Assembly (NCBI RefSeq): GCF_900113525.1
Contig: NZ_FOPP01000005.1
Span: 124,001-188,000, forward strand
Source of the DNA: Pedobacter insulae
GTDB taxonomy: Bacteria > Bacteroidota > Bacteroidia > Sphingobacteriales > Sphingobacteriaceae
Reading direction: 5' to 3'
Length of the DNA: 64,000 nt
Both the position numbers and the translations under genes were made by a program. Of this stretch, positions 1 through 64,000 are shown one piece after another. The first letter of the stretch is position 1. The number at the start of each line of letters is the position of its first letter. The notes under the pieces are model-generated. The model worked only from the letters and a program-made list of their open reading frames with translations, did no database searches and was not told the DNA's origin.

Positions 1-1073
1 AAACAATGAATCAACAACATTATAGCTTAAATAAACAGGACCAAACAGCAACGCGACTTACAAACGCTCCCTTAATAATGAATACTTTTGCAAAGAGTTA
101 CATCATTGATCTATCATGTAATGCGGCACTTTCAAGTTCTAAAATCAAGGCTGCTATTGTAAATATTGGTGGTGATTTAGTGATAAAGGGAGATGTAAAC
201 GAGATTGTGAAGGTAACCAATCCTTTAGCAAATGCTGAAAATGATGCTCCGCTCGATCAGCTTTTAATTCAGCACAAAGCCATCGCTACTAGTGGAAATT
301 ACCGCAGAGGTGAACAAATAGGAAGGCATTGGTATTCGCATATTGTTGATCCCCGTACTGCAAGACCAGTTGATGGCGTGATTAGTGCTACCGTAGTTGC
401 AGCAAATGCTACCGATGCAGGGGCACTGGCAACGGCATTTAACGTGCTATCATTAGCCGAAAGTAAAGCTTTAGCCGAAACGATTGAGGGTGCTGAATAT
501 TTAATCATAACGACTTCAGGTAAAAGAGTAGAAAGCAAGGGCTGGTCAACCTTAGTTGATCCGGCGAGCAAGCAGGCCAAAACTGTTGCGAATACGGAAT
601 ATAGTGGCGCAGAAAAACTCTGGGATCCTAAATACGAGTTAAGCATTACATTCGAATTAAATGTAATTGCAGGAAATACACACAGGCCTTTTGCAGCTAT
701 CTGGGTAGAAAACGAGGATAGAAAATCGGTGCGTAACCTTGCCCTGTGGTATAATAAAACAAAATGGGTTCCGGATCTTAGAAATTGGTACAGAATTAAC
801 GGCGAGGTTTTTAAGGCTGATAAAGCCAATTATGCGTCGGTAACAGGAGCAACCCGTTCACCAGGCAAATACACCATCAAATGGGATGGGAAAGATGACA
901 AAGGAAATTTAGTGCCACAAGGCAAATACACTATCATGATAGAAAGCTCCAAAGAGCATGGAACAGATGAAATTATTCGTCAGCCATTAGAGTTAAGAAA
1001 AGCCGCAAAAAAAGTGACTATTGCCGGGAATGTTGAAATTTCAAACGTAACTTTTGACTTCCGTAAAAAATAA
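1..1073 (+). CDS. FAD:protein FMN transferase (ApbE) C-terminal part fused to DUF2271, 5'-truncated by window edge
   Basis: The reading frame is open to the first base, so the ATG at 6 is probably internal and the real start lies upstream. Residues 1 to about 195, counted from that ATG, match the second half of ApbE. The visible marks are a VNIGGDL segment, HIVDPRTARPVDG (family HxxDPxTG) and DAGALATAFNVL with the Mg-binding Asp. ApbE attaches FMN to Thr/Ser of extracytoplasmic proteins. Residues from about 205 to 355 match DUF2271, including WDGKDDKGNLVPQGKY. This domain holds SVTGAT (bases 837-854), which resembles the D-x-x-S/T-G-A-T flavinylation site, but Ala replaces the usual Asp. The next gene, a PepSY-type membrane protein, overlaps the 3' end by 20 bases, suggesting one redox module. 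Assignment of both domains is firm; the modified substrate is inference. Confidence 0.85.
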   Translation, partial: TMNQQHYSLNKQDQTATRLTNAPLIMNTFAKSYIIDLSCNAALSSSKIKAAIVNIGGDLVIKGDVNEIVKVTNPLANAENDAPLDQLLIQHKAIATSGNYRRGEQIGRHWYSHIVDPRTARPVDGVISATVVAANATDAGALATAFNVLSLAESKALAETIEGAEYLIITTSGKRVESKGWSTLVDPASKQAKTVANTEYSGAEKLWDPKYELSITFELNVIAGNTHRPFAAIWVENEDRKSVRNLALWYNKTKWVPDLRNWYRINGEVFKADKANYASVTGATRSPGKYTIKWDGKDDKGNLVPQGKYTIMIESSKEHGTDEIIRQPLELRKAAKKVTIAGNVEISNVTFDFRKK

Positions 1074-1695
1074 CCCCAAGAAGGCCCTTTCTAAAGCAAA
1101 AAGCCCCAAAAAAGAGGTAGCTAAGCTTTCGCGTTGGCTACATATTTACCTTTCCATGGTAAGTTTCGCCATTGTGCTGTTCTTCTCTGTAACGGGTTTA
1201 ACTTTAAACCACCCTTCTTGGTTTGGCGGTGATAAACAGGTTATTGTTAAGAATAAGGGGTTATTAAATGTCGGCTGGGTAAACAACCCCGATACCAATA
1301 AGATTGCGAAGCTTGAGATCGTCGAGTTTTTACGTAAGAACTATCAGGTAAAAGGCGCCGTGAGCGAAATAAGAATTGATGATTATGAGGTGAGTGTTTC
1401 CTTAAAAGGGCCAGCCTATTCGTGTGATGCATTTATAAACCGGGAAACCGGTAGCTACGAAGTTTCAGAGGTCAAAATGGGGGTAATGGCTGTGATGAAT
1501 GACTTACACAAGGGTAGAGATTCTGGTAAGGGATGGGGGTGGATCATTGATATATCAGCCGTATTTTTAATCTTGGTTTCCTTAAGCGGACTAATCTTAT
1601 TATGCTTTATTAAGAAAAAACGTGTGGCAGGTTTTATTACCGGAGTTATTGGCCTATTGCTCTGCTATTTAATCTATGTAATATTTGTGCCCTAA
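1054..1695 (+). CDS. PepSY-associated transmembrane protein
   Basis: This is a 213-residue inner-membrane protein. After a Lys-rich N-terminus comes a first membrane helix (about 31-51) with RWLHIYLSM and a following LNHPSWF. A periplasmic segment of about 100 residues then leads to DLHKGRDSGKGWGW, a second helix and a third. The conserved His residues are those expected of PepSY_TM proteins, which often sit beside ApbE and DUF2271 proteins and are thought to pass electrons across the membrane. The start is TTG at 1054, inside the end of the preceding gene. The next in-frame ATG would remove most of the first helix, so TTG with translational coupling is preferred. The electron-transfer role is inferred from family and neighbour. 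Confidence 0.75.
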   Translation: MTSVKNNPKKALSKAKSPKKEVAKLSRWLHIYLSMVSFAIVLFFSVTGLTLNHPSWFGGDKQVIVKNKGLLNVGWVNNPDTNKIAKLEIVEFLRKNYQVKGAVSEIRIDDYEVSVSLKGPAYSCDAFINRETGSYEVSEVKMGVMAVMNDLHKGRDSGKGWGWIIDISAVFLILVSLSGLILLCFIKKKRVAGFITGVIGLLLCYLIYVIFVP

Positions 1696-1758
1696 GATTG
1701 GATTAAGATAATTTATGGAAACCGAGACAAAATACCATCTACAAATAAAACTCGGCTT

Positions 1759-4700
1759 ATGAAATTTACGCTACACTTATTTCCCTTCTTAATCTGTCTC
1801 ACACTGTTTAACGCTACTGCATTTGGCCAGAAATATACTATAGACGATTTTTATAAAGTCGATTCACTCGCAAATCAGGCCCAGCCGAAAGACGCACTTG
1901 CGATCATCGATAAAATGACTGTACAAGCCAGAGCCGAGGGTAATTCGTCAATGCTGATTAAATCCGTTATTTACAAAATGTTGTTCCAGCAATACCTGGA
2001 AGAGAATGCGTTTGATAAAATCTTAATTGACTTAAGAAAGGATATCAGTTTGGCAAAACAACCAGAGAAAAGCATTTTACAGTCCCTGCTGGCAGAAACC
2101 TATTGGAGGTTTTACCAGGCAAACCAGTGGAGAATCTCTCAGCGAACAAACGTAAACGCAAATATTGGCGACGATATCAATACTTGGTCGCTCCCAAAAC
2201 TGACAGAGGAGATTACCAAAACTTTTTTAAGCTCTTTACAAGAAATTACGCTTTTGCAAAATACAAAAGTTGATGTGCTAGATAAGGTTTTAACGGGCGA
2301 TAAATATAATAGGTCTTTCAGGCCCACATTATATGACTTACTGGCACATAGGGCATTAGATGTTTTCAGTAATACACAAATTGACATCACTCAAGCAAAT
2401 AAAAGCGATAGCACTTCATTTTATAGTGAAGCGTTACAAATTTTCAAGAGCCTCCTGATATTTCACCACAATCGTCAAAACCAGGCGGCGCTTGCCGATG
2501 TTGAATTGAAGAGATTAAAGTTTATTTGGCTTAGAGATAATAATTACGAATTGTACACTGACGCTTTAAAAAATTTAGCGGAAAAAAGTCTACATACAGA
2601 AGTTTATGCAGATGTTTTATATGAGCTGGCATCGCTTTACAAGAACCATCAGGCTGCAGTTGGCATTTCTACACAAAATCTTGTTAAAGCGGTTGAAATG
2701 GGCAATAAAGCCATTGCTGCTTTCCCAAACAGCATTGGCGCTATTAATTCGGTAAATTTAATCAAGCAGATCAAATCAGTTGAGTTGACTACCCAAACCA
2801 AGGCTCAGCTTGAACCCCATAAAACAGCGCAACTTCATTTATCGTATAAAAACTTAGATACCATTTACTTTAAGTTATACAAAAGGCCCTTACAAGATCG
2901 AATTTATAATACCCTAAATAGCAAGAAAGAATTCTTCGGGTTTTTAGCAAAAAATGAACCTTTGAAACAATGGTTTATTATCGTTCCCAAAACTGCAGAC
3001 TACCATACTCACAGCTTGGTGGCGACGATAGATCCGCTTAATCAGGGCAATTATTTGCTCATCTCGCAAAATAGGCTGGAAAATTCTGACCAAACCTTTT
3101 TCAGCTACTCAACTTTCAATGTTAGCGCCATGATCGTTACAGACAGGTTGGTTCATAATACCACTCACGAATTTTTTGTAACCAACAGCACCAGCGGCGC
3201 CCCCATGAAAGGGGTTACTATTCGGCAGAGGAGGGCTTCTGTGAAGGCCGTGGAAAGTGCACCCATCCTTACCAATGAATTAGGATATGCCAGTACAAAC
3301 GAGATCCAGCAGATTAATTCTGCTATCGTGTCTTTGGGTAATGATTCGTTATTGATTAATATCAATAACTATAACAGAAGCTATAAGGCCGACGATGAAA
3401 AAAAAGTAATCCTATTTACTGACAGACCCATTTACCGCCCTGGGCAGACTGTTTTTTATAAAGGGCTTTATATTGGTTATCAGCATGACAAGAACTTATT
3501 GCTAACGAATGAAATAGTTGAAATTGCATTGAAAGATGTAAATGGTAAAGAAATCGAAAAAAAAGAGCTTCGTACCAACGAGTTTGGCACTTTTCAGGGT
3601 TCATTTACCATTCCCTTAGGGAAACTAAACGGCTTAATGAAACTGGAGACGCCTTATGGAGGCCTCGCGATCCAAGTAGAAGAATATAAAAGACCCACAT
3701 TTGAAGTAGTATTTGATAAGCTAACGCAACGCTACCAGTTAAATGATAGTGTAAAAGTATTTGGTAAGGCTGTGGCCTTCGCTGGTTACTCTGTGAGCGA
3801 TACTAAAGCTTCCTATAAAGTTTTTCGAAGGGCAATTTATGATTACGGGTTAAAAGACTATGATTATGCAGCCCTGTACGGAAGTATGGCATTTAATAGA
3901 CAACAGGTTTCTTTCGGCAATATGGCAACGGGAGCCGACGGCAAGTTTGAATTGAGCTTTTTTGCTGAAGCCCCAAATGAAAGGTTGAACTATAGTTTTG
4001 AAATTGAAGTTACTGTTACGGATGTAAATGGCGAAACAAGTACAAAATCTACCACCATTAATGCAGGTAAAAAAGACATCTCACTCATTGTTAACAACAG
4101 CGCTGTTTTATTTGCAAGTTCAAAGACAGACAGCATCCCTTTTTTGGTAACTAACTTAAATCACGAACCTATTAAAGCTAATCTAAAAGCCGAATGGTTT
4201 TTGCTTGAGCCTCCAACTAGGTTAACCAACAAAAGCCCTTTTTATGCAGAGAAATACACTTTAAGCAAAGAAGAATTTATCAAGACCTTCCCTACTGATG
4301 ATTACGACAGGGAATTTGATTTTGCTAAATGGCCGGTTTCAAAGAGCCAGTATCAGCAAAGTAGCACGGCCGATAAAGGACGGGGCAGGTTTACCTTCAA
4401 CCAAAAGCAATTAACACCTGGCCATTACAAAGTTATATTTAGCGCCATTAATGATTTAAGCGACACCATAGCGGTTGAGCGATTTGTGGTAGTATACGGG
4501 CCAGAGCCTTCGATTATTAAAAGCAGCTCGGAATGGATTGTACCAGAATCAAATATCATTAGCCCAGGTGAAAGCGCTGTTTTTAGACTAGCCGGTTTAT
4601 CGAAAAACAGCAGGGCCTATTACGAGCTTTATTACAAAAATAGGATTGAGGAAAGGGTATGGTTAAATCTTTCACCAAAGCAAACCGTGCTGAAAATTAA

Positions 4701-7700
4701 ACCGAAAGCTAGTTATAAGGATGGGTTTGCCCTACAGTTTACGATGGTAGAAAATGGCACAATCTATAACTCATTACAACAAGTCTACTTCGTAGATCCA
4801 GCGTCACAGCTCGACATCAAATTTCTTACCTTTAGAAATAAGCTTCAGCCCGGTGAAAAAGAAAGCTGGAAGTTACAGATTAGCAATCGCCATGGCGAAA
4901 AAGAAATGGCCGAAATGGTAGCCACTTTGTATGATGCTTCTTTAGATAACTTTAAAACAATGAGTTGGAATACTAGCCCGAGGAGCAACTACGATTATCA
5001 CAACTACACCTGGAAATTGAATGCCAACAATGTAAGTTATGGAAACTACCTTTGGTTTTTAAACACTTATAATGGGTACAGTGTAAAACCGAGAGTTTAT
5101 GAAAACCTTAACCTTTTTGGCTACAATTATTATGGCGGTTACAACCAGGCTTATCGAAACTATATCGATTATGTTCAGTTCCTCGCTAAAAGAACCCTCT
5201 CACAGGAGGCGGTCAATAAGCTAGCCACACTAGCCAAGGGAACGCTTATTTATGGAGTGGTATACGATAGTCAGGGTTATACCATTCCCGGAGCGAGGGT
5301 AAGGGTTGGAAAATTATCTTCTACCGCTACTAACTTGGGAGTGTATGCCATAGCCGCAAAGGTGGGCGATGAGTTGACCGTTTCTTTTTTGGGATATAAA
5401 CCGTTTAAAGTAAAAGTTGGGAAAAACAGAAGAATAGACGTTAGGCTTAAAAATGATGGAAGCTCGTTGAATGAGGTGGTGGTAACTAGCGCCGGAAGTA
5501 GTATACAAAGGAAGATGGAAGGGGATCCTGCAGTTCCACTAGTTTTACGGGGCAGCCGTTTAGGCGCAAACGAGTTAAAGGCCAAAGGCATCGTTGAAGA
5601 TAATACCATTTATAGCCACGCGGACATGATAAGTTATGCGCCTAACAAATCCAATATTGTTCCTCGCACTAATTTCAATGAAACTGCTTTTTTCTACCCA
5701 CAGTTAAGAACCGATGAAAATGGAGAAATAAAGATTGAATTTACCATTCCCCAATCGTTAACACGGTATAAAATGATGGGTTTTGCTCATACTAAGGATT
5801 TAAAAACAGCAACCATCAGCAATGAATTGATTACCCAAAAGGAATTAGCTATTTCTGCCAATGCGCCGCGCTTTTTCAGAGAAGGTGATACCATTTTATT
5901 CAGTGCAAAGTTGAATAATTTATCAGGCAAGAACCTAAAAGGGGAAGCAGAATTAGCACTCAAAAATGCCTTAACAGGAAGATCTATTCAGCTATTGGCA
6001 AAAGGGGATAGGTTAAACCAAGATTTCACCTTAGCTAATGAAGGAAATACGGTACTGAAGTGGAACTTAATTATTCCGTCGGGAGTAAGTGCCATTACCT
6101 ATACGGTTGTGGCAAACGCTGGCAAGTTTAGCGATGGCGAGGAAATGACCATTCCCGTTTTGCCAAATTCGATGTTGGTTACCGAAAGCATGCCCATCAA
6201 CGTTCGTGGGAATGCCAGCAAAACGTTTAACATGGAGAAGCTGATTACTTCGGGATCTTCTAAAACAATTAGAAATCAGGCACTCACATTTGAATTTACC
6301 GCAAATCCAATTTGGTACGCTATCCAGGCACTTCCCTACCTTATGGAATATCCTTATGAATGTGCTGAACAAACATTTAGTCGTTTTTATGCCAATAGTT
6401 TCGCAGCTGGAATTATCAATAGTTCCCCAAGAATCAAGGAAATCTTCCATCAATGGCAGCAAACTCAAAGTGGCGAAGCCTTGCTCTCGAACTTGGAGAA
6501 AAACCCAGAATTAAAATCAATTTTATTGGAAGAGACACCTTGGGTTAGACAAGTGGCTAGTGAAACCGAACGCAAAAAAAGATTAGCAACCTTATTCGAT
6601 TTAAACCGGATGACTTATGAGCTAAAAAGCAATCTGGAAAAATTAGAGAAAATGCAATATAGCGATGGCTCTTTCCCTTGGTTTACGGGTATGCAAGGCA
6701 ACCGTTACATTACCCAGCACATTGTTTTGGGTATTGGGCAGCTTAAAAAGCTAAAGCTAATTGACGACAAAGTATATCCCGCATTAACTACCATCCTCAA
6801 TAAGGCCATTATCTATTTGGATAAGGAGTTGGTAAAAGATTACAATGGGGAAATTGCAGGCAGACAATTCGGATATATGCCTTTACATTATTTATATGCC
6901 AGAAGTTACACCAATCAGCTCAACAACGATCCAGCATTTGTAAAGGCAAAAGATTTTTATTTAAAGAAGCTGGCAGCAAACTGGAAAACATTTGATAGCT
7001 ACCAATTAGGGCAAACCGCCTTAGTTTTATACAGGAGCGGGAATAAAGTCGAGCCCTTAAAAATCATGACTCTGCTAAAGCAAACAGCTCAGCAAAGCGA
7101 TGAAATGGGGATGTTTTGGGCAAAAAACACCAGCGGTTGGTGGTGGTACCAAAGTCCAATCGAAACACAGTCGTTGTTAATTGAAGCATTTGATGAGGTT
7201 GCGGGAGATGTAAATGCTGTTGAGGAAATGAAAATCTGGTTATTGAAGCATAAACAGACCAACGATTGGAAAACGACCAAGGCAACTGCGGCGGCTTGTT
7301 ATGCCCTGTTAATGAAAGGTTATGATTCACTTAGCGATTCGATCGAGCCAGTAGTTTTAATCGGCGGCAAAACCATTGCCGACTTAGGATTTGCCAATGC
7401 GCCAAAAGAAGCGGGAACGGGTTATCAAAAAATTGCTATTGCCGGTGCGGATGTTAGTCCGGAAATGGGAAAAGTAGCGGTAAAGAACAATAACAAATCC
7501 ATTGCATGGGGAGCATTATATTGGCAGTACTTTGAGCAATTGGATAAAATTACGCCGGCCAATGCGGGTGTTAAGATCAAGAAGCAGTTGTTTATTCAAA
7601 ATTCCAGCATAAAGGGCAATATCCTTAACCCTTTAACTTCAAACAAGGTGCTTAGTCCGGGTGACCTGGTAAAGGTTCGCATTGAAATCTATAACGATAG

Positions 7701-7986
7701 AGATATGGAATATGTGCATTTGAAAGACATGCGGTCGGCGGGTTTTGAACCTGTGAATGCGATTTCCAGGTACAAATATCAAGATGGTTTGGGCTACTAC
7801 GAAAGCACCAAGGATGCGAGTACGAATTTCTTTATGGGTTACATGCGTAAAGGAACGTATGTCTTTGAATATGAGCTAAGGGTAACCCATGCGGGTAATT
7901 TTAGCAATGGGATAACCACTTTACAATGCATGTATGCTCCGGAGTTTACCACGCATAGCGAAGGCACAAGGGTTTCGGTTAGGTAA
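1759..7986 (+). CDS. alpha-2-macroglobulin family protein with embedded carboxypeptidase-regulatory-like domain
   Basis: This is a 2075-residue secreted protein with a signal peptide ending near TAFGQ. An MG2-type segment (DRPIYRPGQTVFYKG from residue 555) and the A2M segment TRYKMMGFAHTKDLKTA (from about 1335) are clear. The thioester signature CAEQ is intact at 1535-1538, so covalent trapping of attacking proteases is possible. An alpha-alpha toroid region follows. Between the MG repeats and the A2M domain lies an inserted carboxypeptidase-regulatory-like beta domain (about 1161-1236) ending in LNEVVVT (1237-1243), the signature that normally leads into SusC-type TonB plugs. The length is near the upper end for bacterial A2M. 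No pbpC-like partner is adjacent, unlike the enterobacterial arrangement. The 3' end overlaps the convergent ybeY by eight bases. The family call is sure; the role in envelope protection is inferred. Confidence 0.9.
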   Translation: MKFTLHLFPFLICLTLFNATAFGQKYTIDDFYKVDSLANQAQPKDALAIIDKMTVQARAEGNSSMLIKSVIYKMLFQQYLEENAFDKILIDLRKDISLAKQPEKSILQSLLAETYWRFYQANQWRISQRTNVNANIGDDINTWSLPKLTEEITKTFLSSLQEITLLQNTKVDVLDKVLTGDKYNRSFRPTLYDLLAHRALDVFSNTQIDITQANKSDSTSFYSEALQIFKSLLIFHHNRQNQAALADVELKRLKFIWLRDNNYELYTDALKNLAEKSLHTEVYADVLYELASLYKNHQAAVGISTQNLVKAVEMGNKAIAAFPNSIGAINSVNLIKQIKSVELTTQTKAQLEPHKTAQLHLSYKNLDTIYFKLYKRPLQDRIYNTLNSKKEFFGFLAKNEPLKQWFIIVPKTADYHTHSLVATIDPLNQGNYLLISQNRLENSDQTFFSYSTFNVSAMIVTDRLVHNTTHEFFVTNSTSGAPMKGVTIRQRRASVKAVESAPILTNELGYASTNEIQQINSAIVSLGNDSLLININNYNRSYKADDEKKVILFTDRPIYRPGQTVFYKGLYIGYQHDKNLLLTNEIVEIALKDVNGKEIEKKELRTNEFGTFQGSFTIPLGKLNGLMKLETPYGGLAIQVEEYKRPTFEVVFDKLTQRYQLNDSVKVFGKAVAFAGYSVSDTKASYKVFRRAIYDYGLKDYDYAALYGSMAFNRQQVSFGNMATGADGKFELSFFAEAPNERLNYSFEIEVTVTDVNGETSTKSTTINAGKKDISLIVNNSAVLFASSKTDSIPFLVTNLNHEPIKANLKAEWFLLEPPTRLTNKSPFYAEKYTLSKEEFIKTFPTDDYDREFDFAKWPVSKSQYQQSSTADKGRGRFTFNQKQLTPGHYKVIFSAINDLSDTIAVERFVVVYGPEPSIIKSSSEWIVPESNIISPGESAVFRLAGLSKNSRAYYELYYKNRIEERVWLNLSPKQTVLKIKPKASYKDGFALQFTMVENGTIYNSLQQVYFVDPASQLDIKFLTFRNKLQPGEKESWKLQISNRHGEKEMAEMVATLYDASLDNFKTMSWNTSPRSNYDYHNYTWKLNANNVSYGNYLWFLNTYNGYSVKPRVYENLNLFGYNYYGGYNQAYRNYIDYVQFLAKRTLSQEAVNKLATLAKGTLIYGVVYDSQGYTIPGARVRVGKLSSTATNLGVYAIAAKVGDELTVSFLGYKPFKVKVGKNRRIDVRLKNDGSSLNEVVVTSAGSSIQRKMEGDPAVPLVLRGSRLGANELKAKGIVEDNTIYSHADMISYAPNKSNIVPRTNFNETAFFYPQLRTDENGEIKIEFTIPQSLTRYKMMGFAHTKDLKTATISNELITQKELAISANAPRFFREGDTILFSAKLNNLSGKNLKGEAELALKNALTGRSIQLLAKGDRLNQDFTLANEGNTVLKWNLIIPSGVSAITYTVVANAGKFSDGEEMTIPVLPNSMLVTESMPINVRGNASKTFNMEKLITSGSSKTIRNQALTFEFTANPIWYAIQALPYLMEYPYECAEQTFSRFYANSFAAGIINSSPRIKEIFHQWQQTQSGEALLSNLEKNPELKSILLEETPWVRQVASETERKKRLATLFDLNRMTYELKSNLEKLEKMQYSDGSFPWFTGMQGNRYITQHIVLGIGQLKKLKLIDDKVYPALTTILNKAIIYLDKELVKDYNGEIAGRQFGYMPLHYLYARSYTNQLNNDPAFVKAKDFYLKKLAANWKTFDSYQLGQTALVLYRSGNKVEPLKIMTLLKQTAQQSDEMGMFWAKNTSGWWWYQSPIETQSLLIEAFDEVAGDVNAVEEMKIWLLKHKQTNDWKTTKATAAACYALLMKGYDSLSDSIEPVVLIGGKTIADLGFANAPKEAGTGYQKIAIAGADVSPEMGKVAVKNNNKSIAWGALYWQYFEQLDKITPANAGVKIKKQLFIQNSSIKGNILNPLTSNKVLSPGDLVKVRIEIYNDRDMEYVHLKDMRSAGFEPVNAISRYKYQDGLGYYESTKDASTNFFMGYMRKGTYVFEYELRVTHAGNFSNGITTLQCMYAPEFTTHSEGTRVSVR

Positions 7987-8407
7987 GGCTTATGCTTGCC
8001 AGGTAATAATCCTCTTTAGCCGTCATCAGTGTTTTGGCGGCTTTTGTTTTGTCTTTATAGCCCAATAAATGTAAAGTGCCATGAATCATTACCCGGCAAA
8101 GCTCCTCTAGGGTATCGGCTCCAAATTGCTGGGCGTTTTCTTTAATCCTGTCAACGCTGATAAATATATCGCCTACAATCGTTTTAGGCGCCTCTGCGTT
8201 ATCGAAAGTAATTACGTCAGTATAATCGTCGTGTTGAAGATAATCTTGGTTTATACGCAATAAATATTCGTCTGAGCATAAAATGAAGTTTAACTCCGTT
8301 AGTTGATAGCCTTCTTCGGCAATTGTTGAGGCAATCCACGACCTGATTCTGGTCTTGTGCTTTAAGGTATGCGTGATGTCTTCTGTGAAAAAATTGATTT
8401 TTGGCAT
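7979..8407 (-). CDS. ybeY: endoribonuclease YbeY (rRNA maturation factor)
   Basis: This is a small metal-dependent RNase used in 16S rRNA 3'-end maturation and ribosome quality control. The signature HGTLHLLGYKD lies near the C-terminus. The first two His ligands are kept, while the third ligand position of the classical H-G-x-L-H-L-x-G-Y-D-H motif is Asp. I start the protein at the ATG at 8407 (MPKINFF). A longer in-frame ATG at 8428 lies inside the inverted repeat and adds non-conserved residues. The gene follows the DUF4175 gene on the same strand, separated by the repeat element. A predicted terminator for the convergent alpha-2-macroglobulin gene is embedded in its last codons. Confidence 0.92.
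   Translation of the reverse strand: MPKINFFTEDITHTLKHKTRIRSWIASTIAEEGYQLTELNFILCSDEYLLRINQDYLQHDDYTDVITFDNAEAPKTIVGDIFISVDRIKENAQQFGADTLEELCRVMIHGTLHLLGYKDKTKAAKTLMTAKEDYYLASISLT
8018..8050 (+). terminator. intrinsic terminator for the alpha-2-macroglobulin gene, inside ybeY
   Basis: AGCCGTCA (8018-8025) pairs with TGGCGGCT (8035-8042) with one G-T wobble and a nine-base loop. It is followed by TTTGTTTT and more T on the plus strand. It sits 32 bases past the stop of the plus-strand gene at 7986 and inside the coding sequence of the opposite-strand ybeY. Confidence 0.55.
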
Positions 8408-8422
8408 GTTTTTTAGCTCATG

Positions 8423-8515
8423 CGTCATTGCGAGGCACGAAGCAATCTCCTTTTGGTAGTGTTGTGCTTTGAGATTGCTTCGTGCTTTGAGATTGCTTCG
8501 TGCCTCGCAATGACG
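8423..8515. repeat. inverted-repeat element, copy 1 (27-bp arms, with internal 18-bp tandem)
   Basis: The left arm 8423-8449 begins CGTCATTGCGAGGCACGAAG, and the right arm 8489-8515 is its exact reverse complement. The spacer 8450-8488 contains an extra partial right arm. As a result GTGCTTTGAGATTGCTTC is tandemly repeated at 8464-8481 and 8482-8499. The element fills the gap between the DUF4175 stop codon (8517) and ybeY. The same arm occurs at 55840-55900 and, rearranged, at 23690-23731. Confidence 0.9.
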
Positions 8516-8516
8516 A

Positions 8517-11500
8517 TTAATTTTTGGGCGAATTTAGCAATTTAAAATATTCGGCGATTTTATTTTTATAGTAATAATTTAAGTTTGGTGATAACTTTTG
8601 GATTAACTCACTTTCACTTTGTTGTTGTTTTTTAAATTTATCGAGCATTTGCTGATAAGAAGGGGGAAATTCCTTTGCTGCGGCACTTTCTCGTTTCGAA
8701 TCTTCATCTTGTTCTCTCTGTGCCTTATCGGCATCTAGTAATTTGATCAGGAGATTTTTCTGACGATTCATCGTTTCCTGTTCAATCTTTTTATTGACTA
8801 GTTCTGCCTCAGTTTGCTTCATCTCTTTGATTGCCTGATTTAAATCCCCCAGAGAACCCTTGCCGTCTTTATTCTCTTCAGAATTGATTTTTTGCAAAGC
8901 CTCTCTGATCATTTGCTGTTGTCGGGCCATTTGCGCAAACTCTTCGCTCATCTCACCTTTTCCAACGGTACCTTTATTTCCTTCTCGCTGCATCTTCTCT
9001 CTGGCGTTTTGCATTTTTTGGTTTAGCTGCTCTTGCAATTTTTGCAGTTGCTGCATGCTCTGTTTTCCTTTGCCTCCTTTGCCATTTTTCTGGTTTTTTT
9101 GCAATTGATCTAGCGCTTCATTTAACATGAGGGCCAAGTTGTTTATAGATGTCATGGCGGTTTGTTGGTATCTATTTGCCTCCCCGGTTCGCCTATCCCC
9201 CAGCTGATCAATTGATTTTTCGATGTTAAAGTTAATTTTGTCGACCTCACTATTTACAGTGCTTTCAATTTGCGGAACTCTTTTACTCAAGGAGAACAGA
9301 CTGTCGGCTATGGTTTTCATATTGTCTTTGATCGTGTGCTGCTTTTGTACGTTAGCAACATATGAGGGGTCGTTAATGGTCATTTTTTTCAAAGCAAGCA
9401 TTACTTTTTCCTGCTCAAAGGAAGTGCTTAATAAGTTTTCTAGCAAACGCCTTAGTTCCTTCGCGTTTACCTTCGATTCTTGTTCTTCGCCCTCTTGTTG
9501 CTCTTCTTGCATTTTTTTAGCCAAGGCCTGCATTTGTTCCGCTGCTTGTTCTTGTTTCTCAGCCGCTTTTTGCTTGTCGTTTTTGTTTAGCAGGTCTTTA
9601 CTCTCTTGTTGTTTTTGCTCGATGTCGCTAGTTTCCTTTTCAGGATTTTTAAACGGATTGGGTTTTTCAAGGTCCTGATTTTTCTCGGCCAGTTTTGCTA
9701 GTTCCTGTTGCAGCGCCTTAAAATCTTTATTTAGTTCTTCCTGTTTGTTTTTGAGCTCGTTTATCGCAGTATTTTTATCCTTGCTTTGCTGCGCTAGTTC
9801 TTTTTGTTGTTTCGCCATCTCTTGCAAGCGATCCGTTTTATTTTGTAGGTTTTGCTCAAACTCAAGCTGCTTGTATAATTCCAAAATACGGTCAAGTTCA
9901 TTTTTTAACCCTTTATTGTCCATTTGCATTTTGGCTAATTCTTCCCGGGTCCGGTCTTTACTATTGAGCTCCATTAACCGCTGTAACTTTTGCAAAAGCT
10001 CTTTGGTTTTTTCATCCAGCACGTTATTAAACAGCTCATCTATCTGTTTTTGCTTTTCTTTTAACTCTTCATTAATAGCCTTATTTTCCTCTTTATCGAA
10101 GCTGTTTTTTTCATTTTGCTTTTTGATCTCTTTAACGGCTTCTTCTAATTGTTTTTGTTTATCGAGTAATTGTTCAATTTGCTTTTTATCTTCAAAACTT
10201 AGTTGTTTTTTGTCCAACAGATTCTGACTTAGTTTTTTGCTCTCCTGCTCAATACTTGATGCAAGCTTAATGGTCGACTCCATTTTTTTCTTCAACGCAT
10301 TGCTTCCTTCCGCAAGCTTAGCAGCTATTTCTTGCTGTGAAGGAGCTTCATAGGTTTTTATTGCCGAGCGACTAACTTTTGCTCCATTTACTCCATCATT
10401 GTCGGCAACTTCAAAATAATAGGTTAATAGCTGACCAGGTTTTACAGCGATGTTATTTAAATTCCATAAGTGGAAAAATGAATTTTCTAATTGGTTGGTC
10501 TTGATAGGAATGGATTGGCTGTAAGCACCAATTGTTTTCCTTTTTTCACTTAGGTTATAAACAAACTTCAGAGAAGAAAAACCATAATCATCTGCTATCA
10601 TACCCGAAAAGTAAAGTGCTTTACTGCTGAGTGAATCCGGAGCTTCGCTTACCTCGATACTGGGAAACTGATCTTGAATAACGGCAATCTGGTGACTTAG
10701 CGAATCAGCGTTGCTTACAAAAGAATTTTTTGGGATAATGCGGTATGCACCATTATTTTTCACAATGCTGCTAAATGAAGCGGTATTATTTTTAACTACA
10801 AGGGGATAAACTTTATTTTGAAGTATAAAAGATAAACTTGCGCTATTTACTGTGGTTAACTGCCAGGTTACTTTTGTTCCTTCGGGGATGAGCAGATCGC
10901 CTACATTTGCTACTGGTTCGCTTTTCCGATTGAGGTAAGCAGGGTAGTCTAAAACCGCACTCATATTGAGTAACATAGGCCTTGGCCGTACAAAAACGGC
11001 AATACTGGTTGAATTAAAGCCACCACCAAAAAACCGAAGCGTCTTATCTTGTTGAATGTTTCTAAAAGTATAATGAAAGAGGTTAATCTGGTCCTTCTCC
11101 AGCTTATAAGTATTTGCCCCGTCTTCAATATATATTTCTTGTGGAAATTCATCTCCAGTTAACTTTAAGTTGATTGTTAAATCATCCCCCTGAGTAACAT
11201 TCAAATTTTTATTCAATACAATGAAATTAAACGGAGCTTTCGGTAAAATCTCTTCATTATAACGAATAAAGCTACTGGTGCCTTCTCGCAATATAGTGGG
11301 CGCAATTATTCCAATAATCAAAATAATAGCTAAGGGAAGAAGCATAAACTTGATATGCTTCCTGTTGTCGCTCAAATTGATGGCGCTCGAAAACGGAATG
11401 GGCTTTAACGCGCTTATTTTCTGATCGATTCCTGCTAAAATAAGCGAACTATTTTGAGGAGCGCTGTCCGCCAGAGCTTTCAGTTGTAAAGTATTTAATA

Positions 11501-11825
11501 GTTTATCCTTAACGTTAAAAAAATGATCGCCAATAAGCTTAGCAGATTGCTCGATACTTAAATTTTTGCCGAGTTTAAAGTAAGCCAAGCCAGGTTTGAT
11601 AACCCAAAAACCCAATGCAATAAGGGCTAGGATTAAAAAAGAGAAGAATAATGCCGTTTTTAGGACTATTCCAGGGTTAGCATAGTAAATAAAAAGAAAC
11701 AATAGCAGATAGGAGCCTAAAATACTTGCGGCAGCATAAATGCTTCCACGCAAAAGTTTGTTCAGATAAAACTTTCGGGTAAATTCATTTATTTTGTCAA
11801 TTAAAAGCTCGTAGCTACTGCCCAT
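8517..11825 (-). CDS. DUF4175 family coiled-coil membrane protein
   Basis: This is a 1102-residue protein with two membrane helices near the N-terminus (about 25-48 and 53-75) and a third at about 155-178. An extracytoplasmic beta-rich region follows, to about residue 480. Then comes a very long Lys/Glu/Gln-rich coiled coil (about 490-1080), containing stretches such as KMQEEQQEGEEQE. The arrangement matches DUF4175 proteins of Bacteroidota, whose biochemical role is unknown. The coiled coil is probably cytoplasmic or periplasmic scaffolding; I cannot decide which. The gene is transcribed toward ybeY, and the two may share a transcript across the repeat element. Many apparent opposite-strand frames here are shadows of its biased composition. 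Confidence 0.8.
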   Translation of the reverse strand: MGSSYELLIDKINEFTRKFYLNKLLRGSIYAAASILGSYLLLFLFIYYANPGIVLKTALFFSFLILALIALGFWVIKPGLAYFKLGKNLSIEQSAKLIGDHFFNVKDKLLNTLQLKALADSAPQNSSLILAGIDQKISALKPIPFSSAINLSDNRKHIKFMLLPLAIILIIGIIAPTILREGTSSFIRYNEEILPKAPFNFIVLNKNLNVTQGDDLTINLKLTGDEFPQEIYIEDGANTYKLEKDQINLFHYTFRNIQQDKTLRFFGGGFNSTSIAVFVRPRPMLLNMSAVLDYPAYLNRKSEPVANVGDLLIPEGTKVTWQLTTVNSASLSFILQNKVYPLVVKNNTASFSSIVKNNGAYRIIPKNSFVSNADSLSHQIAVIQDQFPSIEVSEAPDSLSSKALYFSGMIADDYGFSSLKFVYNLSEKRKTIGAYSQSIPIKTNQLENSFFHLWNLNNIAVKPGQLLTYYFEVADNDGVNGAKVSRSAIKTYEAPSQQEIAAKLAEGSNALKKKMESTIKLASSIEQESKKLSQNLLDKKQLSFEDKKQIEQLLDKQKQLEEAVKEIKKQNEKNSFDKEENKAINEELKEKQKQIDELFNNVLDEKTKELLQKLQRLMELNSKDRTREELAKMQMDNKGLKNELDRILELYKQLEFEQNLQNKTDRLQEMAKQQKELAQQSKDKNTAINELKNKQEELNKDFKALQQELAKLAEKNQDLEKPNPFKNPEKETSDIEQKQQESKDLLNKNDKQKAAEKQEQAAEQMQALAKKMQEEQQEGEEQESKVNAKELRRLLENLLSTSFEQEKVMLALKKMTINDPSYVANVQKQHTIKDNMKTIADSLFSLSKRVPQIESTVNSEVDKINFNIEKSIDQLGDRRTGEANRYQQTAMTSINNLALMLNEALDQLQKNQKNGKGGKGKQSMQQLQKLQEQLNQKMQNAREKMQREGNKGTVGKGEMSEEFAQMARQQQMIREALQKINSEENKDGKGSLGDLNQAIKEMKQTEAELVNKKIEQETMNRQKNLLIKLLDADKAQREQDEDSKRESAAAKEFPPSYQQMLDKFKKQQQSESELIQKLSPNLNYYYKNKIAEYFKLLNSPKN

Positions 11826-11966
11826 AGTATATAACGCCTTACGCTTTTTTTTATTAAAGATAGATAAGTTAATAAAAAATCGCTATAAAGTTAGTTACAA
11901 AATCATACTTTTATAAATTCACAAGGATACGCAATAAATCGAAAGCAAAAAACAACAAATACAAAC

Positions 11967-13472
11967 ATGAAAGCAATTTTAGTAGCCATGTTATCGGTGG
12001 TGATGGTTAGTACAACAACAAGCGCTCAAAAAGTAATTAACTCTTGGCATAAAAATCAGGTTATCGCACATAGGGGAGCCTGGAAAAAGAAAAGCCTTCC
12101 AGAAAATTCAATTGCATCACTAAAAGAGGCGATTAGACTAAAGTGCCATGGTTCCGAGTTTGATGTTCATCTAACGCTAGATAGCGTACTGGTAGTTAAT
12201 CACGACCCTAATTTTTTAGGAATGTCAATTCCTAAGTCGACCTATGCGCAACTGTTAACTAAAAAATTGCCTAACGGGGAATCCATCCCAACCGCAGAAG
12301 AATATCTTAAAGCTGGATTAAACCAAAAGGGGACAAAATTAATTTTCGAGATCAAGCCACAGAAGATGGGCAAGGAAAGAGACCGCTATATTGCAGAGCG
12401 TAGTTTAGCGTTAGTCAGAAAATTGAAATGCGAACAATGGGTAGAGTACATCAGCTTCGGCTATGATATATGTCAATATTTAGTGGACAACGATCCCCAA
12501 GCAAAAGTTCAATATCTAAATGGGGATTTTGCGCCCGAAAAGGTTAAAGCAGACGGACTAACTGGATTAGATTATCATTATTCGGTCTTTCAAAAAAACA
12601 ATTGGATTTGGCCAGCGAAAAAACTCGGACTTACCTTAAACGCCTGGACCGTTAATACCGTACCTGAAATGGAATGGCTCATTGCAAATGAGGTTGACTA
12701 TATTACAACGAACGAGCCAGAATTGCTTTTTGAAGTATTGAAAAAATATCAGCCAACAGCAAAAGGATGGAAGTTGACATGGGCAGATGAGTTTAATGGA
12801 AAAGGACTTCCCGATTCAAACAATTGGACGTATGATGTGGGTGGAACTGGATGGGGAAACAACGAGAAACAATTCTATACGAATGCCGACACCTTAAACG
12901 CAAATGTTGAAAAAGGAATATTAAATATTACTGCGCGCAAGGCAGATAAATACACCTCCGCGCGCTTAGCCACGAGGAAAAAATTTGACTGGAAATACGG
13001 TCGTTTAGAGGTTCGCGCCATGCTGCCAAAGGGGAGAGGAATATGGCCAGCCATTTGGATGTTACCAACTGACTGGAAGTACGGCGCATGGCCAAAAAGC
13101 GGAGAAATAGATGTGATGGAGCACGTAGGCTATGAGCCTGATTCGGTTCATGGCACGGTACACACTTTATCCTTTAATCATAATAAAGGTACACAAGTAG
13201 GCAAAGCATTAAAAGTGCCAGATCTATATGCTGATTTCCATGTTTATACCATAGAATGGTATGAAAGCCATATCGATTTCTTTATTGATGACAAGCTTTA
13301 TTTTACCTTTAAGAATAGTAAAAAAGGGGTAGATGAATGGCCGTTTGATCAGCAATTTCATTTATTGCTAAATGTTGCCGTTGGTGGCAACTGGGGTGGA
13401 AAGAACGGAATCGATGATTCGATATTTCCGGCAACGATGAAAGTGGATTATGTAAGGGTGTTCCAAAAATAA
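11967..13472 (+). CDS. bifunctional glycerophosphodiester phosphodiesterase / GH16 glycoside hydrolase
   Basis: This is a secreted 501-residue fusion with a signal peptide ending at STTTSAQ. The N-terminal half (about 25-260) is a GDPD domain. His35-Arg36 lies in AHRGAW, with PENS after it. Glu64 and Asp66 are in SEFDVH, and NHDP and FEIKP also match the family's metal and catalytic positions. The C-terminal half (about 268-500) is a GH16 beta-glucanase. It has WADEFNG at its start, the catalytic GEIDVMEH (Glu380 nucleophile, Asp382, Glu385 acid/base) and a typical final MKVDYVRVFQK. Both active sites look intact. GH16 enzymes cut beta-1,3 or mixed-linkage glucans and related galactans. The phosphodiesterase could release glycerol phosphate from substituted glycans or lipid head groups, but that link is inference. 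Confidence 0.9.
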   Translation: MKAILVAMLSVVMVSTTTSAQKVINSWHKNQVIAHRGAWKKKSLPENSIASLKEAIRLKCHGSEFDVHLTLDSVLVVNHDPNFLGMSIPKSTYAQLLTKKLPNGESIPTAEEYLKAGLNQKGTKLIFEIKPQKMGKERDRYIAERSLALVRKLKCEQWVEYISFGYDICQYLVDNDPQAKVQYLNGDFAPEKVKADGLTGLDYHYSVFQKNNWIWPAKKLGLTLNAWTVNTVPEMEWLIANEVDYITTNEPELLFEVLKKYQPTAKGWKLTWADEFNGKGLPDSNNWTYDVGGTGWGNNEKQFYTNADTLNANVEKGILNITARKADKYTSARLATRKKFDWKYGRLEVRAMLPKGRGIWPAIWMLPTDWKYGAWPKSGEIDVMEHVGYEPDSVHGTVHTLSFNHNKGTQVGKALKVPDLYADFHVYTIEWYESHIDFFIDDKLYFTFKNSKKGVDEWPFDQQFHLLLNVAVGGNWGGKNGIDDSIFPATMKVDYVRVFQK

Positions 13473-13497
13473 AAGCCCCGACTTAAGATCGGGGCTT
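13461..13497 (-). terminator. intrinsic terminator of the cold-shock gene
   Basis: A perfect nine-base stem (13473-13481 with 13489-13497) encloses a seven-base loop. Read on the minus strand it is followed by CTTTTATTTTTGG, so it terminates the cold-shock gene that ends at 13516. It directly abuts the stop codon of the convergent GDPD-GH16 gene and may also serve that gene. Confidence 0.8.
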
Positions 13498-13515
13498 GGT
13501 AAAATATGATAATAA

Positions 13516-13707
13516 TTAGATTACTTTCACATTAACGGCATTCAAGCCTTTTTTACCGCTTTCAACATCGTATTCAACTTTGTCGTTTTCACGAATTTCA
13601 TCGATAAGGCCTGTTGAATGTACAAAAATTTCGCTATCGCCGTTTGCAGGGATAATAAATCCGAAACCTTTAGTTACATTAAAAAATTTTACTGTTCCTT
13701 CTTGCAT
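13516..13707 (-). CDS. cold-shock domain protein (CspA family)
   Basis: This 63-residue single-domain cold-shock protein has RNP1 as KGFGFI (residues 13-18) and RNP2 as IFVHS (27-31). Both are the aromatic patches that bind single-stranded RNA or DNA. The length equals the family norm. It is monocistronic, with its own terminator downstream. Its untranslated leader from the predicted promoter at 13734-13767 would be only about 20 bases, unlike the long thermosensing leaders of enterobacterial cspA. It probably acts as a general RNA chaperone. Confidence 0.96.
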   Translation of the reverse strand: MQEGTVKFFNVTKGFGFIIPANGDSEIFVHSTGLIDEIRENDKVEYDVESGKKGLNAVNVKVI

Positions 13708-13733
13708 TGTATTATGTATTAATAATTAAGTTT

Positions 13734-13767
13734 GCAAGGTACGCAATAAATATTTAATAAATGCAAA
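13734..13767 (-). promoter_or_regulatory. putative promoter of the cold-shock gene
   Basis: On the minus strand TTTG (13764-13767) is followed after 22 bases by TACCTTGC (13734-13741). This is one mismatch from the phylum's TAnnTTTG -7 element, and the spacing is slightly longer than usual. The start codon is about 27 bases downstream. Confidence 0.4.
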
Positions 13768-13806
13768 TCACTCATTTTTTGGTAACTATACAATTATACA
13801 GGCAAT

Positions 13807-14757
13807 TTACGGGCTCATTTTGCCTGAAACTTGAAGGTTAACTTCACTAGAATGTTTCATCCCTAAAGTGATTCCGGGCTTAATCAAAAACAGATTTTGT
13901 AAATAAACCTCCGTAATCCCATCAAGCAGTTTTTTTCGGTATTTGAGATCTTCCTGCATCACACCATCCACCCTGTTAACATGTAACTTTCCCCAGGCAT
14001 CAACAATCACAGAAAAGCTAAAATTGAAGTTTTTGTAAGACTTGTTAATATGTAATCGATACAACGGATATAGATAATCTACCGATGTATTGCGCTTGTT
14101 AAGCGCATCAATTGTGCTTATTTTCTCCGCAGTTACATTTTTGCTATTCGGCAGGAAAACAGCTGGCTGCCTTGCAGCAAATGCAATCTTTGGATTTCCA
14201 GGATCTTTTAAAGTTTTCTTGGCAAGATCGGCAATAAATAAACTATCCGCACGGGAGGGTTTTTGTAACTCGCTCGGCGTAGTGTGGAGTTTATTTTCGA
14301 TATAATCCTTTGAATAATAGGTAGAGTACACTTCCGAGCGATAATCGTCGTCGCTAGCGATAGTTTTGCCATCTACATGCAATCGCTGTAAAATTAAGCT
14401 ATCTTTGGTAATGATCTTTACACGAAAAAACTCCCGCATAAAGTTGTAAACCTTTCCATGGTCAAACTGTAGATAAACGGTTTCCATTCCCCGCTTTGTC
14501 GGACTATATACCATGATGCTATCGGGACCTTTAACCTCGATCTCCCAAGAGGGCTCTTGCTGAAATCCATCTTTGTTAAAGGATAAATTGTTTCTAAACC
14601 TGCGTTTGACTTCATAAAAACGAATGCCATCTACATCTTTAAAGGTTAAATCGGCAGGAGCTTTTTTTTGCTGTTTGGCACTATCTTTTTCCGAGTTTGA
14701 ACTGCATGAAAACAGGCATAATAAAGGAAATAAACAAATAAGGATGTTAAACTTCAT
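13807..14757 (-). CDS. lipoprotein of unknown function with TonB-C-like tail
   Basis: This is a 316-residue predicted lipoprotein: the signal peptide ends in the lipobox LFSC followed by SSNSEKD. I do not recognise a named family. The C-terminal 70 residues (FSFSVIVDAWGKLHVNRVDG onward) read like the beta-alpha-beta fold of TonB C-terminal or energy-transduction proteins. That match is by eye only. The gene starts 26 bases after the phosphodiester glycosidase on the same strand, so the two are probably co-transcribed. Export and membrane anchoring are well supported; function is not. Confidence 0.6.
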   Translation of the reverse strand: MKFNILICLFPLLCLFSCSSNSEKDSAKQQKKAPADLTFKDVDGIRFYEVKRRFRNNLSFNKDGFQQEPSWEIEVKGPDSIMVYSPTKRGMETVYLQFDHGKVYNFMREFFRVKIITKDSLILQRLHVDGKTIASDDDYRSEVYSTYYSKDYIENKLHTTPSELQKPSRADSLFIADLAKKTLKDPGNPKIAFAARQPAVFLPNSKNVTAEKISTIDALNKRNTSVDYLYPLYRLHINKSYKNFNFSFSVIVDAWGKLHVNRVDGVMQEDLKYRKKLLDGITEVYLQNLFLIKPGITLGMKHSSEVNLQVSGKMSP

Positions 14758-14783
14758 GATTAGATATGTAAAATCTCTTAACG

Positions 14784-15641
14784 TTATTTCTTCTTCAGGA
14801 TTACTACATTGGCGACTTTTCTTTCGCCTTCATGATCCCACGTTTTATTGTCGGATGGATGATTCACGACACCCTCTCTTACCCACAAAGTTGTAGAGCC
14901 ACCGCCGTCTAAGTTAATAGCGCTCACACAACCAAGCCAGCGCATGACGTTGGTCAGCTCGTAAAGGCTCACTCCGGCCGAATTTTCTTGCCTGCCATCA
15001 ACAGTTAATAAAATTACTTTGCCATTTGCTTTAATTCCTATCGCAGTTCTGGGATGACGAGATTTCGTAAAAGAAGAACTATCCAGCTCTTCAACATTCT
15101 TGTTAAACACGAGCAAGGGACCACTTACCATAATGTCTTTTTCTGTTAAATTGTTTTCCCAATTAGGAGTTTTATCCCACTTTTTGAGAGCTAACCTTCC
15201 TTTGTTGTCAATTACAATTGCCGTTTGTTGATGCCTCGTTCTATTTCCGTTTTTATCCAGTACATTTGGCTTGATAACGGTGCCGTTCATTTTAATAAAA
15301 TCAACAGACCCTCCGTTTGCTACATCGAAAAATGTGCCGTTTATTGCCGCAATGGCGCCTAATTCTTTTCCAAAAGTGGAAGTAGTTTTCTTAACCTTTA
15401 CCTCGTTGCCAAATGCAAAAACAGGAGCATTTCCCTTTCTTTTAATTTCGATATACGAAATGTATTGGTTGGATGAAAAAAGATTTTTTTGATCGAAATG
15501 ATAAGTGTTTAAGGTTGTTTTCGCTGCAATTCTTTTGGTATTCCACGAGGCGTTAACGATGACCAATGAGTCGTTATTTTGCGCAGAGACAAGATTGCTT
15601 AGGGCAATAAAAAATATAGCTAATAAAGATGCTTTCTTCAT
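14784..15641 (-). CDS. phosphodiester glycosidase family protein (NAGPA/DUF2233)
   Basis: This secreted protein has about 285 residues when started at the ATG at 15641 (MKKASLLAIFF...VSAQ). A longer frame beginning at 15680 would start inside the terminator hairpin of the upstream gene and is rejected. Family marks are AINGTFFDVANGG, RTAIGIKANGKVILLTVDG and the C-terminal NLDGGGSTTLWV. All are typical of the domain shared with mammalian NAGPA, which hydrolyses sugar-phosphodiester bonds. In Bacteroidota such proteins are thought to act on cell-surface or exopolysaccharide phosphodiesters. It is followed closely by the lipoprotein gene. The substrate is unknown. Confidence 0.85.
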   Translation of the reverse strand: MKKASLLAIFFIALSNLVSAQNNDSLVIVNASWNTKRIAAKTTLNTYHFDQKNLFSSNQYISYIEIKRKGNAPVFAFGNEVKVKKTTSTFGKELGAIAAINGTFFDVANGGSVDFIKMNGTVIKPNVLDKNGNRTRHQQTAIVIDNKGRLALKKWDKTPNWENNLTEKDIMVSGPLLVFNKNVEELDSSSFTKSRHPRTAIGIKANGKVILLTVDGRQENSAGVSLYELTNVMRWLGCVSAINLDGGGSTTLWVREGVVNHPSDNKTWDHEGERKVANVVILKKK

Positions 15642-15651
15642 ATTATGACAT

Positions 15652-15678
15652 AAAAAAGCCCCGATATAACATCGGGGC
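15652..15678 (-). terminator. intrinsic terminator of the zinc metalloprotease gene
   Basis: GCCCCGAT (15658-15665) and ATCGGGGC (15671-15678) form a perfect eight-base stem with a five-base loop. On the minus strand TTTTTT follows. It ends the gene that stops at 15687 and separates it from the phosphodiester glycosidase gene. Confidence 0.85.
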
Positions 15679-15686
15679 ATATTAAA

Positions 15687-18176
15687 TTATTTTTTAGGGT
15701 TCAGAATGTCATTTATTCTGATCGCTAAATCTTCGTAATGCGCTTTAGTGATCGTATCTCCAGCAACACCGCGTGCCTTAACAGTTGCTAACAAGTTTTT
15801 TAATTCTACTCTTACCAATGGTCTAATATCTGTTAAAGAAATATTTACAGGAGTAAATGAAAAGCCTGGCGGCAATTGAGGAGCGGGAGCATCTACCATT
15901 AGGCTACCTAACCTATCTACAAAGCCTCTTTGTAAATTGCGTTTAAACGCATCTGGTCTTCCAGCAGCAAAGATAGTTCCTCTTAAGTCGCTAAACAGCT
16001 CTGGCAGGGTGTACGCAGCAGCAGTGCCATTCTTTACTTCATTGTCAAGCATTCTCAACAATCTAGATGAACTGATAATGTTATTAACCGTACCTGTTTG
16101 TACTGCTTTAATTTTATTCATCATCGTGCCGTTGTCGAACTTATTTAATTGCTCATTGTTAATTAACCATAATGGCGTGGTAAATAATTGTTTGTTAAAG
16201 AAAGCAACGGCCTCTTTTTGCTTAGCTTTCGATACGTAGTTGTAAACCGCACCTTCTTGGTCATAAGTTTTATAGTTTTCGCTTAAACCTCCAATGTTAA
16301 AGGCTACATGACCCATGTATCTGTTAAACTGACCAATAATCTCACTATATATCTCACTTAGGTTTCCGAAATCTTTACCTTTTTCAAAGGTCCATTTTTC
16401 AACATTCGGTAAAATGCGTTTTAAGTTGGCAATACCATAAGTACTTGCTTTCATCGCATTATCACCCAGGTCTTCACTCTGATCCCTTGGATCATAAGGG
16501 TTGCCTTGGCGACCATAGAAATACAGTGGATTTCCCGCTCTTTCAGTAGTCCAAACATCTAGTTTAGCCTTTTCTTGTTGCGGAGTTAATCCGCCAGGGA
16601 ACCATGAATAGCCCCACTTAATAGCCCATTTATCATAAGCACCAATGCCAGGGAACATTCTAACAACACCGTCTCCAGGCTGTGCTACATAATTAAAGCG
16701 CGCATAATCCATAATAGACGGTGCGGTTGCGTTTTTATCGGTAAAAGTTTTTGAACGCAATGAATCAACCGGATAAGCATAGCTTGATCCAAAGTTGTGC
16801 GGTAAACCTAAGGTATGGCCAATTTCATGTGAGGAAACAAAGCGAATTAGTTCACCCATTTGATGATCGGAGAATTTTGCTTTACGCGCTTCAGGATTGA
16901 TAGCTGCGGTTTGTACAAAAAACCAATTCCTCAATAAGTTCATCACATTATGGTACCAGCCAATATGTGTTTCCAAGATTTGTCCGGTACGAGGATCCGA
17001 AACATGCGGACCATAAGCATTGGCAATATCTGATGCAAAATAACGAATCACCGAATAGCGAGAATCATCTACACTAAATTCAGGGTCCTGTTGAGGTGTT
17101 GGAGCCTCTTTACCGATAATTGCATTCTTAAATCCAGCAGCCTCAAAACCAGCTTGCCAGTCGTTTATTCCTTTAATAAGATATGGAACCCATTTTTTTG
17201 GAGTGGCCGGATCAATATAAATCACAATTGGCTTAACAGGCTCTACTAATTCACCACGCAAATAAGCTGCGGTATCTTTAGGAACCAAATTCCAACGATG
17301 GATATAGGCTGTACGCTCTGCTTTTTGTGCATCGGTACCATAATCCGTTTGTCCCTGACCAAAATAACCAACTCTTGCGTCCATTAAACGCGCCTTAACA
17401 GGGTTTTTTGGAAGCAGTAACATCGAGGTGTTAAATTCAAATGTAATAGCGCCTATACTGTTATCGATTGGCGATTCAACAGATTTGTATGTTTTTGCAG
17501 TGACCACTTCAATATTAATCGGAAAGGTTTTAATGGTGTCTAGATACGATCTAGACGCATCATAAACAGTGGTTTTATAAGCTTTTCTCAACGCATCGGT
17601 TGCACCAATAGCCATAATATCTCCATTGTAAAAATCAGTCACATCAATCACTACACCAGTGGTATCTTTGTTATAGGCTTTTATGTCGAAAGAAGCTAAA
17701 ATGCTAGATAAGTTAGAGTTTTTAACCGACTCGTACATATCTGAATTTTTATCAGCCCTTACGGCATAACTCGGTACGCGGATAAAGACCTGCTTACCTC
17801 GGCGTTCCCATTGCCATACTTGTTCGTTAAGTTGCTCGCCACCATATTGTTGATTTCCAACTTTTACCCCTGATGGCACTTTGGCTAATCTGGTAACTAC
17901 CAGCATTTCTCTACTTAAAATAGAATCTGGAATTTCAAAAAACCATTTATCATCAACTTTATGGGTTTTAAATAATCCAGTTTTGCTTTTAGCTTTTGCC
18001 GTAATAACATCAGCATAAGCTTTAATTCCTTCCTTCTTTGGAGCAGGAGGAGTTGCCGCCGCAGGGGTTGCCGCGGGAGGAGTGCCTTTTTTCTTTTTTT
18101 GAGCAAAAGTAGCGTTGCCCAAAGCGCAAAATAAAATCACCCCAGCCGTAGCCAGTAATTTTTGATTTTTAGTCAT
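15687..18176 (-). CDS. secreted zinc-dependent metalloprotease (DUF5117/DUF5118 type)
   Basis: This is an 829-residue exported protein. A signal peptide (to about NATFAQ) is followed by a low-complexity Lys/Pro/Ala linker (KKKKGTPPAATPAAATPPAP). The zinc site is HEIGHTLGLPH, with His450, Glu451, His454 and His460. It is preceded by conserved segments such as SRYSVIRYFASD and GPHVSDPRTGQI. This matches the large zinc-dependent metalloproteases of Bacteroidota with DUF5117 around the catalytic region. Length and motif are complete. It is probably periplasmic or cell-surface and used for protein breakdown; the natural substrate is unknown. It is monocistronic, with a strong terminator. Confidence 0.9.
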   Translation of the reverse strand: MTKNQKLLATAGVILFCALGNATFAQKKKKGTPPAATPAAATPPAPKKEGIKAYADVITAKAKSKTGLFKTHKVDDKWFFEIPDSILSREMLVVTRLAKVPSGVKVGNQQYGGEQLNEQVWQWERRGKQVFIRVPSYAVRADKNSDMYESVKNSNLSSILASFDIKAYNKDTTGVVIDVTDFYNGDIMAIGATDALRKAYKTTVYDASRSYLDTIKTFPINIEVVTAKTYKSVESPIDNSIGAITFEFNTSMLLLPKNPVKARLMDARVGYFGQGQTDYGTDAQKAERTAYIHRWNLVPKDTAAYLRGELVEPVKPIVIYIDPATPKKWVPYLIKGINDWQAGFEAAGFKNAIIGKEAPTPQQDPEFSVDDSRYSVIRYFASDIANAYGPHVSDPRTGQILETHIGWYHNVMNLLRNWFFVQTAAINPEARKAKFSDHQMGELIRFVSSHEIGHTLGLPHNFGSSYAYPVDSLRSKTFTDKNATAPSIMDYARFNYVAQPGDGVVRMFPGIGAYDKWAIKWGYSWFPGGLTPQQEKAKLDVWTTERAGNPLYFYGRQGNPYDPRDQSEDLGDNAMKASTYGIANLKRILPNVEKWTFEKGKDFGNLSEIYSEIIGQFNRYMGHVAFNIGGLSENYKTYDQEGAVYNYVSKAKQKEAVAFFNKQLFTTPLWLINNEQLNKFDNGTMMNKIKAVQTGTVNNIISSSRLLRMLDNEVKNGTAAAYTLPELFSDLRGTIFAAGRPDAFKRNLQRGFVDRLGSLMVDAPAPQLPPGFSFTPVNISLTDIRPLVRVELKNLLATVKARGVAGDTITKAHYEDLAIRINDILNPKK

Positions 18177-18281
18177 GTTCTTTGTATTTGTGTTTGGTTA
18201 TAGGGGTATAAAATTAAAAAGGAGCTAAGTGAAAAGACTCATGTATTCAAAATATTACATGCCGTATATTGGTCGCAGCTT

Positions 18282-19535
18282 TTAAAGTCTTCTTTTTAGC
18301 GCAAGAATCTTGATGTAAACCTTGTCGTTTCTGCTGAATTCAATAAGAATCGTTTTACCATGTTCAGATTTTAAAAGATTAACTACGTCGTCAATTGAAT
18401 AGTCGGTGATTTTTTTAAAATTAATTGAAAGAATTTCATCGTCCGCTAAAATGCCGGCTTTCTCTGCTGGCGATGCCGCTTCAATCCTACTCACATAGAC
18501 CCTGTTAAATTGGCGGTCATCAACATAGATTTCGACGCCCGACATATCATGCTCGAAGGGTTTCGCAAAGGAACTATTTTTTTTGAAATACATGGCGCCA
18601 CCCTGATAATCAAAAATCACGGTAAATTTTTTAAGAATATCTGACCCTAGATTACCCGTTCGCTGCTTTTGCCGGGCCTTTGCAGCAACATCGCTATAAT
18701 TGGGAAAACTGGTTAGGACATTCTTAAGCTCATATTCCCCCAGCTTAATGGAAGTAACCCTTCCTATATTTCCATTAATCTTCCCTCCTAAGCCCACTCC
18801 TAGGTTAGCCTGAAAACTGGGGACTGGTAAGGGGAACACCCCTTCTTTGTAAGATTCCAATGATAGAGCATGACTAGCACCACAATCAATAATTAACTTT
18901 GCATTAATCTCCCCTAAATCCGGCACTTTAACAGGAACATTGATATAAGGCTTATTTTCAAGGAACTCCAGATCGAGCTTGTTCCATTTAATTTTTTTTC
19001 TGGTTTGAGGCAAGCTAAAAGAAACTTTGGCCTGGGTGTAATTTATTTTTACAATGAAACTGTTAAAAAAGTGATAACCAATCAAACCATGGATTTTCAA
19101 CCCTAAATAAATAGAAAGATTAAAAACATCTTCCTTTAATATCACTGTTGGGACGTGCTTCATAGAGGCGGCACCCACTCTGGCATTGATGTTATTGGAA
19201 ATATAGGCGGTTAATTCATCACCTTCTCCTGTGCCATTAATTTTGACCTTTCTTAAATTGGTCAGTTGATTTTTATCGACAATCGTAGAATCAGTAATAA
19301 TTAATGGGTCGACCCCAGTATCTAAAATAAAATTAAATGGCCCTTTATCGTTGATATATATTGGAATTATGATCAGATTTTTAACCAGTTTAAAACTAAG
19401 GGCATCTCTTTTGATTTTGTAATCAAACTGGAAGTTTTGCCCATAACAAAAGCCTACAAAACCAGTTTGAAATGCAAAAGTTATCACAAAAAGAACAATA
19501 AACGGTAATTTTATTGCGCTACAAGTAAGCTTCAT
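18282..19535 (-). CDS. aspartyl protease family protein with PDZ domain
   Basis: This 417-residue protein has an N-terminal signal or anchor helix (about 9-32). Two retropepsin-like lobes follow. The first active Asp is Asp72 in ILDTGVD and the second is Asp217 in IIDCGAS, where Cys replaces the usual Thr or Ser. A glycine flap-like segment, LGVGLGGKINGNIG, lies in the second lobe. The C-terminus (about 330-417) is a PDZ domain with SPAEKAGILADDEILSIN. This lobe-lobe-PDZ order is common in secreted aspartyl proteases of Bacteroidota. It is divergent from the dacB-like gene with only 52 bases between the starts, so they may share a control region. Confidence 0.87.
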   Translation of the reverse strand: MKLTCSAIKLPFIVLFVITFAFQTGFVGFCYGQNFQFDYKIKRDALSFKLVKNLIIIPIYINDKGPFNFILDTGVDPLIITDSTIVDKNQLTNLRKVKINGTGEGDELTAYISNNINARVGAASMKHVPTVILKEDVFNLSIYLGLKIHGLIGYHFFNSFIVKINYTQAKVSFSLPQTRKKIKWNKLDLEFLENKPYINVPVKVPDLGEINAKLIIDCGASHALSLESYKEGVFPLPVPSFQANLGVGLGGKINGNIGRVTSIKLGEYELKNVLTSFPNYSDVAAKARQKQRTGNLGSDILKKFTVIFDYQGGAMYFKKNSSFAKPFEHDMSGVEIYVDDRQFNRVYVSRIEAASPAEKAGILADDEILSINFKKITDYSIDDVVNLLKSEHGKTILIEFSRNDKVYIKILALKRRL

Positions 19536-19587
19536 AAAACTAAATTAATAAATTAGGAGTCATAATTTACCTTTAACTGGTTAATAA

Positions 19588-20922
19588 ATGCAAAATCCAA
19601 CTTCAGTTGTTTATAAACAACTTATTTGTCTGACCTTCATTTTAGCGATTTGTTTCACAGCCTGCTCCTCAAATAAAATTATTTCTAGAAAAGTAAGCAA
19701 AGAATTTAAAAATTCAACTATAATTAATAAGTATCATGCCGGATTTGCATTGTACGATATGTCGGCAAAGCAAATGATTTTTGAAAAAGATGCCAGTACC
19801 TATTATACACCTGCATCAAACACCAAGTTGTTTACCTTTTATGCTGGACTTAAAATGGCGCCTGATTCAATTCCGTCATTGCGCTATATAGAAAGGGGGG
19901 ATTCGCTTATTTTTTGGGGAACGGGCGACCCATCTTTCCTGCAAACCAAATTAAAAGGCACAAAAGCATTTGATTTTTTAAAGAATAGTAATAAAAAGCT
20001 TTTCTTCTCTCCCGGCAGATATACCGGAGATTTTTATGGCAACGGATGGCAATGGGATGATTATAACGATTACTACCAGCCCGAAATTAATGAGTTACCA
20101 TTAATGGATAATGTGGTACTTGTGAGTGCTACCAAGCCTGGAGAAATGCAGATCCTTCCGCAAAGTTTTGCAAGTTGCTTCGTAAAAGACAGCACCTTAA
20201 ATAGCAAAGCATTTAAAGTAATCAGAGATTTTAATACCAATTTATTCAAAATACCCAGTGTTCCTATTCCTGAAAAAATTAACCAGCAAATTCCCTATAA
20301 GGTATCAACCGCCAATACGGTAAACCTTTTAATGGACACGTTAAATAAGTTTGTAGGCGTGTCGGACATAAAAATGCCGATCGACGCCAAAACGATTTTC
20401 AATTTAAAAAGCGACTCGGTATTCAGAGAAATGCTTTTACCAAGTGATAATTTTATTGCCGAGCATCTTTTACTTACTTATGCCGATAGAATGGGGCTAG
20501 AGCTGAACACAAGCAAAGTAATAAGCTACATCGAAAAGCAATATTTATCAACCCTGCCAGATAAAATTAGGTGGGTAGATGGCTCAGGACTTTCTAGAGG
20601 AAATTTATTTACTCCAAGGGATATGATTGCTTTGTTAGAGTTAATTTATAACGAGGTGAAGGATGAGAAGCGATTATTTGATCTATTGCCCGCAGGTGGA
20701 AAATCGGGTACACTGAGAAACGCCTACCCAAAAACGGATAATCCTTTTGTTTTTGGAAAAACCGGGAGCCTGTCCAATAACCACAATCAAAGCGGCTATG
20801 TGGTCACAAAAAAAGGAAGGGTGCTGTTGTTTTCTTTTATGAACAATAATTTTGTTTTGCCTACAGCAGAGGTAAGAAAGGAAATGGTAAGAATTATGAC
20901 TTACATTCATGAAAACTTTTAA
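19588..20922 (+). CDS. dacB: D-alanyl-D-alanine carboxypeptidase, peptidase S13 (PBP4/DacB-like) lipoprotein
   Basis: This is a 444-residue penicillin-binding protein. It has the three active-site motifs: S-x-x-K as SNTK (Ser77, Lys80), S-x-N as SDN in LLPSDNFIAEHLL, and KTG at 391-393 in GKTGSLSN. The N-terminus ends in a lipobox, FTAC followed by SSN, so it is probably lipid-anchored rather than freely periplasmic. It removes the terminal D-Ala from peptidoglycan stem peptides or cuts cross-links. It heads a four-gene run: the next start is 11 bases after its stop. Confidence 0.88.
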   Translation: MQNPTSVVYKQLICLTFILAICFTACSSNKIISRKVSKEFKNSTIINKYHAGFALYDMSAKQMIFEKDASTYYTPASNTKLFTFYAGLKMAPDSIPSLRYIERGDSLIFWGTGDPSFLQTKLKGTKAFDFLKNSNKKLFFSPGRYTGDFYGNGWQWDDYNDYYQPEINELPLMDNVVLVSATKPGEMQILPQSFASCFVKDSTLNSKAFKVIRDFNTNLFKIPSVPIPEKINQQIPYKVSTANTVNLLMDTLNKFVGVSDIKMPIDAKTIFNLKSDSVFREMLLPSDNFIAEHLLLTYADRMGLELNTSKVISYIEKQYLSTLPDKIRWVDGSGLSRGNLFTPRDMIALLELIYNEVKDEKRLFDLLPAGGKSGTLRNAYPKTDNPFVFGKTGSLSNNHNQSGYVVTKKGRVLLFSFMNNNFVLPTAEVRKEMVRIMTYIHENF

Positions 20923-20933
20923 CGTTAGCCACA

Positions 20934-21983
20934 ATGAACGAGGCATTTAAACAGCTTTTAAACCCGCTGTATCGGCAAATTGAGATGGCAAACGAAAGCT
21001 ACTTATATTTTGGAGGTACAGCCTATTTGGGAATTCCACAACACCAGCAATTCCAGGAACTGTATATAGAAGGGATCAAACGGTTTGGCTTAAATAATGG
21101 CACCAGTAGAAATAACAATGTTCAGCTTGGGATTTATCATCAAGCGGAGGAATTTGCGGCAGCCTACTTTGGGGCTAATGCTAGTCTAATAACCTCAAGC
21201 GGATATTTAAGTGCCCAACTCAGCGTTAAATGTTTATCGGCTTTAGGCGAAGTTCGCTATGCGCCCGCTACACACCCGGCATTGTGGTTACACCAACCAC
21301 CACAAACAGTGGGAAGTTTTGATGTCTGGGCGACCAATCTGATCATAGAAATTAACCAAAGTAAGTTGAATACTTGGGTTATCATCAGTAACTCGTTAAA
21401 TAATTTATATCCAGAACAGTATGATTTTTCATTTATTGAAAGAATTGATCAACAAAAGAAAATCATTTTAATTGTGGACGATTCCCATGGAATTGGCGTA
21501 ATTAATAACGGTAAGGGAGTATACGCGACCCTGCCAAAATTGAAAAACGTGGAGACAGTTGTAATCGCTTCCTTGGCCAAAGCACTGGGCGTAGACGCAG
21601 GATTGGTTTTAGGATCAGGGGATATCATCTCTCTGCTTAAGCAAACGAATGAATTTTTAGGTGCATCGCCCCCCGCTGCAGCCGGGTTATATGCTTTTAT
21701 GAATGCAACAATTATTTACGAGCAAGAGCTAAATCAACTAAAAATTTTAACTAACCGCTTAAGTAGCGCATTGAAAAGGGAAAATTCATGGAGTTTTACG
21801 TCAAATTTTCCCGTATTTTTGTCGAATACTGCTGCTATTGAAGAAAGGCTCTTCCAAAAGGGAATTTTAATGTCGTCCTTTGCCTACCCGGATAAAGACG
21901 GTACATTAATAAACAGGATTGTGCTGAGCAGTTGGCATACTTTGGCAGATATTGAAGAATTAATTTTAGCTTTAGCAAAATAA
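20934..21983 (+). CDS. PLP-dependent alpha-oxoamine synthase-like enzyme (AONS/KBL family)
   Basis: This 349-residue fold-type I PLP enzyme resembles 8-amino-7-oxononanoate synthase and 2-amino-3-ketobutyrate CoA ligase. The markers are SSGYLSAQ after a GTSR segment, VDDSHGIG for the cofactor-ring Asp and His, and the Schiff-base Lys216 in IASLAKALG. The usual glycine-rich substrate loop around GSR is altered (NNGTSRNNNVQLG), and the protein is shorter than typical AONS (about 385). I would therefore not call it bioF. No other biotin gene is near. It lies between a D,D-carboxypeptidase and a phosphatase in a tight operon. The substrate is unknown. Confidence 0.78.
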   Translation: MNEAFKQLLNPLYRQIEMANESYLYFGGTAYLGIPQHQQFQELYIEGIKRFGLNNGTSRNNNVQLGIYHQAEEFAAAYFGANASLITSSGYLSAQLSVKCLSALGEVRYAPATHPALWLHQPPQTVGSFDVWATNLIIEINQSKLNTWVIISNSLNNLYPEQYDFSFIERIDQQKKIILIVDDSHGIGVINNGKGVYATLPKLKNVETVVIASLAKALGVDAGLVLGSGDIISLLKQTNEFLGASPPAAAGLYAFMNATIIYEQELNQLKILTNRLSSALKRENSWSFTSNFPVFLSNTAAIEERLFQKGILMSSFAYPDKDGTLINRIVLSSWHTLADIEELILALAK

Positions 21984-21992
21984 ATACAGACT

Positions 21993-22517
21993 ATGAAGAA
22001 TCTGATTATCCTTTTACTATTCCTTTTTGTAGGACAGCAAAACATATATGCCCAGAAAACCATTAAAATTTGGGTAGTTAGACACGCAGAAAAAGACGTT
22101 TCCAATCCTAAAGATAAAGATCCAGATTTATCCCCTCTAGGAAAGGAAAGGGCTGAGGCTTTGGCAAAATATTTAAAAGGAGAAAAGATAGATTCGATCT
22201 TTTCTACCAACTATAAAAGAACTAGATTAACTGGATATCCAACGGCAGATAAAACAGGATTAACCATTCAAACATATGATCCGGCTACGCATAGCGAATT
22301 AGCAAAAAATTTAATAAAAAATGCCGAAGGAAAGAGAATGCTGATCATCGGCCATTCCAATACCGTACAGGAAATTTTAGTCGCATTTGGTGCTCAAAAG
22401 CCCGTGAAAGAATTAACAGAGGATGATTATGATTATATCTTTGAGCTTACCATAAAAGGAGATAAAAGAGAAGTCAAAGTTGATCGTTATGGAGCAGAGC
22501 ATCATACTAAGGAATAA
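21993..22517 (+). CDS. secreted histidine phosphatase family protein
   Basis: This is a 174-residue protein with a signal peptide (to about NIYAQ), so it is a periplasmic member of the phosphoglycerate-mutase/histidine-phosphatase fold. The catalytic RHAEK motif has Arg30 and the phospho-accepting His31. LSPLGKERAEALAKYL and the second catalytic IGHSNTVQEIL are present. The substrate cannot be told from sequence. Ten bases separate it from the PLP enzyme and 11 from the MFS gene, giving an operon with the D,D-carboxypeptidase. Confidence 0.88.
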   Translation: MKNLIILLLFLFVGQQNIYAQKTIKIWVVRHAEKDVSNPKDKDPDLSPLGKERAEALAKYLKGEKIDSIFSTNYKRTRLTGYPTADKTGLTIQTYDPATHSELAKNLIKNAEGKRMLIIGHSNTVQEILVAFGAQKPVKELTEDDYDYIFELTIKGDKREVKVDRYGAEHHTKE

Positions 22518-22528
22518 CTATTTATCGG

Positions 22529-23734
22529 ATGCAAGAAGACCCCAAGTCTATTTATACCCTCCAATTTGGACTTGTCTGTTTAAGCTCATTTCTTTTTTCA
22601 GCTAGCTTTAACATGTTAATTCCCGAATTGCCTGCGTATTTGTCGGCTATGGGAGGCGCAAGCTATAAAGGCTTAATCATTGCTTTATTTACATTAACTG
22701 CTGGGATTTCTAGACCATTTAGCGGGAAGTTGACCGATACGATCGGGAGGGTTCCGGTTATGGCTGTAGGGTCAATAGTTTGTTTTGTATGTGGATTTTT
22801 ATATCCTGTATTAACAAGTGTTGCCGGCTTTTTATTCCTAAGATTAGTACACGGTTTTTCAACTGGATTTAAACCAACCGCTACATCAGCCTATGTTGCC
22901 GATTTGGTGCCTCCGGGCAAATGGGGAGAAGCAATGGGTGTACATGGAGTTTGCTTCAGCACTGGATTAGCGATAGGACCGGCCATTGGAAGTGAAATTA
23001 CCGCCCATCTTTCTATCAACTATTTATTTTATTGTTCTTCACTCTTCGCATTATTATCAATCGTGATTCTAGCGAACATGAAAGAAACATTACCCAATAA
23101 GCAGCGGTTTAAATTGGACCATTTAAAGATCAACAGCAAAGAGATCGTGGAATGGCGAGTGATCCCCGCTGCCTTAATCGTTTTATTGAGTTACATTAGT
23201 TATGGAGCAATTTTGACGGTTATTTCCGATTGGAGCAAGCATTTAGGAACGGGCAATAAGGGCCTTTTTTTCATGGTTTTCACAGTCTCATCCCTGCTTA
23301 TCCGATTTATTGCGGGCAAGGTTTCAGATCAATACGGAAGAGTAATGGTGATCAAAATTTCATTAGGACTGCTGATGCTTGCCTTGCTCGGCATTGCCTT
23401 GGCTAATTCATCATTTACCTTAATGGTGGCATCCGCAATTTATGGAGTTGCAACCGGCATGTTATCGCCCTCGGTAACGGCATGGACAATAGATCTTAGC
23501 AGGCCAAAACACCGCGGAAAAGCCGTTGCTACCATGTATATTTTTTTAGAAGTTGGTATAGGTTTTGGGGCGCTGATTGCAGGAGCTATTTTCTTAGAAG
23601 ACACTAGTGTAATTCCGTATATATTTTTTATTTGTACTGCGATTACGTTACTTGCGTTAACTTACTTGCAATTTTTCTATAAGGGACTCTCATCATTGCG
23701 AGGAGTTTCGAGGCACGAAGCAAAGCAATCTTAA
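22529..23734 (+). CDS. MFS transporter with repeat-derived C-terminus
   Basis: This 401-residue protein has about 12 membrane helices. It carries the major-facilitator loop motifs: SGKLTDTIGRVPVM between helices 2 and 3, and the related GKVSDQYGRVMV in the second half. The last 15 or so residues (SLRGVSRHEAKQS) are encoded by a copy of the genome's inverted-repeat element, which also brings the stop codon. The original protein presumably ended near the FFYKGL segment. The substrate is unknown; arabinose-, drug- or metabolite-type export are all possible. The gene is last in the operon and overlaps the convergent dipeptidase gene by four bases. Confidence 0.85.
   Translation: MQEDPKSIYTLQFGLVCLSSFLFSASFNMLIPELPAYLSAMGGASYKGLIIALFTLTAGISRPFSGKLTDTIGRVPVMAVGSIVCFVCGFLYPVLTSVAGFLFLRLVHGFSTGFKPTATSAYVADLVPPGKWGEAMGVHGVCFSTGLAIGPAIGSEITAHLSINYLFYCSSLFALLSIVILANMKETLPNKQRFKLDHLKINSKEIVEWRVIPAALIVLLSYISYGAILTVISDWSKHLGTGNKGLFFMVFTVSSLLIRFIAGKVSDQYGRVMVIKISLGLLMLALLGIALANSSFTLMVASAIYGVATGMLSPSVTAWTIDLSRPKHRGKAVATMYIFLEVGIGFGALIAGAIFLEDTSVIPYIFFICTAITLLALTYLQFFYKGLSSLRGVSRHEAKQS
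23690..23731. repeat. inverted-repeat element, copy 3 (single rearranged arm inside coding sequence)
   Basis: TCATTGCGAGG (23693 onward), an inserted AGTTT, then CGAGGCACGAAGC and AGCAATCTT reproduce the arm of the repeats at 8423 and 55840 with small insertions. There is no opposite arm. The copy encodes the C-terminus of the MFS protein and ends at its stop codon. Confidence 0.75.
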
Positions 23735-24414
23735 AGCTGTTGAAACGGAATATCCATTAAATCATAGTTTTGCCAGCCGTTGAAATCAAAATGCCACCAT
23801 TCATTATAAATAACTTTGAAGCCATGAGATTGCATCGTTGAAATTAAGAAATCACGGTTCTTAATGATGGCGGGTGGTAAATCGTTGAAATGAGGAGCTG
23901 CCTCCGGAGCAAAACTGTCGTAGGGAGTTGGCATGGGAACATCTTTACCGGTCTTGAGGTCTATGATGGTTAAATCTACTGCGCAACCACGGTTATGTTT
24001 TGAGCCTTTAGCGGGATTAGCTACAAAATTTTTATCGCTCGCTTTTTCGTAAAAGGCAACGGTTACTGCATAAGGTCTGTAAGCATCAAAAATTTTAAGA
24101 CCATACCCCTTTTTTGCCAGTTCGGCCTGAATTATTTTCAATTGCTCTACCACCGGTTTCCTTGCAAAAGCCCTGGGCTGTTTATACATAACCTGCTTCA
24201 TAAAATTGTTCTTAGTCGCATAGCGGATATCTAAAGTAATAGTAGGAATTGCTTCTTTAATTTCTATCAACTCGTTCTCAGGCTTAGCCTCAATACTCTT
24301 TTTATAAGCTACCTTATTATTGATAATGGTTAAGCCAAAAGGATTTTGAGTGTTGTTTTGAGAGCAAGCGGTTAAGCAAAATGCGGTTAAGAAAAGAACA
24401 ATTAAATTTTTCAT
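23731..24414 (-). CDS. D-alanyl-D-alanine dipeptidase (peptidase M15D, VanX/DdpX type) lipoprotein
   Basis: This 227-residue lipoprotein has the lipobox LTAC followed by SQNN. The zinc peptidase motifs are SKHNRGCAVDLT (S-x-H-x-x-G-x-A-x-D) and EWWHFDF (E-x-x-W-H), and IFDAYRPY holds the conserved Arg. The enzyme splits D-Ala-D-Ala released from cell wall. It begins six bases after alanine dehydrogenase on the same strand, so the pair forms an operon for D-Ala recovery and use. With VanX-type motifs but no vanH or vanA neighbour, a role in resistance is unlikely; peptidoglycan recycling fits better. Confidence 0.9.
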   Translation of the reverse strand: MKNLIVLFLTAFCLTACSQNNTQNPFGLTIINNKVAYKKSIEAKPENELIEIKEAIPTITLDIRYATKNNFMKQVMYKQPRAFARKPVVEQLKIIQAELAKKGYGLKIFDAYRPYAVTVAFYEKASDKNFVANPAKGSKHNRGCAVDLTIIDLKTGKDVPMPTPYDSFAPEAAPHFNDLPPAIIKNRDFLISTMQSHGFKVIYNEWWHFDFNGWQNYDLMDIPFQQL

Positions 24415-24420
24415 AATAAG

Positions 24421-25647
24421 TTACTGATTTGAGACAACTAACAGCTCTAAATCCTTATAAGGTAAGTTAAACATATTGGCCAAATCTTTATTGGTCAGAT
24501 TTCCTTGATAGGTATACAGAGCATCTCTAATGCCCGGCCTTTTCCAAATCATATTCATTAGGCCGCCCATATCGCCAATATCAACCAGTATCGGTGCAAA
24601 TATGTTTGTGAGCGCGTAAGAAGCTGTGCGTGGTACGCGAGAGGCAATATTTGGCACACAATAATGGATAACGTCATGCTTAACAAATACAGGGTCTTTA
24701 TGATTGGTTACCTCTGATGTTTCAAAACATCCTCCCTGGTCAATGCTTACATCAACAACCACAGCATGTGGCTTCATCCTAGAAACGGTTTCTTCCATTA
24801 CCAAGCAAGGGCTTCGTCCATGTTCTGATCTTATTGCGCCAATTACCACGTCGCAGGTAGTTATGGCTTTAGCGAGTACAATGGGCTGCATAACAGAAGT
24901 AAAAACCCTACTACCGAGGTTATTCTGTAAACGACGCAATCTAAATATCGAACTATCGAACACCTTTACTTCTGCGCCTAACGATAGGGCGGTTCTGGCG
25001 GCATATTCACCCACGGTGCCGGCCCCTAAAATTACAATTTCGGTAGGCGGAACGCCCGTAAACCCCCCCAGCATTAACCCCTTACCACCAAAAGCACTGC
25101 TCAAATATTCGGCGGCAATAAAAATAGATGTCGCGCCAACAATTTCACCCATTGCCCGAACCACGCTTAATACATTCCCCTCGTCGCGGAGATTTTCGAA
25201 ACAAATGGCATTGATTTTTTTATGAAGCAGGGCTTTTAAGTAAACATCTTTTATGGTGCCGATTTGAAGAGCTGAAAACAATGTTTGCCCCTTGTGCATC
25301 AATCCAATTTCTTCAAGGGTAGGCGGAGCAATTTTAACTATGATATCGGCATTCCAAACTTCTTTCTTATTGAAAATGATTTGAGCCCCTTGCTCACTAT
25401 AATCTTTATCAGAAAAATTGGCGCCTACCCCAGCGCCGGACTCTATTACTACCTTATGGCCATTGTTCACCAATAACGCAACAGAAAGGGGTGTTAGTGC
25501 AATTCTACATTCTTGAAAAGAAATTTCTTTAGGAATCCCAATATATAGACTGTTACTTTTTTTATTCGTTTCGAGCATTTCTTCTTGGGCCTGCAATAAT
25601 CCTCTTTGAGCAATAGCGGCCATGCCTTCGCGTAATCCTGTAGCCAT
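24421..25647 (-). CDS. ald: alanine dehydrogenase
   Basis: This 408-residue NAD-dependent enzyme converts L-alanine to pyruvate and ammonia. The N-terminus IGIPKEISFQECRIALTP is the AlaDh/PNT domain. The Rossmann fingerprint is ILGAGTVGEYAARTALSLGAEVKVFD. DVSIDQGGCFETSE and HYCVPNIASRVPRTAS are characteristic of Ald and distinguish it from transhydrogenase. The protein has about 33 residues before the catalytic domain, an extension usual in Bacteroidota, so the ATG at 25647 is kept. It leads an operon with the D-Ala-D-Ala dipeptidase. Confidence 0.92.
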   Translation of the reverse strand: MATGLREGMAAIAQRGLLQAQEEMLETNKKSNSLYIGIPKEISFQECRIALTPLSVALLVNNGHKVVIESGAGVGANFSDKDYSEQGAQIIFNKKEVWNADIIVKIAPPTLEEIGLMHKGQTLFSALQIGTIKDVYLKALLHKKINAICFENLRDEGNVLSVVRAMGEIVGATSIFIAAEYLSSAFGGKGLMLGGFTGVPPTEIVILGAGTVGEYAARTALSLGAEVKVFDSSIFRLRRLQNNLGSRVFTSVMQPIVLAKAITTCDVVIGAIRSEHGRSPCLVMEETVSRMKPHAVVVDVSIDQGGCFETSEVTNHKDPVFVKHDVIHYCVPNIASRVPRTASYALTNIFAPILVDIGDMGGLMNMIWKRPGIRDALYTYQGNLTNKDLANMFNLPYKDLELLVVSNQ

Positions 25648-25669
25648 AAAATGGGATAGTTTAGTGGTT

Positions 25670-25701
25670 TGAAGTTACAGAAAATCTAATGGATTTGCAA
25701 A
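25670..25701 (-). promoter_or_regulatory. putative ald promoter
   Basis: On the minus strand TTTG is followed after 20 bases by TAACTTCA, two mismatches from the TAnnTTTG element. The predicted transcript start lies about 15 bases before the ald ATG. Support is motif-only. Confidence 0.35.
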
Positions 25702-25740
25702 GGCGTAGTTGGTATATAAATCAAATCAGGGGACTACATA

Positions 25741-26169
25741 CTAACTATTTAATACTTTTTTAAAGCTAAATGATCTCTCTGTCTCCCCAATTATTCCAAT
25801 CTCCACTTTAATATATTGCTCTGGTAATAGCTCCTCCACCTTTGTGGGCCACTCTACCAAGCAATAATTTCCACTATAAAAATACTCTTCATAACCAATA
25901 TCATACGCTTCTTGTAAATTTTTTAGACGATAGAAATCGAAATGGTACATCGGTCCTTTTGCACTTTCATATTCATTTACAATGGAGAAGGTAGGACTGC
26001 TCACAACTTCGGTAACACCTAATGCGCTGCAAAACGACTTTATTAAAGTTGTTTTGCCGGCAGCCATTTCACCTTCAAAAACAAAGAATTTCTCATCCGC
26101 TGCAAATAGAAGTAATGCACGGGCAACACTTGGTAATGCTTCCGTGTTATTGATTGTAATTGATTCCAT
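25741..26169 (-). CDS. tsaE: tRNA threonylcarbamoyladenosine biosynthesis ATPase TsaE
   Basis: This P-loop ATPase of about 142 residues is needed for t6A37 tRNA modification with TsaB and TsaD. The Walker A motif is GEMAAGKTTLIK. SSPTFSIVNEY and YHFDFYRL are the conserved switch segments, and LVEWPTKVEELLP is the usual W-containing motif. The ATG at 26169 is preferred over a GTG two codons upstream. It begins 16 bases after porX on the same strand; porX-tsaE adjacency is familiar in this phylum. Confidence 0.94.
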   Translation of the reverse strand: MESITINNTEALPSVARALLLFAADEKFFVFEGEMAAGKTTLIKSFCSALGVTEVVSSPTFSIVNEYESAKGPMYHFDFYRLKNLQEAYDIGYEEYFYSGNYCLVEWPTKVEELLPEQYIKVEIGIIGETERSFSFKKVLNS

Positions 26170-26184
26170 TAACACAAATATAAC

Positions 26185-27738
26185 CTACTTCGAACTATAT
26201 GTTGCAATTGGGATAATCATTTCTTCCATTGAAATGCCTCCATGTTGGAAAGTTTCGTTATAGTAATTTACAAACTGATTGTAATTGTTCTGGTAAACGA
26301 AATAACGGTCTTCCTTTGCAAAAATATAGTTTGAGCTAATATTTATCTTAGGCAATTGAACTTCATGGGGGTTTTTTATTAAGAAAACTTCTTTGGCGTT
26401 ATAGTTTAAATTTCTGCCTTGCTTATAACGTAAGTTGGTATTGGTGTTCCTGTCGCCTATTACCTTACTCGGATGTTTTACACGGATGGTTCCATGATCA
26501 GTAGTAATAACAACCTTAACTCTTTTTTGAGATATTTTCTTCAAAAGATCCAACAGTGGAGAATGTTCGAACCAAGATAGGGTTAATGAACGATAGGCAG
26601 CATCATCATTTGCTAACTCACGAATCATTTGCATATCGGTTCGGGCATGAGAAAGCATATCTACAAAATTGTAAACAATTGCATTAAACTCGTTATCCAT
26701 TAGGTTATTTACTTTTTCAGTAAGGTCTTTTCCCTGGTCGAACGTTAATATTTTATGGTAGCTAAACTTACAATCTTTTCGTAAGCTACGTTTAATCTGC
26801 TCACCCAAGAAAGTTTCTTCATGAAGATTTTTCCCGCCCTCATCATCGTCGTTCTGCCATAATGAAGGAAAACGTTTTTCCATCTCTAATGGCATCAAAC
26901 CAGAAAATATCGCATTCCGAGCGTACTGCGTTGCGGTTGGTAAGATACTCGAATAGGTGTCTTCTTCATCAAGTCTGAAATATTCTGTAATCAGCGGGTT
27001 GATGATCTTCCACTGGTCATATCGTAAATTGTCGATTAAAATAAAAAACACCGGCGTATTGCTGTTAATTAAAGGAAAAACTTTTTTCTTCAACAACTCA
27101 TTTGATAACAAGGGAGCTTTATCCCTATTGGGAATCCAATCGAGGTAGTGATCCTCAATAAACTTACTGAACTGTACATTAGCCTCAGATTTTTGCATGG
27201 TTAAAATTTCGTGCATCTGGGGGTCATCTAACTTTTCAAGCTCCAGCTCCCAAAAAACCAGTTTCTTATAAACATCTACCCATTCTTCATAATTTAGTTT
27301 ATCGTTTAATGTCATACCCAAACGCCTAAAATCTTGCTGATAAGCAGAGGAAGTCCGTTCACTAACTAAACGCTTATTATCTATGATTTTCTTAATAGTT
27401 AACAGCACTTGTTTCGGGTTGACGGGCTTAATTAAATAATCGTCAATTTTAGAACCAATCGCATCCTCCATTAAATTTTCCTCTTCACTTTTGGTAATCA
27501 AAACAACAGGAACATCAGAACGAATGTTCTTGATTGCTGATAAAGTTTCCAGTCCACTCATCCCCGGCATATTTTCATCTAAAAAAACAAGGTCGAAATG
27601 TTCTTGCTCAAACGCAGCCAATGCATCATTCCCATTGGTAAACGTGGTTACTTCATAGCCTTTTTCATTAAGGAGTAAAATATGTGGTTTTAATAGATTG
27701 ATTTCATCATCGGCCCATAAAATTTTGGTTTCCTGCAT
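26185..27738 (-). CDS. porX: PorX: response regulator with PglZ domain, type IX secretion regulation
   Basis: This is a 517-residue two-domain protein. The receiver (1-120) has acidic residues D10 and D11, phospho-acceptor Asp54 in FLDENMPG, and Lys in YLIKPVNP. A linker follows, then a PglZ alkaline-phosphatase-like domain with VFFILIDNLRYDQW, PTATQYARNAIFSG, NFVDMLSHAR and VITTDHGTIRVKHP, which contain its zinc-binding Asp and His residues. PorX acts with sensor PorY and sigma factor to control type IX secretion genes, and its PglZ part cleaves oligonucleotides. PorY is not in this window. The PglZ domain here is not a phage-defence (BREX) marker. Confidence 0.95.
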   Translation of the reverse strand: MQETKILWADDEINLLKPHILLLNEKGYEVTTFTNGNDALAAFEQEHFDLVFLDENMPGMSGLETLSAIKNIRSDVPVVLITKSEEENLMEDAIGSKIDDYLIKPVNPKQVLLTIKKIIDNKRLVSERTSSAYQQDFRRLGMTLNDKLNYEEWVDVYKKLVFWELELEKLDDPQMHEILTMQKSEANVQFSKFIEDHYLDWIPNRDKAPLLSNELLKKKVFPLINSNTPVFFILIDNLRYDQWKIINPLITEYFRLDEEDTYSSILPTATQYARNAIFSGLMPLEMEKRFPSLWQNDDDEGGKNLHEETFLGEQIKRSLRKDCKFSYHKILTFDQGKDLTEKVNNLMDNEFNAIVYNFVDMLSHARTDMQMIRELANDDAAYRSLTLSWFEHSPLLDLLKKISQKRVKVVITTDHGTIRVKHPSKVIGDRNTNTNLRYKQGRNLNYNAKEVFLIKNPHEVQLPKINISSNYIFAKEDRYFVYQNNYNQFVNYYNETFQHGGISMEEMIIPIATYSSK

Positions 27739-27839
27739 TATATATACTTTTTATGTAATTTAAAGGTTTAAACAGCGCTAGTCTTTTTTACTATCAATAA
27801 AAATAGCAATTTTTGTACCGTATAATTTATTTTTAAGAA

Positions 27840-29063
27840 TTGAATAAAAAGAAAATCATAAATGACCCAGTTTATGGGTTCATTACCATTCCTTCAGCGC
27901 TAGTATACGATTTAATCTCGCATCCGTATTTTCAAAGATTGAGGTATATCAAGCAGCTGGGAATGACGCATTTGGTTTATCCCGGAGCATTACATACCCG
28001 TTTTCATCACGCGCTTGGGGCCATGCACTTAATGAGCCTGGCGCTTGAAGTGTTAAGAGGCAAAGGGCATGAGATTTCTTTTGAGGAAGAGGAAGCGACA
28101 ACTATAGCAATTTTACTACATGATATAGGACACGGTCCTTTTTCTCATGCACTGGAACACACGCTGGTAAATGGCATTCTACATGAAGATATTTCTATTT
28201 TAATGATGGATAAGTTGAATGAAGAATTTGCAGGTCAACTAGATTTTGCAATCGAAATCTTCAGAGGAAGGTATCGCCGTCACTTTTTTTGCCAGTTAAT
28301 ATCAGGCCAGCTTGATCTGGATCGGATGGATTATTTAAATAGGGACAGTTTTTTTACAGGCGTAAGTGAGGGGGTAATAAGTTTTGATCGAATCATAAAA
28401 ATGTTTAACGTGGTTGATGATCAATTAGTTATTGAAGAAAAAGGCATATACTCTATAGAAAAGTTTTTAATTGCAAGGAGGTTAATGTATTGGCAAGTGT
28501 ATTTGCATAAAACAGTAATTGCAGGAGAACAATTACTGGTTAAAATTTTAGAAAGAGCAAAAGAGCTGGCATCCAGTGGATCTGTCTTATTTGCCACACC
28601 TGCACTCCAACATTTTTTAGTTCAAGATGTTACTTCACATAATTTCTTTAATAATGAGGATCATCTTTTGCAATTTTCTAAATTAGATGATCAGGATATT
28701 TATGCTGCGGTAAAGGTCTGGGAAAACCATCCGGATGTTATTTTGTCTAGGCTATGTAAAATGTTAAATTCGAGAAGCTTGTATAAAGTTGAGATTACAA
28801 ATGACCCGCCTGCTAGAGAAAGAGTGGCGTTATTAAGCGAAAACACCGCTATTGCTTTAAACTTAAGTGATGATGATATCTCGTATTTCGTGTTTACTGA
28901 TACGATAAAAAATAGGGCATACAATGCAGGAAATAGCAATATCAATATTTTAATGAAGAATGGGGCGTTAATAGATATAACAAAAGCCTCAGATTTATCT
29001 AACTTAGCATCTCTGGATAAAACGGTGAGTAAACATATACTCTGTTATACAAGGGATATTTAA
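27840..29063 (+). CDS. HD-domain phosphohydrolase
   Basis: This 407-residue protein is related to dNTP triphosphohydrolase-type HD proteins. Conserved blocks are NDPVYGFITIPS, YFQRLRYIKQLGMTHLVYPGALHTRFHHALGAMHL, LLHDIGHGPFSHALEH (the HD pair) and LDLDRMDYLNRDSFFTG. The start is TTG at 27840, since the conserved NDPVYG block lies only seven residues later and the first ATG is too far inside. It probably hydrolyses nucleotides; the true substrate is unknown. It precedes the lipid A genes, from which it is separated by 115 bases and a separate promoter. Confidence 0.88.
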   Translation: MNKKKIINDPVYGFITIPSALVYDLISHPYFQRLRYIKQLGMTHLVYPGALHTRFHHALGAMHLMSLALEVLRGKGHEISFEEEEATTIAILLHDIGHGPFSHALEHTLVNGILHEDISILMMDKLNEEFAGQLDFAIEIFRGRYRRHFFCQLISGQLDLDRMDYLNRDSFFTGVSEGVISFDRIIKMFNVVDDQLVIEEKGIYSIEKFLIARRLMYWQVYLHKTVIAGEQLLVKILERAKELASSGSVLFATPALQHFLVQDVTSHNFFNNEDHLLQFSKLDDQDIYAAVKVWENHPDVILSRLCKMLNSRSLYKVEITNDPPARERVALLSENTAIALNLSDDDISYFVFTDTIKNRAYNAGNSNINILMKNGALIDITKASDLSNLASLDKTVSKHILCYTRDI

Positions 29064-29143
29064 CCATTAACAAAAATTAACATATAAGCGAGCCATTATC
29101 GTTTATATTGCAATTTAATACTATGATTATACACAGTTGTTTA

Positions 29144-29174
29144 TTTGTTCATATCAATTTAACAGTTAACTTTG
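29144..29174 (+). promoter_or_regulatory. lpxD promoter, full phylum consensus
   Basis: TTTG (29144-29147), exactly 19 bases, then TAACTTTG (29167-29174) is a perfect Bacteroidota housekeeping promoter. Its -7 element ends five bases before the lpxD ATG, so a transcript from it would be leaderless or nearly so. Confidence 0.75.
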
Positions 29175-29178
29175 TAAA

Positions 29179-30249
29179 ATGCAATTTACTGCCGAGCAGA
29201 TAAGCCTTTTTTTAAACGGGACTGTGGTTGGTGATTCGGCCGCGATGGTTGGAGAGCTAGCCAAAATAGAGAACGGAAGCGAAGGAGCGCTCTGTTTTTT
29301 ATCAAACCCAAAGTACGAAAGTTATTTATATACAACAAAGGCTTCGGTAGTTATTGTATCCAATGACTTTACGCCTTCACAACCTATTACATGTACCTTA
29401 ATTAAGGTTAAGGATCCTTATAGCGCTTTTTCGCTGCTTTTGGAGAAATATAATGAAGCGCTAAATCAAGATAGAACTGAAGCTGGAATAACGCAGCCAT
29501 GCTATATTCATCCAACAGCAAAAATTGGAAAAAATGTTTTTATTGGCGCATTTTGTTCCATTGAAGAAAACGTGGTAATTGGCGATAACTGTAGAATTTA
29601 TACGCAAATTTACCTAGGCTCCGATACGAAAATAGGTGAGGGTACCACAATTTATGCCGGCGTTAAAGTTTATAACCGCTCTGTAATTGGCAATAGAGTT
29701 ACCATTCATTCAAATACAGTGATCGGTAGTGATGGGTTCGGCTTCGCTCCTCAAGCCGATGGCACCTATAACAAAATTGCCCAAATTGGAAATGTTGTTA
29801 TAGAAGATGATGTAGAAATTGGGGCAAATACGACCATCGATAGAGCAACAATGGGCTCTACTTTTATCAGAAAAGGAGCGAAATTAGATAACCTTATTCA
29901 GATTGCACACAATGTAGACGTTGGTGCCCATGCTGTAGTAGCGGCACAAACGGGTATTTCTGGGAGTACTAAATTGGGAGAGAATTCTGTTGTAGGTGGA
30001 CAAGTAGGGATTGCGGGACATTTAGTGCTGGCTAAAGGAACTCAGATTGGTGCGCAAGCAGGAATTAATTTTAATACAGAAGAAAATAAACAATGGCACG
30101 GTAGTCCGGCACAACCCCTAAAGGAGTGGATGCGCTCTACCGTTATTTTTAAAAAGTTGCCTGAAGTTGATAAAAGAATAAGAGTTTTAGAAGCAAAAAT
30201 TGCTGAATTAACGGCTCTTATTGAAAAAACAGGCATAAGACAAGAATAA
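29179..30249 (+). CDS. lpxD: UDP-3-O-(3-hydroxyacyl)glucosamine N-acyltransferase LpxD
   Basis: This 356-residue enzyme does the third step of lipid A synthesis: it transfers a hydroxyacyl chain from ACP to the 2-amino group. The N-terminal uridine-binding domain has FLSNPKYESYLY. A left-handed beta helix of hexapeptide repeats follows (about 105-300), with catalytic His in IQIAHNVDVGAHAVVAAQTG. A short C-terminal helix ends the protein. Length and start fit the family. It is followed by lpxC/fabZ after two bases and lpxA, the usual lipid A operon of this phylum. Confidence 0.96.
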   Translation: MQFTAEQISLFLNGTVVGDSAAMVGELAKIENGSEGALCFLSNPKYESYLYTTKASVVIVSNDFTPSQPITCTLIKVKDPYSAFSLLLEKYNEALNQDRTEAGITQPCYIHPTAKIGKNVFIGAFCSIEENVVIGDNCRIYTQIYLGSDTKIGEGTTIYAGVKVYNRSVIGNRVTIHSNTVIGSDGFGFAPQADGTYNKIAQIGNVVIEDDVEIGANTTIDRATMGSTFIRKGAKLDNLIQIAHNVDVGAHAVVAAQTGISGSTKLGENSVVGGQVGIAGHLVLAKGTQIGAQAGINFNTEENKQWHGSPAQPLKEWMRSTVIFKKLPEVDKRIRVLEAKIAELTALIEKTGIRQE

Positions 30250-30251
30250 TA

Positions 30252-31661
30252 ATGAACGTTAAACAAAAAACCATTAAAAGTGAAGTTTCGGTTAAAGGTG
30301 TTGGATTACATACCGGTGCAAATGTAACCTTAACATTTTGCCCTGCTCCTGATAACCATGGTTTTAAATTTCAAAGAATAGACCTTCCTAGTCAGCCAAT
30401 CGTCGACGCAGATTGCGATAATGTAACCGATACCGCAAGAGGAACAACCATTTCCCAAAACGGCGCAAGTGTAAGTACCGTAGAGCATGTAATGGCCTCG
30501 TTGGTGGGAATGGATCTAGACAATGTTCTGATTAAGCTAGATGGCCCCGAAACGCCGATTATGGACGGGAGCGCAATCATGTTTTTAGAAGCGCTGGAAG
30601 AGGTAGGCATAATTTCCCAAAATGCAGATAGAGAATACTACACAATTCCACATAATATTACTTATGCAGAACCAGATAGGAAAGTAGAAATTGTAGCGAT
30701 GCCGCTAGACGATTATCGCTTTACCTGCATGATCGACTATAATTCTCCAGTGTTAGGAAGTCAGCACGCCGGCATTTCAAGCATAGCCGAGTTTAAAAAA
30801 GAAATAGCTTCTTGTAGAACATTTTGTTTTTTACATGAACTGGAGTACCAATTGCAGAACAACCTTATCAAAGGCGGTGATTTGAACAATGCAATAGTAA
30901 TAGTAGATAAAGAGGTAACAAAGGACGAACTTAACCACCTTGCAAAGATATTTAATAGGGCAGCAATTGAAGTTGCACCTCAGGGGATTTTAAATAATAT
31001 GGAGCTCCGCTACCAAAATGAACCTGCCCGCCATAAACTGCTTGACATGATAGGTGATTTAGCGCTTGTGGGCGTTCACTTAAAGGGACATATTATGGCC
31101 GCGAGACCGGGCCATGCAGCAAATGTGGCTTTTGCTAAAAAGATTAAAGCCGCCATTAAAAAGGAGAAAGGGAAAAAAATACAAAAGGTATATGATGTAA
31201 ATGCGAAGCCTTTGTATGACGTGGTGCAGATTATGGATATTTTGCCGCATAGGCAGCCCTTCTTATTTGTGGACAAAGTACTCGAACTTTCTAAGACCCA
31301 CGTTGTTGGTATAAAAAACGTAACAATGAACGAAGAGTTCTTTAAAGGCCATTTCCCCGGGGCCCCTGTACTACCAGGAGTGATCCAAATTGAAGCAATG
31401 GCGCAAGTAGGAGGGATTTTGGTTTTAAGTACAGTGCCCGACCCAAGAAATTATTTAACTTATTTTTTAAAAATAGATAACGTGCGTTTTAGGGCTCAGG
31501 TTTTGCCGGGCGATACGATTGTATTTAGATGCGATTTAATGGAACCAATTAGAAGGGGAATTGCGCAAATGAAAGGCTTCGGCATGGTAGGTGAGAAAAT
31601 AGTAGTAGAAGCCGAGATGATGGCACAAATATCGAAAGTAAAAGAAAACGATCCCGCATAA
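30252..31661 (+). CDS. lpxC/fabZ: bifunctional UDP-3-O-acyl-N-acetylglucosamine deacetylase / 3-hydroxyacyl-ACP dehydratase (LpxC-FabZ)
   Basis: This is a 469-residue fusion. The N-terminal part (1 to about 300) is the zinc deacetylase LpxC, with STVEHVMASLVGMDLDN, ETPIMDGSA, HKLLDMIGDLALVG and GHIMAARPGHAAN giving the zinc and catalytic residues. The C-terminal part (about 325-460) is the hot-dog dehydratase FabZ, with ILPHRQPFLFVDKV, the active His in GHFPGAPVLPGVIQIEAMAQ and its Glu. The first commits to lipid A; the second feeds fatty-acid elongation. The same fusion is standard in Bacteroidota. The stop overlaps the lpxA start (TAATG). Confidence 0.97.
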   Translation: MNVKQKTIKSEVSVKGVGLHTGANVTLTFCPAPDNHGFKFQRIDLPSQPIVDADCDNVTDTARGTTISQNGASVSTVEHVMASLVGMDLDNVLIKLDGPETPIMDGSAIMFLEALEEVGIISQNADREYYTIPHNITYAEPDRKVEIVAMPLDDYRFTCMIDYNSPVLGSQHAGISSIAEFKKEIASCRTFCFLHELEYQLQNNLIKGGDLNNAIVIVDKEVTKDELNHLAKIFNRAAIEVAPQGILNNMELRYQNEPARHKLLDMIGDLALVGVHLKGHIMAARPGHAANVAFAKKIKAAIKKEKGKKIQKVYDVNAKPLYDVVQIMDILPHRQPFLFVDKVLELSKTHVVGIKNVTMNEEFFKGHFPGAPVLPGVIQIEAMAQVGGILVLSTVPDPRNYLTYFLKIDNVRFRAQVLPGDTIVFRCDLMEPIRRGIAQMKGFGMVGEKIVVEAEMMAQISKVKENDPA

Positions 31662-32455
31662 TGATACAGCCTTTAGCATATATACACCCACAGGCAAAAA
31701 TAGCCGACAATGTAGTTGTTGAGCCGTTTGCTGTAATCCATAAAGATGTAGAAATCGGAGAAGGTACATGGATAGGCTCAAACGTGGTGATCATGGACGG
31801 TGCAAGGATCGGTAAAAATTGCCGGGTTTTCCCTGGTTCGGTTATATCAGGAGTGCCGCAAGATCTAAAGTTTGCAGGGGAAGTTACCACTGCCGAAATC
31901 GGAGACAATACAACTATCAGGGAATGCGTAACCATTAACCGCGGTACCAAAGATAAATGGAAAACTGTGATTGGAAACAATTGTCTGATCCAAGCTTATT
32001 CCCACATCGCACACGATTGTGAGGTGGGAAACTATTGTATTTTTTCAAATAGTACTACGTTGGCGGGTCACATTACGATTGGTGATTATGTGGTATTGGC
32101 AGGTTTGGTTGCGATCCACCAATTTGTAAAAGTTGGCTCTCATGCATTTGTAACTGGAGGTTCGTTGGTCCGCAAGGATGTCCCCCCTTACGTAAAAGCA
32201 GCGCGTGAACCACTTTCTTATGTAGGTATTAACTCTGTTGGCCTAAGAAGAAGAGGCTTTACTCCTGAAAATATCAACGAAATCCAAGAAATTTATCGTG
32301 TTTTGTTTGTGAAGAACAATAATGTAACCAAGGCACTAGATATTATTGAAGCGGAATTTCAGCCTACTGAAATCCGTGATGAAATTGTAGATTTTATTAG
32401 AAACTCTAACCGAGGGGTAATGAGGGGGTTTGGATCGGGAAGTAAAGAAAGGTAA
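31661..32455 (+). CDS. lpxA: acyl-[ACP]-UDP-N-acetylglucosamine O-acyltransferase LpxA
   Basis: This 264-residue left-handed beta-helix acyltransferase does the first step of lipid A synthesis. Hexapeptide repeats run to about residue 185, with catalytic His in YSHIAHDCEVGNYC. HQFVKVGSHAFVTGGS follows, and the C-terminal helical domain has VGINSVGLRRRGF. The start ATG overlaps the lpxC/fabZ stop by one base, so translation is coupled. Confidence 0.97.
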   Translation: MIQPLAYIHPQAKIADNVVVEPFAVIHKDVEIGEGTWIGSNVVIMDGARIGKNCRVFPGSVISGVPQDLKFAGEVTTAEIGDNTTIRECVTINRGTKDKWKTVIGNNCLIQAYSHIAHDCEVGNYCIFSNSTTLAGHITIGDYVVLAGLVAIHQFVKVGSHAFVTGGSLVRKDVPPYVKAAREPLSYVGINSVGLRRRGFTPENINEIQEIYRVLFVKNNNVTKALDIIEAEFQPTEIRDEIVDFIRNSNRGVMRGFGSGSKER

Positions 32456-32483
32456 AATAATTACTTTCTATTAACTACTAAAA

Positions 32484-33098
32484 ATGAACATTTCCCTTCA
32501 GAATATTGGTCGCAGATTTAATAAGGAATGGATCTTTAGAGGGATTAACTTTCAGTTTGAACAAGGCTGCAATTATGCCGTTCTAGGGCCAAATGGCTCG
32601 GGTAAATCCACGTTATTGAGCGTACTATTAGGCAGTTTGTCGCCTTCTGAAGGAGATCTAAAATACCATGGGTTAAATGAGATCAAGGTAGATAACATTT
32701 ATCAATACATCAGTTTTGCTGCTCCATACATAGATTTGATTGAAGAGTTTACTTTACAAGAAACAATAGCTTTCCATTTTCAATTTAAGGAGTACGCTGA
32801 GAAACTGAATGCAGCGGGAGTACTCAGCCTGCTTGGACTTGAGAAATCACATGATAAGGCTTTAAAATACTTCTCTTCTGGAATGAAACAACGAACCAAG
32901 CTTGCCTTGGCCTGTTGCAGTAACTCGCCTATCCTTTTACTCGACGAGCCCACCTCTAATTTAGATACACAGGGAGTAGACTGGTACCTGGAATTAATTG
33001 AAAAGTTCGGTCAAGGCAAAATGATTATTATTGGATCTAATCAGCACCATGAATATAGTTTTTGCAATGAGCGTTTGTCAATCAGCGATTACAAGTAA
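32484..33098 (+). CDS. ABC transporter ATP-binding protein
   Basis: This 204-residue ATPase has Walker A GPNGSGKST, signature FSSGMKQRTKLALA, Walker B PILLLDEPTSNLD and a switch His region (NQHHEYSFC). It is short, without an adjacent permease gene, although it lies 28 bases after lpxA and probably shares the lipid A transcript. Candidates are a partner for a permease elsewhere or an export ATPase of the CcmA/NatA class. The substrate is unknown. Confidence 0.88.
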   Translation: MNISLQNIGRRFNKEWIFRGINFQFEQGCNYAVLGPNGSGKSTLLSVLLGSLSPSEGDLKYHGLNEIKVDNIYQYISFAAPYIDLIEEFTLQETIAFHFQFKEYAEKLNAAGVLSLLGLEKSHDKALKYFSSGMKQRTKLALACCSNSPILLLDEPTSNLDTQGVDWYLELIEKFGQGKMIIIGSNQHHEYSFCNERLSISDYK

Positions 33099-33186
33099 AA
33101 TCGTTTGTCAAAAAATCATCACAAATGCCTTCAGAACTACCCTATTTCTGTTTAAAACGACCTCTTAAAATTATTTTCAATTTAGT

Positions 33187-33218
33187 GTTGTGTAATTGAA
33201 AAATAGTATTTACCTTTG
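33187..33218 (+). promoter_or_regulatory. promoter of a putative small RNA gene
   Basis: GTTG (33187-33190), 20 bases, then TACCTTTG (33211-33218) matches the phylum promoter apart from one base in the upstream box. The -7 box and the following bases (TACCTTTGCGCC) are identical to those before the peroxiredoxin gene. Confidence 0.6.
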
Positions 33219-33224
33219 CGCCAC

Positions 33225-33393
33225 GAAACAGGGCGGAATATTTGCACAGTTATCGTATAATATGATTAAAACAACTTGCTTTAAATTCTTAAATAGGACG
33301 ACAAAGCAAATATAATAATAAGAATTTTCATAGTTTAGTTTTAGGTTTAGGTTGATTGTAGCTTCGGAGTGGTTCCCGAAGCTATCTTTTTTT
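33225..33393 (+). ncRNA. putative small RNA gene with pseudoknot-like helices and intrinsic terminator
   Basis: This about 170-base segment lies in the 381-base gap between the ABC ATPase and efp, and no credible open reading frame is in it. It has its own promoter. It ends in a perfect nine-base hairpin (33359-33367 with 33376-33384) followed by seven T. Inside, TTGCTTT (33276-33282) pairs with AAAGCAA (33303-33309), while AAATTCTTA (33283-33291) pairs with TAAGAATTT (33319-33327). The two helices cross, so they form a pseudoknot or are alternatives. I do not recognise it as 6S, SRP, tmRNA or RNase P RNA: its ends do not pair as in 6S. It could be a trans-acting RNA or an attenuated leader of efp. 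The rest of the gap, 33099-33186 and 33394-33479, holds nothing else I can name except the weak efp promoter. Confidence 0.5.
33359..33393 (+). terminator. intrinsic terminator ending the putative small RNA
   Basis: TAGCTTCGG, an eight-base loop and CCGAAGCTA form a perfect stem, followed by TCTTTTTTT. It lies 87 bases before the efp start, so efp needs a promoter downstream of it or readthrough. Confidence 0.85.
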
Positions 33394-33442
33394 AGAGGCA
33401 ATTTTTACATGAAAACATAGATGAAAAAATTTAAAATAGTTT

Positions 33443-33464
33443 TACCTTGCGACTTTAAAAAGTC
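33443..33464 (+). promoter_or_regulatory. possible efp -7 element and leader hairpin
   Basis: TACCTTGC (33443-33450) is one mismatch from the TAnnTTTG box; no good TTTG box lies upstream. It is followed at once by GACTTT-AA-AAAGTC (33451-33464), a small perfect inverted repeat in the would-be efp leader. Confidence 0.3.
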
Positions 33465-33479
33465 CTTTACAAAAATATT

Positions 33480-34040
33480 ATGGCAAAAGCATCAGAAATA
33501 AAAGTTGGTAACATCCTTCGTGTTAATAAAGAATTAGTTACAGTAGAAGAATGGAATCACCGCACACCAGGTAAAGGTGGTGCATTTTACACAGGTAAAT
33601 TTCGTAACATTAAAACTTCCAGACTGGTAGAAGCTCGTATGAATACGGACGAGGTAGTGGAGATTTGTCGAGTTGAAACGAATGACTATCAATATTTGTA
33701 TGAAGATGGTGATTATCTCGTGGTAATGGATAATACCAGCTATGAGCAATTTAACGTACCTAAAACACTTTTCGGCCCATCTATTAAATTTTTAAAAGAA
33801 GGAATGAGCATTTTGGTAGCAATAGAAAGTGAAGAGCCAATCCAAGCAAGTATCCCTAATTTTGTAGAAATGGAAGTTGTTTATTCTGAGCCAGCGGTTA
33901 AGGGAGACACTTCTACAAACGCATTAAAAGCTGCTACGGTTGAAAACGATGTGGAAATTAAAGTTCCGATGTTTGTAAACCAAGGCGATAGAGTTAAAAT
34001 CGATACGCGTACCGGCGAGTACGTGGAACGGGTAAAATAA
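33480..34040 (+). CDS. efp: elongation factor P
   Basis: This 186-residue, three-domain translation factor relieves ribosome stalling at consecutive prolines. The KOW-like domain holds the tip loop HRTPGKGGAF with Lys32, the residue that is modified in some lineages. The central and C-terminal OB domains end with the usual GDRVKIDTRTGEYVERV. Length is normal. No epmA, epmB, earP or ymfI-like modification gene is adjacent, so the state of Lys32 cannot be told. Confidence 0.97.
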   Translation: MAKASEIKVGNILRVNKELVTVEEWNHRTPGKGGAFYTGKFRNIKTSRLVEARMNTDEVVEICRVETNDYQYLYEDGDYLVVMDNTSYEQFNVPKTLFGPSIKFLKEGMSILVAIESEEPIQASIPNFVEMEVVYSEPAVKGDTSTNALKAATVENDVEIKVPMFVNQGDRVKIDTRTGEYVERVK

Positions 34041-34048
34041 GCCATAAC

Positions 34049-34086
34049 TTGTCATCCGGAGTGCTTCATTACGCTCTGGATGACAA
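34049..34086. repeat. 13-bp inverted repeat after efp (hairpin, repeat element or terminator)
   Basis: TTGTCATCCGGAG (34049-34061) and CTCTGGATGACAA (34074-34086) pair at 12 of 13 positions around a 12-base loop. It lies nine bases after the efp stop. Only a weak T-rich run (TTCTTCT) follows, so it may be a REP-like element rather than a true terminator. A false upstream start of the next gene falls inside it. Confidence 0.7.
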
Positions 34087-34096
34087 TTCTTCTAGA

Positions 34097-34675
34097 ATGG
34101 ATAAAAAACAAATCAGAAAGCAAGCCTTAGAACGCCGAAACAGCTTAGCGGACGTGGAGCTTGCGGCCTTGAGCGAAAAACTACTGGCGGGTTTTAAAAC
34201 ACTTGATTTGTCTGAAATAAAAAGCATACATATCTTCTTGCCCATCCTAGCCAAAAAAGAACCTGATACTTTTTTAATCATCGATTGGTTGCAGGAAAAT
34301 TATCCCAACATAGAAATTATTGTGCCCAAAGCGGATTTTGAAATAAGTGTAATGAATCATTATACTTATGCGGGTAAAGAAGATCTATCCAATAATCACT
34401 ACCATATCCCCGAACCACAAAAAGCTAAATTAACAACGACTAAACCAGATATGGTTTTAGTCCCACTATTGGCATTTGACCAAAAAGGATTTAGAGTAGG
34501 ATACGGAAAAGGTTTTTATGATCGTTTTCTGCAAAATCTACAGACACTAAAGATCGGATTATCATTTTTTGATGCCCTAATAGAAATTAAAGATGTACAT
34601 TTGAATGATGTTCGACTTGATAAGTGTATAACCCCCAATGGAATAGTTGAGTTTACAACCAATCTCGCTACTTGA
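34097..34675 (+). CDS. 5-formyltetrahydrofolate cyclo-ligase
   Basis: This enzyme of about 192 residues turns 5-formyl-THF into 5,10-methenyl-THF using ATP. Family marks are KKQIRKQALERRNSL at the N-terminus, the substrate segment VPLLAFDQKGFRVGYGKGFYDRFL and the C-terminal HLNDVRLDKCITP. The start is set at the ATG at 34097. A frame extension to 34049 would translate the inverted repeat and has no family similarity. It probably reads from the efp transcript or from its own weak promoter. Confidence 0.92.
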   Translation: MDKKQIRKQALERRNSLADVELAALSEKLLAGFKTLDLSEIKSIHIFLPILAKKEPDTFLIIDWLQENYPNIEIIVPKADFEISVMNHYTYAGKEDLSNNHYHIPEPQKAKLTTTKPDMVLVPLLAFDQKGFRVGYGKGFYDRFLQNLQTLKIGLSFFDALIEIKDVHLNDVRLDKCITPNGIVEFTTNLAT

Positions 34676-34685
34676 TGCTATTAAA

Positions 34686-34847
34686 ATGGAAAAAGAATTC
34701 AAAATTACTTCTGCACAACATTACGAAGATACGATGATTACCATTTTCGAGCTACAAGAACAGGAAGATCCTTTAACGGCTTCGCAAATCAAGGAAATTG
34801 AAATCATGCTTCAGGCTGCTGCGAAGTATGAGGATGAAGAGCTTTAA
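34686..34847 (+). CDS. small acidic protein, possibly HigA-antitoxin N-terminus-like
   Basis: This protein of 53 residues (MEKEFKITSAQHYEDTMITI onward, ending KYEDEEL) starts at the ATG at 34686, ten bases after the cyclo-ligase stop and in the same direction. It is predicted all-helical and acidic. Its pattern, I-T-x-A-x-x-Y-E-x-x-M, a short linker, then an IKEIEIMLQAAAKYE helix, resembles the segment that precedes the helix-turn-helix of HigA-type antitoxins. No HTH and no toxin are present. The last 44 bases overlap the 3' end of hutG on the opposite strand. It is likely a real gene, but the function is unknown. Confidence 0.5.
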   Translation: MEKEFKITSAQHYEDTMITIFELQEQEDPLTASQIKEIEIMLQAAAKYEDEEL

Positions 34848-35805
34848 TAAAGTCGCTCACTAAAATTGCAATAGTTTTAGCCGTTGCAGGGTCTTGCCTA
34901 CCGTCAGCAAGCTCGGCGGCCCCCTCACAGATGTGCAGATAATGGAACTTTTTATCGTTCGATAGCAAAATGCTGCGGATATCACTTAAGTTAAAGCCAG
35001 ACGGACTACCCGCACTTGACAACACATTCGCAATACTATCTAAATCCAATTCTAGTCCACAAGGATTCGGTAAATCTCTCACAAATGCCTCCCAATTTTT
35101 ACGGATAGAACGCTCACTTTTTAATAGCGCTTCGTAGTATAAAACCTTAATATTGGCATTGTTATTATTGACGTATTTAAGCAGGTCGGCGCTCACATAA
35201 TTTTGTTGTAAACCGAATATTCGATATTCGGCTAAGAAACCATTTTGGAGTGCATAAGTAAAGGCGTTCCCGCTGTGCCGGCCTTCAGCAGTTCTTAAAT
35301 CTGCATGAGCATCGATATTAACCACATTCATTTTGCTGTTAAGTGCCAATGATGCACCCCAAATGATACCTAGTGCGTTATTGTGCCCACCCCCAATTAC
35401 AATAGGAATTTTTCTAGCCTTGATGATTTTTTCAATAATAGGATAAACTAACCCATCAATCACTGTTACTTTATTTCTTAAGACAGTTAAACTGTTATCC
35501 GTTGGAACAGAAACATCAATATGTCCCAATAAGAGCACCTCCTCGCCAGAAAAAAATGAATTGCTTTGCATATTGAGCAGTGCTTTTAAAGCTGGAAGCC
35601 AAGCAGTTTGCGTTCCTCCTGTTCCAAGATTGGCACGAACACCTATATCTTCTGGAATGCCTAAAAGCACAAACTTTGCGGGACTTTGGTCAAGGTTGGC
35701 CAATGACGAGATAAATTGAACTTTTTCGCCCAGCTTAACCTCACCCGTTCTTTGATTTATTAAAGGGAAAACCTCGCCCCGTGAATATATCTTTAACCTA
35801 TCCAT
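34804..35805 (-). CDS. hutG: formimidoylglutamase (arginase family)
   Basis: This 333-residue ureohydrolase-fold enzyme has metal-binding motifs IGGGHNNALG, NIDAHADLR and ELDLDSIANV. In context it is HutG, which removes formamide from N-formimidoyl-glutamate in histidine breakdown: it overlaps the end of hutI by eight bases on the same strand. Sequence alone could also suggest agmatinase or arginase, but the hutI coupling decides. hutH and hutU are not in the window. Confidence 0.88.
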   Translation of the reverse strand: MDRLKIYSRGEVFPLINQRTGEVKLGEKVQFISSLANLDQSPAKFVLLGIPEDIGVRANLGTGGTQTAWLPALKALLNMQSNSFFSGEEVLLLGHIDVSVPTDNSLTVLRNKVTVIDGLVYPIIEKIIKARKIPIVIGGGHNNALGIIWGASLALNSKMNVVNIDAHADLRTAEGRHSGNAFTYALQNGFLAEYRIFGLQQNYVSADLLKYVNNNNANIKVLYYEALLKSERSIRKNWEAFVRDLPNPCGLELDLDSIANVLSSAGSPSGFNLSDIRSILLSNDKKFHYLHICEGAAELADGRQDPATAKTIAILVSDFIKALHPHTSQQPEA

Positions 35806-37042
35806 TGTAAATTTCTCCGTTTAAGATAATCGTTTCAACCTGACTTTGGCCAAAGCTATAAGGCAAATAAGCCAGAGCCGGAATCGTCCTAGTGATAAAT
35901 AAGTTAGCCCGTTTTCCAATAGCGATACTTCCCATCTCCTTACTTAATTCCATAGCTGCCGCACCATTTAATGTAGCCGCATTAATAGCCTCCTCAGGCA
36001 TCATCTTAAGTTTGATGCAAGCGAGGGAAACAACGAAATTCATATTTCCAGAGGGAGTTGACCCAGGATTATAATCGGTAGCCAAAGCGATAGCAGCATG
36101 ATTTTGCATCAATCCACGGGCATTAGCAAAAGGAATATTTAGGTAAAAGGAACAGGAAGGCAATAAGGTTGCAATTGTAGGATTGTTAGCCAGGCTCTTC
36201 AGTACATCGTCATCCGTTTCTTCCAAGTGATCAACAGAAACAGCGCCATGTTTAACGCCAATTTGCACCCCTCCAGAAACAGAAAGCTGATTGGCATGTA
36301 TTTTTGGTTTTAGATCAAATTTTGCTGCGGCAGTAAGAATTTGATCAGTTTCTTCCACTGAAAAAAAGCCTCGCTCACAAAATACATCTATATAATCTGC
36401 TAATTTTTCTTCGGCTACCGCCGGAAGCATTTCATTTATAATTAAATCAATATATCCCTGATGATCGTTTTTGTATACCTGAGGATAGGTATGGGCGGCC
36501 AAAAAAGTAGCTTTGACGGGGATAGGCAATTCGTTTTTTAGTCGTTTGATTACCCGAAGCATTTTGAGCTCGCTTTCGAAAGTTAATCCATAACCACTTT
36601 TTATTTCTATGGCAGCAGTACCCTGTTTGATCATATCGACCACTCTTTTGCGCGCACTTTCAAAAAGCTCCTCTTCACTTGCGTTTGCCAGTTTATTTGC
36701 AGAGTTTAAGATACCTCCTCCTGCGGCGGCAATTTCTTCATAGCCCTTGCCTTCAATTTTCATTACAAACTCTTCTTCACGAGAAGCAGCAAAAACAACG
36801 TGCGAATGACTATCGCACCATGAAGGGAAAACGTATTTGCCCTCGGCGTTTATTGTTTCATGTTGGTTGTTTTCAGTTGACGATGGACAAGTAAACATTG
36901 GTCCAAAATCTTTGATCAAGCCGTTCTCCAATAAAAGCCAGGCATTCTCTAATGTTGGCAACTGGGCCATTTCATCGCCGTGAAGGACGAATGTTTCTTT
37001 CGGATGAACGCCAACAAGGGCTTTGATTTGGGTAATGAGCAT
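35798..37042 (-). CDS. hutI: imidazolonepropionase
   Basis: This amidohydrolase of about 414 residues opens 4-imidazolone-5-propionate in histidine degradation. Metal and substrate motifs are SWCDSHSHVVFAASR (H-x-H), AAHTYPQVYK, IHANQLSVSGG, SVDHLEETDDD and ATDYNPGSTPSGN. The start is placed at the ATG at 37042 (MLITQIKAL), 14 bases after the exonuclease gene's stop. The longer frame from 37084 would begin inside that gene. It is coupled to hutG. Confidence 0.94.
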   Translation of the reverse strand: MLITQIKALVGVHPKETFVLHGDEMAQLPTLENAWLLLENGLIKDFGPMFTCPSSTENNQHETINAEGKYVFPSWCDSHSHVVFAASREEEFVMKIEGKGYEEIAAAGGGILNSANKLANASEEELFESARKRVVDMIKQGTAAIEIKSGYGLTFESELKMLRVIKRLKNELPIPVKATFLAAHTYPQVYKNDHQGYIDLIINEMLPAVAEEKLADYIDVFCERGFFSVEETDQILTAAAKFDLKPKIHANQLSVSGGVQIGVKHGAVSVDHLEETDDDVLKSLANNPTIATLLPSCSFYLNIPFANARGLMQNHAAIALATDYNPGSTPSGNMNFVVSLACIKLKMMPEEAINAATLNGAAAMELSKEMGSIAIGKRANLFITRTIPALAYLPYSFGQSQVETIILNGEIYNG

Positions 37043-37056
37043 GTGCTGGTTTAATG

Positions 37057-37824
37057 TTAGTCTATTTCTAAAAGCACCGGACAATGATCAGAATGCAGTG
37101 CATCCGGTAAAATACGTACATTCTTTAGGCGGTCTTCCATAGGCTTTGACACCAGGTGATAGTCGATACGCCACCCTAAATTCTTACCTCTTGATCCGGC
37201 TCGGTAGCTCCACCAGGTATAATGATGGGGGTCTTTATTAAAGTGTCTAAACGAATCAATAAATCCATTGTCCATAAACAGCTCCATCCATGCCCTTTCT
37301 TCAGGTAAAAACCCCGACGAGTTGGCATTAGATTTTGGGTTGTGAATGTCAATAGGACGATGGCAAATGTTATAGTCGCCAGAGATAATTAGATTGGGAA
37401 ACTGTTTGCGCAATTCGTCTATATATACATCAAAAAACCGCATGAACTCATACTTTTTAAGCTGTCTTTCGTCGCCACTGGAGCCAGACGGCATATATAG
37501 ACTCATTAAGGAGAAGGTGTCGAAATCCGCCCTTAGAATGCGTCCTTCAGCATCGATCCAAGACTCTCCACAACCGTATGAAATGTGAACAGGTTTAATT
37601 TTGGTTAATATGGCAACACCGCTATAACCTTTTTTTGTTGCGGGAAACCAGTAATGATAGTAGCCCAACTGTTCAATTAAAATAATAATTTCAGGAATCT
37701 GTTCTTCCAAGGCTTTTACTTCCTGAAGACACACCATATCGGCGTCGGTAGCTTGCAACCAGTTAATTAAGCCTTTTGTGGAAGCAGCGCGAATGCCATT
37801 TACGTTATAGGAAATGATTTTCAT
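37057..37824 (-). CDS. xth: exodeoxyribonuclease III (AP endonuclease family)
   Basis: This 255-residue endonuclease/exonuclease/phosphatase-fold enzyme serves base-excision repair. It starts MKIISYNVNGIRAA, with metal Glu in VCLQEVKA, GDYNICHRPIDIHNPKSN, the WWSYR loop and the terminal SDHCPVLLEI holding catalytic Asp-His. Length is typical. It sits between cyclophilin (nine bases upstream) and hutI on one strand, probably a chance operon. Confidence 0.95.
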   Translation of the reverse strand: MKIISYNVNGIRAASTKGLINWLQATDADMVCLQEVKALEEQIPEIIILIEQLGYYHYWFPATKKGYSGVAILTKIKPVHISYGCGESWIDAEGRILRADFDTFSLMSLYMPSGSSGDERQLKKYEFMRFFDVYIDELRKQFPNLIISGDYNICHRPIDIHNPKSNANSSGFLPEERAWMELFMDNGFIDSFRHFNKDPHHYTWWSYRAGSRGKNLGWRIDYHLVSKPMEDRLKNVRILPDALHSDHCPVLLEID

Positions 37825-37833
37825 CCTGTAAAG

Positions 37834-38538
37834 CTAGACCTTATTTTTTTTCAGTTCTCTCTCTAGTTTCCTTACTTCACGTCTTTTAAGTACAGTAACA
37901 GTCATGCTAACATCTCTCGTCGGGCGGTCCGCCTTTCCCGTAGGTTCGTTGGCGATAGCATCAACCATTTCAAGCCCTTTTACCACTTCTCCATATACCG
38001 TATAATTACGATCTAAATGTGGAGTGCCTCCAATGGTTTTATATATTTGACGCTGCCATTCCGGGATCTTAAACTTTAAACGCGTCTCTTCTGTAGCATT
38101 TAAGGTAGAGTCTGTCCAAATTTTTCCTTGCACAATATAAAATTGAGTACTGCTCGAAGCTTTTGTCGGGTTACTTCTATCACCTTCCCTCGCAGCACCC
38201 AAAGCCCCTTTTTTATGGAATAAGCTGTCTACAAATTCTGCTTTCACAGTATAGGGCAAGCCTCCATTTCCCAAGGTGGAGTCGGGATGGGCATTTTTCG
38301 ATTTTGTATCACCACCCTGAATCATAAAATCCTTAATTACCCGATGAAATAAAGTGCCATCTAATTGTCCTTCTTTTGCTAATTTAATGAAGTTGTCGCG
38401 ATGTAAGGGGGTTTCGTTATAAAGTTTAATAATTACAGTGCCCCTGTCTGTTGCAATCCTAACATATTGATTTTTAGGCTTTGCTGCATAAGCATTCAGC
38501 AGGCAAAGACATAGCAATAGGGTCAATAGTTTCTTCAT
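37834..38538 (-). CDS. periplasmic cyclophilin-type peptidyl-prolyl isomerase
   Basis: This 234-residue protein has a signal peptide (to about NAYA). The cyclophilin core has FHRVIKDFMIQGGD (catalytic Arg and Gln region), SSSTQFYIV and a long insertion, YKTIGGTPHLDRNYTVYGEVVKG. It catalyses proline isomerisation during folding of exported proteins. The C-terminal tail is basic (RKLERELKKNK). It heads the run to exonuclease III and the hut genes. Confidence 0.92.
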   Translation of the reverse strand: MKKLLTLLLCLCLLNAYAAKPKNQYVRIATDRGTVIIKLYNETPLHRDNFIKLAKEGQLDGTLFHRVIKDFMIQGGDTKSKNAHPDSTLGNGGLPYTVKAEFVDSLFHKKGALGAAREGDRSNPTKASSSTQFYIVQGKIWTDSTLNATEETRLKFKIPEWQRQIYKTIGGTPHLDRNYTVYGEVVKGLEMVDAIANEPTGKADRPTRDVSMTVTVLKRREVRKLERELKKNKV

Positions 38539-38635
38539 GTTTTAATGATTTACCGCTAAGTTATTTAAAAAATAGAATACAACTCATAGCAAAAGGGATT
38601 AATAATTTATTTACCATATTTTAACAAATCAATAA

Positions 38636-38666
38636 GTTTTAATTTAGAAATTTATGTATAGCTTTG
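38636..38666 (+). promoter_or_regulatory. promoter of the metal-related cluster
   Basis: GTTT (38636-38639), 19 bases, then a perfect -7 box TAGCTTTG (38659-38666). The first ATG codons (38670 and 38673) are only four to seven bases downstream, so the transcript would be leaderless or nearly so. The apparent TTG start at 38664 falls inside the -7 box and is rejected. Confidence 0.5.
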
Positions 38667-38669
38667 CTA

Positions 38670-39071
38670 ATGATGAGTTTAAAGCAAAAATTAGCGATAA
38701 GTCTTTGTGCATTTTACGTGATTAGTATAATGGGCGTGGCTTTGAGTCTGCATTTTTGCGGCGGTAAATTAGCGGATGTTTCTGTTATAAATGCGAAGGT
38801 TGCCTGTAAATATTGCAAGGCTGAGCCGCTCGCTGAAAAACAAGATAATTGTTGCAAAAACACAAAGGTTGATCTTAAAGTAAAAGATAGCCATCAGATC
38901 GAAAGTGCTGCTAAACTTCCAAAATTCTTTAGTGTTGATATGATTTTCCATGAAACGTTTCGTTACGTTCTAAGGAATTTCGTCCCAACCATCTTCAGCA
39001 AAATAGCGCATAAAGCGCCTCCCAAGACAGGCGTTGCCCTGCATGTGATGAATTGCGTCTTCAGAAATTAG
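38670..39071 (+). CDS. HYC_CC_PP family small exported protein
   Basis: This protein of about 133 residues has an N-terminal hydrophobic segment (signal or anchor). It is followed by HFCGGKLADVSV, CKYCKAEP and DNCCKN, then a C-terminal APPKTGVALHVMNCVF. This Cys/His order is that of the HYC_CC_PP family of Bacteroidota, a group without known function that recurs beside heavy-metal-binding proteins. Several Cys pairs could bind metal. It leads a four-gene plus-strand cluster with an HMA protein, a beta-barrel protein and a DUF3347 protein. Start is one of two adjacent ATG codons. Confidence 0.8.
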   Translation: MMSLKQKLAISLCAFYVISIMGVALSLHFCGGKLADVSVINAKVACKYCKAEPLAEKQDNCCKNTKVDLKVKDSHQIESAAKLPKFFSVDMIFHETFRYVLRNFVPTIFSKIAHKAPPKTGVALHVMNCVFRN

Positions 39072-39143
39072 CCAAAAATGAATGATTAGCTACCAAGGCT
39101 TTTGCCCTGTTGTAAACTATTTATCCATTTAGAAATTTTGAGA

Positions 39144-39680
39144 ATGAAAACGACAAAAATTATCGTATTGTTTTTGATGCTTTTTACTATAAATAAAGTA
39201 TCAGCTCAGCAAATTAGTGCTGTAGAAATGCAGGTTAACGGTTTAACCTGTTCAATGTGCTCACAAGCCACAGAAAAATCATTGCGCACTTTAAACTATG
39301 TAAACAGCGTGAATCCAGATCTGAATAAAAATCTTTTTGTAATTGGCTTTAAAAAAGAAGGCAATGTTAATTTTGACCAGTTGCAGAAAAAGGTTAAGGA
39401 TGCGGGCTTTTCGGTTGGGACTTTTGCTGCCACCATTAATTTTAATCAAGCCAGGGTAGATGAAAACGGCCAGCTGATTATTGGCAATACCGTTTACCGT
39501 TTTGCAAACTTGAAGAATAAGACATTAAATGGGGCGGTTAAAGTAAATGTGATCGACAAAAACTTTATTTCAAATGCTACCTTTAAGCAAAAATCAGCCC
39601 AGCTTAAATTCGATTCATATGCAAGCGGGACCGGCATGGTAAATGGTAAAAAGACGAGGATTTATCATTTAAGTATTTAA
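39144..39680 (+). CDS. secreted heavy-metal-associated (HMA) domain protein
   Basis: This 178-residue protein from the ATG at 39144 has a signal peptide ending VSAQ. The upstream frame from 39102 adds an implausible leader. Residues about 24-95 form an HMA ferredoxin-like fold with the metal site GLTCSMCS (Cys36 and Cys39), and KKVKDAGFSVG is its second helix. A C-terminal beta-rich part (about 95-178) is not familiar. HMA domains usually carry Cu(I) in the cytosol; export of one is less usual and points to a periplasmic metal carrier. It ends one base before the next gene. Confidence 0.82.
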   Translation: MKTTKIIVLFLMLFTINKVSAQQISAVEMQVNGLTCSMCSQATEKSLRTLNYVNSVNPDLNKNLFVIGFKKEGNVNFDQLQKKVKDAGFSVGTFAATINFNQARVDENGQLIIGNTVYRFANLKNKTLNGAVKVNVIDKNFISNATFKQKSAQLKFDSYASGTGMVNGKKTRIYHLSI

Positions 39681-39681
39681 C

Positions 39682-40494
39682 ATGGTCAGGAAAACTATTG
39701 GATTAGTAATCCTCAGTTTTTGGGCTAATTTGTCGCTTTTAGCGCAAGAGCTCTACGTTTTTACCGAACCAGCAAGCAATATGCCTGCACAATCTATTGG
39801 CGTTAGAATAACGAATGAGGGAATGTTTCCTGCCGGATCATTTAAAAGTAGAAGTATCGCCGAAGTGATGGTTGGCCTTAATAAAAGCGTCATGTTTCAC
39901 GTTCAAGGTTTCGTATCTGATATGGATGGAAGATATCAGTTGGAGGGGGCAAGTTTTTATTTAAAATACCGATTCCTGTCATTAGACAATGCACAGAGCC
40001 ATTTTAGGGGTGCAGCTTTTGGAAGGGTCAGTTCGAGTAGACGGAAGTTTGCCAGTGAGGACATTAATTTAGAAGGAGATAATTCCGGTTTCCAAGGGGG
40101 ACTTGTTTTCACTCAACTAATTCACAAGCTAGCTCTATCTTCCACTATCGGTTATAGCAAGTCACTTGGAACACGAACAGCGCTTACCAACCCCAACGAA
40201 ATAATCAGTTATAGTCTTTCTTCGGGTTACTTATTGTTGCCGTTTGTTTACAAGAACTATAATCAGCCGAACTTCAATTTATACTTTGAAATGTTGGGAA
40301 GAAGCAATCCTGTCAATGGTAAATCAACACTCGATTTTGCACCTGCTTTGCAGGTAATTTTAGATAGCAAAACGCGGATAGATCTGGGCTATCGGTTTAA
40401 CGTTGCTGGTAATATAGAAAACGCTTATTTAAAAAACATGTACCTGGCCAGAGTAGAATTTAATTTTTTTAATGCATTAAGTAAAAAACAATAA
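39682..40494 (+). CDS. predicted outer-membrane beta-barrel protein
   Basis: This 270-residue protein has a signal peptide (to about LSLLAQ). Alternating beta strands run throughout and the final strand is aromatic (YLARVEFNFFN), as in outer-membrane barrels. I do not recognise a named family. Its place between an exported HMA protein and a DUF3347 protein, with one-base gaps on both sides, suggests a part in metal handling at the outer membrane. That is an inference from position. Confidence 0.65.
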   Translation: MVRKTIGLVILSFWANLSLLAQELYVFTEPASNMPAQSIGVRITNEGMFPAGSFKSRSIAEVMVGLNKSVMFHVQGFVSDMDGRYQLEGASFYLKYRFLSLDNAQSHFRGAAFGRVSSSRRKFASEDINLEGDNSGFQGGLVFTQLIHKLALSSTIGYSKSLGTRTALTNPNEIISYSLSSGYLLLPFVYKNYNQPNFNLYFEMLGRSNPVNGKSTLDFAPALQVILDSKTRIDLGYRFNVAGNIENAYLKNMYLARVEFNFFNALSKKQ

Positions 40495-40495
40495 T

Positions 40496-40999
40496 ATGAA
40501 AAAAATAATCATCATGGTTGCCTTATTTGTGGCAGCATCTTTAACCACTAATGCGCAAAGTATGGTGGCTAAAAGAGAGCATAATAATACGCTGAAGGCT
40601 TACTTCGCTACAAAAAATGCTTTAGCGAAAGACAATGCTTCGCAAGCCAACGAAACGGCTAAGATTTTAGCCGAAAATATAGCCGTTTTTCCGATAAAAA
40701 CGCTAACTGCCGCACAATTAGCTGTATGGAATGTAGAAGCGGGAACCATTCAAAAAATGGCATCGACCATTGCCACTGAAAAATCCATAAAAGAGCAACG
40801 CAAAAGTTTTTGGACTCTTTCATCTGCAATGATAAAACTGACCAAATCTTTTAACATGAACGATGAGGTTGTTTACGTACAGTATTGTCCAATGGCTAAA
40901 AAGAGTTGGTTAAATGAAGCTGAAGCCGTTCAAAATCCATTTTATGGCAGTATGATGTATGATTGTGGTGAGATAACCGAAACCCTCGCCAAGAAATAA
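40496..40999 (+). CDS. DUF3347 domain-containing periplasmic protein
   Basis: This 167-residue protein has a signal peptide (to about TTNAQ) and a mostly helical body. The C-terminal signature VQYCPMAKKSWLNEAEAVQNPFYG plus a later DCGEIT is the DUF3347 pattern, found alone or joined to CusB-type efflux adaptors. The Cys-Pro-Met and second Cys could ligate copper. It is last in the cluster and is followed by a strong hairpin. Domain assignment is good; the metal role is inferred. Confidence 0.82.
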   Translation: MKKIIIMVALFVAASLTTNAQSMVAKREHNNTLKAYFATKNALAKDNASQANETAKILAENIAVFPIKTLTAAQLAVWNVEAGTIQKMASTIATEKSIKEQRKSFWTLSSAMIKLTKSFNMNDEVVYVQYCPMAKKSWLNEAEAVQNPFYGSMMYDCGEITETLAKK

Positions 41000-41037
41000 A
41001 TTCGCGCATTCAAATAACAAACTCTCTGCCTGTAAAA

Positions 41038-41071
41038 TAACCCATCCTCTATCGTTTTAGAGGATGGGTTA
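41038..41071 (+). terminator. intrinsic terminator after the metal-related cluster
   Basis: TAACCCATCCTCT (41038-41050) pairs perfectly with AGAGGATGGGTTA (41059-41071) around an eight-base loop. A moderately T-rich run, TGATTTCTTATCTT, follows on the plus strand. Confidence 0.75.
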
Positions 41072-41114
41072 TGATTTCTTATCTTACATCAACAATTTAG
41101 AAAATCGAGTGTTA

Positions 41115-41122
41115 TAACTTTG
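41115..41122 (+). promoter_or_regulatory. -7 element before the YceI gene
   Basis: TAACTTTG is a perfect phylum -7 box 20 bases before the YceI start. The upstream TTTG box is not clear at the expected distance, so the promoter may be activator-dependent or weak. Confidence 0.4.
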
Positions 41123-41142
41123 TACAATTAAAATATAACATT

Positions 41143-41715
41143 ATGAAAAAGCTAATTCTATTTATCATCGCCCTTAATATCAGTGTTGCCGCATATGCGC
41201 AAACTAAGTGGACAGTAGATCCAATGCATACTTTTGTAAATTTCGCCGTCAAGCATTCTGGGATTTCCTTTGTGGATGGTACATTTAAAAAGTTTGAGGG
41301 CACCATCACTTCGAATAAAACGGACTTTACAGATTCCCATATTTCTTTTGCGGCAGATGTGGAGAGCATTAGTACTAACGTAGAGATGCGTGATAAGCAT
41401 TTAAAATCTGACGATTTTTTTAATGCAGAGCAATATCCAAAAATGACTTTTGAAAGCACTTCATTTAAAAAGAAACGTGATAATGTGTATGTGCTTACCG
41501 GTAACCTAACGATCAGGGATGTAACTAAAGAAGTTCGATTTAACGTGGTATATGGAGGTACGGTTACAGATCCAAAAGGGAATAGTAAAGCCGGGTTTTT
41601 AGCCACAACAAAAATTAATCGTTTGGATTATCATATCAATTACGATCCAACTGGAGCGGGTATAGCAAAGGATGTACATATTACGCTAAACCTCCAATTT
41701 GCAAAAGATAAGTAG
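41143..41715 (+). CDS. YceI family periplasmic lipid-binding protein
   Basis: This 190-residue protein has a signal peptide (to about AAYAQ) and a single YceI lipocalin-like barrel. It shows WTVDPMHTFVNFAVKHSGIS, DTxx-type strands such as ISFAADVESISTNVEMRDKHLKSDDFFNAEQYPKMTFEST, and GNLTIRDVTKEV. The family binds polyisoprenoid or similar amphiphiles in the periplasm; ligand and role are unknown here. It probably shares a transcript with the dioxygenase gene that starts eight bases after its stop. Confidence 0.93.
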   Translation: MKKLILFIIALNISVAAYAQTKWTVDPMHTFVNFAVKHSGISFVDGTFKKFEGTITSNKTDFTDSHISFAADVESISTNVEMRDKHLKSDDFFNAEQYPKMTFESTSFKKKRDNVYVLTGNLTIRDVTKEVRFNVVYGGTVTDPKGNSKAGFLATTKINRLDYHINYDPTGAGIAKDVHITLNLQFAKDK

Positions 41716-41722
41716 CAAGGAT

Positions 41723-42547
41723 ATGACAGGCTTAAATCAATTCAAGAATTTTACAACAAATTTAGCGGCGACAGATTTGATGCCGGCCCTATTTATGGGA
41801 CACGGCTCCCCGATGAATGGGATTGCGCTAAATGAGTTTAGTAAAAGCTGGACTGATATAGCTAAAAGTATTCCGGTTCCACAGGCGGTATTGGTAGTTT
41901 CGGCTCATTGGTTTACAAAGGGAACACGTATTACGGCAATGGATTTTCCAGCAACTATACATGATTTTGGTGGATTTCCCCAAGCTTTATTTGACATACA
42001 ATATCCAGCTCCAGGCAATCCGATATTAGCAAAGGAAACTGCCGAACTGATTAAAGGAACAACGGTGACTTTAGATCACGATTGGGGACTGGATCATGGC
42101 GCATGGTCGGTCATTAAACATATGTATCCATTGGCTGATATTCCGGTTTTACAGCTAAGTATCGATTATACAAAAGATGCGCACTACCACTATAATTTGG
42201 CTAAAGAACTATTAGCCTTGCGTAAAAAGGGAGTGCTTATTTTAGGAAGCGGTAATATCATACATAATTTACGCTTAATGAATTGGGAGATGATACAGGG
42301 CGGTGGCTTCGATTGGGCACTGGAAATGCAAGAAACCTTCAAAAATTTAATTTTAAATAAGGAGCATCAGGCACTTATCCATTATGACTCGTTAGGGAGT
42401 GCAGCAAAGTTGGCTATTCCAACACCAGAGCATTATTTGCCCTTAATGTACACCTTAGGCTTGCAAAATGAAAACGAACAGGCGGTTTTATTTAATGACA
42501 AAGCTGTTGGCGGATCTTTAACAATGACTTCTGTGCAAATTATGTAA
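41723..42547 (+). CDS. ygiD: extradiol ring-opening dioxygenase, YgiD/4,5-DOPA dioxygenase type
   Basis: This protein of about 274 residues belongs to the class III extradiol dioxygenase LigB-like family. FMGHGSPMN, VVSAHWF and LDHDWGLDHGAWSV hold the metal-binding His residues, and LGSGNIIHNLR is typical. The ATG at 41723 is preferred to a TTG at 41699, which overlaps the YceI gene. The E. coli relative opens the ring of DOPA; the natural substrate is unknown here. Confidence 0.92.
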   Translation: MTGLNQFKNFTTNLAATDLMPALFMGHGSPMNGIALNEFSKSWTDIAKSIPVPQAVLVVSAHWFTKGTRITAMDFPATIHDFGGFPQALFDIQYPAPGNPILAKETAELIKGTTVTLDHDWGLDHGAWSVIKHMYPLADIPVLQLSIDYTKDAHYHYNLAKELLALRKKGVLILGSGNIIHNLRLMNWEMIQGGGFDWALEMQETFKNLILNKEHQALIHYDSLGSAAKLAIPTPEHYLPLMYTLGLQNENEQAVLFNDKAVGGSLTMTSVQIM

Positions 42548-42571
42548 AAATCTTTTCCGTTGAGGAGGAAA

Positions 42572-43105
42572 TTAAGTGCCTGAAAGCGCAGCAGTGATGT
42601 GCGCTAAGTGATGTTGCCCATGCCAGGCATAATTTCCAACTAAATAGCCAAGGGTTAATGAGCGGTTTAAGGCTGGATGTGTATATTTTCGCTCGAAGTC
42701 TTTAAGAGATAAGTTGCGTAAAGTAATAATTAACCGGTGATGGATGGCTTCTATAATGGCAACAGACAGGTCGATCTCTCCATTTTTCGCGTCAGGCAAT
42801 TCCGCCCACCTCTCTTCATCATAAGGCCTAACAACGGGGTTTTCCTCTGTTAAAGTAAGCTTAACACGTGTGTACGCATTTACATGGCTATCGGCAACGT
42901 GATGAATTACTTGCCTAACTGTCCAGCCCCCTGGGCGATACTGAGCGGCTAACTGAGGTATAGATAAGTTCGAAGTTACGGCTAGTAGTTCTTGGGGAAA
43001 TTTCTCTAACTGATTAATCCAAAAGTTAATCTGGACCTCATCTAATTTTTCAGGGTAATGAAATAGTCCAATAGGGTATTTTAATTTTTCTAAATCTTGC
43101 GCCAT
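42572..43105 (-). CDS. DinB-superfamily protein, YfiT-like (bacillithiol transferase family)
   Basis: This four-helix protein of about 177 residues has a three-His metal site. One His group is in RQVIHHVADSHVN, and two more are in YAWHGQHHLAHI near the C-terminus. GGWTVRQ and the AELPDAKNG loop are typical of YfiT relatives annotated as bacillithiol transferases or metal-dependent hydrolases. The start at 43105 overlaps the stop of the aldehyde dehydrogenase (TAATG), so translation is coupled. Which thiol it uses is unknown. Confidence 0.82.
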   Translation of the reverse strand: MAQDLEKLKYPIGLFHYPEKLDEVQINFWINQLEKFPQELLAVTSNLSIPQLAAQYRPGGWTVRQVIHHVADSHVNAYTRVKLTLTEENPVVRPYDEERWAELPDAKNGEIDLSVAIIEAIHHRLIITLRNLSLKDFERKYTHPALNRSLTLGYLVGNYAWHGQHHLAHITAALSGT

Positions 43106-44502
43106 TACATAATCTTTTTTAAAATCTTTAACACCCATTCTTTTCCGTGGTAGGGAGGATAAATGAGCCAATTAAATCCAATGCTTGATTGAAAAACAAT
43201 CGCCCGTTCATGAGAGAAGTTTTTAAAACCAAAAAAGCCATGGCTACTGCCCATGCCGCTGCCATTTACACCTCCAAAAGGTAGTTTAGGATTGCTAATA
43301 TGAACCAGGACATCATTCACGCATGTGCCACCAGCCGTTGTATTTTTTATTAACTTTTTAATGTTCGCTTTACTTTTGCTAAAAATATACAGCGCTAAAG
43401 GCTTGCTTTTTTTATTGATTTTTTCAATAACCTCATCTAAATCTTTATAGGTAATAATAGGCAAAACCGGCCCAAAAATTTCTTCTTCCATCAATTTCGT
43501 TCCTTCGGGAATATTACTTAACACGATGGGATTTATGCTTTGTTCATTTTCATTAAAAGTTCCTCCCAGATCCATCATAGCTCCTTTTTCTACCGCGTCA
43601 TTTACCATAGCTTTCAAACGGTTAAAGTGCTTGTGATTGATGATTTTGCCGTAATTATCGAGCACTATTTTATCATTGTTAAAATAGAACTTATATACAG
43701 CAGCTTTATATAGCGCTATAAAATCAGTTAACTGATGTTGATGCACGAAAACATAGTCGGGCGCAATACAAGTCTGACCGCTGTTTACCAATTTCCCCCA
43801 CGCTATTTTTTCCGCAGCCTGATGCAGGTCTACTTCTCTATCAATTATTGTGGGAGATTTTCCACCCAGCTCTAAGGTTACAGAACTTAAATGTTTTGCC
43901 GCAGCAGCCATTACAACTTTGCCAATTTCAGTACTTCCGGTAAAAAAAATATGATCGAAGGGTAGGTTAAGCAACAAAGTTGCAACACTAGCATCTCCTT
44001 CGATACAAGCAATCTCTTTTGACTCGAAAGTTTCTTCAATAATGGCACGAATAATTGTACTGGTAGACGAACTATGTTCCGAAGGTTTAACCATAACACA
44101 GTTTCCGGCTGCTATTGCAGAAATGAGGGGACTCATTACCAGTTGAAAGGGATAGTTCCATGGCGCCATAATTAAACACAAACCTTTTGGTTCATAGTAA
44201 ATCCTATTCTTTGAAAACGGGTTACTAAGGGTTTTGCCAATATATTGGGGCTTTAGCCAACTTCCCAGGTTTTTGATGGTAAAATCTAATTCGCCATAAA
44301 TAAAAAGTAGTTCGGTAACGGCGCTTTCAAATCGGCTTTTGCGCAGGTCACTTTGCAGTGCGGCATATAGCTGATTTTCATATTTTTTAATCGTTTTTTT
44401 AATCGCCTTTAATTTTATAATGCGTTCATCTACATTACTTTTCCGAAGTGTATATTTGTAGTCTTGTTGGGATTTAAAGATCAGACTGATTTTTTGCTCC
44501 AT
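43105..44502 (-). CDS. aldehyde dehydrogenase
   Basis: This 465-residue NAD(P)-dependent enzyme of the class with C-terminal membrane-associating tails (fatty or aryl aldehyde type) is complete. APWNYPFQLVMSPLISAIAAGNCVMVKPSE forms the coenzyme site. VTLELGGKSPTIID holds the general-base Glu, and NSGQTCIAPDYVFV the nucleophilic Cys. The C-terminus (NWLIYPPYHGKEWVLKILKKIM) is hydrophobic and amphipathic, like long-chain aldehyde dehydrogenases. It is coupled to the YfiT-like gene. Confidence 0.92.
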   Translation of the reverse strand: MEQKISLIFKSQQDYKYTLRKSNVDERIIKLKAIKKTIKKYENQLYAALQSDLRKSRFESAVTELLFIYGELDFTIKNLGSWLKPQYIGKTLSNPFSKNRIYYEPKGLCLIMAPWNYPFQLVMSPLISAIAAGNCVMVKPSEHSSSTSTIIRAIIEETFESKEIACIEGDASVATLLLNLPFDHIFFTGSTEIGKVVMAAAAKHLSSVTLELGGKSPTIIDREVDLHQAAEKIAWGKLVNSGQTCIAPDYVFVHQHQLTDFIALYKAAVYKFYFNNDKIVLDNYGKIINHKHFNRLKAMVNDAVEKGAMMDLGGTFNENEQSINPIVLSNIPEGTKLMEEEIFGPVLPIITYKDLDEVIEKINKKSKPLALYIFSKSKANIKKLIKNTTAGGTCVNDVLVHISNPKLPFGGVNGSGMGSSHGFFGFKNFSHERAIVFQSSIGFNWLIYPPYHGKEWVLKILKKIM

Positions 44503-44609
44503 TTTAAACGGTTCAGAGAGGAATTGTTAAATATAGTTAAAATGAATGTAGAAAGTTATAGAAAAACATCTAATAGTCTCATATTGCGTATATTATATAA
44601 AGGAATAGC

Positions 44610-45779
44610 ATGATGAAGAAATTGTTTTTTATTTTTTGGTTAAGTCTTGTTGGCCTTCAGCTTAAGGCTCAGACCTCAAAACCAGCTGTTTTGGTAGTTG
44701 GAAATGGAAATGCAGCAGCAGGTGCGGCGATCCAAGCGGCAGTGTCTGGTGTAAAAACAACAATTTTATTGCAGGCCGGTGGCTTTGATGTCAATCCTAT
44801 AGCAGGCGACCTTAACTCGGGTATTCAAGCAGAATTTTTAAAGAGAGTAAATAATAGCCAGGATAAACAAATAGCCAATGAAGTACTCACAAAATGGACA
44901 GATACTTTAAAAAATTTGACGGTAATAAAAAATGCGCTGTGGGTTAAGGCAGATCGCTCAGGAAGTAGCTGGTCGTTTAAGTTAAATGATGGACAAACCA
45001 TTAAAGCGAGAATTTTAATTAATGCCGGGGATGTGAAATTGCAAAGTGCATTGAAAATTGATAATTTACCAACCAGTTATGAAATCCCGTTAAACTATGA
45101 TGCCACCTTATATAGGACAAGTGTTGCGGCAGGTAAGCAAGTAAAAGGAACTACAGCAACCGTTTTCTCTATGTATAATTTTTTTATTCCCGAAGAGGAA
45201 AATCTTTTATGGTTAAAAGGAGATGAAAGCATGTTAATAGGCCAGGCGGCAGGAGCAACTGCTGCTTATGCAGGTTTTTTTGGGGTTAAGACTTCTGAAG
45301 TAAATTTGAAAGCCATACAAGGCGAGCTTATTAATTATAAGTTAGCTTTAATGCCCTTTGCTGATATTAAACAAGATGATGCTAACTGGAAAGCAATTCA
45401 GTTTGTTGGCGTAACGGGCATAATCAAAGGAAATATTCAAAATACTAAGGTAGAGTTCTCGCCAAATAGCCTAGTAACCATTGATGATATAAAGCAACCA
45501 ATTAAAGACTTTTATTATAAAGCTCAAATCTGGTTCGATGATTATAAAGGTTCAACTTTAACACTAAAAGCTGCGTTAGAGCTGATTTGTTATGTCGGAC
45601 AAAAGTCGCCAGAAAGTACCCCAAAAGAAATTGAGAAAAAGTGGAAAGCAACATACAAGCTTGACAGCGATTTTGATTTAAATAAACAAATAAATAGAAG
45701 GGAGCTTGCAGTGATTTTACAAGACTACATGCCCCCTTTTAATATAAATGTTGATAAGAATGGGAAGGTAATAAGATAG
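44610..45779 (+). CDS. secreted compact FAD-dependent oxidoreductase-like protein
   Basis: This 389-residue protein has a signal peptide (to about QLKAQ). A dinucleotide-binding start, VLVVGNGNAAAGAAIQAA, lacks the usual third Gly spacing of GxGxxG. The segment MLIGQAAGATAAYAGFFGV, followed by QGELI and LLPF-like LMPFADI, matches the C-terminal half of FAD-dependent oxidoreductases of Bacteroidota. Those proteins have about 540-620 residues, so this is a shortened form with much of the central substrate domain missing. FAD binding is plausible but not assured. The 3' end is five bases from the convergent TlpA-like gene. Confidence 0.62.
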   Translation: MMKKLFFIFWLSLVGLQLKAQTSKPAVLVVGNGNAAAGAAIQAAVSGVKTTILLQAGGFDVNPIAGDLNSGIQAEFLKRVNNSQDKQIANEVLTKWTDTLKNLTVIKNALWVKADRSGSSWSFKLNDGQTIKARILINAGDVKLQSALKIDNLPTSYEIPLNYDATLYRTSVAAGKQVKGTTATVFSMYNFFIPEEENLLWLKGDESMLIGQAAGATAAYAGFFGVKTSEVNLKAIQGELINYKLALMPFADIKQDDANWKAIQFVGVTGIIKGNIQNTKVEFSPNSLVTIDDIKQPIKDFYYKAQIWFDDYKGSTLTLKAALELICYVGQKSPESTPKEIEKKWKATYKLDSDFDLNKQINRRELAVILQDYMPPFNINVDKNGKVIR

Positions 45780-45784
45780 AGCTA

Positions 45785-47311
45785 TTAAAGTCCTACGACT
45801 TTTTTAAGACTTTCCCTATTTAAAGAGCCCATATGTGTGATGCTTTTTGAATTTACCTTACCATTGGAATCGATCACTACGTAAGTCGGAAACCCACCTT
45901 CTGCACGAAGCGTTGTTCGTAACTTAGCTAGAACCTTCTCGTCTATAAAGACGTGTGTACCAGACACCTGCATTTCTGCAACTTTCTTTTTCCAAAGGTC
46001 AATATTCGAGCCATCAGTGGTACATAAATAAACGTAGTCTATCGGCAAATCCTTGTTTTGCTCATGTAAGCTTTTACTCGACGGTAAATCTGCTAAACAA
46101 GGACCGCACCAAGTTGCCCAAATATCTATGATCAATGCCCTTTTCGGAAACTTCGCTTTTAAACTGAAAAGAAAATCATCAGCATTTGTTTGCTCCTCTA
46201 CCTGGTAAAGATCTGCTCCAAAAGGCAATTTCATTAAAGGTTTGCCAATATCAGTTGTTTCCAACTTTTTTGACACCGCAAACAAGCTATCTACTTTTTT
46301 TTGATTTAGGACGGCTTTGGCAAGTTCATTATTCGCAATAGCTTTGCACCATTTAGTTCGAATGCTATTGATGATCGATGAGTAGGAGTTGGCAAAGTTA
46401 TCTTTGTAGGTGTCTAAAAGAAAGAGCTTTATAACGTCCGATTTCTGCGGTGTGTACAAACTGTCTAACAGCATGAGTGTACCTGGCAACCCTTTTTCTT
46501 TTGTCCCATACTTGGCGTTTGAGCTATAAATTTGCAGATACTGATAAAACAAGGCACCGTCGTTACTGGTGAAATAGGGCTTGTGATCGCTAATCTCGTT
46601 AAAAAGCCTATCTGGCATTTTATCATCCCAATAGCATACAGAAAGGTTTCCGTACAAACCAGACATAGACTCGTTTCTAACTGCCCAGCCATAGTTCGGA
46701 AAACCTGAAATAAACTCTTCATCTATCTGCATTAACGCTTTCTTAATGGAATCAACCTTAAAGAGAAAGACATCCTCTGAAGTTGTTTTTCTTAATTTAC
46801 CCAATGCACTCAAACTTTCGTCTAGTTTTTCTTTGTCCTTTTTCCTAAAAAGCACATTTTTGTTCATCACTGTATTCAATTCCCCATCTTCCCCTGAATA
46901 GGCTATTCCCTCTCCAGTCATATATGCAGCTCCATCTTTTAGTTTTTCAGCATCAATAGTAACCGTCAAGCCCGAATTAATATATATTCCGGCATACAGA
47001 TACTTGCCCACACTTAACCATATTTGCTGATAAGGCAAATTTTGGTCAAGAACGATTTTAGATAACCCTGCAGCGTTTGTCTCCGCATATTTTTTAGTTT
47101 GCAAATTTCCCCCTAATTGCACCATTGTGCATTGGATGTTCACTTTTTTCACGCTATCAGGAAGATTTTTGATCTGAATAGTTAGCGTAGCCGGCTGGCG
47201 GTTTGTGAGATAGGTATCCATCCTTTTATCTTCAATCTGAAGGGGAGAGCTGTTTTGTGCCAATAGTTGCGTACAACTACATAATAGCAATAAATATAAG
47301 ATGTGTTTCAT
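45785..47311 (-). CDS. TlpA-like thioredoxin-domain protein
   Basis: This 508-residue exported protein has a signal peptide to about TQLLAQ. The N-terminal 350 residues form a beta-rich then helical region of the kind placed before TlpA domains in Bacteroidota. The C-terminal thioredoxin fold (about 370-508) has the active site ATWCGPC and the cis-Pro loop GGFPTYVVID. It probably reduces or reshuffles periplasmic disulfides. It follows the LytTR regulator after 14 bases, forming an operon with the sensor kinase. Confidence 0.88.
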   Translation of the reverse strand: MKHILYLLLLCSCTQLLAQNSSPLQIEDKRMDTYLTNRQPATLTIQIKNLPDSVKKVNIQCTMVQLGGNLQTKKYAETNAAGLSKIVLDQNLPYQQIWLSVGKYLYAGIYINSGLTVTIDAEKLKDGAAYMTGEGIAYSGEDGELNTVMNKNVLFRKKDKEKLDESLSALGKLRKTTSEDVFLFKVDSIKKALMQIDEEFISGFPNYGWAVRNESMSGLYGNLSVCYWDDKMPDRLFNEISDHKPYFTSNDGALFYQYLQIYSSNAKYGTKEKGLPGTLMLLDSLYTPQKSDVIKLFLLDTYKDNFANSYSSIINSIRTKWCKAIANNELAKAVLNQKKVDSLFAVSKKLETTDIGKPLMKLPFGADLYQVEEQTNADDFLFSLKAKFPKRALIIDIWATWCGPCLADLPSSKSLHEQNKDLPIDYVYLCTTDGSNIDLWKKKVAEMQVSGTHVFIDEKVLAKLRTTLRAEGGFPTYVVIDSNGKVNSKSITHMGSLNRESLKKVVGL

Positions 47312-47325
47312 TTTGGATTATAATT

Positions 47326-48084
47326 TTATTTTTTTAACGTATGTAATGTTTTGAGTACATTTTCTTTTTTCCCTCTTGAAATAGGAATGCGCGTATCGTC
47401 GTTCAACAATAAATAGCCGCTATCTTCCTTGATTAAACTCTTTATGAACTTGCTATTCACCAAATGTGATTGATGACAACGGATAAAATCGTAATTCGTC
47501 AACAGTTCTTCATATTCGAAAATGGGTTTTGATACCATGATGTTTTTTCCGTCAGTAAGATAGAATTGAGTGTAAGCATTGGAAGATTCACAACGGATTA
47601 TTTCACCAGTATTCACGAACCTAATTTCTTTGATTGAGGCCAGCGCAAGCTTATGCTCTTTTTTAGCATCCTTGTTTCGAATGAGGGCCATTAAATTTTC
47701 CAGCTGAAAGTTCTGTTTCCTTTGATTGAGTTTTGCATCTACCTTGCTGATTGAGGCTTTCAGTTCATCAGGGTTCACTGGCTTAAGCAGATAGTCTATA
47801 GCTGAGAACTTTACAGCCTGTATACCATAATGGTCGAATGCAGTAACAAATATAACCTCAAAATGATAGTGTGGTAATGCCTTAAGCACATCAAATCCAT
47901 TTTTTCCCGGCATTTGTATGTCTAAAAATAGTAGGTCAGGATTGGTTGCTACAATCAAAGAAATTGCGTCATCAGCATTCGTTGCAACACCTACAATCGT
48001 TACGGGTAATTCATGTTTCAATAGTAAGCCTTCTACGTTTTCAATGTTGTTTTTTTCGTCGTCAATAATTACGGCTCTTATCAT
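47326..48084 (-). CDS. LytTR-type response regulator
   Basis: This regulator of about 252 residues has a receiver domain (1-120) with DDE near the N-terminus, phospho-acceptor Asp55 in LFLDIQMPG and Lys in YLLKPVNP. A LytTR DNA-binding domain follows (about 150-252), with FVNTGEIIRCESSNAYTQFYL and FIRCHQSHLVNSKFIK. The ATG at 48084 overlaps the kinase stop (ATGA); a start three codons earlier is possible. It is the partner of the upstream kinase. Target genes are unknown; the co-transcribed TlpA-like gene is one candidate. Confidence 0.93.
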   Translation of the reverse strand: MIRAVIIDDEKNNIENVEGLLLKHELPVTIVGVATNADDAISLIVATNPDLLFLDIQMPGKNGFDVLKALPHYHFEVIFVTAFDHYGIQAVKFSAIDYLLKPVNPDELKASISKVDAKLNQRKQNFQLENLMALIRNKDAKKEHKLALASIKEIRFVNTGEIIRCESSNAYTQFYLTDGKNIMVSKPIFEYEELLTNYDFIRCHQSHLVNSKFIKSLIKEDSGYLLLNDDTRIPISRGKKENVLKTLHTLKK

Positions 48085-49820
48085 ATTAACCAATTTTTGA
48101 AGTGGATGGTGATCTGTGTCTTGTCTTCTACGCGTCTTGTGGCAAATTCAATCTGCTGATCATTGAGCGTTTGATTCAACAGCTTTATCCTTTCCTTTGT
48201 GAGCTGCAGGCCAAATCCGTTAGATTCTTTTTGATTGAAACCTTCGCCATTATCCATCACCTGAACAAGCATGTCATTCCCCACTTTTTCAAATGATACG
48301 GTTAATCTCCCTTGTTCCTGTAAGGATGATATACCATGCTTTACGGCATTCTCTACTAAAGGTTGTAAGAAGAGACTCGGAATTTCTATCGCATTCGTGT
48401 CTATCTCACGACTGACAGCTATCTGATAGCTAAATCCGAAACGTAATTTTTCAAGATTTAGATAGTTTTCTAAGATTCTTATTTCACTAGAAATACTTAC
48501 AAACTCGTTATGAGTAGCTTTTAACGATTCACGCATTAAATTGCTAAATTCAAGTAGGTATTTGGACGCATTTTCTGAATCTTTTTTTGTGATAAGCCCC
48601 TGTATAGAGCTCAACGCATTAAACACAAAATGTGGATTAAATTGTGAACGGATAGATTTAAGTTCGGTCTGCACTACCTGCCTTAATGTGCCCTGTGCTT
48701 TTAGCTTTTCTGCCTGTTTTCTAGATCGCCACAAAAGTATCAAAAAGCCCACAGCCAACAGTCCAAGGATGCTCAAACCTGTTTTGGCCCATAATGTTTG
48801 ATACCAGGCCGGATAAATGGTAAATGGATATTTGCAAATATGCATTCTTTGGACACTGTACCGTATCAGCAGTTCATATTTACCAGGCGAAAGATTCTTG
48901 AGCCACACGAGGTTAAAATCAAAATCATTTACTTTCCACCCCGTACTATCGCTGCCCTTTACCAAATTGTATTCAATAATGTTTTTAGACTTAATGATGT
49001 CATCTAAATAAAAAATCAGATTGTTCTCATTGTGACGAAAATCCTTATTCAACTTGAGCAATGTTGAGTCTTTGCTCCAGTCAACAGATTTCCCATTCTC
49101 CCTTTGATCGTTCCATTGCTTTTTAAAAATGCTTAAAAAATCGGGAAGCTGGGAAAAGGTAAACACACCAATTACTTTAGGTTGCCATTTTACCCAATAG
49201 GCAGTTAATGACACTTTAATGCTATCGGGATTATCTGTTTGCCTTACCTCAAAAGTTAAAGCTTTGCCATAATCTCCTTTAAATTGACCTAAGTAAGCGG
49301 TCACTTCATCTCTTTTGGTAGAGTCCGCAATTTTAGTCATTATATACGCTTTGGTAAATAATTTCGGCGTTGTCCAAGGCAAAACAACTTTCTTATTGTT
49401 CTCTAAAACCCGAAACTGATATTTTTGTGTGTTCTCTGCATTAATCCCATTTACGGTTATAATTATTCCGGTAGAGTCGAATATAGGTACAGCATATATT
49501 CCCGCATAGCTATTGTTAGCTTGCATATACGTTTCTGATTTCTGATTAGAATAACTTTTCAATTGAGGAATTTTTTCCAGTACATGGTAATAATTTACCG
49601 CCAGTTTATTGGAGAAAAAAGCCGAAATCAATAAGTTGTTCTGCTTATAAAATTTGCCGTTGCGACTGTAAAATGTGTGGGAGAAATATTTACGGATAGA
49701 ATCACCATGCTGATCGCTTTCGATAATCGGGTTGACTTTGTCAAGGGTCATCTCCAGCTTTTGCGCGTAACAAAAAGCGATAGAAAAGTAGAAAATAGCG
49801 AATGTGATCGTTCTACGCAT
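48081..49820 (-). CDS. LytS/YesM-type sensor histidine kinase
   Basis: This 579-residue kinase has a signal peptide and an extracytoplasmic beta-rich sensor of about 330 residues ending in a Y_Y_Y-like strand region. One membrane helix (about 345-365) follows, then a cytoplasmic kinase. The phospho-accepting His397 lies in RSQFNPHFVFNALSSIQ, and the ATPase has PLVENAVKHGIS and MDNGEGFNQKESNGFGLQLTKERI. The signal is unknown; the long periplasmic part suggests an external ligand. It heads the kinase-regulator-TlpA operon and is divergent from the peptidase genes, with 182 bases between them. Confidence 0.92.
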   Translation of the reverse strand: MRRTITFAIFYFSIAFCYAQKLEMTLDKVNPIIESDQHGDSIRKYFSHTFYSRNGKFYKQNNLLISAFFSNKLAVNYYHVLEKIPQLKSYSNQKSETYMQANNSYAGIYAVPIFDSTGIIITVNGINAENTQKYQFRVLENNKKVVLPWTTPKLFTKAYIMTKIADSTKRDEVTAYLGQFKGDYGKALTFEVRQTDNPDSIKVSLTAYWVKWQPKVIGVFTFSQLPDFLSIFKKQWNDQRENGKSVDWSKDSTLLKLNKDFRHNENNLIFYLDDIIKSKNIIEYNLVKGSDSTGWKVNDFDFNLVWLKNLSPGKYELLIRYSVQRMHICKYPFTIYPAWYQTLWAKTGLSILGLLAVGFLILLWRSRKQAEKLKAQGTLRQVVQTELKSIRSQFNPHFVFNALSSIQGLITKKDSENASKYLLEFSNLMRESLKATHNEFVSISSEIRILENYLNLEKLRFGFSYQIAVSREIDTNAIEIPSLFLQPLVENAVKHGISSLQEQGRLTVSFEKVGNDMLVQVMDNGEGFNQKESNGFGLQLTKERIKLLNQTLNDQQIEFATRRVEDKTQITIHFKNWLI

Positions 49821-50002
49821 CGGATTCTTTGAGTTTATCTGATTTCAAAGTAAAGGCTTTAAGCTATTGGTTGTATATGAGGATTTGAATCTTGTAACTA
49901 CTATTTTGAATTTGGTAGTTAAAGTAACATTTGTAAAACCTTAATGTGCTTAGGTTGTTGTAATTGCTTTTTTATATAAATTGCACATAAAACCCAAACA
50001 AA

Positions 50003-51646
50003 ATGAAGAAACTTTACCTATTTAGCTTGTTCCTTCTGTTTTTTGCTGCAATGTCTTTTGCTCAGAACCAACAGGATTATAGCACAAATGCAATTTTAAC
50101 CCAAAGGGTTAAGTTGCTAGTTCAGAAATACCCACAATGGGTTAAATCTAAATCTCTCACACAAACACTAGGCGGAAAAGATATTCTGATGCTTACCATC
50201 GGATCTGGAAAGACAGAAGGTAAGCCTGCTATTGCTGTTGTTGGCGGAGTGGAAGGCAAGCATCTGCTCGGTGTAGAAATGGCAATCGGCTTCGCAGAAA
50301 AGCTTTTGGCGGGCTCTGGGACAGATACCGTTAAAAATTTGTTAGCTAAACAAACTTTTTATGTTTTTCCGAACATGAGTCCGGATGCTACTGAGCAGTA
50401 TTTTGCTAAAGTAAAAAGTGAGCGTAGTGGTAACGAAAATAAAACAGATGATGACCGCGACGGAAAGACAAATGAAGATGGCTCCGATGATTTAGATGGA
50501 AATGGTAAGATTACCTGGATGCGGATTTTAAACCCTACCGGAAAATATAAACTTAATACAGATGATCCAAGGTCGCTTGTATTAGCAGACGCAACAAAGG
50601 GTGAGACGGGAAAGTACATTTTATTGCCCGAAGGGTTAGATAATGATAAAGATGGCAATTTTAATGAAGATGGGGAGGGCGGGATACACTTTAACAAAAA
50701 TTCAAGTTTCAATTTTAAAGCGTTTGCGCCAGGAAGTGGTGAGTATGCTGTTTCTGAAAAGGAGAATCGGGCATTATTCGACTTTCTTTTTGACGCTTTT
50801 AACGTTTATGCCGTAGTTACTTTTGGTCCAGTGAACAATCTTTCTACGCCAGTGACTTTTAATCCGAGTGGTATAGCAAAAAGGGTAATTACGAGTTGGT
50901 ACGACGCTGATGTTAAAGCAAATACGTTGGTGTCTGATCGATATAATAAAATTACTAAGACAAAAGATGCACCAAAAGCGCCAGGAGAAAGTGGAGATTT
51001 TTCACAGTGGGGATACTTTCACTATGGTCGTTTAAGTTTTAGTACCCCAGGATGGTGGGTGCCAAAAGTAACGCCTGATTCTGCTCGTAAAGAGAAGAAA
51101 CTTACCAATGATGACGTAGTAGCGGCTTATTTACGTTGGGCTGCCGGCCAGGGAATTACGAATACATTTACACCATGGAAGGCGGTAACTCATCCTGATT
51201 TTCCAGGGGAGACAGTTGAGGTAGGCGGGCTAGATCCATTTGTATTGATTAATCCTCCGTACAAATTAGTAGATGGCATTGTAACTAAACACACTGATTT
51301 TTTAGTTGCCCTTGCGGGGATGGCGCCAAAGTTAGACATGGTAAATATTAAAATGGAAAAAGTTGCAGATGGGTTAAACCGTGTTACCTTAATGGTGATG
51401 AATACTGGAGAATTACCCACCTACACCAAAGTTGGAGATCGAAGCTATTTCTTAAAAAAGATTTTGGTAAAACTGAACCTAAATACCAATCAATCTGTGG
51501 TTAGCGGACGCAAAACTCAAACGATAGAGAGTATTCAAGGAAAAGAGTATAAAGAATTAACCTGGCTAATCAAAGGGAACGGCAAAATAACAATCGACGC
51601 TGGCAGCCCCACTACAGGTAGTAAATCTATTGAAGTAACGCTATAA
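50003..51646 (+). CDS. M14-family pseudopeptidase (catalytic residues lost)
   Basis: This 547-residue secreted paralogue of the next gene has a signal peptide ending MSFAQ. The carboxypeptidase fold is kept, but the zinc motif that reads IHSNE in the neighbour is VEGKH here (Glu84 and His87, the two ligands swapped). The third-ligand SYHNNGG is replaced by TFGPVNN, and the catalytic FSNELW by FSTPGW. Two calcium-loop-like inserts, DDDRDGKTNEDG and DNDKDGNFNEDG, and the C-terminal beta domain are kept. It is intact and in frame, so not decayed. A regulatory, binding or altered-metal role is likely. It lies 11 bases before its active relative. Confidence 0.85.
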   Translation: MKKLYLFSLFLLFFAAMSFAQNQQDYSTNAILTQRVKLLVQKYPQWVKSKSLTQTLGGKDILMLTIGSGKTEGKPAIAVVGGVEGKHLLGVEMAIGFAEKLLAGSGTDTVKNLLAKQTFYVFPNMSPDATEQYFAKVKSERSGNENKTDDDRDGKTNEDGSDDLDGNGKITWMRILNPTGKYKLNTDDPRSLVLADATKGETGKYILLPEGLDNDKDGNFNEDGEGGIHFNKNSSFNFKAFAPGSGEYAVSEKENRALFDFLFDAFNVYAVVTFGPVNNLSTPVTFNPSGIAKRVITSWYDADVKANTLVSDRYNKITKTKDAPKAPGESGDFSQWGYFHYGRLSFSTPGWWVPKVTPDSARKEKKLTNDDVVAAYLRWAAGQGITNTFTPWKAVTHPDFPGETVEVGGLDPFVLINPPYKLVDGIVTKHTDFLVALAGMAPKLDMVNIKMEKVADGLNRVTLMVMNTGELPTYTKVGDRSYFLKKILVKLNLNTNQSVVSGRKTQTIESIQGKEYKELTWLIKGNGKITIDAGSPTTGSKSIEVTL

Positions 51647-51657
51647 TCTGTACAAGA

Positions 51658-53391
51658 ATGAATATTAAACATACTATTTTTCTGGCGGTAATGATGTTTT
51701 ACGCTGGAATTGTAAGCGCTCAAAAACCCGAGAATTTTTTGGCAGCAGTAGGTACCCCGCCAAATCCGAAAGTAACAGTAAGTTGGAATCGTTATAACGA
51801 TTACGCTGCCATCACGGATATCTGTAAAAAGCTAGCCGCTGCCCATCCAAATTTGGTAAAGCTTGAAGCGATGGGAAAATCGTTTCAGGGGAAAGACCTT
51901 TGGGTGATGACAATCAGTGATGCCAAGGTTGGAAATCCCGATAAAAAACCAGCGATGTATATTGATGGAAATATACACTCTAACGAGATCCAGGGAAGTG
52001 AGTTTGCACTCTATACGGCATGGTATTTAGTAGAGATGCACGCTGCAGGTAATAAAGCAATCCAATCCTTACTTGCAGAGAAAACATTTTACATTGCTCC
52101 AACCATTAACCCAGACGCACGGGATCATTTTATACATCAGGCAAATACTGCTCATTCGCCCCGTACAGGCTTAATTCCGATCGATAATGATAGAGACGGT
52201 GGAACAAATGAAGATGGCTTTGACGATTTAGATGGGGACGGGCACATTGTGATGATGCGCCGTAAAAATGTTAATGGCCGTTATAAGGTCGACCCAAGCG
52301 ATAACCGTAGAATGATTATGGTCGGCGGAGAAGAAAAAGGCGAATACGAGCTACTGGGGTCGGAAGGGATCGACAATGATGGTGATGGTTTTGTAAATGA
52401 AGACGGGGAAGGAGCTTATGATCCCAACCGTGATTGGGGATGGAACTGGCAACCAAACTATATTCAGGGAGGAGCCTATAAATACCCATTCTCTATCCCA
52501 GAAAATAGAGCTATTGTTGATTTTGTAATGAAACACCCAAATATTGCTGCGGCACAATCTTACCACAATAACGGAGGCATGATTTTAAGGGGACCGGGTG
52601 CCTTAGAAGATTTGGATACATATAATGCGCAAGATGTTCGCGTTTATGATGCATTAGGAAAGAAAGGTGAGGAAATGTTGCCGGGCTACCGATATTTGGT
52701 GGTTTATAAAGATTTATACTCTGTTTTTGGAGGCGAGTTAGATTGGTTTTACGGTGGTAGAGGAATTTATACCTTTTCTAATGAGTTGTGGACCGGCTAC
52801 TCTATGTACAATAAAAAAGATGGAGAAGACAGCCAAAATCAACTTTACACATTCGATAAAGACCTTTTAATGAAAGATGCTTTTGTAGAATGGCACCCCT
52901 TTAAACACCCAACTTACGGCGATATTGAAATTGGTGGGTTTAAGAAAACTTATACGCGTTTACATCCAGGCTTTTTGTTAGAAAGTGACGCACATCGCAA
53001 TATGGCTTTTAGCGTTTTCCACGCATATAATACACCAAAACTAAGTGTAGGAGAAATAGAGGTGGTTAATATTGGAGGTGGCCTAACTCAAGTAACTGCG
53101 ATTGTGAATAACGAAAGAATGATTCCTACGCATTCTAGTCAGGATGTTAAAAACAACATCGAGACCCCCGATATCATTTCGCTATCTGGAGGTACTGTAG
53201 TTGCAGGAATGACGGTTATGAACCGCGACTTAGGAATTACAACCGAACAAAAAGGTGACCCTGCAAATATCAAAGTCGACAATATTGCAGGACATAGCTA
53301 TGTAACTGTTCGCTGGTTGGTAAAGGGTGGTGCAAAATTTACGGTAAACGTAACTAGTAAAAAAGGCGGAACAGCAAGTAAATCAAACTAA
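51658..53391 (+). CDS. secreted M14 family zinc carboxypeptidase
   Basis: This 577-residue protein has a signal peptide to about GIVSAQ. Zinc ligands His107 and Glu110 are in GNIHSNE, His303 is in SYHNNGG, and the catalytic Glu376 is in FSNELW: a full M14 active site. Two acidic loops, DNDRDGGTNEDG and DNDGDGFVNEDG, resemble calcium-binding repeats and interrupt the fold. A C-terminal beta domain follows. It removes C-terminal residues or cuts peptides outside the cytoplasm. It follows the inactive paralogue and precedes an S9 peptidase, together a secreted peptide-degrading set. Confidence 0.92.
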   Translation: MNIKHTIFLAVMMFYAGIVSAQKPENFLAAVGTPPNPKVTVSWNRYNDYAAITDICKKLAAAHPNLVKLEAMGKSFQGKDLWVMTISDAKVGNPDKKPAMYIDGNIHSNEIQGSEFALYTAWYLVEMHAAGNKAIQSLLAEKTFYIAPTINPDARDHFIHQANTAHSPRTGLIPIDNDRDGGTNEDGFDDLDGDGHIVMMRRKNVNGRYKVDPSDNRRMIMVGGEEKGEYELLGSEGIDNDGDGFVNEDGEGAYDPNRDWGWNWQPNYIQGGAYKYPFSIPENRAIVDFVMKHPNIAAAQSYHNNGGMILRGPGALEDLDTYNAQDVRVYDALGKKGEEMLPGYRYLVVYKDLYSVFGGELDWFYGGRGIYTFSNELWTGYSMYNKKDGEDSQNQLYTFDKDLLMKDAFVEWHPFKHPTYGDIEIGGFKKTYTRLHPGFLLESDAHRNMAFSVFHAYNTPKLSVGEIEVVNIGGGLTQVTAIVNNERMIPTHSSQDVKNNIETPDIISLSGGTVVAGMTVMNRDLGITTEQKGDPANIKVDNIAGHSYVTVRWLVKGGAKFTVNVTSKKGGTASKSN

Positions 53392-53439
53392 TACTAATTT
53401 TGTTGTCCAACGCATCGCGAAGGATTTAAAGATTGAATC

Positions 53440-55821
53440 ATGAAGAAATATATATTAGCACTCCTATTGTTATCGACAGTTGTGCACGCGCAGCAAGTTG
53501 CACCTTTAACAGTTGAGAAAATAATGCGTGATCCGAAATGGATGGGGGTGGCGCCAACGAATTACAAATGGTCTGCAGATAGTAAAACGGTTTTCTTTAC
53601 CTGGAATCCAGAGAGTAAAGAAAAAGACCAGACTTATAGCGTTAGCGTGGTAAATGGGAAGCCAATTTTAGCTGATGATAAAAACATGGCGCAGGAGATT
53701 GGAAATAATTATACTTATAACAACGATCGTAGTTTAGGCCTTTACGAGAAAGGCGGCGATATTTATTTTTATAATTTTAAAACCAAGGTAGAGTCCAGAT
53801 TAACCAATACGGTAGAAAGAGAAAGTGGAGCACGCTTTTTATTTAATAATGAAATTGTTTATCAACGTGGCGATAATGTATTTCAGGTTAACCTTGCGAA
53901 TAGCGAACTTAAACAATTAACCAATTTTGTAAGGGGTAAAAGACCGACAAGTCCCGAAAGGCCTATGGCAAGTGTTCAGGATTCCTGGTTAAAGACTGAT
54001 CAAGCCGAGTTGTTCGATATCATTAAGAAAAGAAATAAAGCGGGTACAAGAAGCGGTATGTTTGGGGGAGGTGGAAGAGGCGGTTTCAATACCAGCTTTA
54101 CACCGCAAAAAATGATCAAAACAATTTATTTGGAGGATAGAATATTAACTAATATTATTGTTAGTCCGGATGGAAGATTTGTTACTTATCGCCTAACAAC
54201 ACCGGTAACCACTAACCATAATATTATTGTTCCTAATTATGTAACTGCTTCTGGTTACACGGAAGATATACCCGGTAGAACTAAGGTTGGGGAAACCCTA
54301 GCGAAATCCGAATCGTTTATTTACGACCAGCAAAGGGATAGTATATATGTTATTCACACAGCCCAAATTCCTGGGATAAAAGACCTGCCTGATTATGTAA
54401 AAGATTATCCCAAACAATTGGAGGAGCGTGCAAAGAAAAATGAAGATAGAAAAGTTAACCTTTTAGGACCAATTTGGAATGAAAGGGGTAGTAATGCGAT
54501 TATAATAGCTGATGCAGCCGATAACAAAGATTTGTGGATATTAAAGCTTAATGCCGCTACTGGCGAAGTGAGTTTATTAGATAGACAAAGAGATGAGGCT
54601 TGGATTGGAGGACCTGGAGTTGGTGGAAGAAGTTTAGGCTGGATAGATCAAAACCGGTTTTACTATCAAAGTGAGGCGACAGGCTACTCTCATGTATATG
54701 TGTGTAATATTGCAACTGGTGAGAAAAAGCAAATAACTTCGGGTAAATGGGAAGTACAAAGCTTGCAATTATCTAAAGATAAGAAAACATTTTATTTGTC
54801 GGGCAACAAGGAACATCCAGGTATTACTCATTTTTATAAGATGAATATCGAAGGGGGAGATTTCGTTCAATTAACTTCGATGAAAGGGGGCAATGAGATT
54901 ACGATGTCACCCGACGAGAAATGGTTAGCGATTAACTATTCTTATATGGACAAGCCATGGGAACTGTACATCCAACCGAATAAGCCCGGAGCCAAAGCGG
55001 TTCAGGTAACTAAGTCTACCTCAACAGAATTTGATTCCTATAAATGGCGTCAACCGGATATGGTTACATTTAAGAATCGCCATGGTGCGGATGTTTATGC
55101 ACGGGTTTATCCGGCTACCAACCCACATCCTAATAAACCAGCGGTCGTGTTTGTACACGGGGCAGGTTATTTACAAAATGTACATTTCTGGTGGAGCCAG
55201 TATTTTAGGGAATATATGTTCAATAACATGTTGGCCGATAATGGCTATACAGTAATTGATATTGATTATACCGCAAGCTCTGGCTACGGTAGAGATCACC
55301 GTACGGGAATTTATCGCGATATGGGAGGTAAAGATTTATCTGATAATGTGGACGGTGTTAAAATGCTAGTGGAAAAATATGGCGTTAATCCTAAACATGT
55401 AGGCTTGTACGGGGGCTCTTACGGTGGTTTCATCACTCTAATGGGTATGTTTAAAGAACCAGAGGTTTTTGCTGCTGGAGCGGCCTTAAGGTCGGTTACT
55501 GATTGGGCGCATTATAATCACGGATACACTTCCAATATTTTGAATGAGCCCGTTAACGACCCGATTGCCTATAAGCGCAGTTCCCCTATTTATTACGCAG
55601 ATAAGTTAAAAGGGAACTTATTAATGGCACACGGTATGGTTGATGTAAATGTAAATTTTCAAGATATTGTGCGTATTACTCAACGCTTTATCGAGCTGGG
55701 AAAAGATAATTGGGAGCTTGCCGTGTACCCGGTAGAAGATCATGGCTTTGTTGAGCCAAGCAGTTGGACCGATGAGTATAAACGGATTTTTAAACTGTTT
55801 GAAACAACGCTGAAGAAATAG
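53440..55821 (+). CDS. S9 family serine peptidase (dipeptidyl-peptidase IV-like)
   Basis: This 793-residue secreted protein has a signal peptide to about VVHAQ. The N-terminal beta-propeller (about 40-520) contains a Gly-rich loop, GMFGGGGRGGFN, near residue 210. The C-terminal alpha/beta hydrolase has nucleophile Ser660 in YGGSYGGF, Asp735 in MVDVNVN and His768 in EDHGF. It probably releases dipeptides or processes short peptides in the periplasm. The gene follows the M14 pair after 48 bases. The inverted-repeat element begins 19 bases after its stop. Confidence 0.93.
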   Translation: MKKYILALLLLSTVVHAQQVAPLTVEKIMRDPKWMGVAPTNYKWSADSKTVFFTWNPESKEKDQTYSVSVVNGKPILADDKNMAQEIGNNYTYNNDRSLGLYEKGGDIYFYNFKTKVESRLTNTVERESGARFLFNNEIVYQRGDNVFQVNLANSELKQLTNFVRGKRPTSPERPMASVQDSWLKTDQAELFDIIKKRNKAGTRSGMFGGGGRGGFNTSFTPQKMIKTIYLEDRILTNIIVSPDGRFVTYRLTTPVTTNHNIIVPNYVTASGYTEDIPGRTKVGETLAKSESFIYDQQRDSIYVIHTAQIPGIKDLPDYVKDYPKQLEERAKKNEDRKVNLLGPIWNERGSNAIIIADAADNKDLWILKLNAATGEVSLLDRQRDEAWIGGPGVGGRSLGWIDQNRFYYQSEATGYSHVYVCNIATGEKKQITSGKWEVQSLQLSKDKKTFYLSGNKEHPGITHFYKMNIEGGDFVQLTSMKGGNEITMSPDEKWLAINYSYMDKPWELYIQPNKPGAKAVQVTKSTSTEFDSYKWRQPDMVTFKNRHGADVYARVYPATNPHPNKPAVVFVHGAGYLQNVHFWWSQYFREYMFNNMLADNGYTVIDIDYTASSGYGRDHRTGIYRDMGGKDLSDNVDGVKMLVEKYGVNPKHVGLYGGSYGGFITLMGMFKEPEVFAAGAALRSVTDWAHYNHGYTSNILNEPVNDPIAYKRSSPIYYADKLKGNLLMAHGMVDVNVNFQDIVRITQRFIELGKDNWELAVYPVEDHGFVEPSSWTDEYKRIFKLFETTLKK

Positions 55822-55839
55822 TCTCGGGTGTGAGAGAAT

Positions 55840-55900
55840 CCGTCATTGCGAGGCACGAAGCAATCTGTGAGATAGATTGCTTCGTGCCTCGCAATGACGG
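55840..55900. repeat. inverted-repeat element, copy 2 (27-bp perfect arms, 7-base loop)
   Basis: The left arm 55840-55866 begins CCGTCATTGCGAGGCACGAA, and the right arm 55874-55900 is its exact reverse complement. The loop is GTGAGAT. It has the same arm sequence as 8423-8449. As RNA it would form a very stable hairpin after the S9 peptidase gene, though without a T run. The rest of the 250-base gap, 55901-56014, shows no gene. Confidence 0.92.
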
Positions 55901-56014
55901 TACTTGCTTGCTAATTTCCATGGCAATAAACCCAGGGCTGATGACTCTGGGTTATTTAAATAGATTTTATCTATAAGCCCATAAAAACTATAGATGGGCA
56001 ATAAGTTAAGCCTC

Positions 56015-56046
56015 GTTGTTTTTGACTTCAATTAGCCGTACCTTTG
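56015..56046 (+). promoter_or_regulatory. promoter of the peroxiredoxin operon
   Basis: GTTG (56015-56018), 20 bases, then TACCTTTG (56039-56046) is the phylum consensus but for one base upstream. It leaves a leader of about 19 bases before the ATG at 56072. Confidence 0.6.
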
Positions 56047-56071
56047 CGCCATAAATAAAAAAATTATAATT

Positions 56072-56710
56072 ATGGCATTTGTAGGAAAAAAGTTCCCTAA
56101 CGTTAGTATTGATGCAATATCTGAAATGGGCGATGATATGAAAATCAATATCTTTGAAGAAGCAGTAAATAAGAAAACTAAAGTATTGTTATTCTGGTAT
56201 CCGAAAGATTTCACTTTTGTTTGTCCAACAGAATTACATGCTTTTCAAGCAGCCCTTCCAGAGTTTGAACAAAGAAATACGATGGTAGTCGGCGCATCAT
56301 GTGATACGAATGAAGTTCACTTTGCTTGGTTAAACACGGCAAAAGATAATGGCGGGATTGAAGGTGTTACCTATCCTCTGTTAGCTGATACACACAGACA
56401 TTTATCTAGCATTTTGGATATCTTGGATCAGGAGGTTAATTACGATGCAGAAGGAAATGAATCATTCGAAGGTTCTAATGTTTCTTACCGCGCAACCTAT
56501 TTAATTGACGAAACGGGTAAGGTATTCCACGAAAGTGTAAACGATATGCCGTTGGGTAGAAATGTTAAAGAATATTTACGCTTAATCGATGCTTATAGCC
56601 ACGTACAAAAACATGGTGAGGTTTGTCCGGCGAATTGGGAAGAAGGTGCAGTTGCGATGAGTGCTGACAGACAAAGTGTTGCAGAGTATTTGAGTGCTCA
56701 TTTAAACTAA
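56072..56710 (+). CDS. peroxiredoxin (AhpC/Prx1 type)
   Basis: This 212-residue typical 2-Cys peroxiredoxin has peroxidatic Cys51 in TFVCPTELHAF and resolving Cys185 in GEVCPANWEEG. It has the GVTYPLLADTHR segment. It reduces hydrogen peroxide and organic hydroperoxides in the cytoplasm. The next gene, eight bases on, is a thioredoxin likely to be its reductant, and a DUF6952 gene follows: a compact three-gene oxidative-stress operon. Confidence 0.95.
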   Translation: MAFVGKKFPNVSIDAISEMGDDMKINIFEEAVNKKTKVLLFWYPKDFTFVCPTELHAFQAALPEFEQRNTMVVGASCDTNEVHFAWLNTAKDNGGIEGVTYPLLADTHRHLSSILDILDQEVNYDAEGNESFEGSNVSYRATYLIDETGKVFHESVNDMPLGRNVKEYLRLIDAYSHVQKHGEVCPANWEEGAVAMSADRQSVAEYLSAHLN

Positions 56711-56718
56711 GTTAAAAG

Positions 56719-57027
56719 ATGTTTTTAGAATTATCAGAAGATAACCTTCAACAGTTTTTGGAAGACAACACCAAAGTAATGGTACAGTATTCAGCCTCAT
56801 GGTGTGGGAATTGTAGAATTATGAAGCCGAAGTTTAAAAAATTAGCTACGGAGAATGAAAGCGTTGCCTTTTTAATGGTAGATGCTGAAAAATATCCAAA
56901 CTCAAGAAAATTTGCAAATGTAGATAATCTACCAACTTTTGCTGCTTTTGAGCATGGCGCTTTAGTAGGTCAAATTCAAACCAACAAGGTTGAGGGGTTG
57001 AATGAGTTGTTTACCAAGATTAAATAA
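56719..57027 (+). CDS. thioredoxin family protein
   Basis: This 102-residue cytoplasmic single thioredoxin domain has the active site SWCGNCRIM (Cys29 and Cys32) and cis-Pro in VDNLPTFAAF. The CGNC pair differs from the CGPC of general thioredoxins and suggests a dedicated partner. Position between peroxiredoxin and DUF6952, with gaps of eight and two bases, makes it the likely electron donor to the peroxiredoxin. Confidence 0.93.
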   Translation: MFLELSEDNLQQFLEDNTKVMVQYSASWCGNCRIMKPKFKKLATENESVAFLMVDAEKYPNSRKFANVDNLPTFAAFEHGALVGQIQTNKVEGLNELFTKIK

Positions 57028-57029
57028 GC

Positions 57030-57278
57030 ATGAAAATTCCGGTAATTAGACAATTATTTCAGAATAGTACGCCCGAAGAATTGGAAACAACCTTAAGCGT
57101 ATTAGAGGGGTTTTGTGAGTTTAGAGGGGTAAGCGAAACCGAAATTGATGTGGCAGGCGAGATGATCACCAATATTTGTGGTGCACTCGAGGTTCATGCC
57201 AAAGTTAAAGACGGCGTTTTAGAAAAAGATGCCTTAAATGCTTTTGCTCAACGCGTAATGGGCTCTATTGATAGATAA
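57030..57278 (+). CDS. DUF6952 family protein
   Basis: This 82-residue, predicted all-helical cytoplasmic protein starts MKIPVIRQLFQN. CEFRGVSETEIDVAGEMITNICGALEVH contains two Cys residues. It belongs to a small family (DUF6952) seen behind peroxiredoxin-thioredoxin pairs in Bacteroidota. Function is unknown. Its strict linkage suggests help or regulation of the peroxide system, which is inference. A strong terminator follows. Confidence 0.8.
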   Translation: MKIPVIRQLFQNSTPEELETTLSVLEGFCEFRGVSETEIDVAGEMITNICGALEVHAKVKDGVLEKDALNAFAQRVMGSIDR

Positions 57279-57283
57279 TTTTA

Positions 57284-57324
57284 CTGGGCTTACGAAACCT
57301 TAAGACTTCGTAAGCCTAGTTTTT
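57284..57324 (+). terminator. intrinsic terminator of the peroxiredoxin operon
   Basis: CTGGGCTTACGAA (57284-57296) pairs with TTCGTAAGCCTAG (57307-57319) with one G-T wobble, followed by TTTTT. It ends the three-gene operon and lies against the stop of the convergent flavin-protein gene. Confidence 0.88.
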
Positions 57325-57859
57325 AAACGTCTAGTTTTCCTTCGATTGAATCGTCTAATGTTTTGCCGATAATTGCGCCGGCAATCATTTTTACAAAAGC
57401 GATTGCGTTACCGTGCTTATTGTCCCAGTAATATCCCTGTGTAGGCTCTACTTTGATGACTGAAATCCGCGGATCGTCTTCGCCTTCTGTGAACCAGACT
57501 TTTAATAGGGGTTCCCAAAGCTCCTTAATTTTAGCTCGGTCTTCTGAAATGGTTGCTATACCATAAATGCTCAGAAAATCCGAATGTTTTGATCCTTGAA
57601 ACAATAGTTGTACAAAAGGATCCACGGCTACTTCGTCATTTTTGTGGCTGTCATTGGCGCTGAGAAACCAAAAATTTCCTTCCTCATCGACTTTTTGAAC
57701 AGACATGGGCCGGGTTGAAGGAGGTAATCCTGTTTTGATGTTGCTGCAAAAGAAGCAACTGCTATTCTTTTCGGTTATTTCTTTTATTCTTTCTGCTGCT
57801 GCGCTGCCTGAAAGATCTTCATGATTTTTTTCGGGTTGTTGTTTATTGATGCTATCCAT
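57323..57859 (-). CDS. pyridoxamine 5'-phosphate oxidase-family general stress protein
   Basis: This 178-residue protein has the split-barrel flavin-binding fold of general stress protein 26. Marks are RPMSVQKVDEEGNFWFLSAN, DPFVQLLFQGSKHSDFLSIYGIATI and LWEPLLKVWFTEGEDDPRISVIKVEP, with a final YYWDNKHGN. It is likely to bind FMN or another flavin, and it is not the true PdxH. No catalytic role is established. It is alone on its strand between the peroxiredoxin operon and the DeoR regulator. Confidence 0.88.
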   Translation of the reverse strand: MDSINKQQPEKNHEDLSGSAAAERIKEITEKNSSCFFCSNIKTGLPPSTRPMSVQKVDEEGNFWFLSANDSHKNDEVAVDPFVQLLFQGSKHSDFLSIYGIATISEDRAKIKELWEPLLKVWFTEGEDDPRISVIKVEPTQGYYWDNKHGNAIAFVKMIAGAIIGKTLDDSIEGKLDV

Positions 57860-57906
57860 AGACTTGAGTTATGAAAAGCTAACAATGAATTTAAGAGATT
57901 GTTTTA

Positions 57907-58671
57907 CTATACAATCGAAATTTTAATCCCCAAACTCTCTAAGCCTTTTCTCATTACTTCAGAAATTCCCCTGTCAGTAATAATATGATCTACTTTGTCG
58001 AGACCACAAATTCTTCCAAAACCACGTTTACCGAACTTGGTAGAATCGGCAAGTACAATGATTTTTTGCGAAGCGGCAATCATTTGACGGTTAAGGTGGG
58101 CTTCCAGGGCATTTGTTGTTGTTAAACCGAATTCTAAATCAATCCCGTCCACACCTAGAAACAACTTGCTGCAATAAGATTCAATAAGCATTCCTTCCGC
58201 ATACGGACCCGTAACGGAAGAGGAGCTTTTTCTTAATACACCCCCCAATTGGATAACTTCAACATTTGTTTGGTGGACGAGTTCCAGGGCAACATTTAAG
58301 GACGCTGTTACGACTGTGAGCGTTTCAACAGGTTGGATGTTTCTTGCAAAAGCTAAAACTGTTGTGCCAGAAGCAATAATAATCGAGTCGTTCTCTTCTA
58401 CAAGTTTAGCTGCAACTTGCCCAATCTGCATTTTCTCTGTCGCCTGGAGCAGCTCCTTTTCATTTACAGGACGATCCACAATATACGGGTTGTTTAAGGT
58501 AGCCCCACCATGCGTTCTGTACAGTAAAGACTTGTCTTCAAGTAATTTTAAATCCTTCCGAATGGTGACAGAAGAAACTTTAAGCTCTTTACATAGGGTC
58601 TGGACATCCAAACTTCCATGTTGCTGAATCTTATTTAAGATATATTGATGTCTCTCTGCAATGCCTATCAT
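57907..58671 (-). CDS. DeoR/GlpR family transcriptional regulator
   Basis: This repressor of about 254 residues has an N-terminal winged HTH (AERHQYILNKI, LDVQTLCKELKVSSVTIRKDLKLLE, RTHGGA). The C-terminal phosphosugar-sensing domain has IIASGTTVLAFARNI and VLADSTKFGKRGFGRICGL. The ATG at 58671 is chosen over one nine codons upstream because MIGIAERHQYIL is the family start. Divergence from glpD suggests control by glycerol 3-phosphate, as for GlpR. Confidence 0.92.
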   Translation of the reverse strand: MIGIAERHQYILNKIQQHGSLDVQTLCKELKVSSVTIRKDLKLLEDKSLLYRTHGGATLNNPYIVDRPVNEKELLQATEKMQIGQVAAKLVEENDSIIIASGTTVLAFARNIQPVETLTVVTASLNVALELVHQTNVEVIQLGGVLRKSSSSVTGPYAEGMLIESYCSKLFLGVDGIDLEFGLTTTNALEAHLNRQMIAASQKIIVLADSTKFGKRGFGRICGLDKVDHIITDRGISEVMRKGLESLGIKISIV

Positions 58672-58706
58672 TTTATGAAGATTAAATCTGGCGTTCAAGA
58701 TAAATA

Positions 58707-58720
58707 TATTTTATAAAATA
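58707..58720. promoter_or_regulatory. 14-bp perfect palindrome between the DeoR regulator and glpD, possible operator
   Basis: TATTTTATAAAATA is a perfect palindrome 36 bases upstream of the regulator start and 128 bases before glpD. It lies in the 177-base divergent region. Being pure A/T, chance occurrence is possible. Confidence 0.3.
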
Positions 58721-58848
58721 AAACATCCCAGGAAGATTAAAAATAATAAGACGAATACTTTTTTATTTAAAAAATTATGTATAGTTTCGTTTATGATAAT
58801 TTAAGCGCGAAACGAAAGTTATCGAAAGATCATTTAAAAAGAGAGTTA

Positions 58849-60459
58849 ATGAACGGAATTGCTTTTAATAGGGAAACTTTTTTAGATCAACTAGCAAATC
58901 GTAGTGATTGGGATGTAATTATTGTCGGGGGTGGGGCTACAGGCCTGGGTGTAGCAGTAGATTCTGCAACCAGAGGCTTCAGTACCTTGCTTTTAGAACA
59001 ATCCGACTTTGCTAAAGGCACTTCAAGCCGTAGTACAAAGTTAGTACATGGTGGCGTGAGGTATTTGGCTCAGGGCGACATAGCTTTGGTGTATGAAGCA
59101 CTGCATGAGCGCGGTTTGTTGCTTAAGAATGCGCCTCATTTAGTGAAGGATCAAGAATTTATTATTCCTATTTATTCTTGGTTTTCCAAATATAAATACC
59201 TTTTAGGATTAACATTTTATGATATGCTGGCGGGTAAAAGTGGTTTTGGTAAATCATCTTTTCTTAAGAAGGAAAAAGTAATTGCTGCGATACCTGGTCT
59301 TAAAGAAAAAGGCTTAATTGGTGGGGTGCGCTATAGTGACGGGCAATTTGATGATGCAAGATTAGCCCTTAACTTAGCACAAACGGCAGCAGAGCACAAT
59401 GGAGTAATTTTAAATTATATGAAAGTTACTTCCCTAACAAAAACTGGAGACAAGGTGTCTGGTGTAATCGCTGAAGATGCTGAGACCGGCAAGTCTTACA
59501 AGTTAAATGCAAAAACAATCGTAAATGCTACAGGAGTATTTGTTGACGAGATCCTAAAGATGGATATGCCTTCTGGCGATCCTTTGGTGAGGCCAAGTCA
59601 GGGAGCACATATTGTTTTAGATCAGTCTTTTTTGCAAGGTGATGCGGCTTTGATGATTCCTAAAACAACTGACGGCCGGGTTTTGTTTGCTGTGCCTTGG
59701 CATGGAAAGGTGTTAGTGGGAACTACTGATACGCCACTAAATGCACATAGCTTGGAACCGGTTGCATTAGCAGAAGAAGTAGATTTTATACTAGCCACGG
59801 CGGGGCAATATCTTACCAAAACGCCAACAAAGCACGATGTACTTTCTGTATTTGCCGGCCTTCGCCCATTAGCTGCCCCAGGGAAAAATACCAATAGCAC
59901 GAAAGAAATTTCAAGAAGCCATAAGTTAATTGTTGCCCAGTCGGGCCTAATTACGATTACGGGCGGTAAGTGGACCACCTATAGAAAAATGGCTATGGAT
60001 GTCTTAGATAAAGCCATAGAGATTGGGCAGCTTGCGGTCAAAAAATGTGTCAGTCAGGACGTACATATCCATGGTTTCCAAAATCAAAGGCTTAAAGACG
60101 ACCTGGCAATTTACGGTAGCGATGCTGATGAAATACGGAAGCTAATGAAAGAAAATCCAGGTCTTTCTAATCCTTTGCACCCAGCTTACAGGTTTAACCA
60201 AGCGGAAGTAGTATGGATGGTAAGGAGCGAAATGGCAAGGACGGTAGAAGATGTTTTAGCAAGAAGAATGAGGGTCTTGTTTTTAGACGCAAAGGGCGCG
60301 ATTGCATTGGCTCCTGCAGTTGCAAAAATTATGGCAAATGAATTGAAAAAGGATGATGGTTGGGTTGATGATCAACTCAGGGCTTTTAATCGTTTAGCAA
60401 GCGCATATTTACTTTATGAAGTTTTAATAACTCAAAAAGAAGTTATGGGAGTAGCATAA
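58849..60459 (+). CDS. glpD: glycerol-3-phosphate dehydrogenase, FAD-dependent
   Basis: This enzyme of about 536 residues oxidises glycerol 3-phosphate to dihydroxyacetone phosphate and feeds electrons to the quinone pool. The FAD motif is VIIVGGGATGLGVAVD. GTSSRSTKLVHGGVRYL and TITGGKWTTYRKMA are GlpD hallmarks, and the C-terminal DAO_C domain ends about residue 530. The ATG at 58849 is preferred over 58777. The upstream 24 codons have no counterpart in the family and contain a promoter-like TAGTTTCG (58782-58789). The divergent DeoR-type gene probably regulates it. Confidence 0.93.
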   Translation: MNGIAFNRETFLDQLANRSDWDVIIVGGGATGLGVAVDSATRGFSTLLLEQSDFAKGTSSRSTKLVHGGVRYLAQGDIALVYEALHERGLLLKNAPHLVKDQEFIIPIYSWFSKYKYLLGLTFYDMLAGKSGFGKSSFLKKEKVIAAIPGLKEKGLIGGVRYSDGQFDDARLALNLAQTAAEHNGVILNYMKVTSLTKTGDKVSGVIAEDAETGKSYKLNAKTIVNATGVFVDEILKMDMPSGDPLVRPSQGAHIVLDQSFLQGDAALMIPKTTDGRVLFAVPWHGKVLVGTTDTPLNAHSLEPVALAEEVDFILATAGQYLTKTPTKHDVLSVFAGLRPLAAPGKNTNSTKEISRSHKLIVAQSGLITITGGKWTTYRKMAMDVLDKAIEIGQLAVKKCVSQDVHIHGFQNQRLKDDLAIYGSDADEIRKLMKENPGLSNPLHPAYRFNQAEVVWMVRSEMARTVEDVLARRMRVLFLDAKGAIALAPAVAKIMANELKKDDGWVDDQLRAFNRLASAYLLYEVLITQKEVMGVA

Positions 60460-60587
60460 ATAGATTTTAACTTAATAGAGATTTAATATAAACTTTACGT
60501 AGAAAAGAGACATTTGTCCCGTTAGTTAAAAATGAAATAAATCGAAACGTAAGTAAACAAAAGAAACTAACCAAAATAAATCAAGTG

Positions 60588-63500
60588 ATGAATAGAGATT
60601 ATCTTAGAAGGAAGGCTTTAGTGTATATACTTGGGGCGACCAAGTTGGTCACGGCTATAGCCTTACCCTTATTTTTGTTTGAAGTGCCGGCAATGGCTTT
60701 TGTCGCACCGCCAATGCTTGTCCAATCGCAAGAAATTGTTACTATAAAAGGTAAAGTTGTTGACGAAGCTGACAATTCTGCCATTCCTGGTGCAACGTTG
60801 GTGGATGCACAGCGCAAAGTATTGGGCTTAACCAATGCTGATGGTATGTTTAGTATCAAATTGCCAAAAGGAACAGCTTTTAGCGTTAATATGATTGGCT
60901 ATACAACATATACGCACACCGCTAATCAAACCAATGACAACCTGATGGTGAGAATGAGTGCCTCCAACAGTCGACTGCAAGAAGTTGTTGTTACGGCATT
61001 AGGAATAAAGCGAGAGGAGAAATCATTGGGTTATGCCGTTACAAAAATAGATAGCACGCAGCTAACCAACGCGATTTCCAGTAACTGGACCGATGCATTG
61101 TCTGGAAAGGTTGCGGGGTTAAATCTTGTCAGAAACGGCGGCCCAGCTGGATCAAACAAGATTATTCTGCGTGGAGAGAATAACTTGACAGGTGATAACG
61201 AGGCTTTGATTGTAATAGACGGTGTAGTGGCAAGTAGCAGTTCTAGACGTACGGCTTCCACAGGCGGTGGTGTTTATGGAACTTCTGGTGATATTATGCC
61301 AGCCGATTTTGGCAGCGCCCTGAACGATTTAAACCCAGACGACATACAAGATGTTACCGTGCTAAAAGGCCCTGGAGCGTCTGCCTTGTATGGCCAGCGG
61401 GGTGCTAATGGTGCAATTTTAATTACCACCAAGTCAGGTAACAAGAATAAAGGGAAGCTTGGTATTACTTTCACATCAAATACTGCATGGGAGAGTGTAA
61501 ACCGTGGTCCCGACAGACAGAGCGAATATGGACAAGGACAATTCGGTGTGTCGTACTTTTCGTATGGTACTACCGATGATGGCGCAAGTACCAACGGAAC
61601 CAGCGCAACTTGGGGTGCTCCGTTCGCTTCAGGGGGGAACTTCTTCCAATACGATCCAGCTCTCAAAGGCCGGAGTTTAGAGAGAATGCCATGGGTTTCC
61701 TATGAAGATCCGATTGATGCGTTTTTTAAAACAGGTTTAGAAACAACAAATTCAGTAAGTTTAGGCGGAACATTTAAAAAGATCGCACTACGCTTTTCTG
61801 CTAGTCACGGTACAAATGAGTGGATAGTGCCTAATACGGGTTTAGAACGTACTTCGGCATCTCTCTCCGCGAACACCAACCTTACTAATAAACTGAGTTT
61901 ATCATTGAAAGTTGGGTATAATAACCGATTTAGTGATAATTTACCAGCCACGGGTTATGGCAATCAATCACTGATGTATTGGTTTATGTTTGCCCAACCC
62001 AATGTTAATACCGATTGGTACAGAGACTATTGGGTAAATGGGATGGTAAACCGTCAATTTGTGAACATCACCACAACGAACCCAGAAAGCCCTTATGCAA
62101 TTTCAGAACAATATCTGAATTCGCAGCGAAGAAATGGTGTTTTAGGCAATATTCAAGCCACCTATAAATTTACAGATGAATTAAGTTTGATGCTTCGGTC
62201 GTCTATAGATTATAATAAGGATAATCGCGATACTAGGCGCCCATTTGATGCTTCAGGAAATAAATTTGCACAAGGATCTTACCGTGAGCAGGACATTAAT
62301 TCATATGAAGTAAATGCAGATTTCTTATTAAAGTATGACAAAAAAATCACTAAAGATCTAAGTCTGTCAGCAACTGCTGGGGGCAGCCAGATGAGAAACC
62401 ACTATAATAAAGCCGAACTAAGAGCGGATGGTCTAAAAGAGCCGGGAATTTATAGGTTGGATAATAATGCAAATCCTTTAATCTCTGTGCCAGATACGGC
62501 ACAATACCGTATTAACAGTTTCTATGGAGCGATGTCATTTGCTTTCAAGAATTACTTGTATTTGGATTTAACAGGGAGACAAGATTGGAGCAGTACTTTG
62601 GCAACGCCAACGAGGACGGATAATGTTGGATTCTTCTACCCGTCTGCTAGTGTATCATTTGTACCGTCAGATCTATGGCAAATGCCAAAAGCTATTAATT
62701 TTGCTAAATTAAGAGCATCCATATCGCAGGTAGGTAGCGGAGGTACTTCACCTTACCGTACAGCTTACAACTATACCTTAGCATCCAATGGAATTTATCC
62801 AGACAGTGCGATGACCAATCCAAACGTTTTGCCAAATCCGAATTTGAAACCGTTAAAAACGACAACCTTAGAGGTTGGAGCTGAAGTTAAGTTTTTTAAT
62901 AACAGATTAAGCTTTGATATAGCTGCCTATGCAGGAAGCACTAAAAATCAGATTTTAAATAGGTTAGTTGATCGAGCAACGGGATATAATGTTGCAGTAG
63001 TTAATATCGGAAGAGTTGACAACAAGGGTTTGGAGCTCGCTGTGAATGGAACAGTCCTAAAAGCGAAAGAATTTAGTTGGAACTTAACGGGAACTTTTAC
63101 AGCTAACCGAAACAAAATCAAGGAATTAGCGGACAGTTCGGTAGTACTCCGGACTGGCGCATTGGGAGGTGGACAAGTAGTTGCAAATGTAGGTGGCAGT
63201 ATGGGTGATCTTTACGGCCGTGGCTATCTCCGTTCTCCGGACGGCCAGATTATTTTTGACCCAACCACGGGAAATGCGAGAACCAATTCAACAGACTTAC
63301 TTTATCTTGGAAATACAATGCCTAAATTTAGATTCAGTTTTGGAACGGGTATAACTTATAAGCGTTTTAATGTAAACGCGTTGTTTGATGCACAACTGGG
63401 AGCTGTTGGCCACTCGCTAACGTTCTCTAGAATGGCTGCGCTAGGGAAGCTTAAAATAACGCTGCCGGGAAGATATAATGGAGTAGTGGGAGATGGGGTA

Positions 63501-63860
63501 GTCGAAAACCCAGATGGTACGTACCGTAAAAATGATGTGATAGCGACGAATTTTGAGAGTTATTACACCTCACTTTATGGCTCTGATCAAGCAGAGGGAA
63601 GTGTGTTTAGAACGGATTATGTTAAATTTAGGGAGGCTACGATAGGCTACTCGCTTAAATCAGACCTTGCAAGGAAACTGGGATTATCTAGTGTAAAATT
63701 GAGCTTTTACGGACGTAATTTATTTATTTGGTCGCCATGGCCGGCATTCGACCCTGAGTTTGGAACATTATCTGGTTCAGACATTGTTCAAGGGTTTGAA
63801 ACTGGTCAATTGCCATCAACCAGGACTTATGGTTTTCGTTTAGTTGTAGGTGTTAATTAA
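60588..63860 (+). CDS. SusC/RagA-type TonB-linked outer-membrane transporter
   Basis: This protein of about 1090 residues has an N-terminal signal region (to about residue 48) and a carboxypeptidase-regulatory-like domain (about 50-120, VTIKGKVVDEADNSAIPGATL). LQEVVVTALGIKREEKSLGYAV is the TonB-box/plug start, and the plug has ALIVIDGVV and VLKGPGASALYGQRGANGAILITTKSG. A 22-strand barrel ends in TYGFRLVVGVN. It imports oligosaccharides or peptides across the outer membrane with SusD, which follows after seven bases. The ATG at 60588 is used rather than the GTG one codon before. No sigma or anti-sigma gene is in view, so the substrate is unknown. Confidence 0.95.
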   Translation: MNRDYLRRKALVYILGATKLVTAIALPLFLFEVPAMAFVAPPMLVQSQEIVTIKGKVVDEADNSAIPGATLVDAQRKVLGLTNADGMFSIKLPKGTAFSVNMIGYTTYTHTANQTNDNLMVRMSASNSRLQEVVVTALGIKREEKSLGYAVTKIDSTQLTNAISSNWTDALSGKVAGLNLVRNGGPAGSNKIILRGENNLTGDNEALIVIDGVVASSSSRRTASTGGGVYGTSGDIMPADFGSALNDLNPDDIQDVTVLKGPGASALYGQRGANGAILITTKSGNKNKGKLGITFTSNTAWESVNRGPDRQSEYGQGQFGVSYFSYGTTDDGASTNGTSATWGAPFASGGNFFQYDPALKGRSLERMPWVSYEDPIDAFFKTGLETTNSVSLGGTFKKIALRFSASHGTNEWIVPNTGLERTSASLSANTNLTNKLSLSLKVGYNNRFSDNLPATGYGNQSLMYWFMFAQPNVNTDWYRDYWVNGMVNRQFVNITTTNPESPYAISEQYLNSQRRNGVLGNIQATYKFTDELSLMLRSSIDYNKDNRDTRRPFDASGNKFAQGSYREQDINSYEVNADFLLKYDKKITKDLSLSATAGGSQMRNHYNKAELRADGLKEPGIYRLDNNANPLISVPDTAQYRINSFYGAMSFAFKNYLYLDLTGRQDWSSTLATPTRTDNVGFFYPSASVSFVPSDLWQMPKAINFAKLRASISQVGSGGTSPYRTAYNYTLASNGIYPDSAMTNPNVLPNPNLKPLKTTTLEVGAEVKFFNNRLSFDIAAYAGSTKNQILNRLVDRATGYNVAVVNIGRVDNKGLELAVNGTVLKAKEFSWNLTGTFTANRNKIKELADSSVVLRTGALGGGQVVANVGGSMGDLYGRGYLRSPDGQIIFDPTTGNARTNSTDLLYLGNTMPKFRFSFGTGITYKRFNVNALFDAQLGAVGHSLTFSRMAALGKLKITLPGRYNGVVGDGVVENPDGTYRKNDVIATNFESYYTSLYGSDQAEGSVFRTDYVKFREATIGYSLKSDLARKLGLSSVKLSFYGRNLFIWSPWPAFDPEFGTLSGSDIVQGFETGQLPSTRTYGFRLVVGVN

Positions 63861-63867
63861 AAAGAAA

Positions 63868-64000
63868 ATGAAAAAGATTAAAAATATAACCAGTTATACG
63901 CTATTACTAGCTCTTGGAATTTCATTCTTTTCTTGTAAGAAAGATTTTAATGAAGTAAATAAAGATCCTATTGGAAAATCGACTACAACGGCTAATCAAT
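63868..64000 (+). CDS. SusD/RagB-type lipoprotein, 3'-truncated by window edge
   Basis: Forty-four codons are visible, starting MKKIKNITSYTLLLALG. The signal peptide ends in lipobox FFSC followed by KKDFNEVNKDPIG. The lipobox with D-F-N-E-V-N-x-D-P is the usual N-terminus of SusD-like nutrient-binding lipoproteins, and it lies seven bases after a SusC gene. The rest of the protein lies outside the window. Confidence 0.85.
   Translation, partial: MKKIKNITSYTLLLALGISFFSCKKDFNEVNKDPIGKSTTTANQ

Follow-up and report, generated by a model that had tools for sequence, protein, structure and literature searches.

A small RNA gene of Pedobacter, predicted to yield a transcript of about 170 nt, ends in a highly conserved module that appears to have begun as the 3' end of efp mRNA and that is complementary to the start regions of SusC genes. 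From the comparative sequence data, and by analogy with FopS of Bacteroides, we consider it somewhat probable that this is a trans-acting, FopS-like RNA that represses SusC translation, and the RNA probably tunes nutrient (sugar) uptake. The features of the locus, which lies within the 64-kb stretch of DNA that was analysed (the "window"), are collected in Table 1.

Table 1. Features of the RNA locus and its neighbours, in window coordinates.
Feature	Coordinates	Strand	Remarks
ABC-transporter ATPase gene	32484..33098	+	Constant neighbour upstream of the RNA
RNA promoter	33188..33218	+	TTG (33188-33190), 20 nt, TACCTTTG (33211-33218); from sequence
Predicted RNA, about 170 nt	33224..33393	+	Start placed from the promoter
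Variable leader of the RNA	33224..33324	+	Occupies the place of the efp frame in attached relatives
Two crossing helices of the first-pass annotation	33276..33327	+	True complementarity, without conservation
Conserved core, 33 nt	33325..33357	+	TTTTCATAGTTTAGTTTTAGGTTTAGGTTGATT; complementary to SusC start regions
Terminator hairpin	33358..33393	+	Covarying stem, loop GGAGTGGTTCC, then T run; hairpin 33358-33385
Separate promoter element of the downstream efp	33443..33450	+	TACCTTGC; ACCTTGC in 8 of 8 loci printed
efp, divergent second paralogue	33480..34040	+	From sequence comparison

The first-pass annotation of this segment had proposed an independent small-RNA gene, and the comparative data support that proposal well: the predicted promoter and the core are conserved and the terminator covaries. 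The promoter, TTG followed by TACCTTTG, agrees with the Bacteroidetes-type consensus; the element ACCTTTGC, with similar flanks, is found at all 40 Pedobacter loci where efp is not directly upstream of the module ("free" loci, among them the window's own) and at all 30 where it is ("attached" loci). By this comparison, the promoter that would drive the RNA at free loci is the same one that would drive efp at attached loci. The segment was also correctly described as lacking an open reading frame (the plus strand from 33187 to 33393 has none of 40 amino acids or more) and as ending in an intrinsic terminator, which we find at 33358-33385 with its T run. No Rfam family, 6S included, matched the window at gathering score, which likewise supports the proposal. 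The annotated segment took in the conserved part, 33325-33393, while the origin of that part at the 3' end of efp and its fit to SusC starts were missed. Behind the window's efp is a 5-formyltetrahydrofolate cyclo-ligase gene. The two are separated by a stretch that includes an inverted repeat, TTGTCATCCGGAG / CTCTGGATGACAA (window 34049-34086); with up to three mismatches allowed, its inner 32 nt recur nowhere else in the window.

A DNA search of 118 genomes at E ≤ 0.001 found the gene in 70 of 71 genomes of the same genus, its own included, and in none of the 47 genomes of other genera. In most matched genomes the match spans just the last 70-85 nt of the gene. Taking one locus per matched genome gave a comparative set of 70 Pedobacter loci. 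From CATAG onward the core is identical at 40 of these, carries a single T to G change at 26 and differs otherwise at 4, so that two forms, one base apart, cover 66 of the 70; TTT directly before CATAG and the terminator loop GGAGTGGTTCC are present at all 70. The mean identity of the core is 0.98, compared with 0.42 at third codon positions of the adjacent ABC gene (66 loci). Free and attached loci were counted jointly, and comparison of the rows indicates that the core is equally conserved in both. A 32-nt core pattern occurred in 111 stretches of named genomes, and the 80 of these that were inspected are labelled Pedobacter, apart from three bins (two Sphingobacteriaceae, one Bacteroidota). 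Carriage of the RNA by phages was considered and rejected, as the exact core pattern was not found in viral contigs.

The stem of the terminator varies in a paired manner. In an alignment of 25 of the 70 Pedobacter modules (23 distinct), 98.3% of the stem cells are paired, compared with 89.7% in shuffled alignments, and 17 cells are changed on both sides, compared with 4.0. Two of five covariation measures do not clearly beat the shuffles: pairs with both sides changed number 4 against 2.4 (36 of 500 shuffles) and further pair types 6 against 6.4 (439 of 500 shuffles). RNAalifold, applied to 22 of the 28 rows of the free clade, placed both-side changes in one pair only, within the terminator. 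A hairpin named by hand in the leader of the large free clade shows paired variation, its helix being 80.2% paired, and the whole structure of that clade, terminator included, has 14 cells changed on both sides against 3.8 in shuffles. The leader of the same clade (L064-L089), besides this small covarying hairpin, has a conserved 5' end of its own, CACCACCAAAAAGAG.

The position of efp relative to the module differs among the 70 loci. At 29 of them efp lies solely upstream and its stop codon adjoins or nearly adjoins the start of the module (the gap is about 40 nt in L058), and at one efp lies on both sides, giving the 30 attached loci; the 40 free loci have one copy downstream (13), two downstream (22) or none nearby (5, all in genomes that carry efp elsewhere). 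Pedobacter has two efp paralogues, and a tandem efp pair stands behind the module in several genomes (L052, L066-L089). Outside the genus, 10 of 20 loci picked by hand from the model search, representing six other genera, show the arrangement ABC-efp-module-ligase, in which the module sits at the stop codon of efp. From 26 further genomes of the family, efp was obtained from 24 (22 genera), and the motif stands 10-34 nt behind the efp stop in five of the 24, with a degenerate version in one more (L381); these five share four genera and two genomes with the earlier 10 loci. In most of the other genera sampled efp is not followed by the module, and in several other genera the module lacks UUUUCAU and retains just UUAGGUUUAGGUUGAUU.

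Because the module follows the efp stop at 30 of the 70 Pedobacter loci and at 10 loci of six other genera, we infer that it originated at the 3' end of efp. On this evidence, which consists of sequence comparisons, the ancestral module formed the 3' end of efp mRNA and the attached state is ancestral, though patchy. A quick tree of the ABC gene, which has several long branches and includes 66 of the 70 Pedobacter loci (four lack a usable ABC gene), implies five changes between the attached and free states, at least four of them forced by starred branches; 10 of 10 outgroup rows are attached. As comparison of the loci shows, several Pedobacter lineages have lost the efp frame that once separated promoter and module, leaving what appears to be a stand-alone RNA gene. 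Decayed efp end codons can still be read before the core at four free loci (L015, L023, L050 and L051), where a stop replaces an efp glutamate; they are not recognisable in the window's leader. Like a 3'-UTR-derived sRNA, the module runs from the 3' end of an mRNA to that mRNA's terminator, and in the window the efp frame itself is gone. The repeated loss of the frame ahead of a 3'-UTR RNA, with RNA and promoter kept, amounts to a natural experiment, and it argues that selection at these loci kept the RNA and not efp.

The reverse complement of the core resembles a translation start, CCTAAAACTAAACTATGAAAA. The mean duplex energy of the core is -15.2 kcal/mol with 50 SusC starts of its own genome and -15.0 kcal/mol with 30 SusC starts of a second Pedobacter genome (G028), compared with -12.8 kcal/mol for 30 SusD starts and -11.3 kcal/mol for 47 other genes of the window. 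When 150 dinucleotide-shuffled cores that retained TTTTCA were used instead, the real value was reached by none for own-genome SusC, by one for G028 SusC, by 7 for SusD, which therefore also shows a slight fit, and by 100 for the window genes. The starts were those of 50 of the 56 own-genome SusC matches (30 with loci and 20 fetched; three of the six omitted were over the cut-off), 30 of the 56 SusC matches listed for G028, 30 of 48 SusD genes, and 47 of 49 window ORFs, the two of at least 900 amino acids being left out; SusC and SusD starts were chosen by likeness to a signal peptide and those of window genes by the longest ORF. The SusC excess persists when each control is allowed its best-fitting ATG (p = 0.0001) and also in a comparison restricted to ATGAA starts (p = 6 × 10-5 against window genes, 0.008 against SusD).

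AACC occurs 0.84 times per 40-nt leader before SusC in the own genome and 1.03 times in G028, compared with 0.20 for SusD and 0.17 for window genes. Part of the fit may be a matter of composition, since A and C are more frequent overall in SusC leaders than in the controls. Against leaders alone, the part of the core kept across genera, TTTAGGTTTAGGTTGATT, beats 100 of 100 shuffles for own-genome SusC but only 95 of 100 for G028 SusC, and as many for SusD. In the own genome the first GG of the core is paired in 84 and 96% of SusC starts, compared with 64 and 79% of controls; for the second GG the figures are 72 and 84% compared with 83 and 79%, with no SusC excess. Most individual SusC sites are weak, that of the window's own SusC gene reaching -9.6 kcal/mol, and strong sites are few, though in excess of expectation: 7 of the 50 own-genome starts are at or below -20 kcal/mol (0.97 expected) and three at or below -25 kcal/mol (0.06 expected). 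A single, nearly complete antisense target was rejected as an explanation; the genome contains two 22-nt matches with at most three mismatches, one the gene itself and the other without a start codon. The SusC leaders that carry AACC form a directly testable set of candidate targets. As an observation in its own right, AACC is about five times more frequent before SusC starts (L203-L253 in the own genome, L315-L344 in G028) than before SusD or window genes, and it may have a regulatory or translational role in SusC leaders regardless of how the RNA acts.

The known RNA that this one most resembles is FopS (RF04319), the best of eight Rfam matches at E ≤ 10. According to the FopS report (PMC11697453), the two have in common a terminal terminator hairpin in a Bacteroidota sRNA, an unpaired stretch upstream of it with an anti-start-codon UUUUCAU that fits susC start regions, and, for one FopS member, derivation from a 3' UTR. 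The Pedobacter RNA also has an apparently canonical promoter of its own along with the 3' terminator, and in two genomes it has a seed that is statistically complementary to susC starts, by a different sequence. Membership in the FopS family was rejected: the model scores 26.5 bits on this RNA, compared with the Rfam cut-off of 56, and none of 41 genomes exceeded that cut-off. Weak FopS matches coincide with the module in 13 of 25 same-genus genomes searched, and a FopS scan of 20 related loci gave no match at E ≤ 1. FopS is about 65-70 nt long and present in 14 copies in B. thetaiotaomicron, whereas the RNA described here is predicted to be about 170 nt long and is a single copy, its genome containing one match to our module model R1 at E ≤ 0.1 and one to the FopS model at E ≤ 1; some other Pedobacter genomes contain weaker second copies of the module. 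The core and the FopS consensus are weakly alike (621 of 20000 shuffles and 10 of 18274 window 41-mers do as well). With the SusC starts of Pedobacter the FopS consensus shows no fit (of 80 shuffles, 23 are as low for the own genome and 12 for G028); it does fit SusD starts (0 of 80 shuffles as low). On this reading, the RNA works like FopS without being a member of its family.

In the mechanism we propose, the functional part of the RNA would be the 3' module, where an unpaired core precedes the terminator hairpin. Acting in trans, the (A)GGUU boxes of the core would pair with AACC in SusC mRNA leaders and its UUUUCAU with the SusC start codon (AUGAAAA), and this pairing would block initiation of translation and reduce the uptake of particular glycans, as with FopS in Bacteroides. 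At attached loci the RNA would arise by processing of the efp mRNA or from a start within that mRNA; at free loci it would be a primary transcript. The single RRM_1 protein found in the genome is a candidate partner. Repression is proposed because FopS, the analogous RNA, blocks susC translation, an effect that RbpB counters (PMC11697453). Control of SusC porins by sRNA is established in gut Bacteroides (PMC11697453); in Pedobacter, which belongs to another family of the phylum, an apparently different RNA would be directed at the same kind of target. The proposal also has parallels outside Bacteroidota. Enterobacteria have 3'-UTR-derived and porin-repressing sRNAs such as CpxQ, RybB and MicA. 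With these the Pedobacter RNA shares a 3'-end module with a terminator and a presumed action in trans, and their repression of porin mRNAs at the start site follows the logic proposed here. It differs from them in belonging to another phylum, in outliving its host frame, and in that its repression of a porin is a prediction. No report of this RNA was found in searches of openly accessible papers, which take in few of the subscription journals.

Other explanations of the conserved module must be weighed. The core may be mainly a site for an RNA-binding protein of the RRM type, with UUUAGGUUUAGGUU read as a single strand and the RNA carrying or titrating the protein, so that the fit to SusC would be secondary. 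The lone RRM_1 protein of the genome is consistent with this idea, as is the fact that what persists across genera is the G/U-rich repeat and not the anti-start part, and RbpB of Bacteroides binds the FopS motif (PMC11697453). We regard it as unlikely to be the main explanation; it does not predict the SusC-start fit, which shuffled cores lack in two genomes. Protein binding and pairing with SusC are nonetheless compatible, and both can be true. The module could also be no more than the 3' UTR and terminator of efp, affecting the ending or stability of the mRNA in cis and kept at free loci for termination. Its ancestral place behind efp and the quality of the hairpin as a terminator accord with a role in cis, but termination does not need a 33-nt core at 0.98 identity, and the free loci, with no efp frame to serve, still keep both promoter and core; we judge this improbable. 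That the RNA of the free loci is a functionless, decaying relic of efp we find barely credible. The variable leader and the decayed codons at four loci look like decay, yet the core is conserved equally in free and attached loci, and the leader hairpin of the large free clade varies in a paired way.

A further alternative is that the RNA is a leader or switch controlling the downstream efp. The first-pass annotation had described two crossing helices as a pseudoknot or a pair of mutually exclusive structures; both are exact as given (33276-33282 with 33303-33309, 7 bp; 33283-33291 with 33319-33327, 9 bp), and in the window the RNA directly precedes efp. The variable leader contains both left arms, the right arm of the 7-bp helix and most of that of the 9-bp helix. 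With no nucleotide between the two left arms, the helices could hardly form at the same time, and a third helix of 8 bp (33238-33245 with 33306-33313) competes for the right arm of the first. Of 3000 sequences made by dinucleotide shuffling of the 138-nt body, 27 (0.9%) contain a crossing pair of 7 and 9 bp, as do 5 of 926 138-nt segments of the window, and a few such pairs are therefore to be expected by chance in any reading of 64 kb. The 9-bp helix is absent in all five relatives examined (L009-L013), and the 7-bp helix is kept in only one of them (L009), shifted by one base. The whole RNA folds no better than its shuffles (z = -0.68), nor does the body alone (z = +0.38). The significance given to the crossing is thus not sustained, and we rejected a pseudoknot or switch: what the annotation had marked is a real transcription unit in which the crossing helices are most likely chance pairings. 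A role as an efp leader was also rejected, because the RNA ends in a terminator and efp has its own promoter, which lies behind that terminator at 8 of the 8 loci printed; in other relatives, moreover, efp precedes the module or is located at another place in the genome. Control of efp by a leader or switch is accordingly very improbable.

Returning to the proposed trans-acting RNA, sequences resembling its module are found well beyond Pedobacter. Model R1 has matches in 218 of 301 genomes of the family at E ≤ 0.1; the 69 listed same-genus genomes score at or below 2.8 × 10-17, and other genera are far weaker (best 5.8 × 10-11). Across the class, 16 of 395 genomes match at E ≤ 0.001, seven of them in the family. 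Of 22 loci fetched from places other than efp, 10 start no more than 20 nt from the stop codon that closes an ORF of at least 100 codons, five of these ORFs being Hsp20-like and one ClpB, and at two further loci an Hsp20-like ORF ends about 120 nt upstream. Three of the Hsp20 assignments and one of ClpB are confirmed by Pfam; the others were named by the likeness of their ends. The class-wide pattern is to be taken as a lead and not as a count, since the weak matches are not all certain and the loci were chosen by score and by hand. The modules linked to chaperone genes could possibly constitute a stress-linked set of sRNAs. A more sweeping idea, which we offer tentatively and would not expect to hold in full, is that sRNAs born as the 3' ends of hsp20, clpB and efp repress SusC-type porins under stress throughout Bacteroidia, as a counterpart to RybB and MicA, and that in Pedobacter one of them became a gene of its own several times through loss of the frame.

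The chaperone-associated loci (L296, L299, L300, L311 and L314, Hsp20-like; L303, ClpB) come from Pedobacter and also from further genera and families of the class. In one Pedobacter genome (G062) a second copy of the module, scoring 60.8 bits, stands directly behind a tRNA gene (L298).
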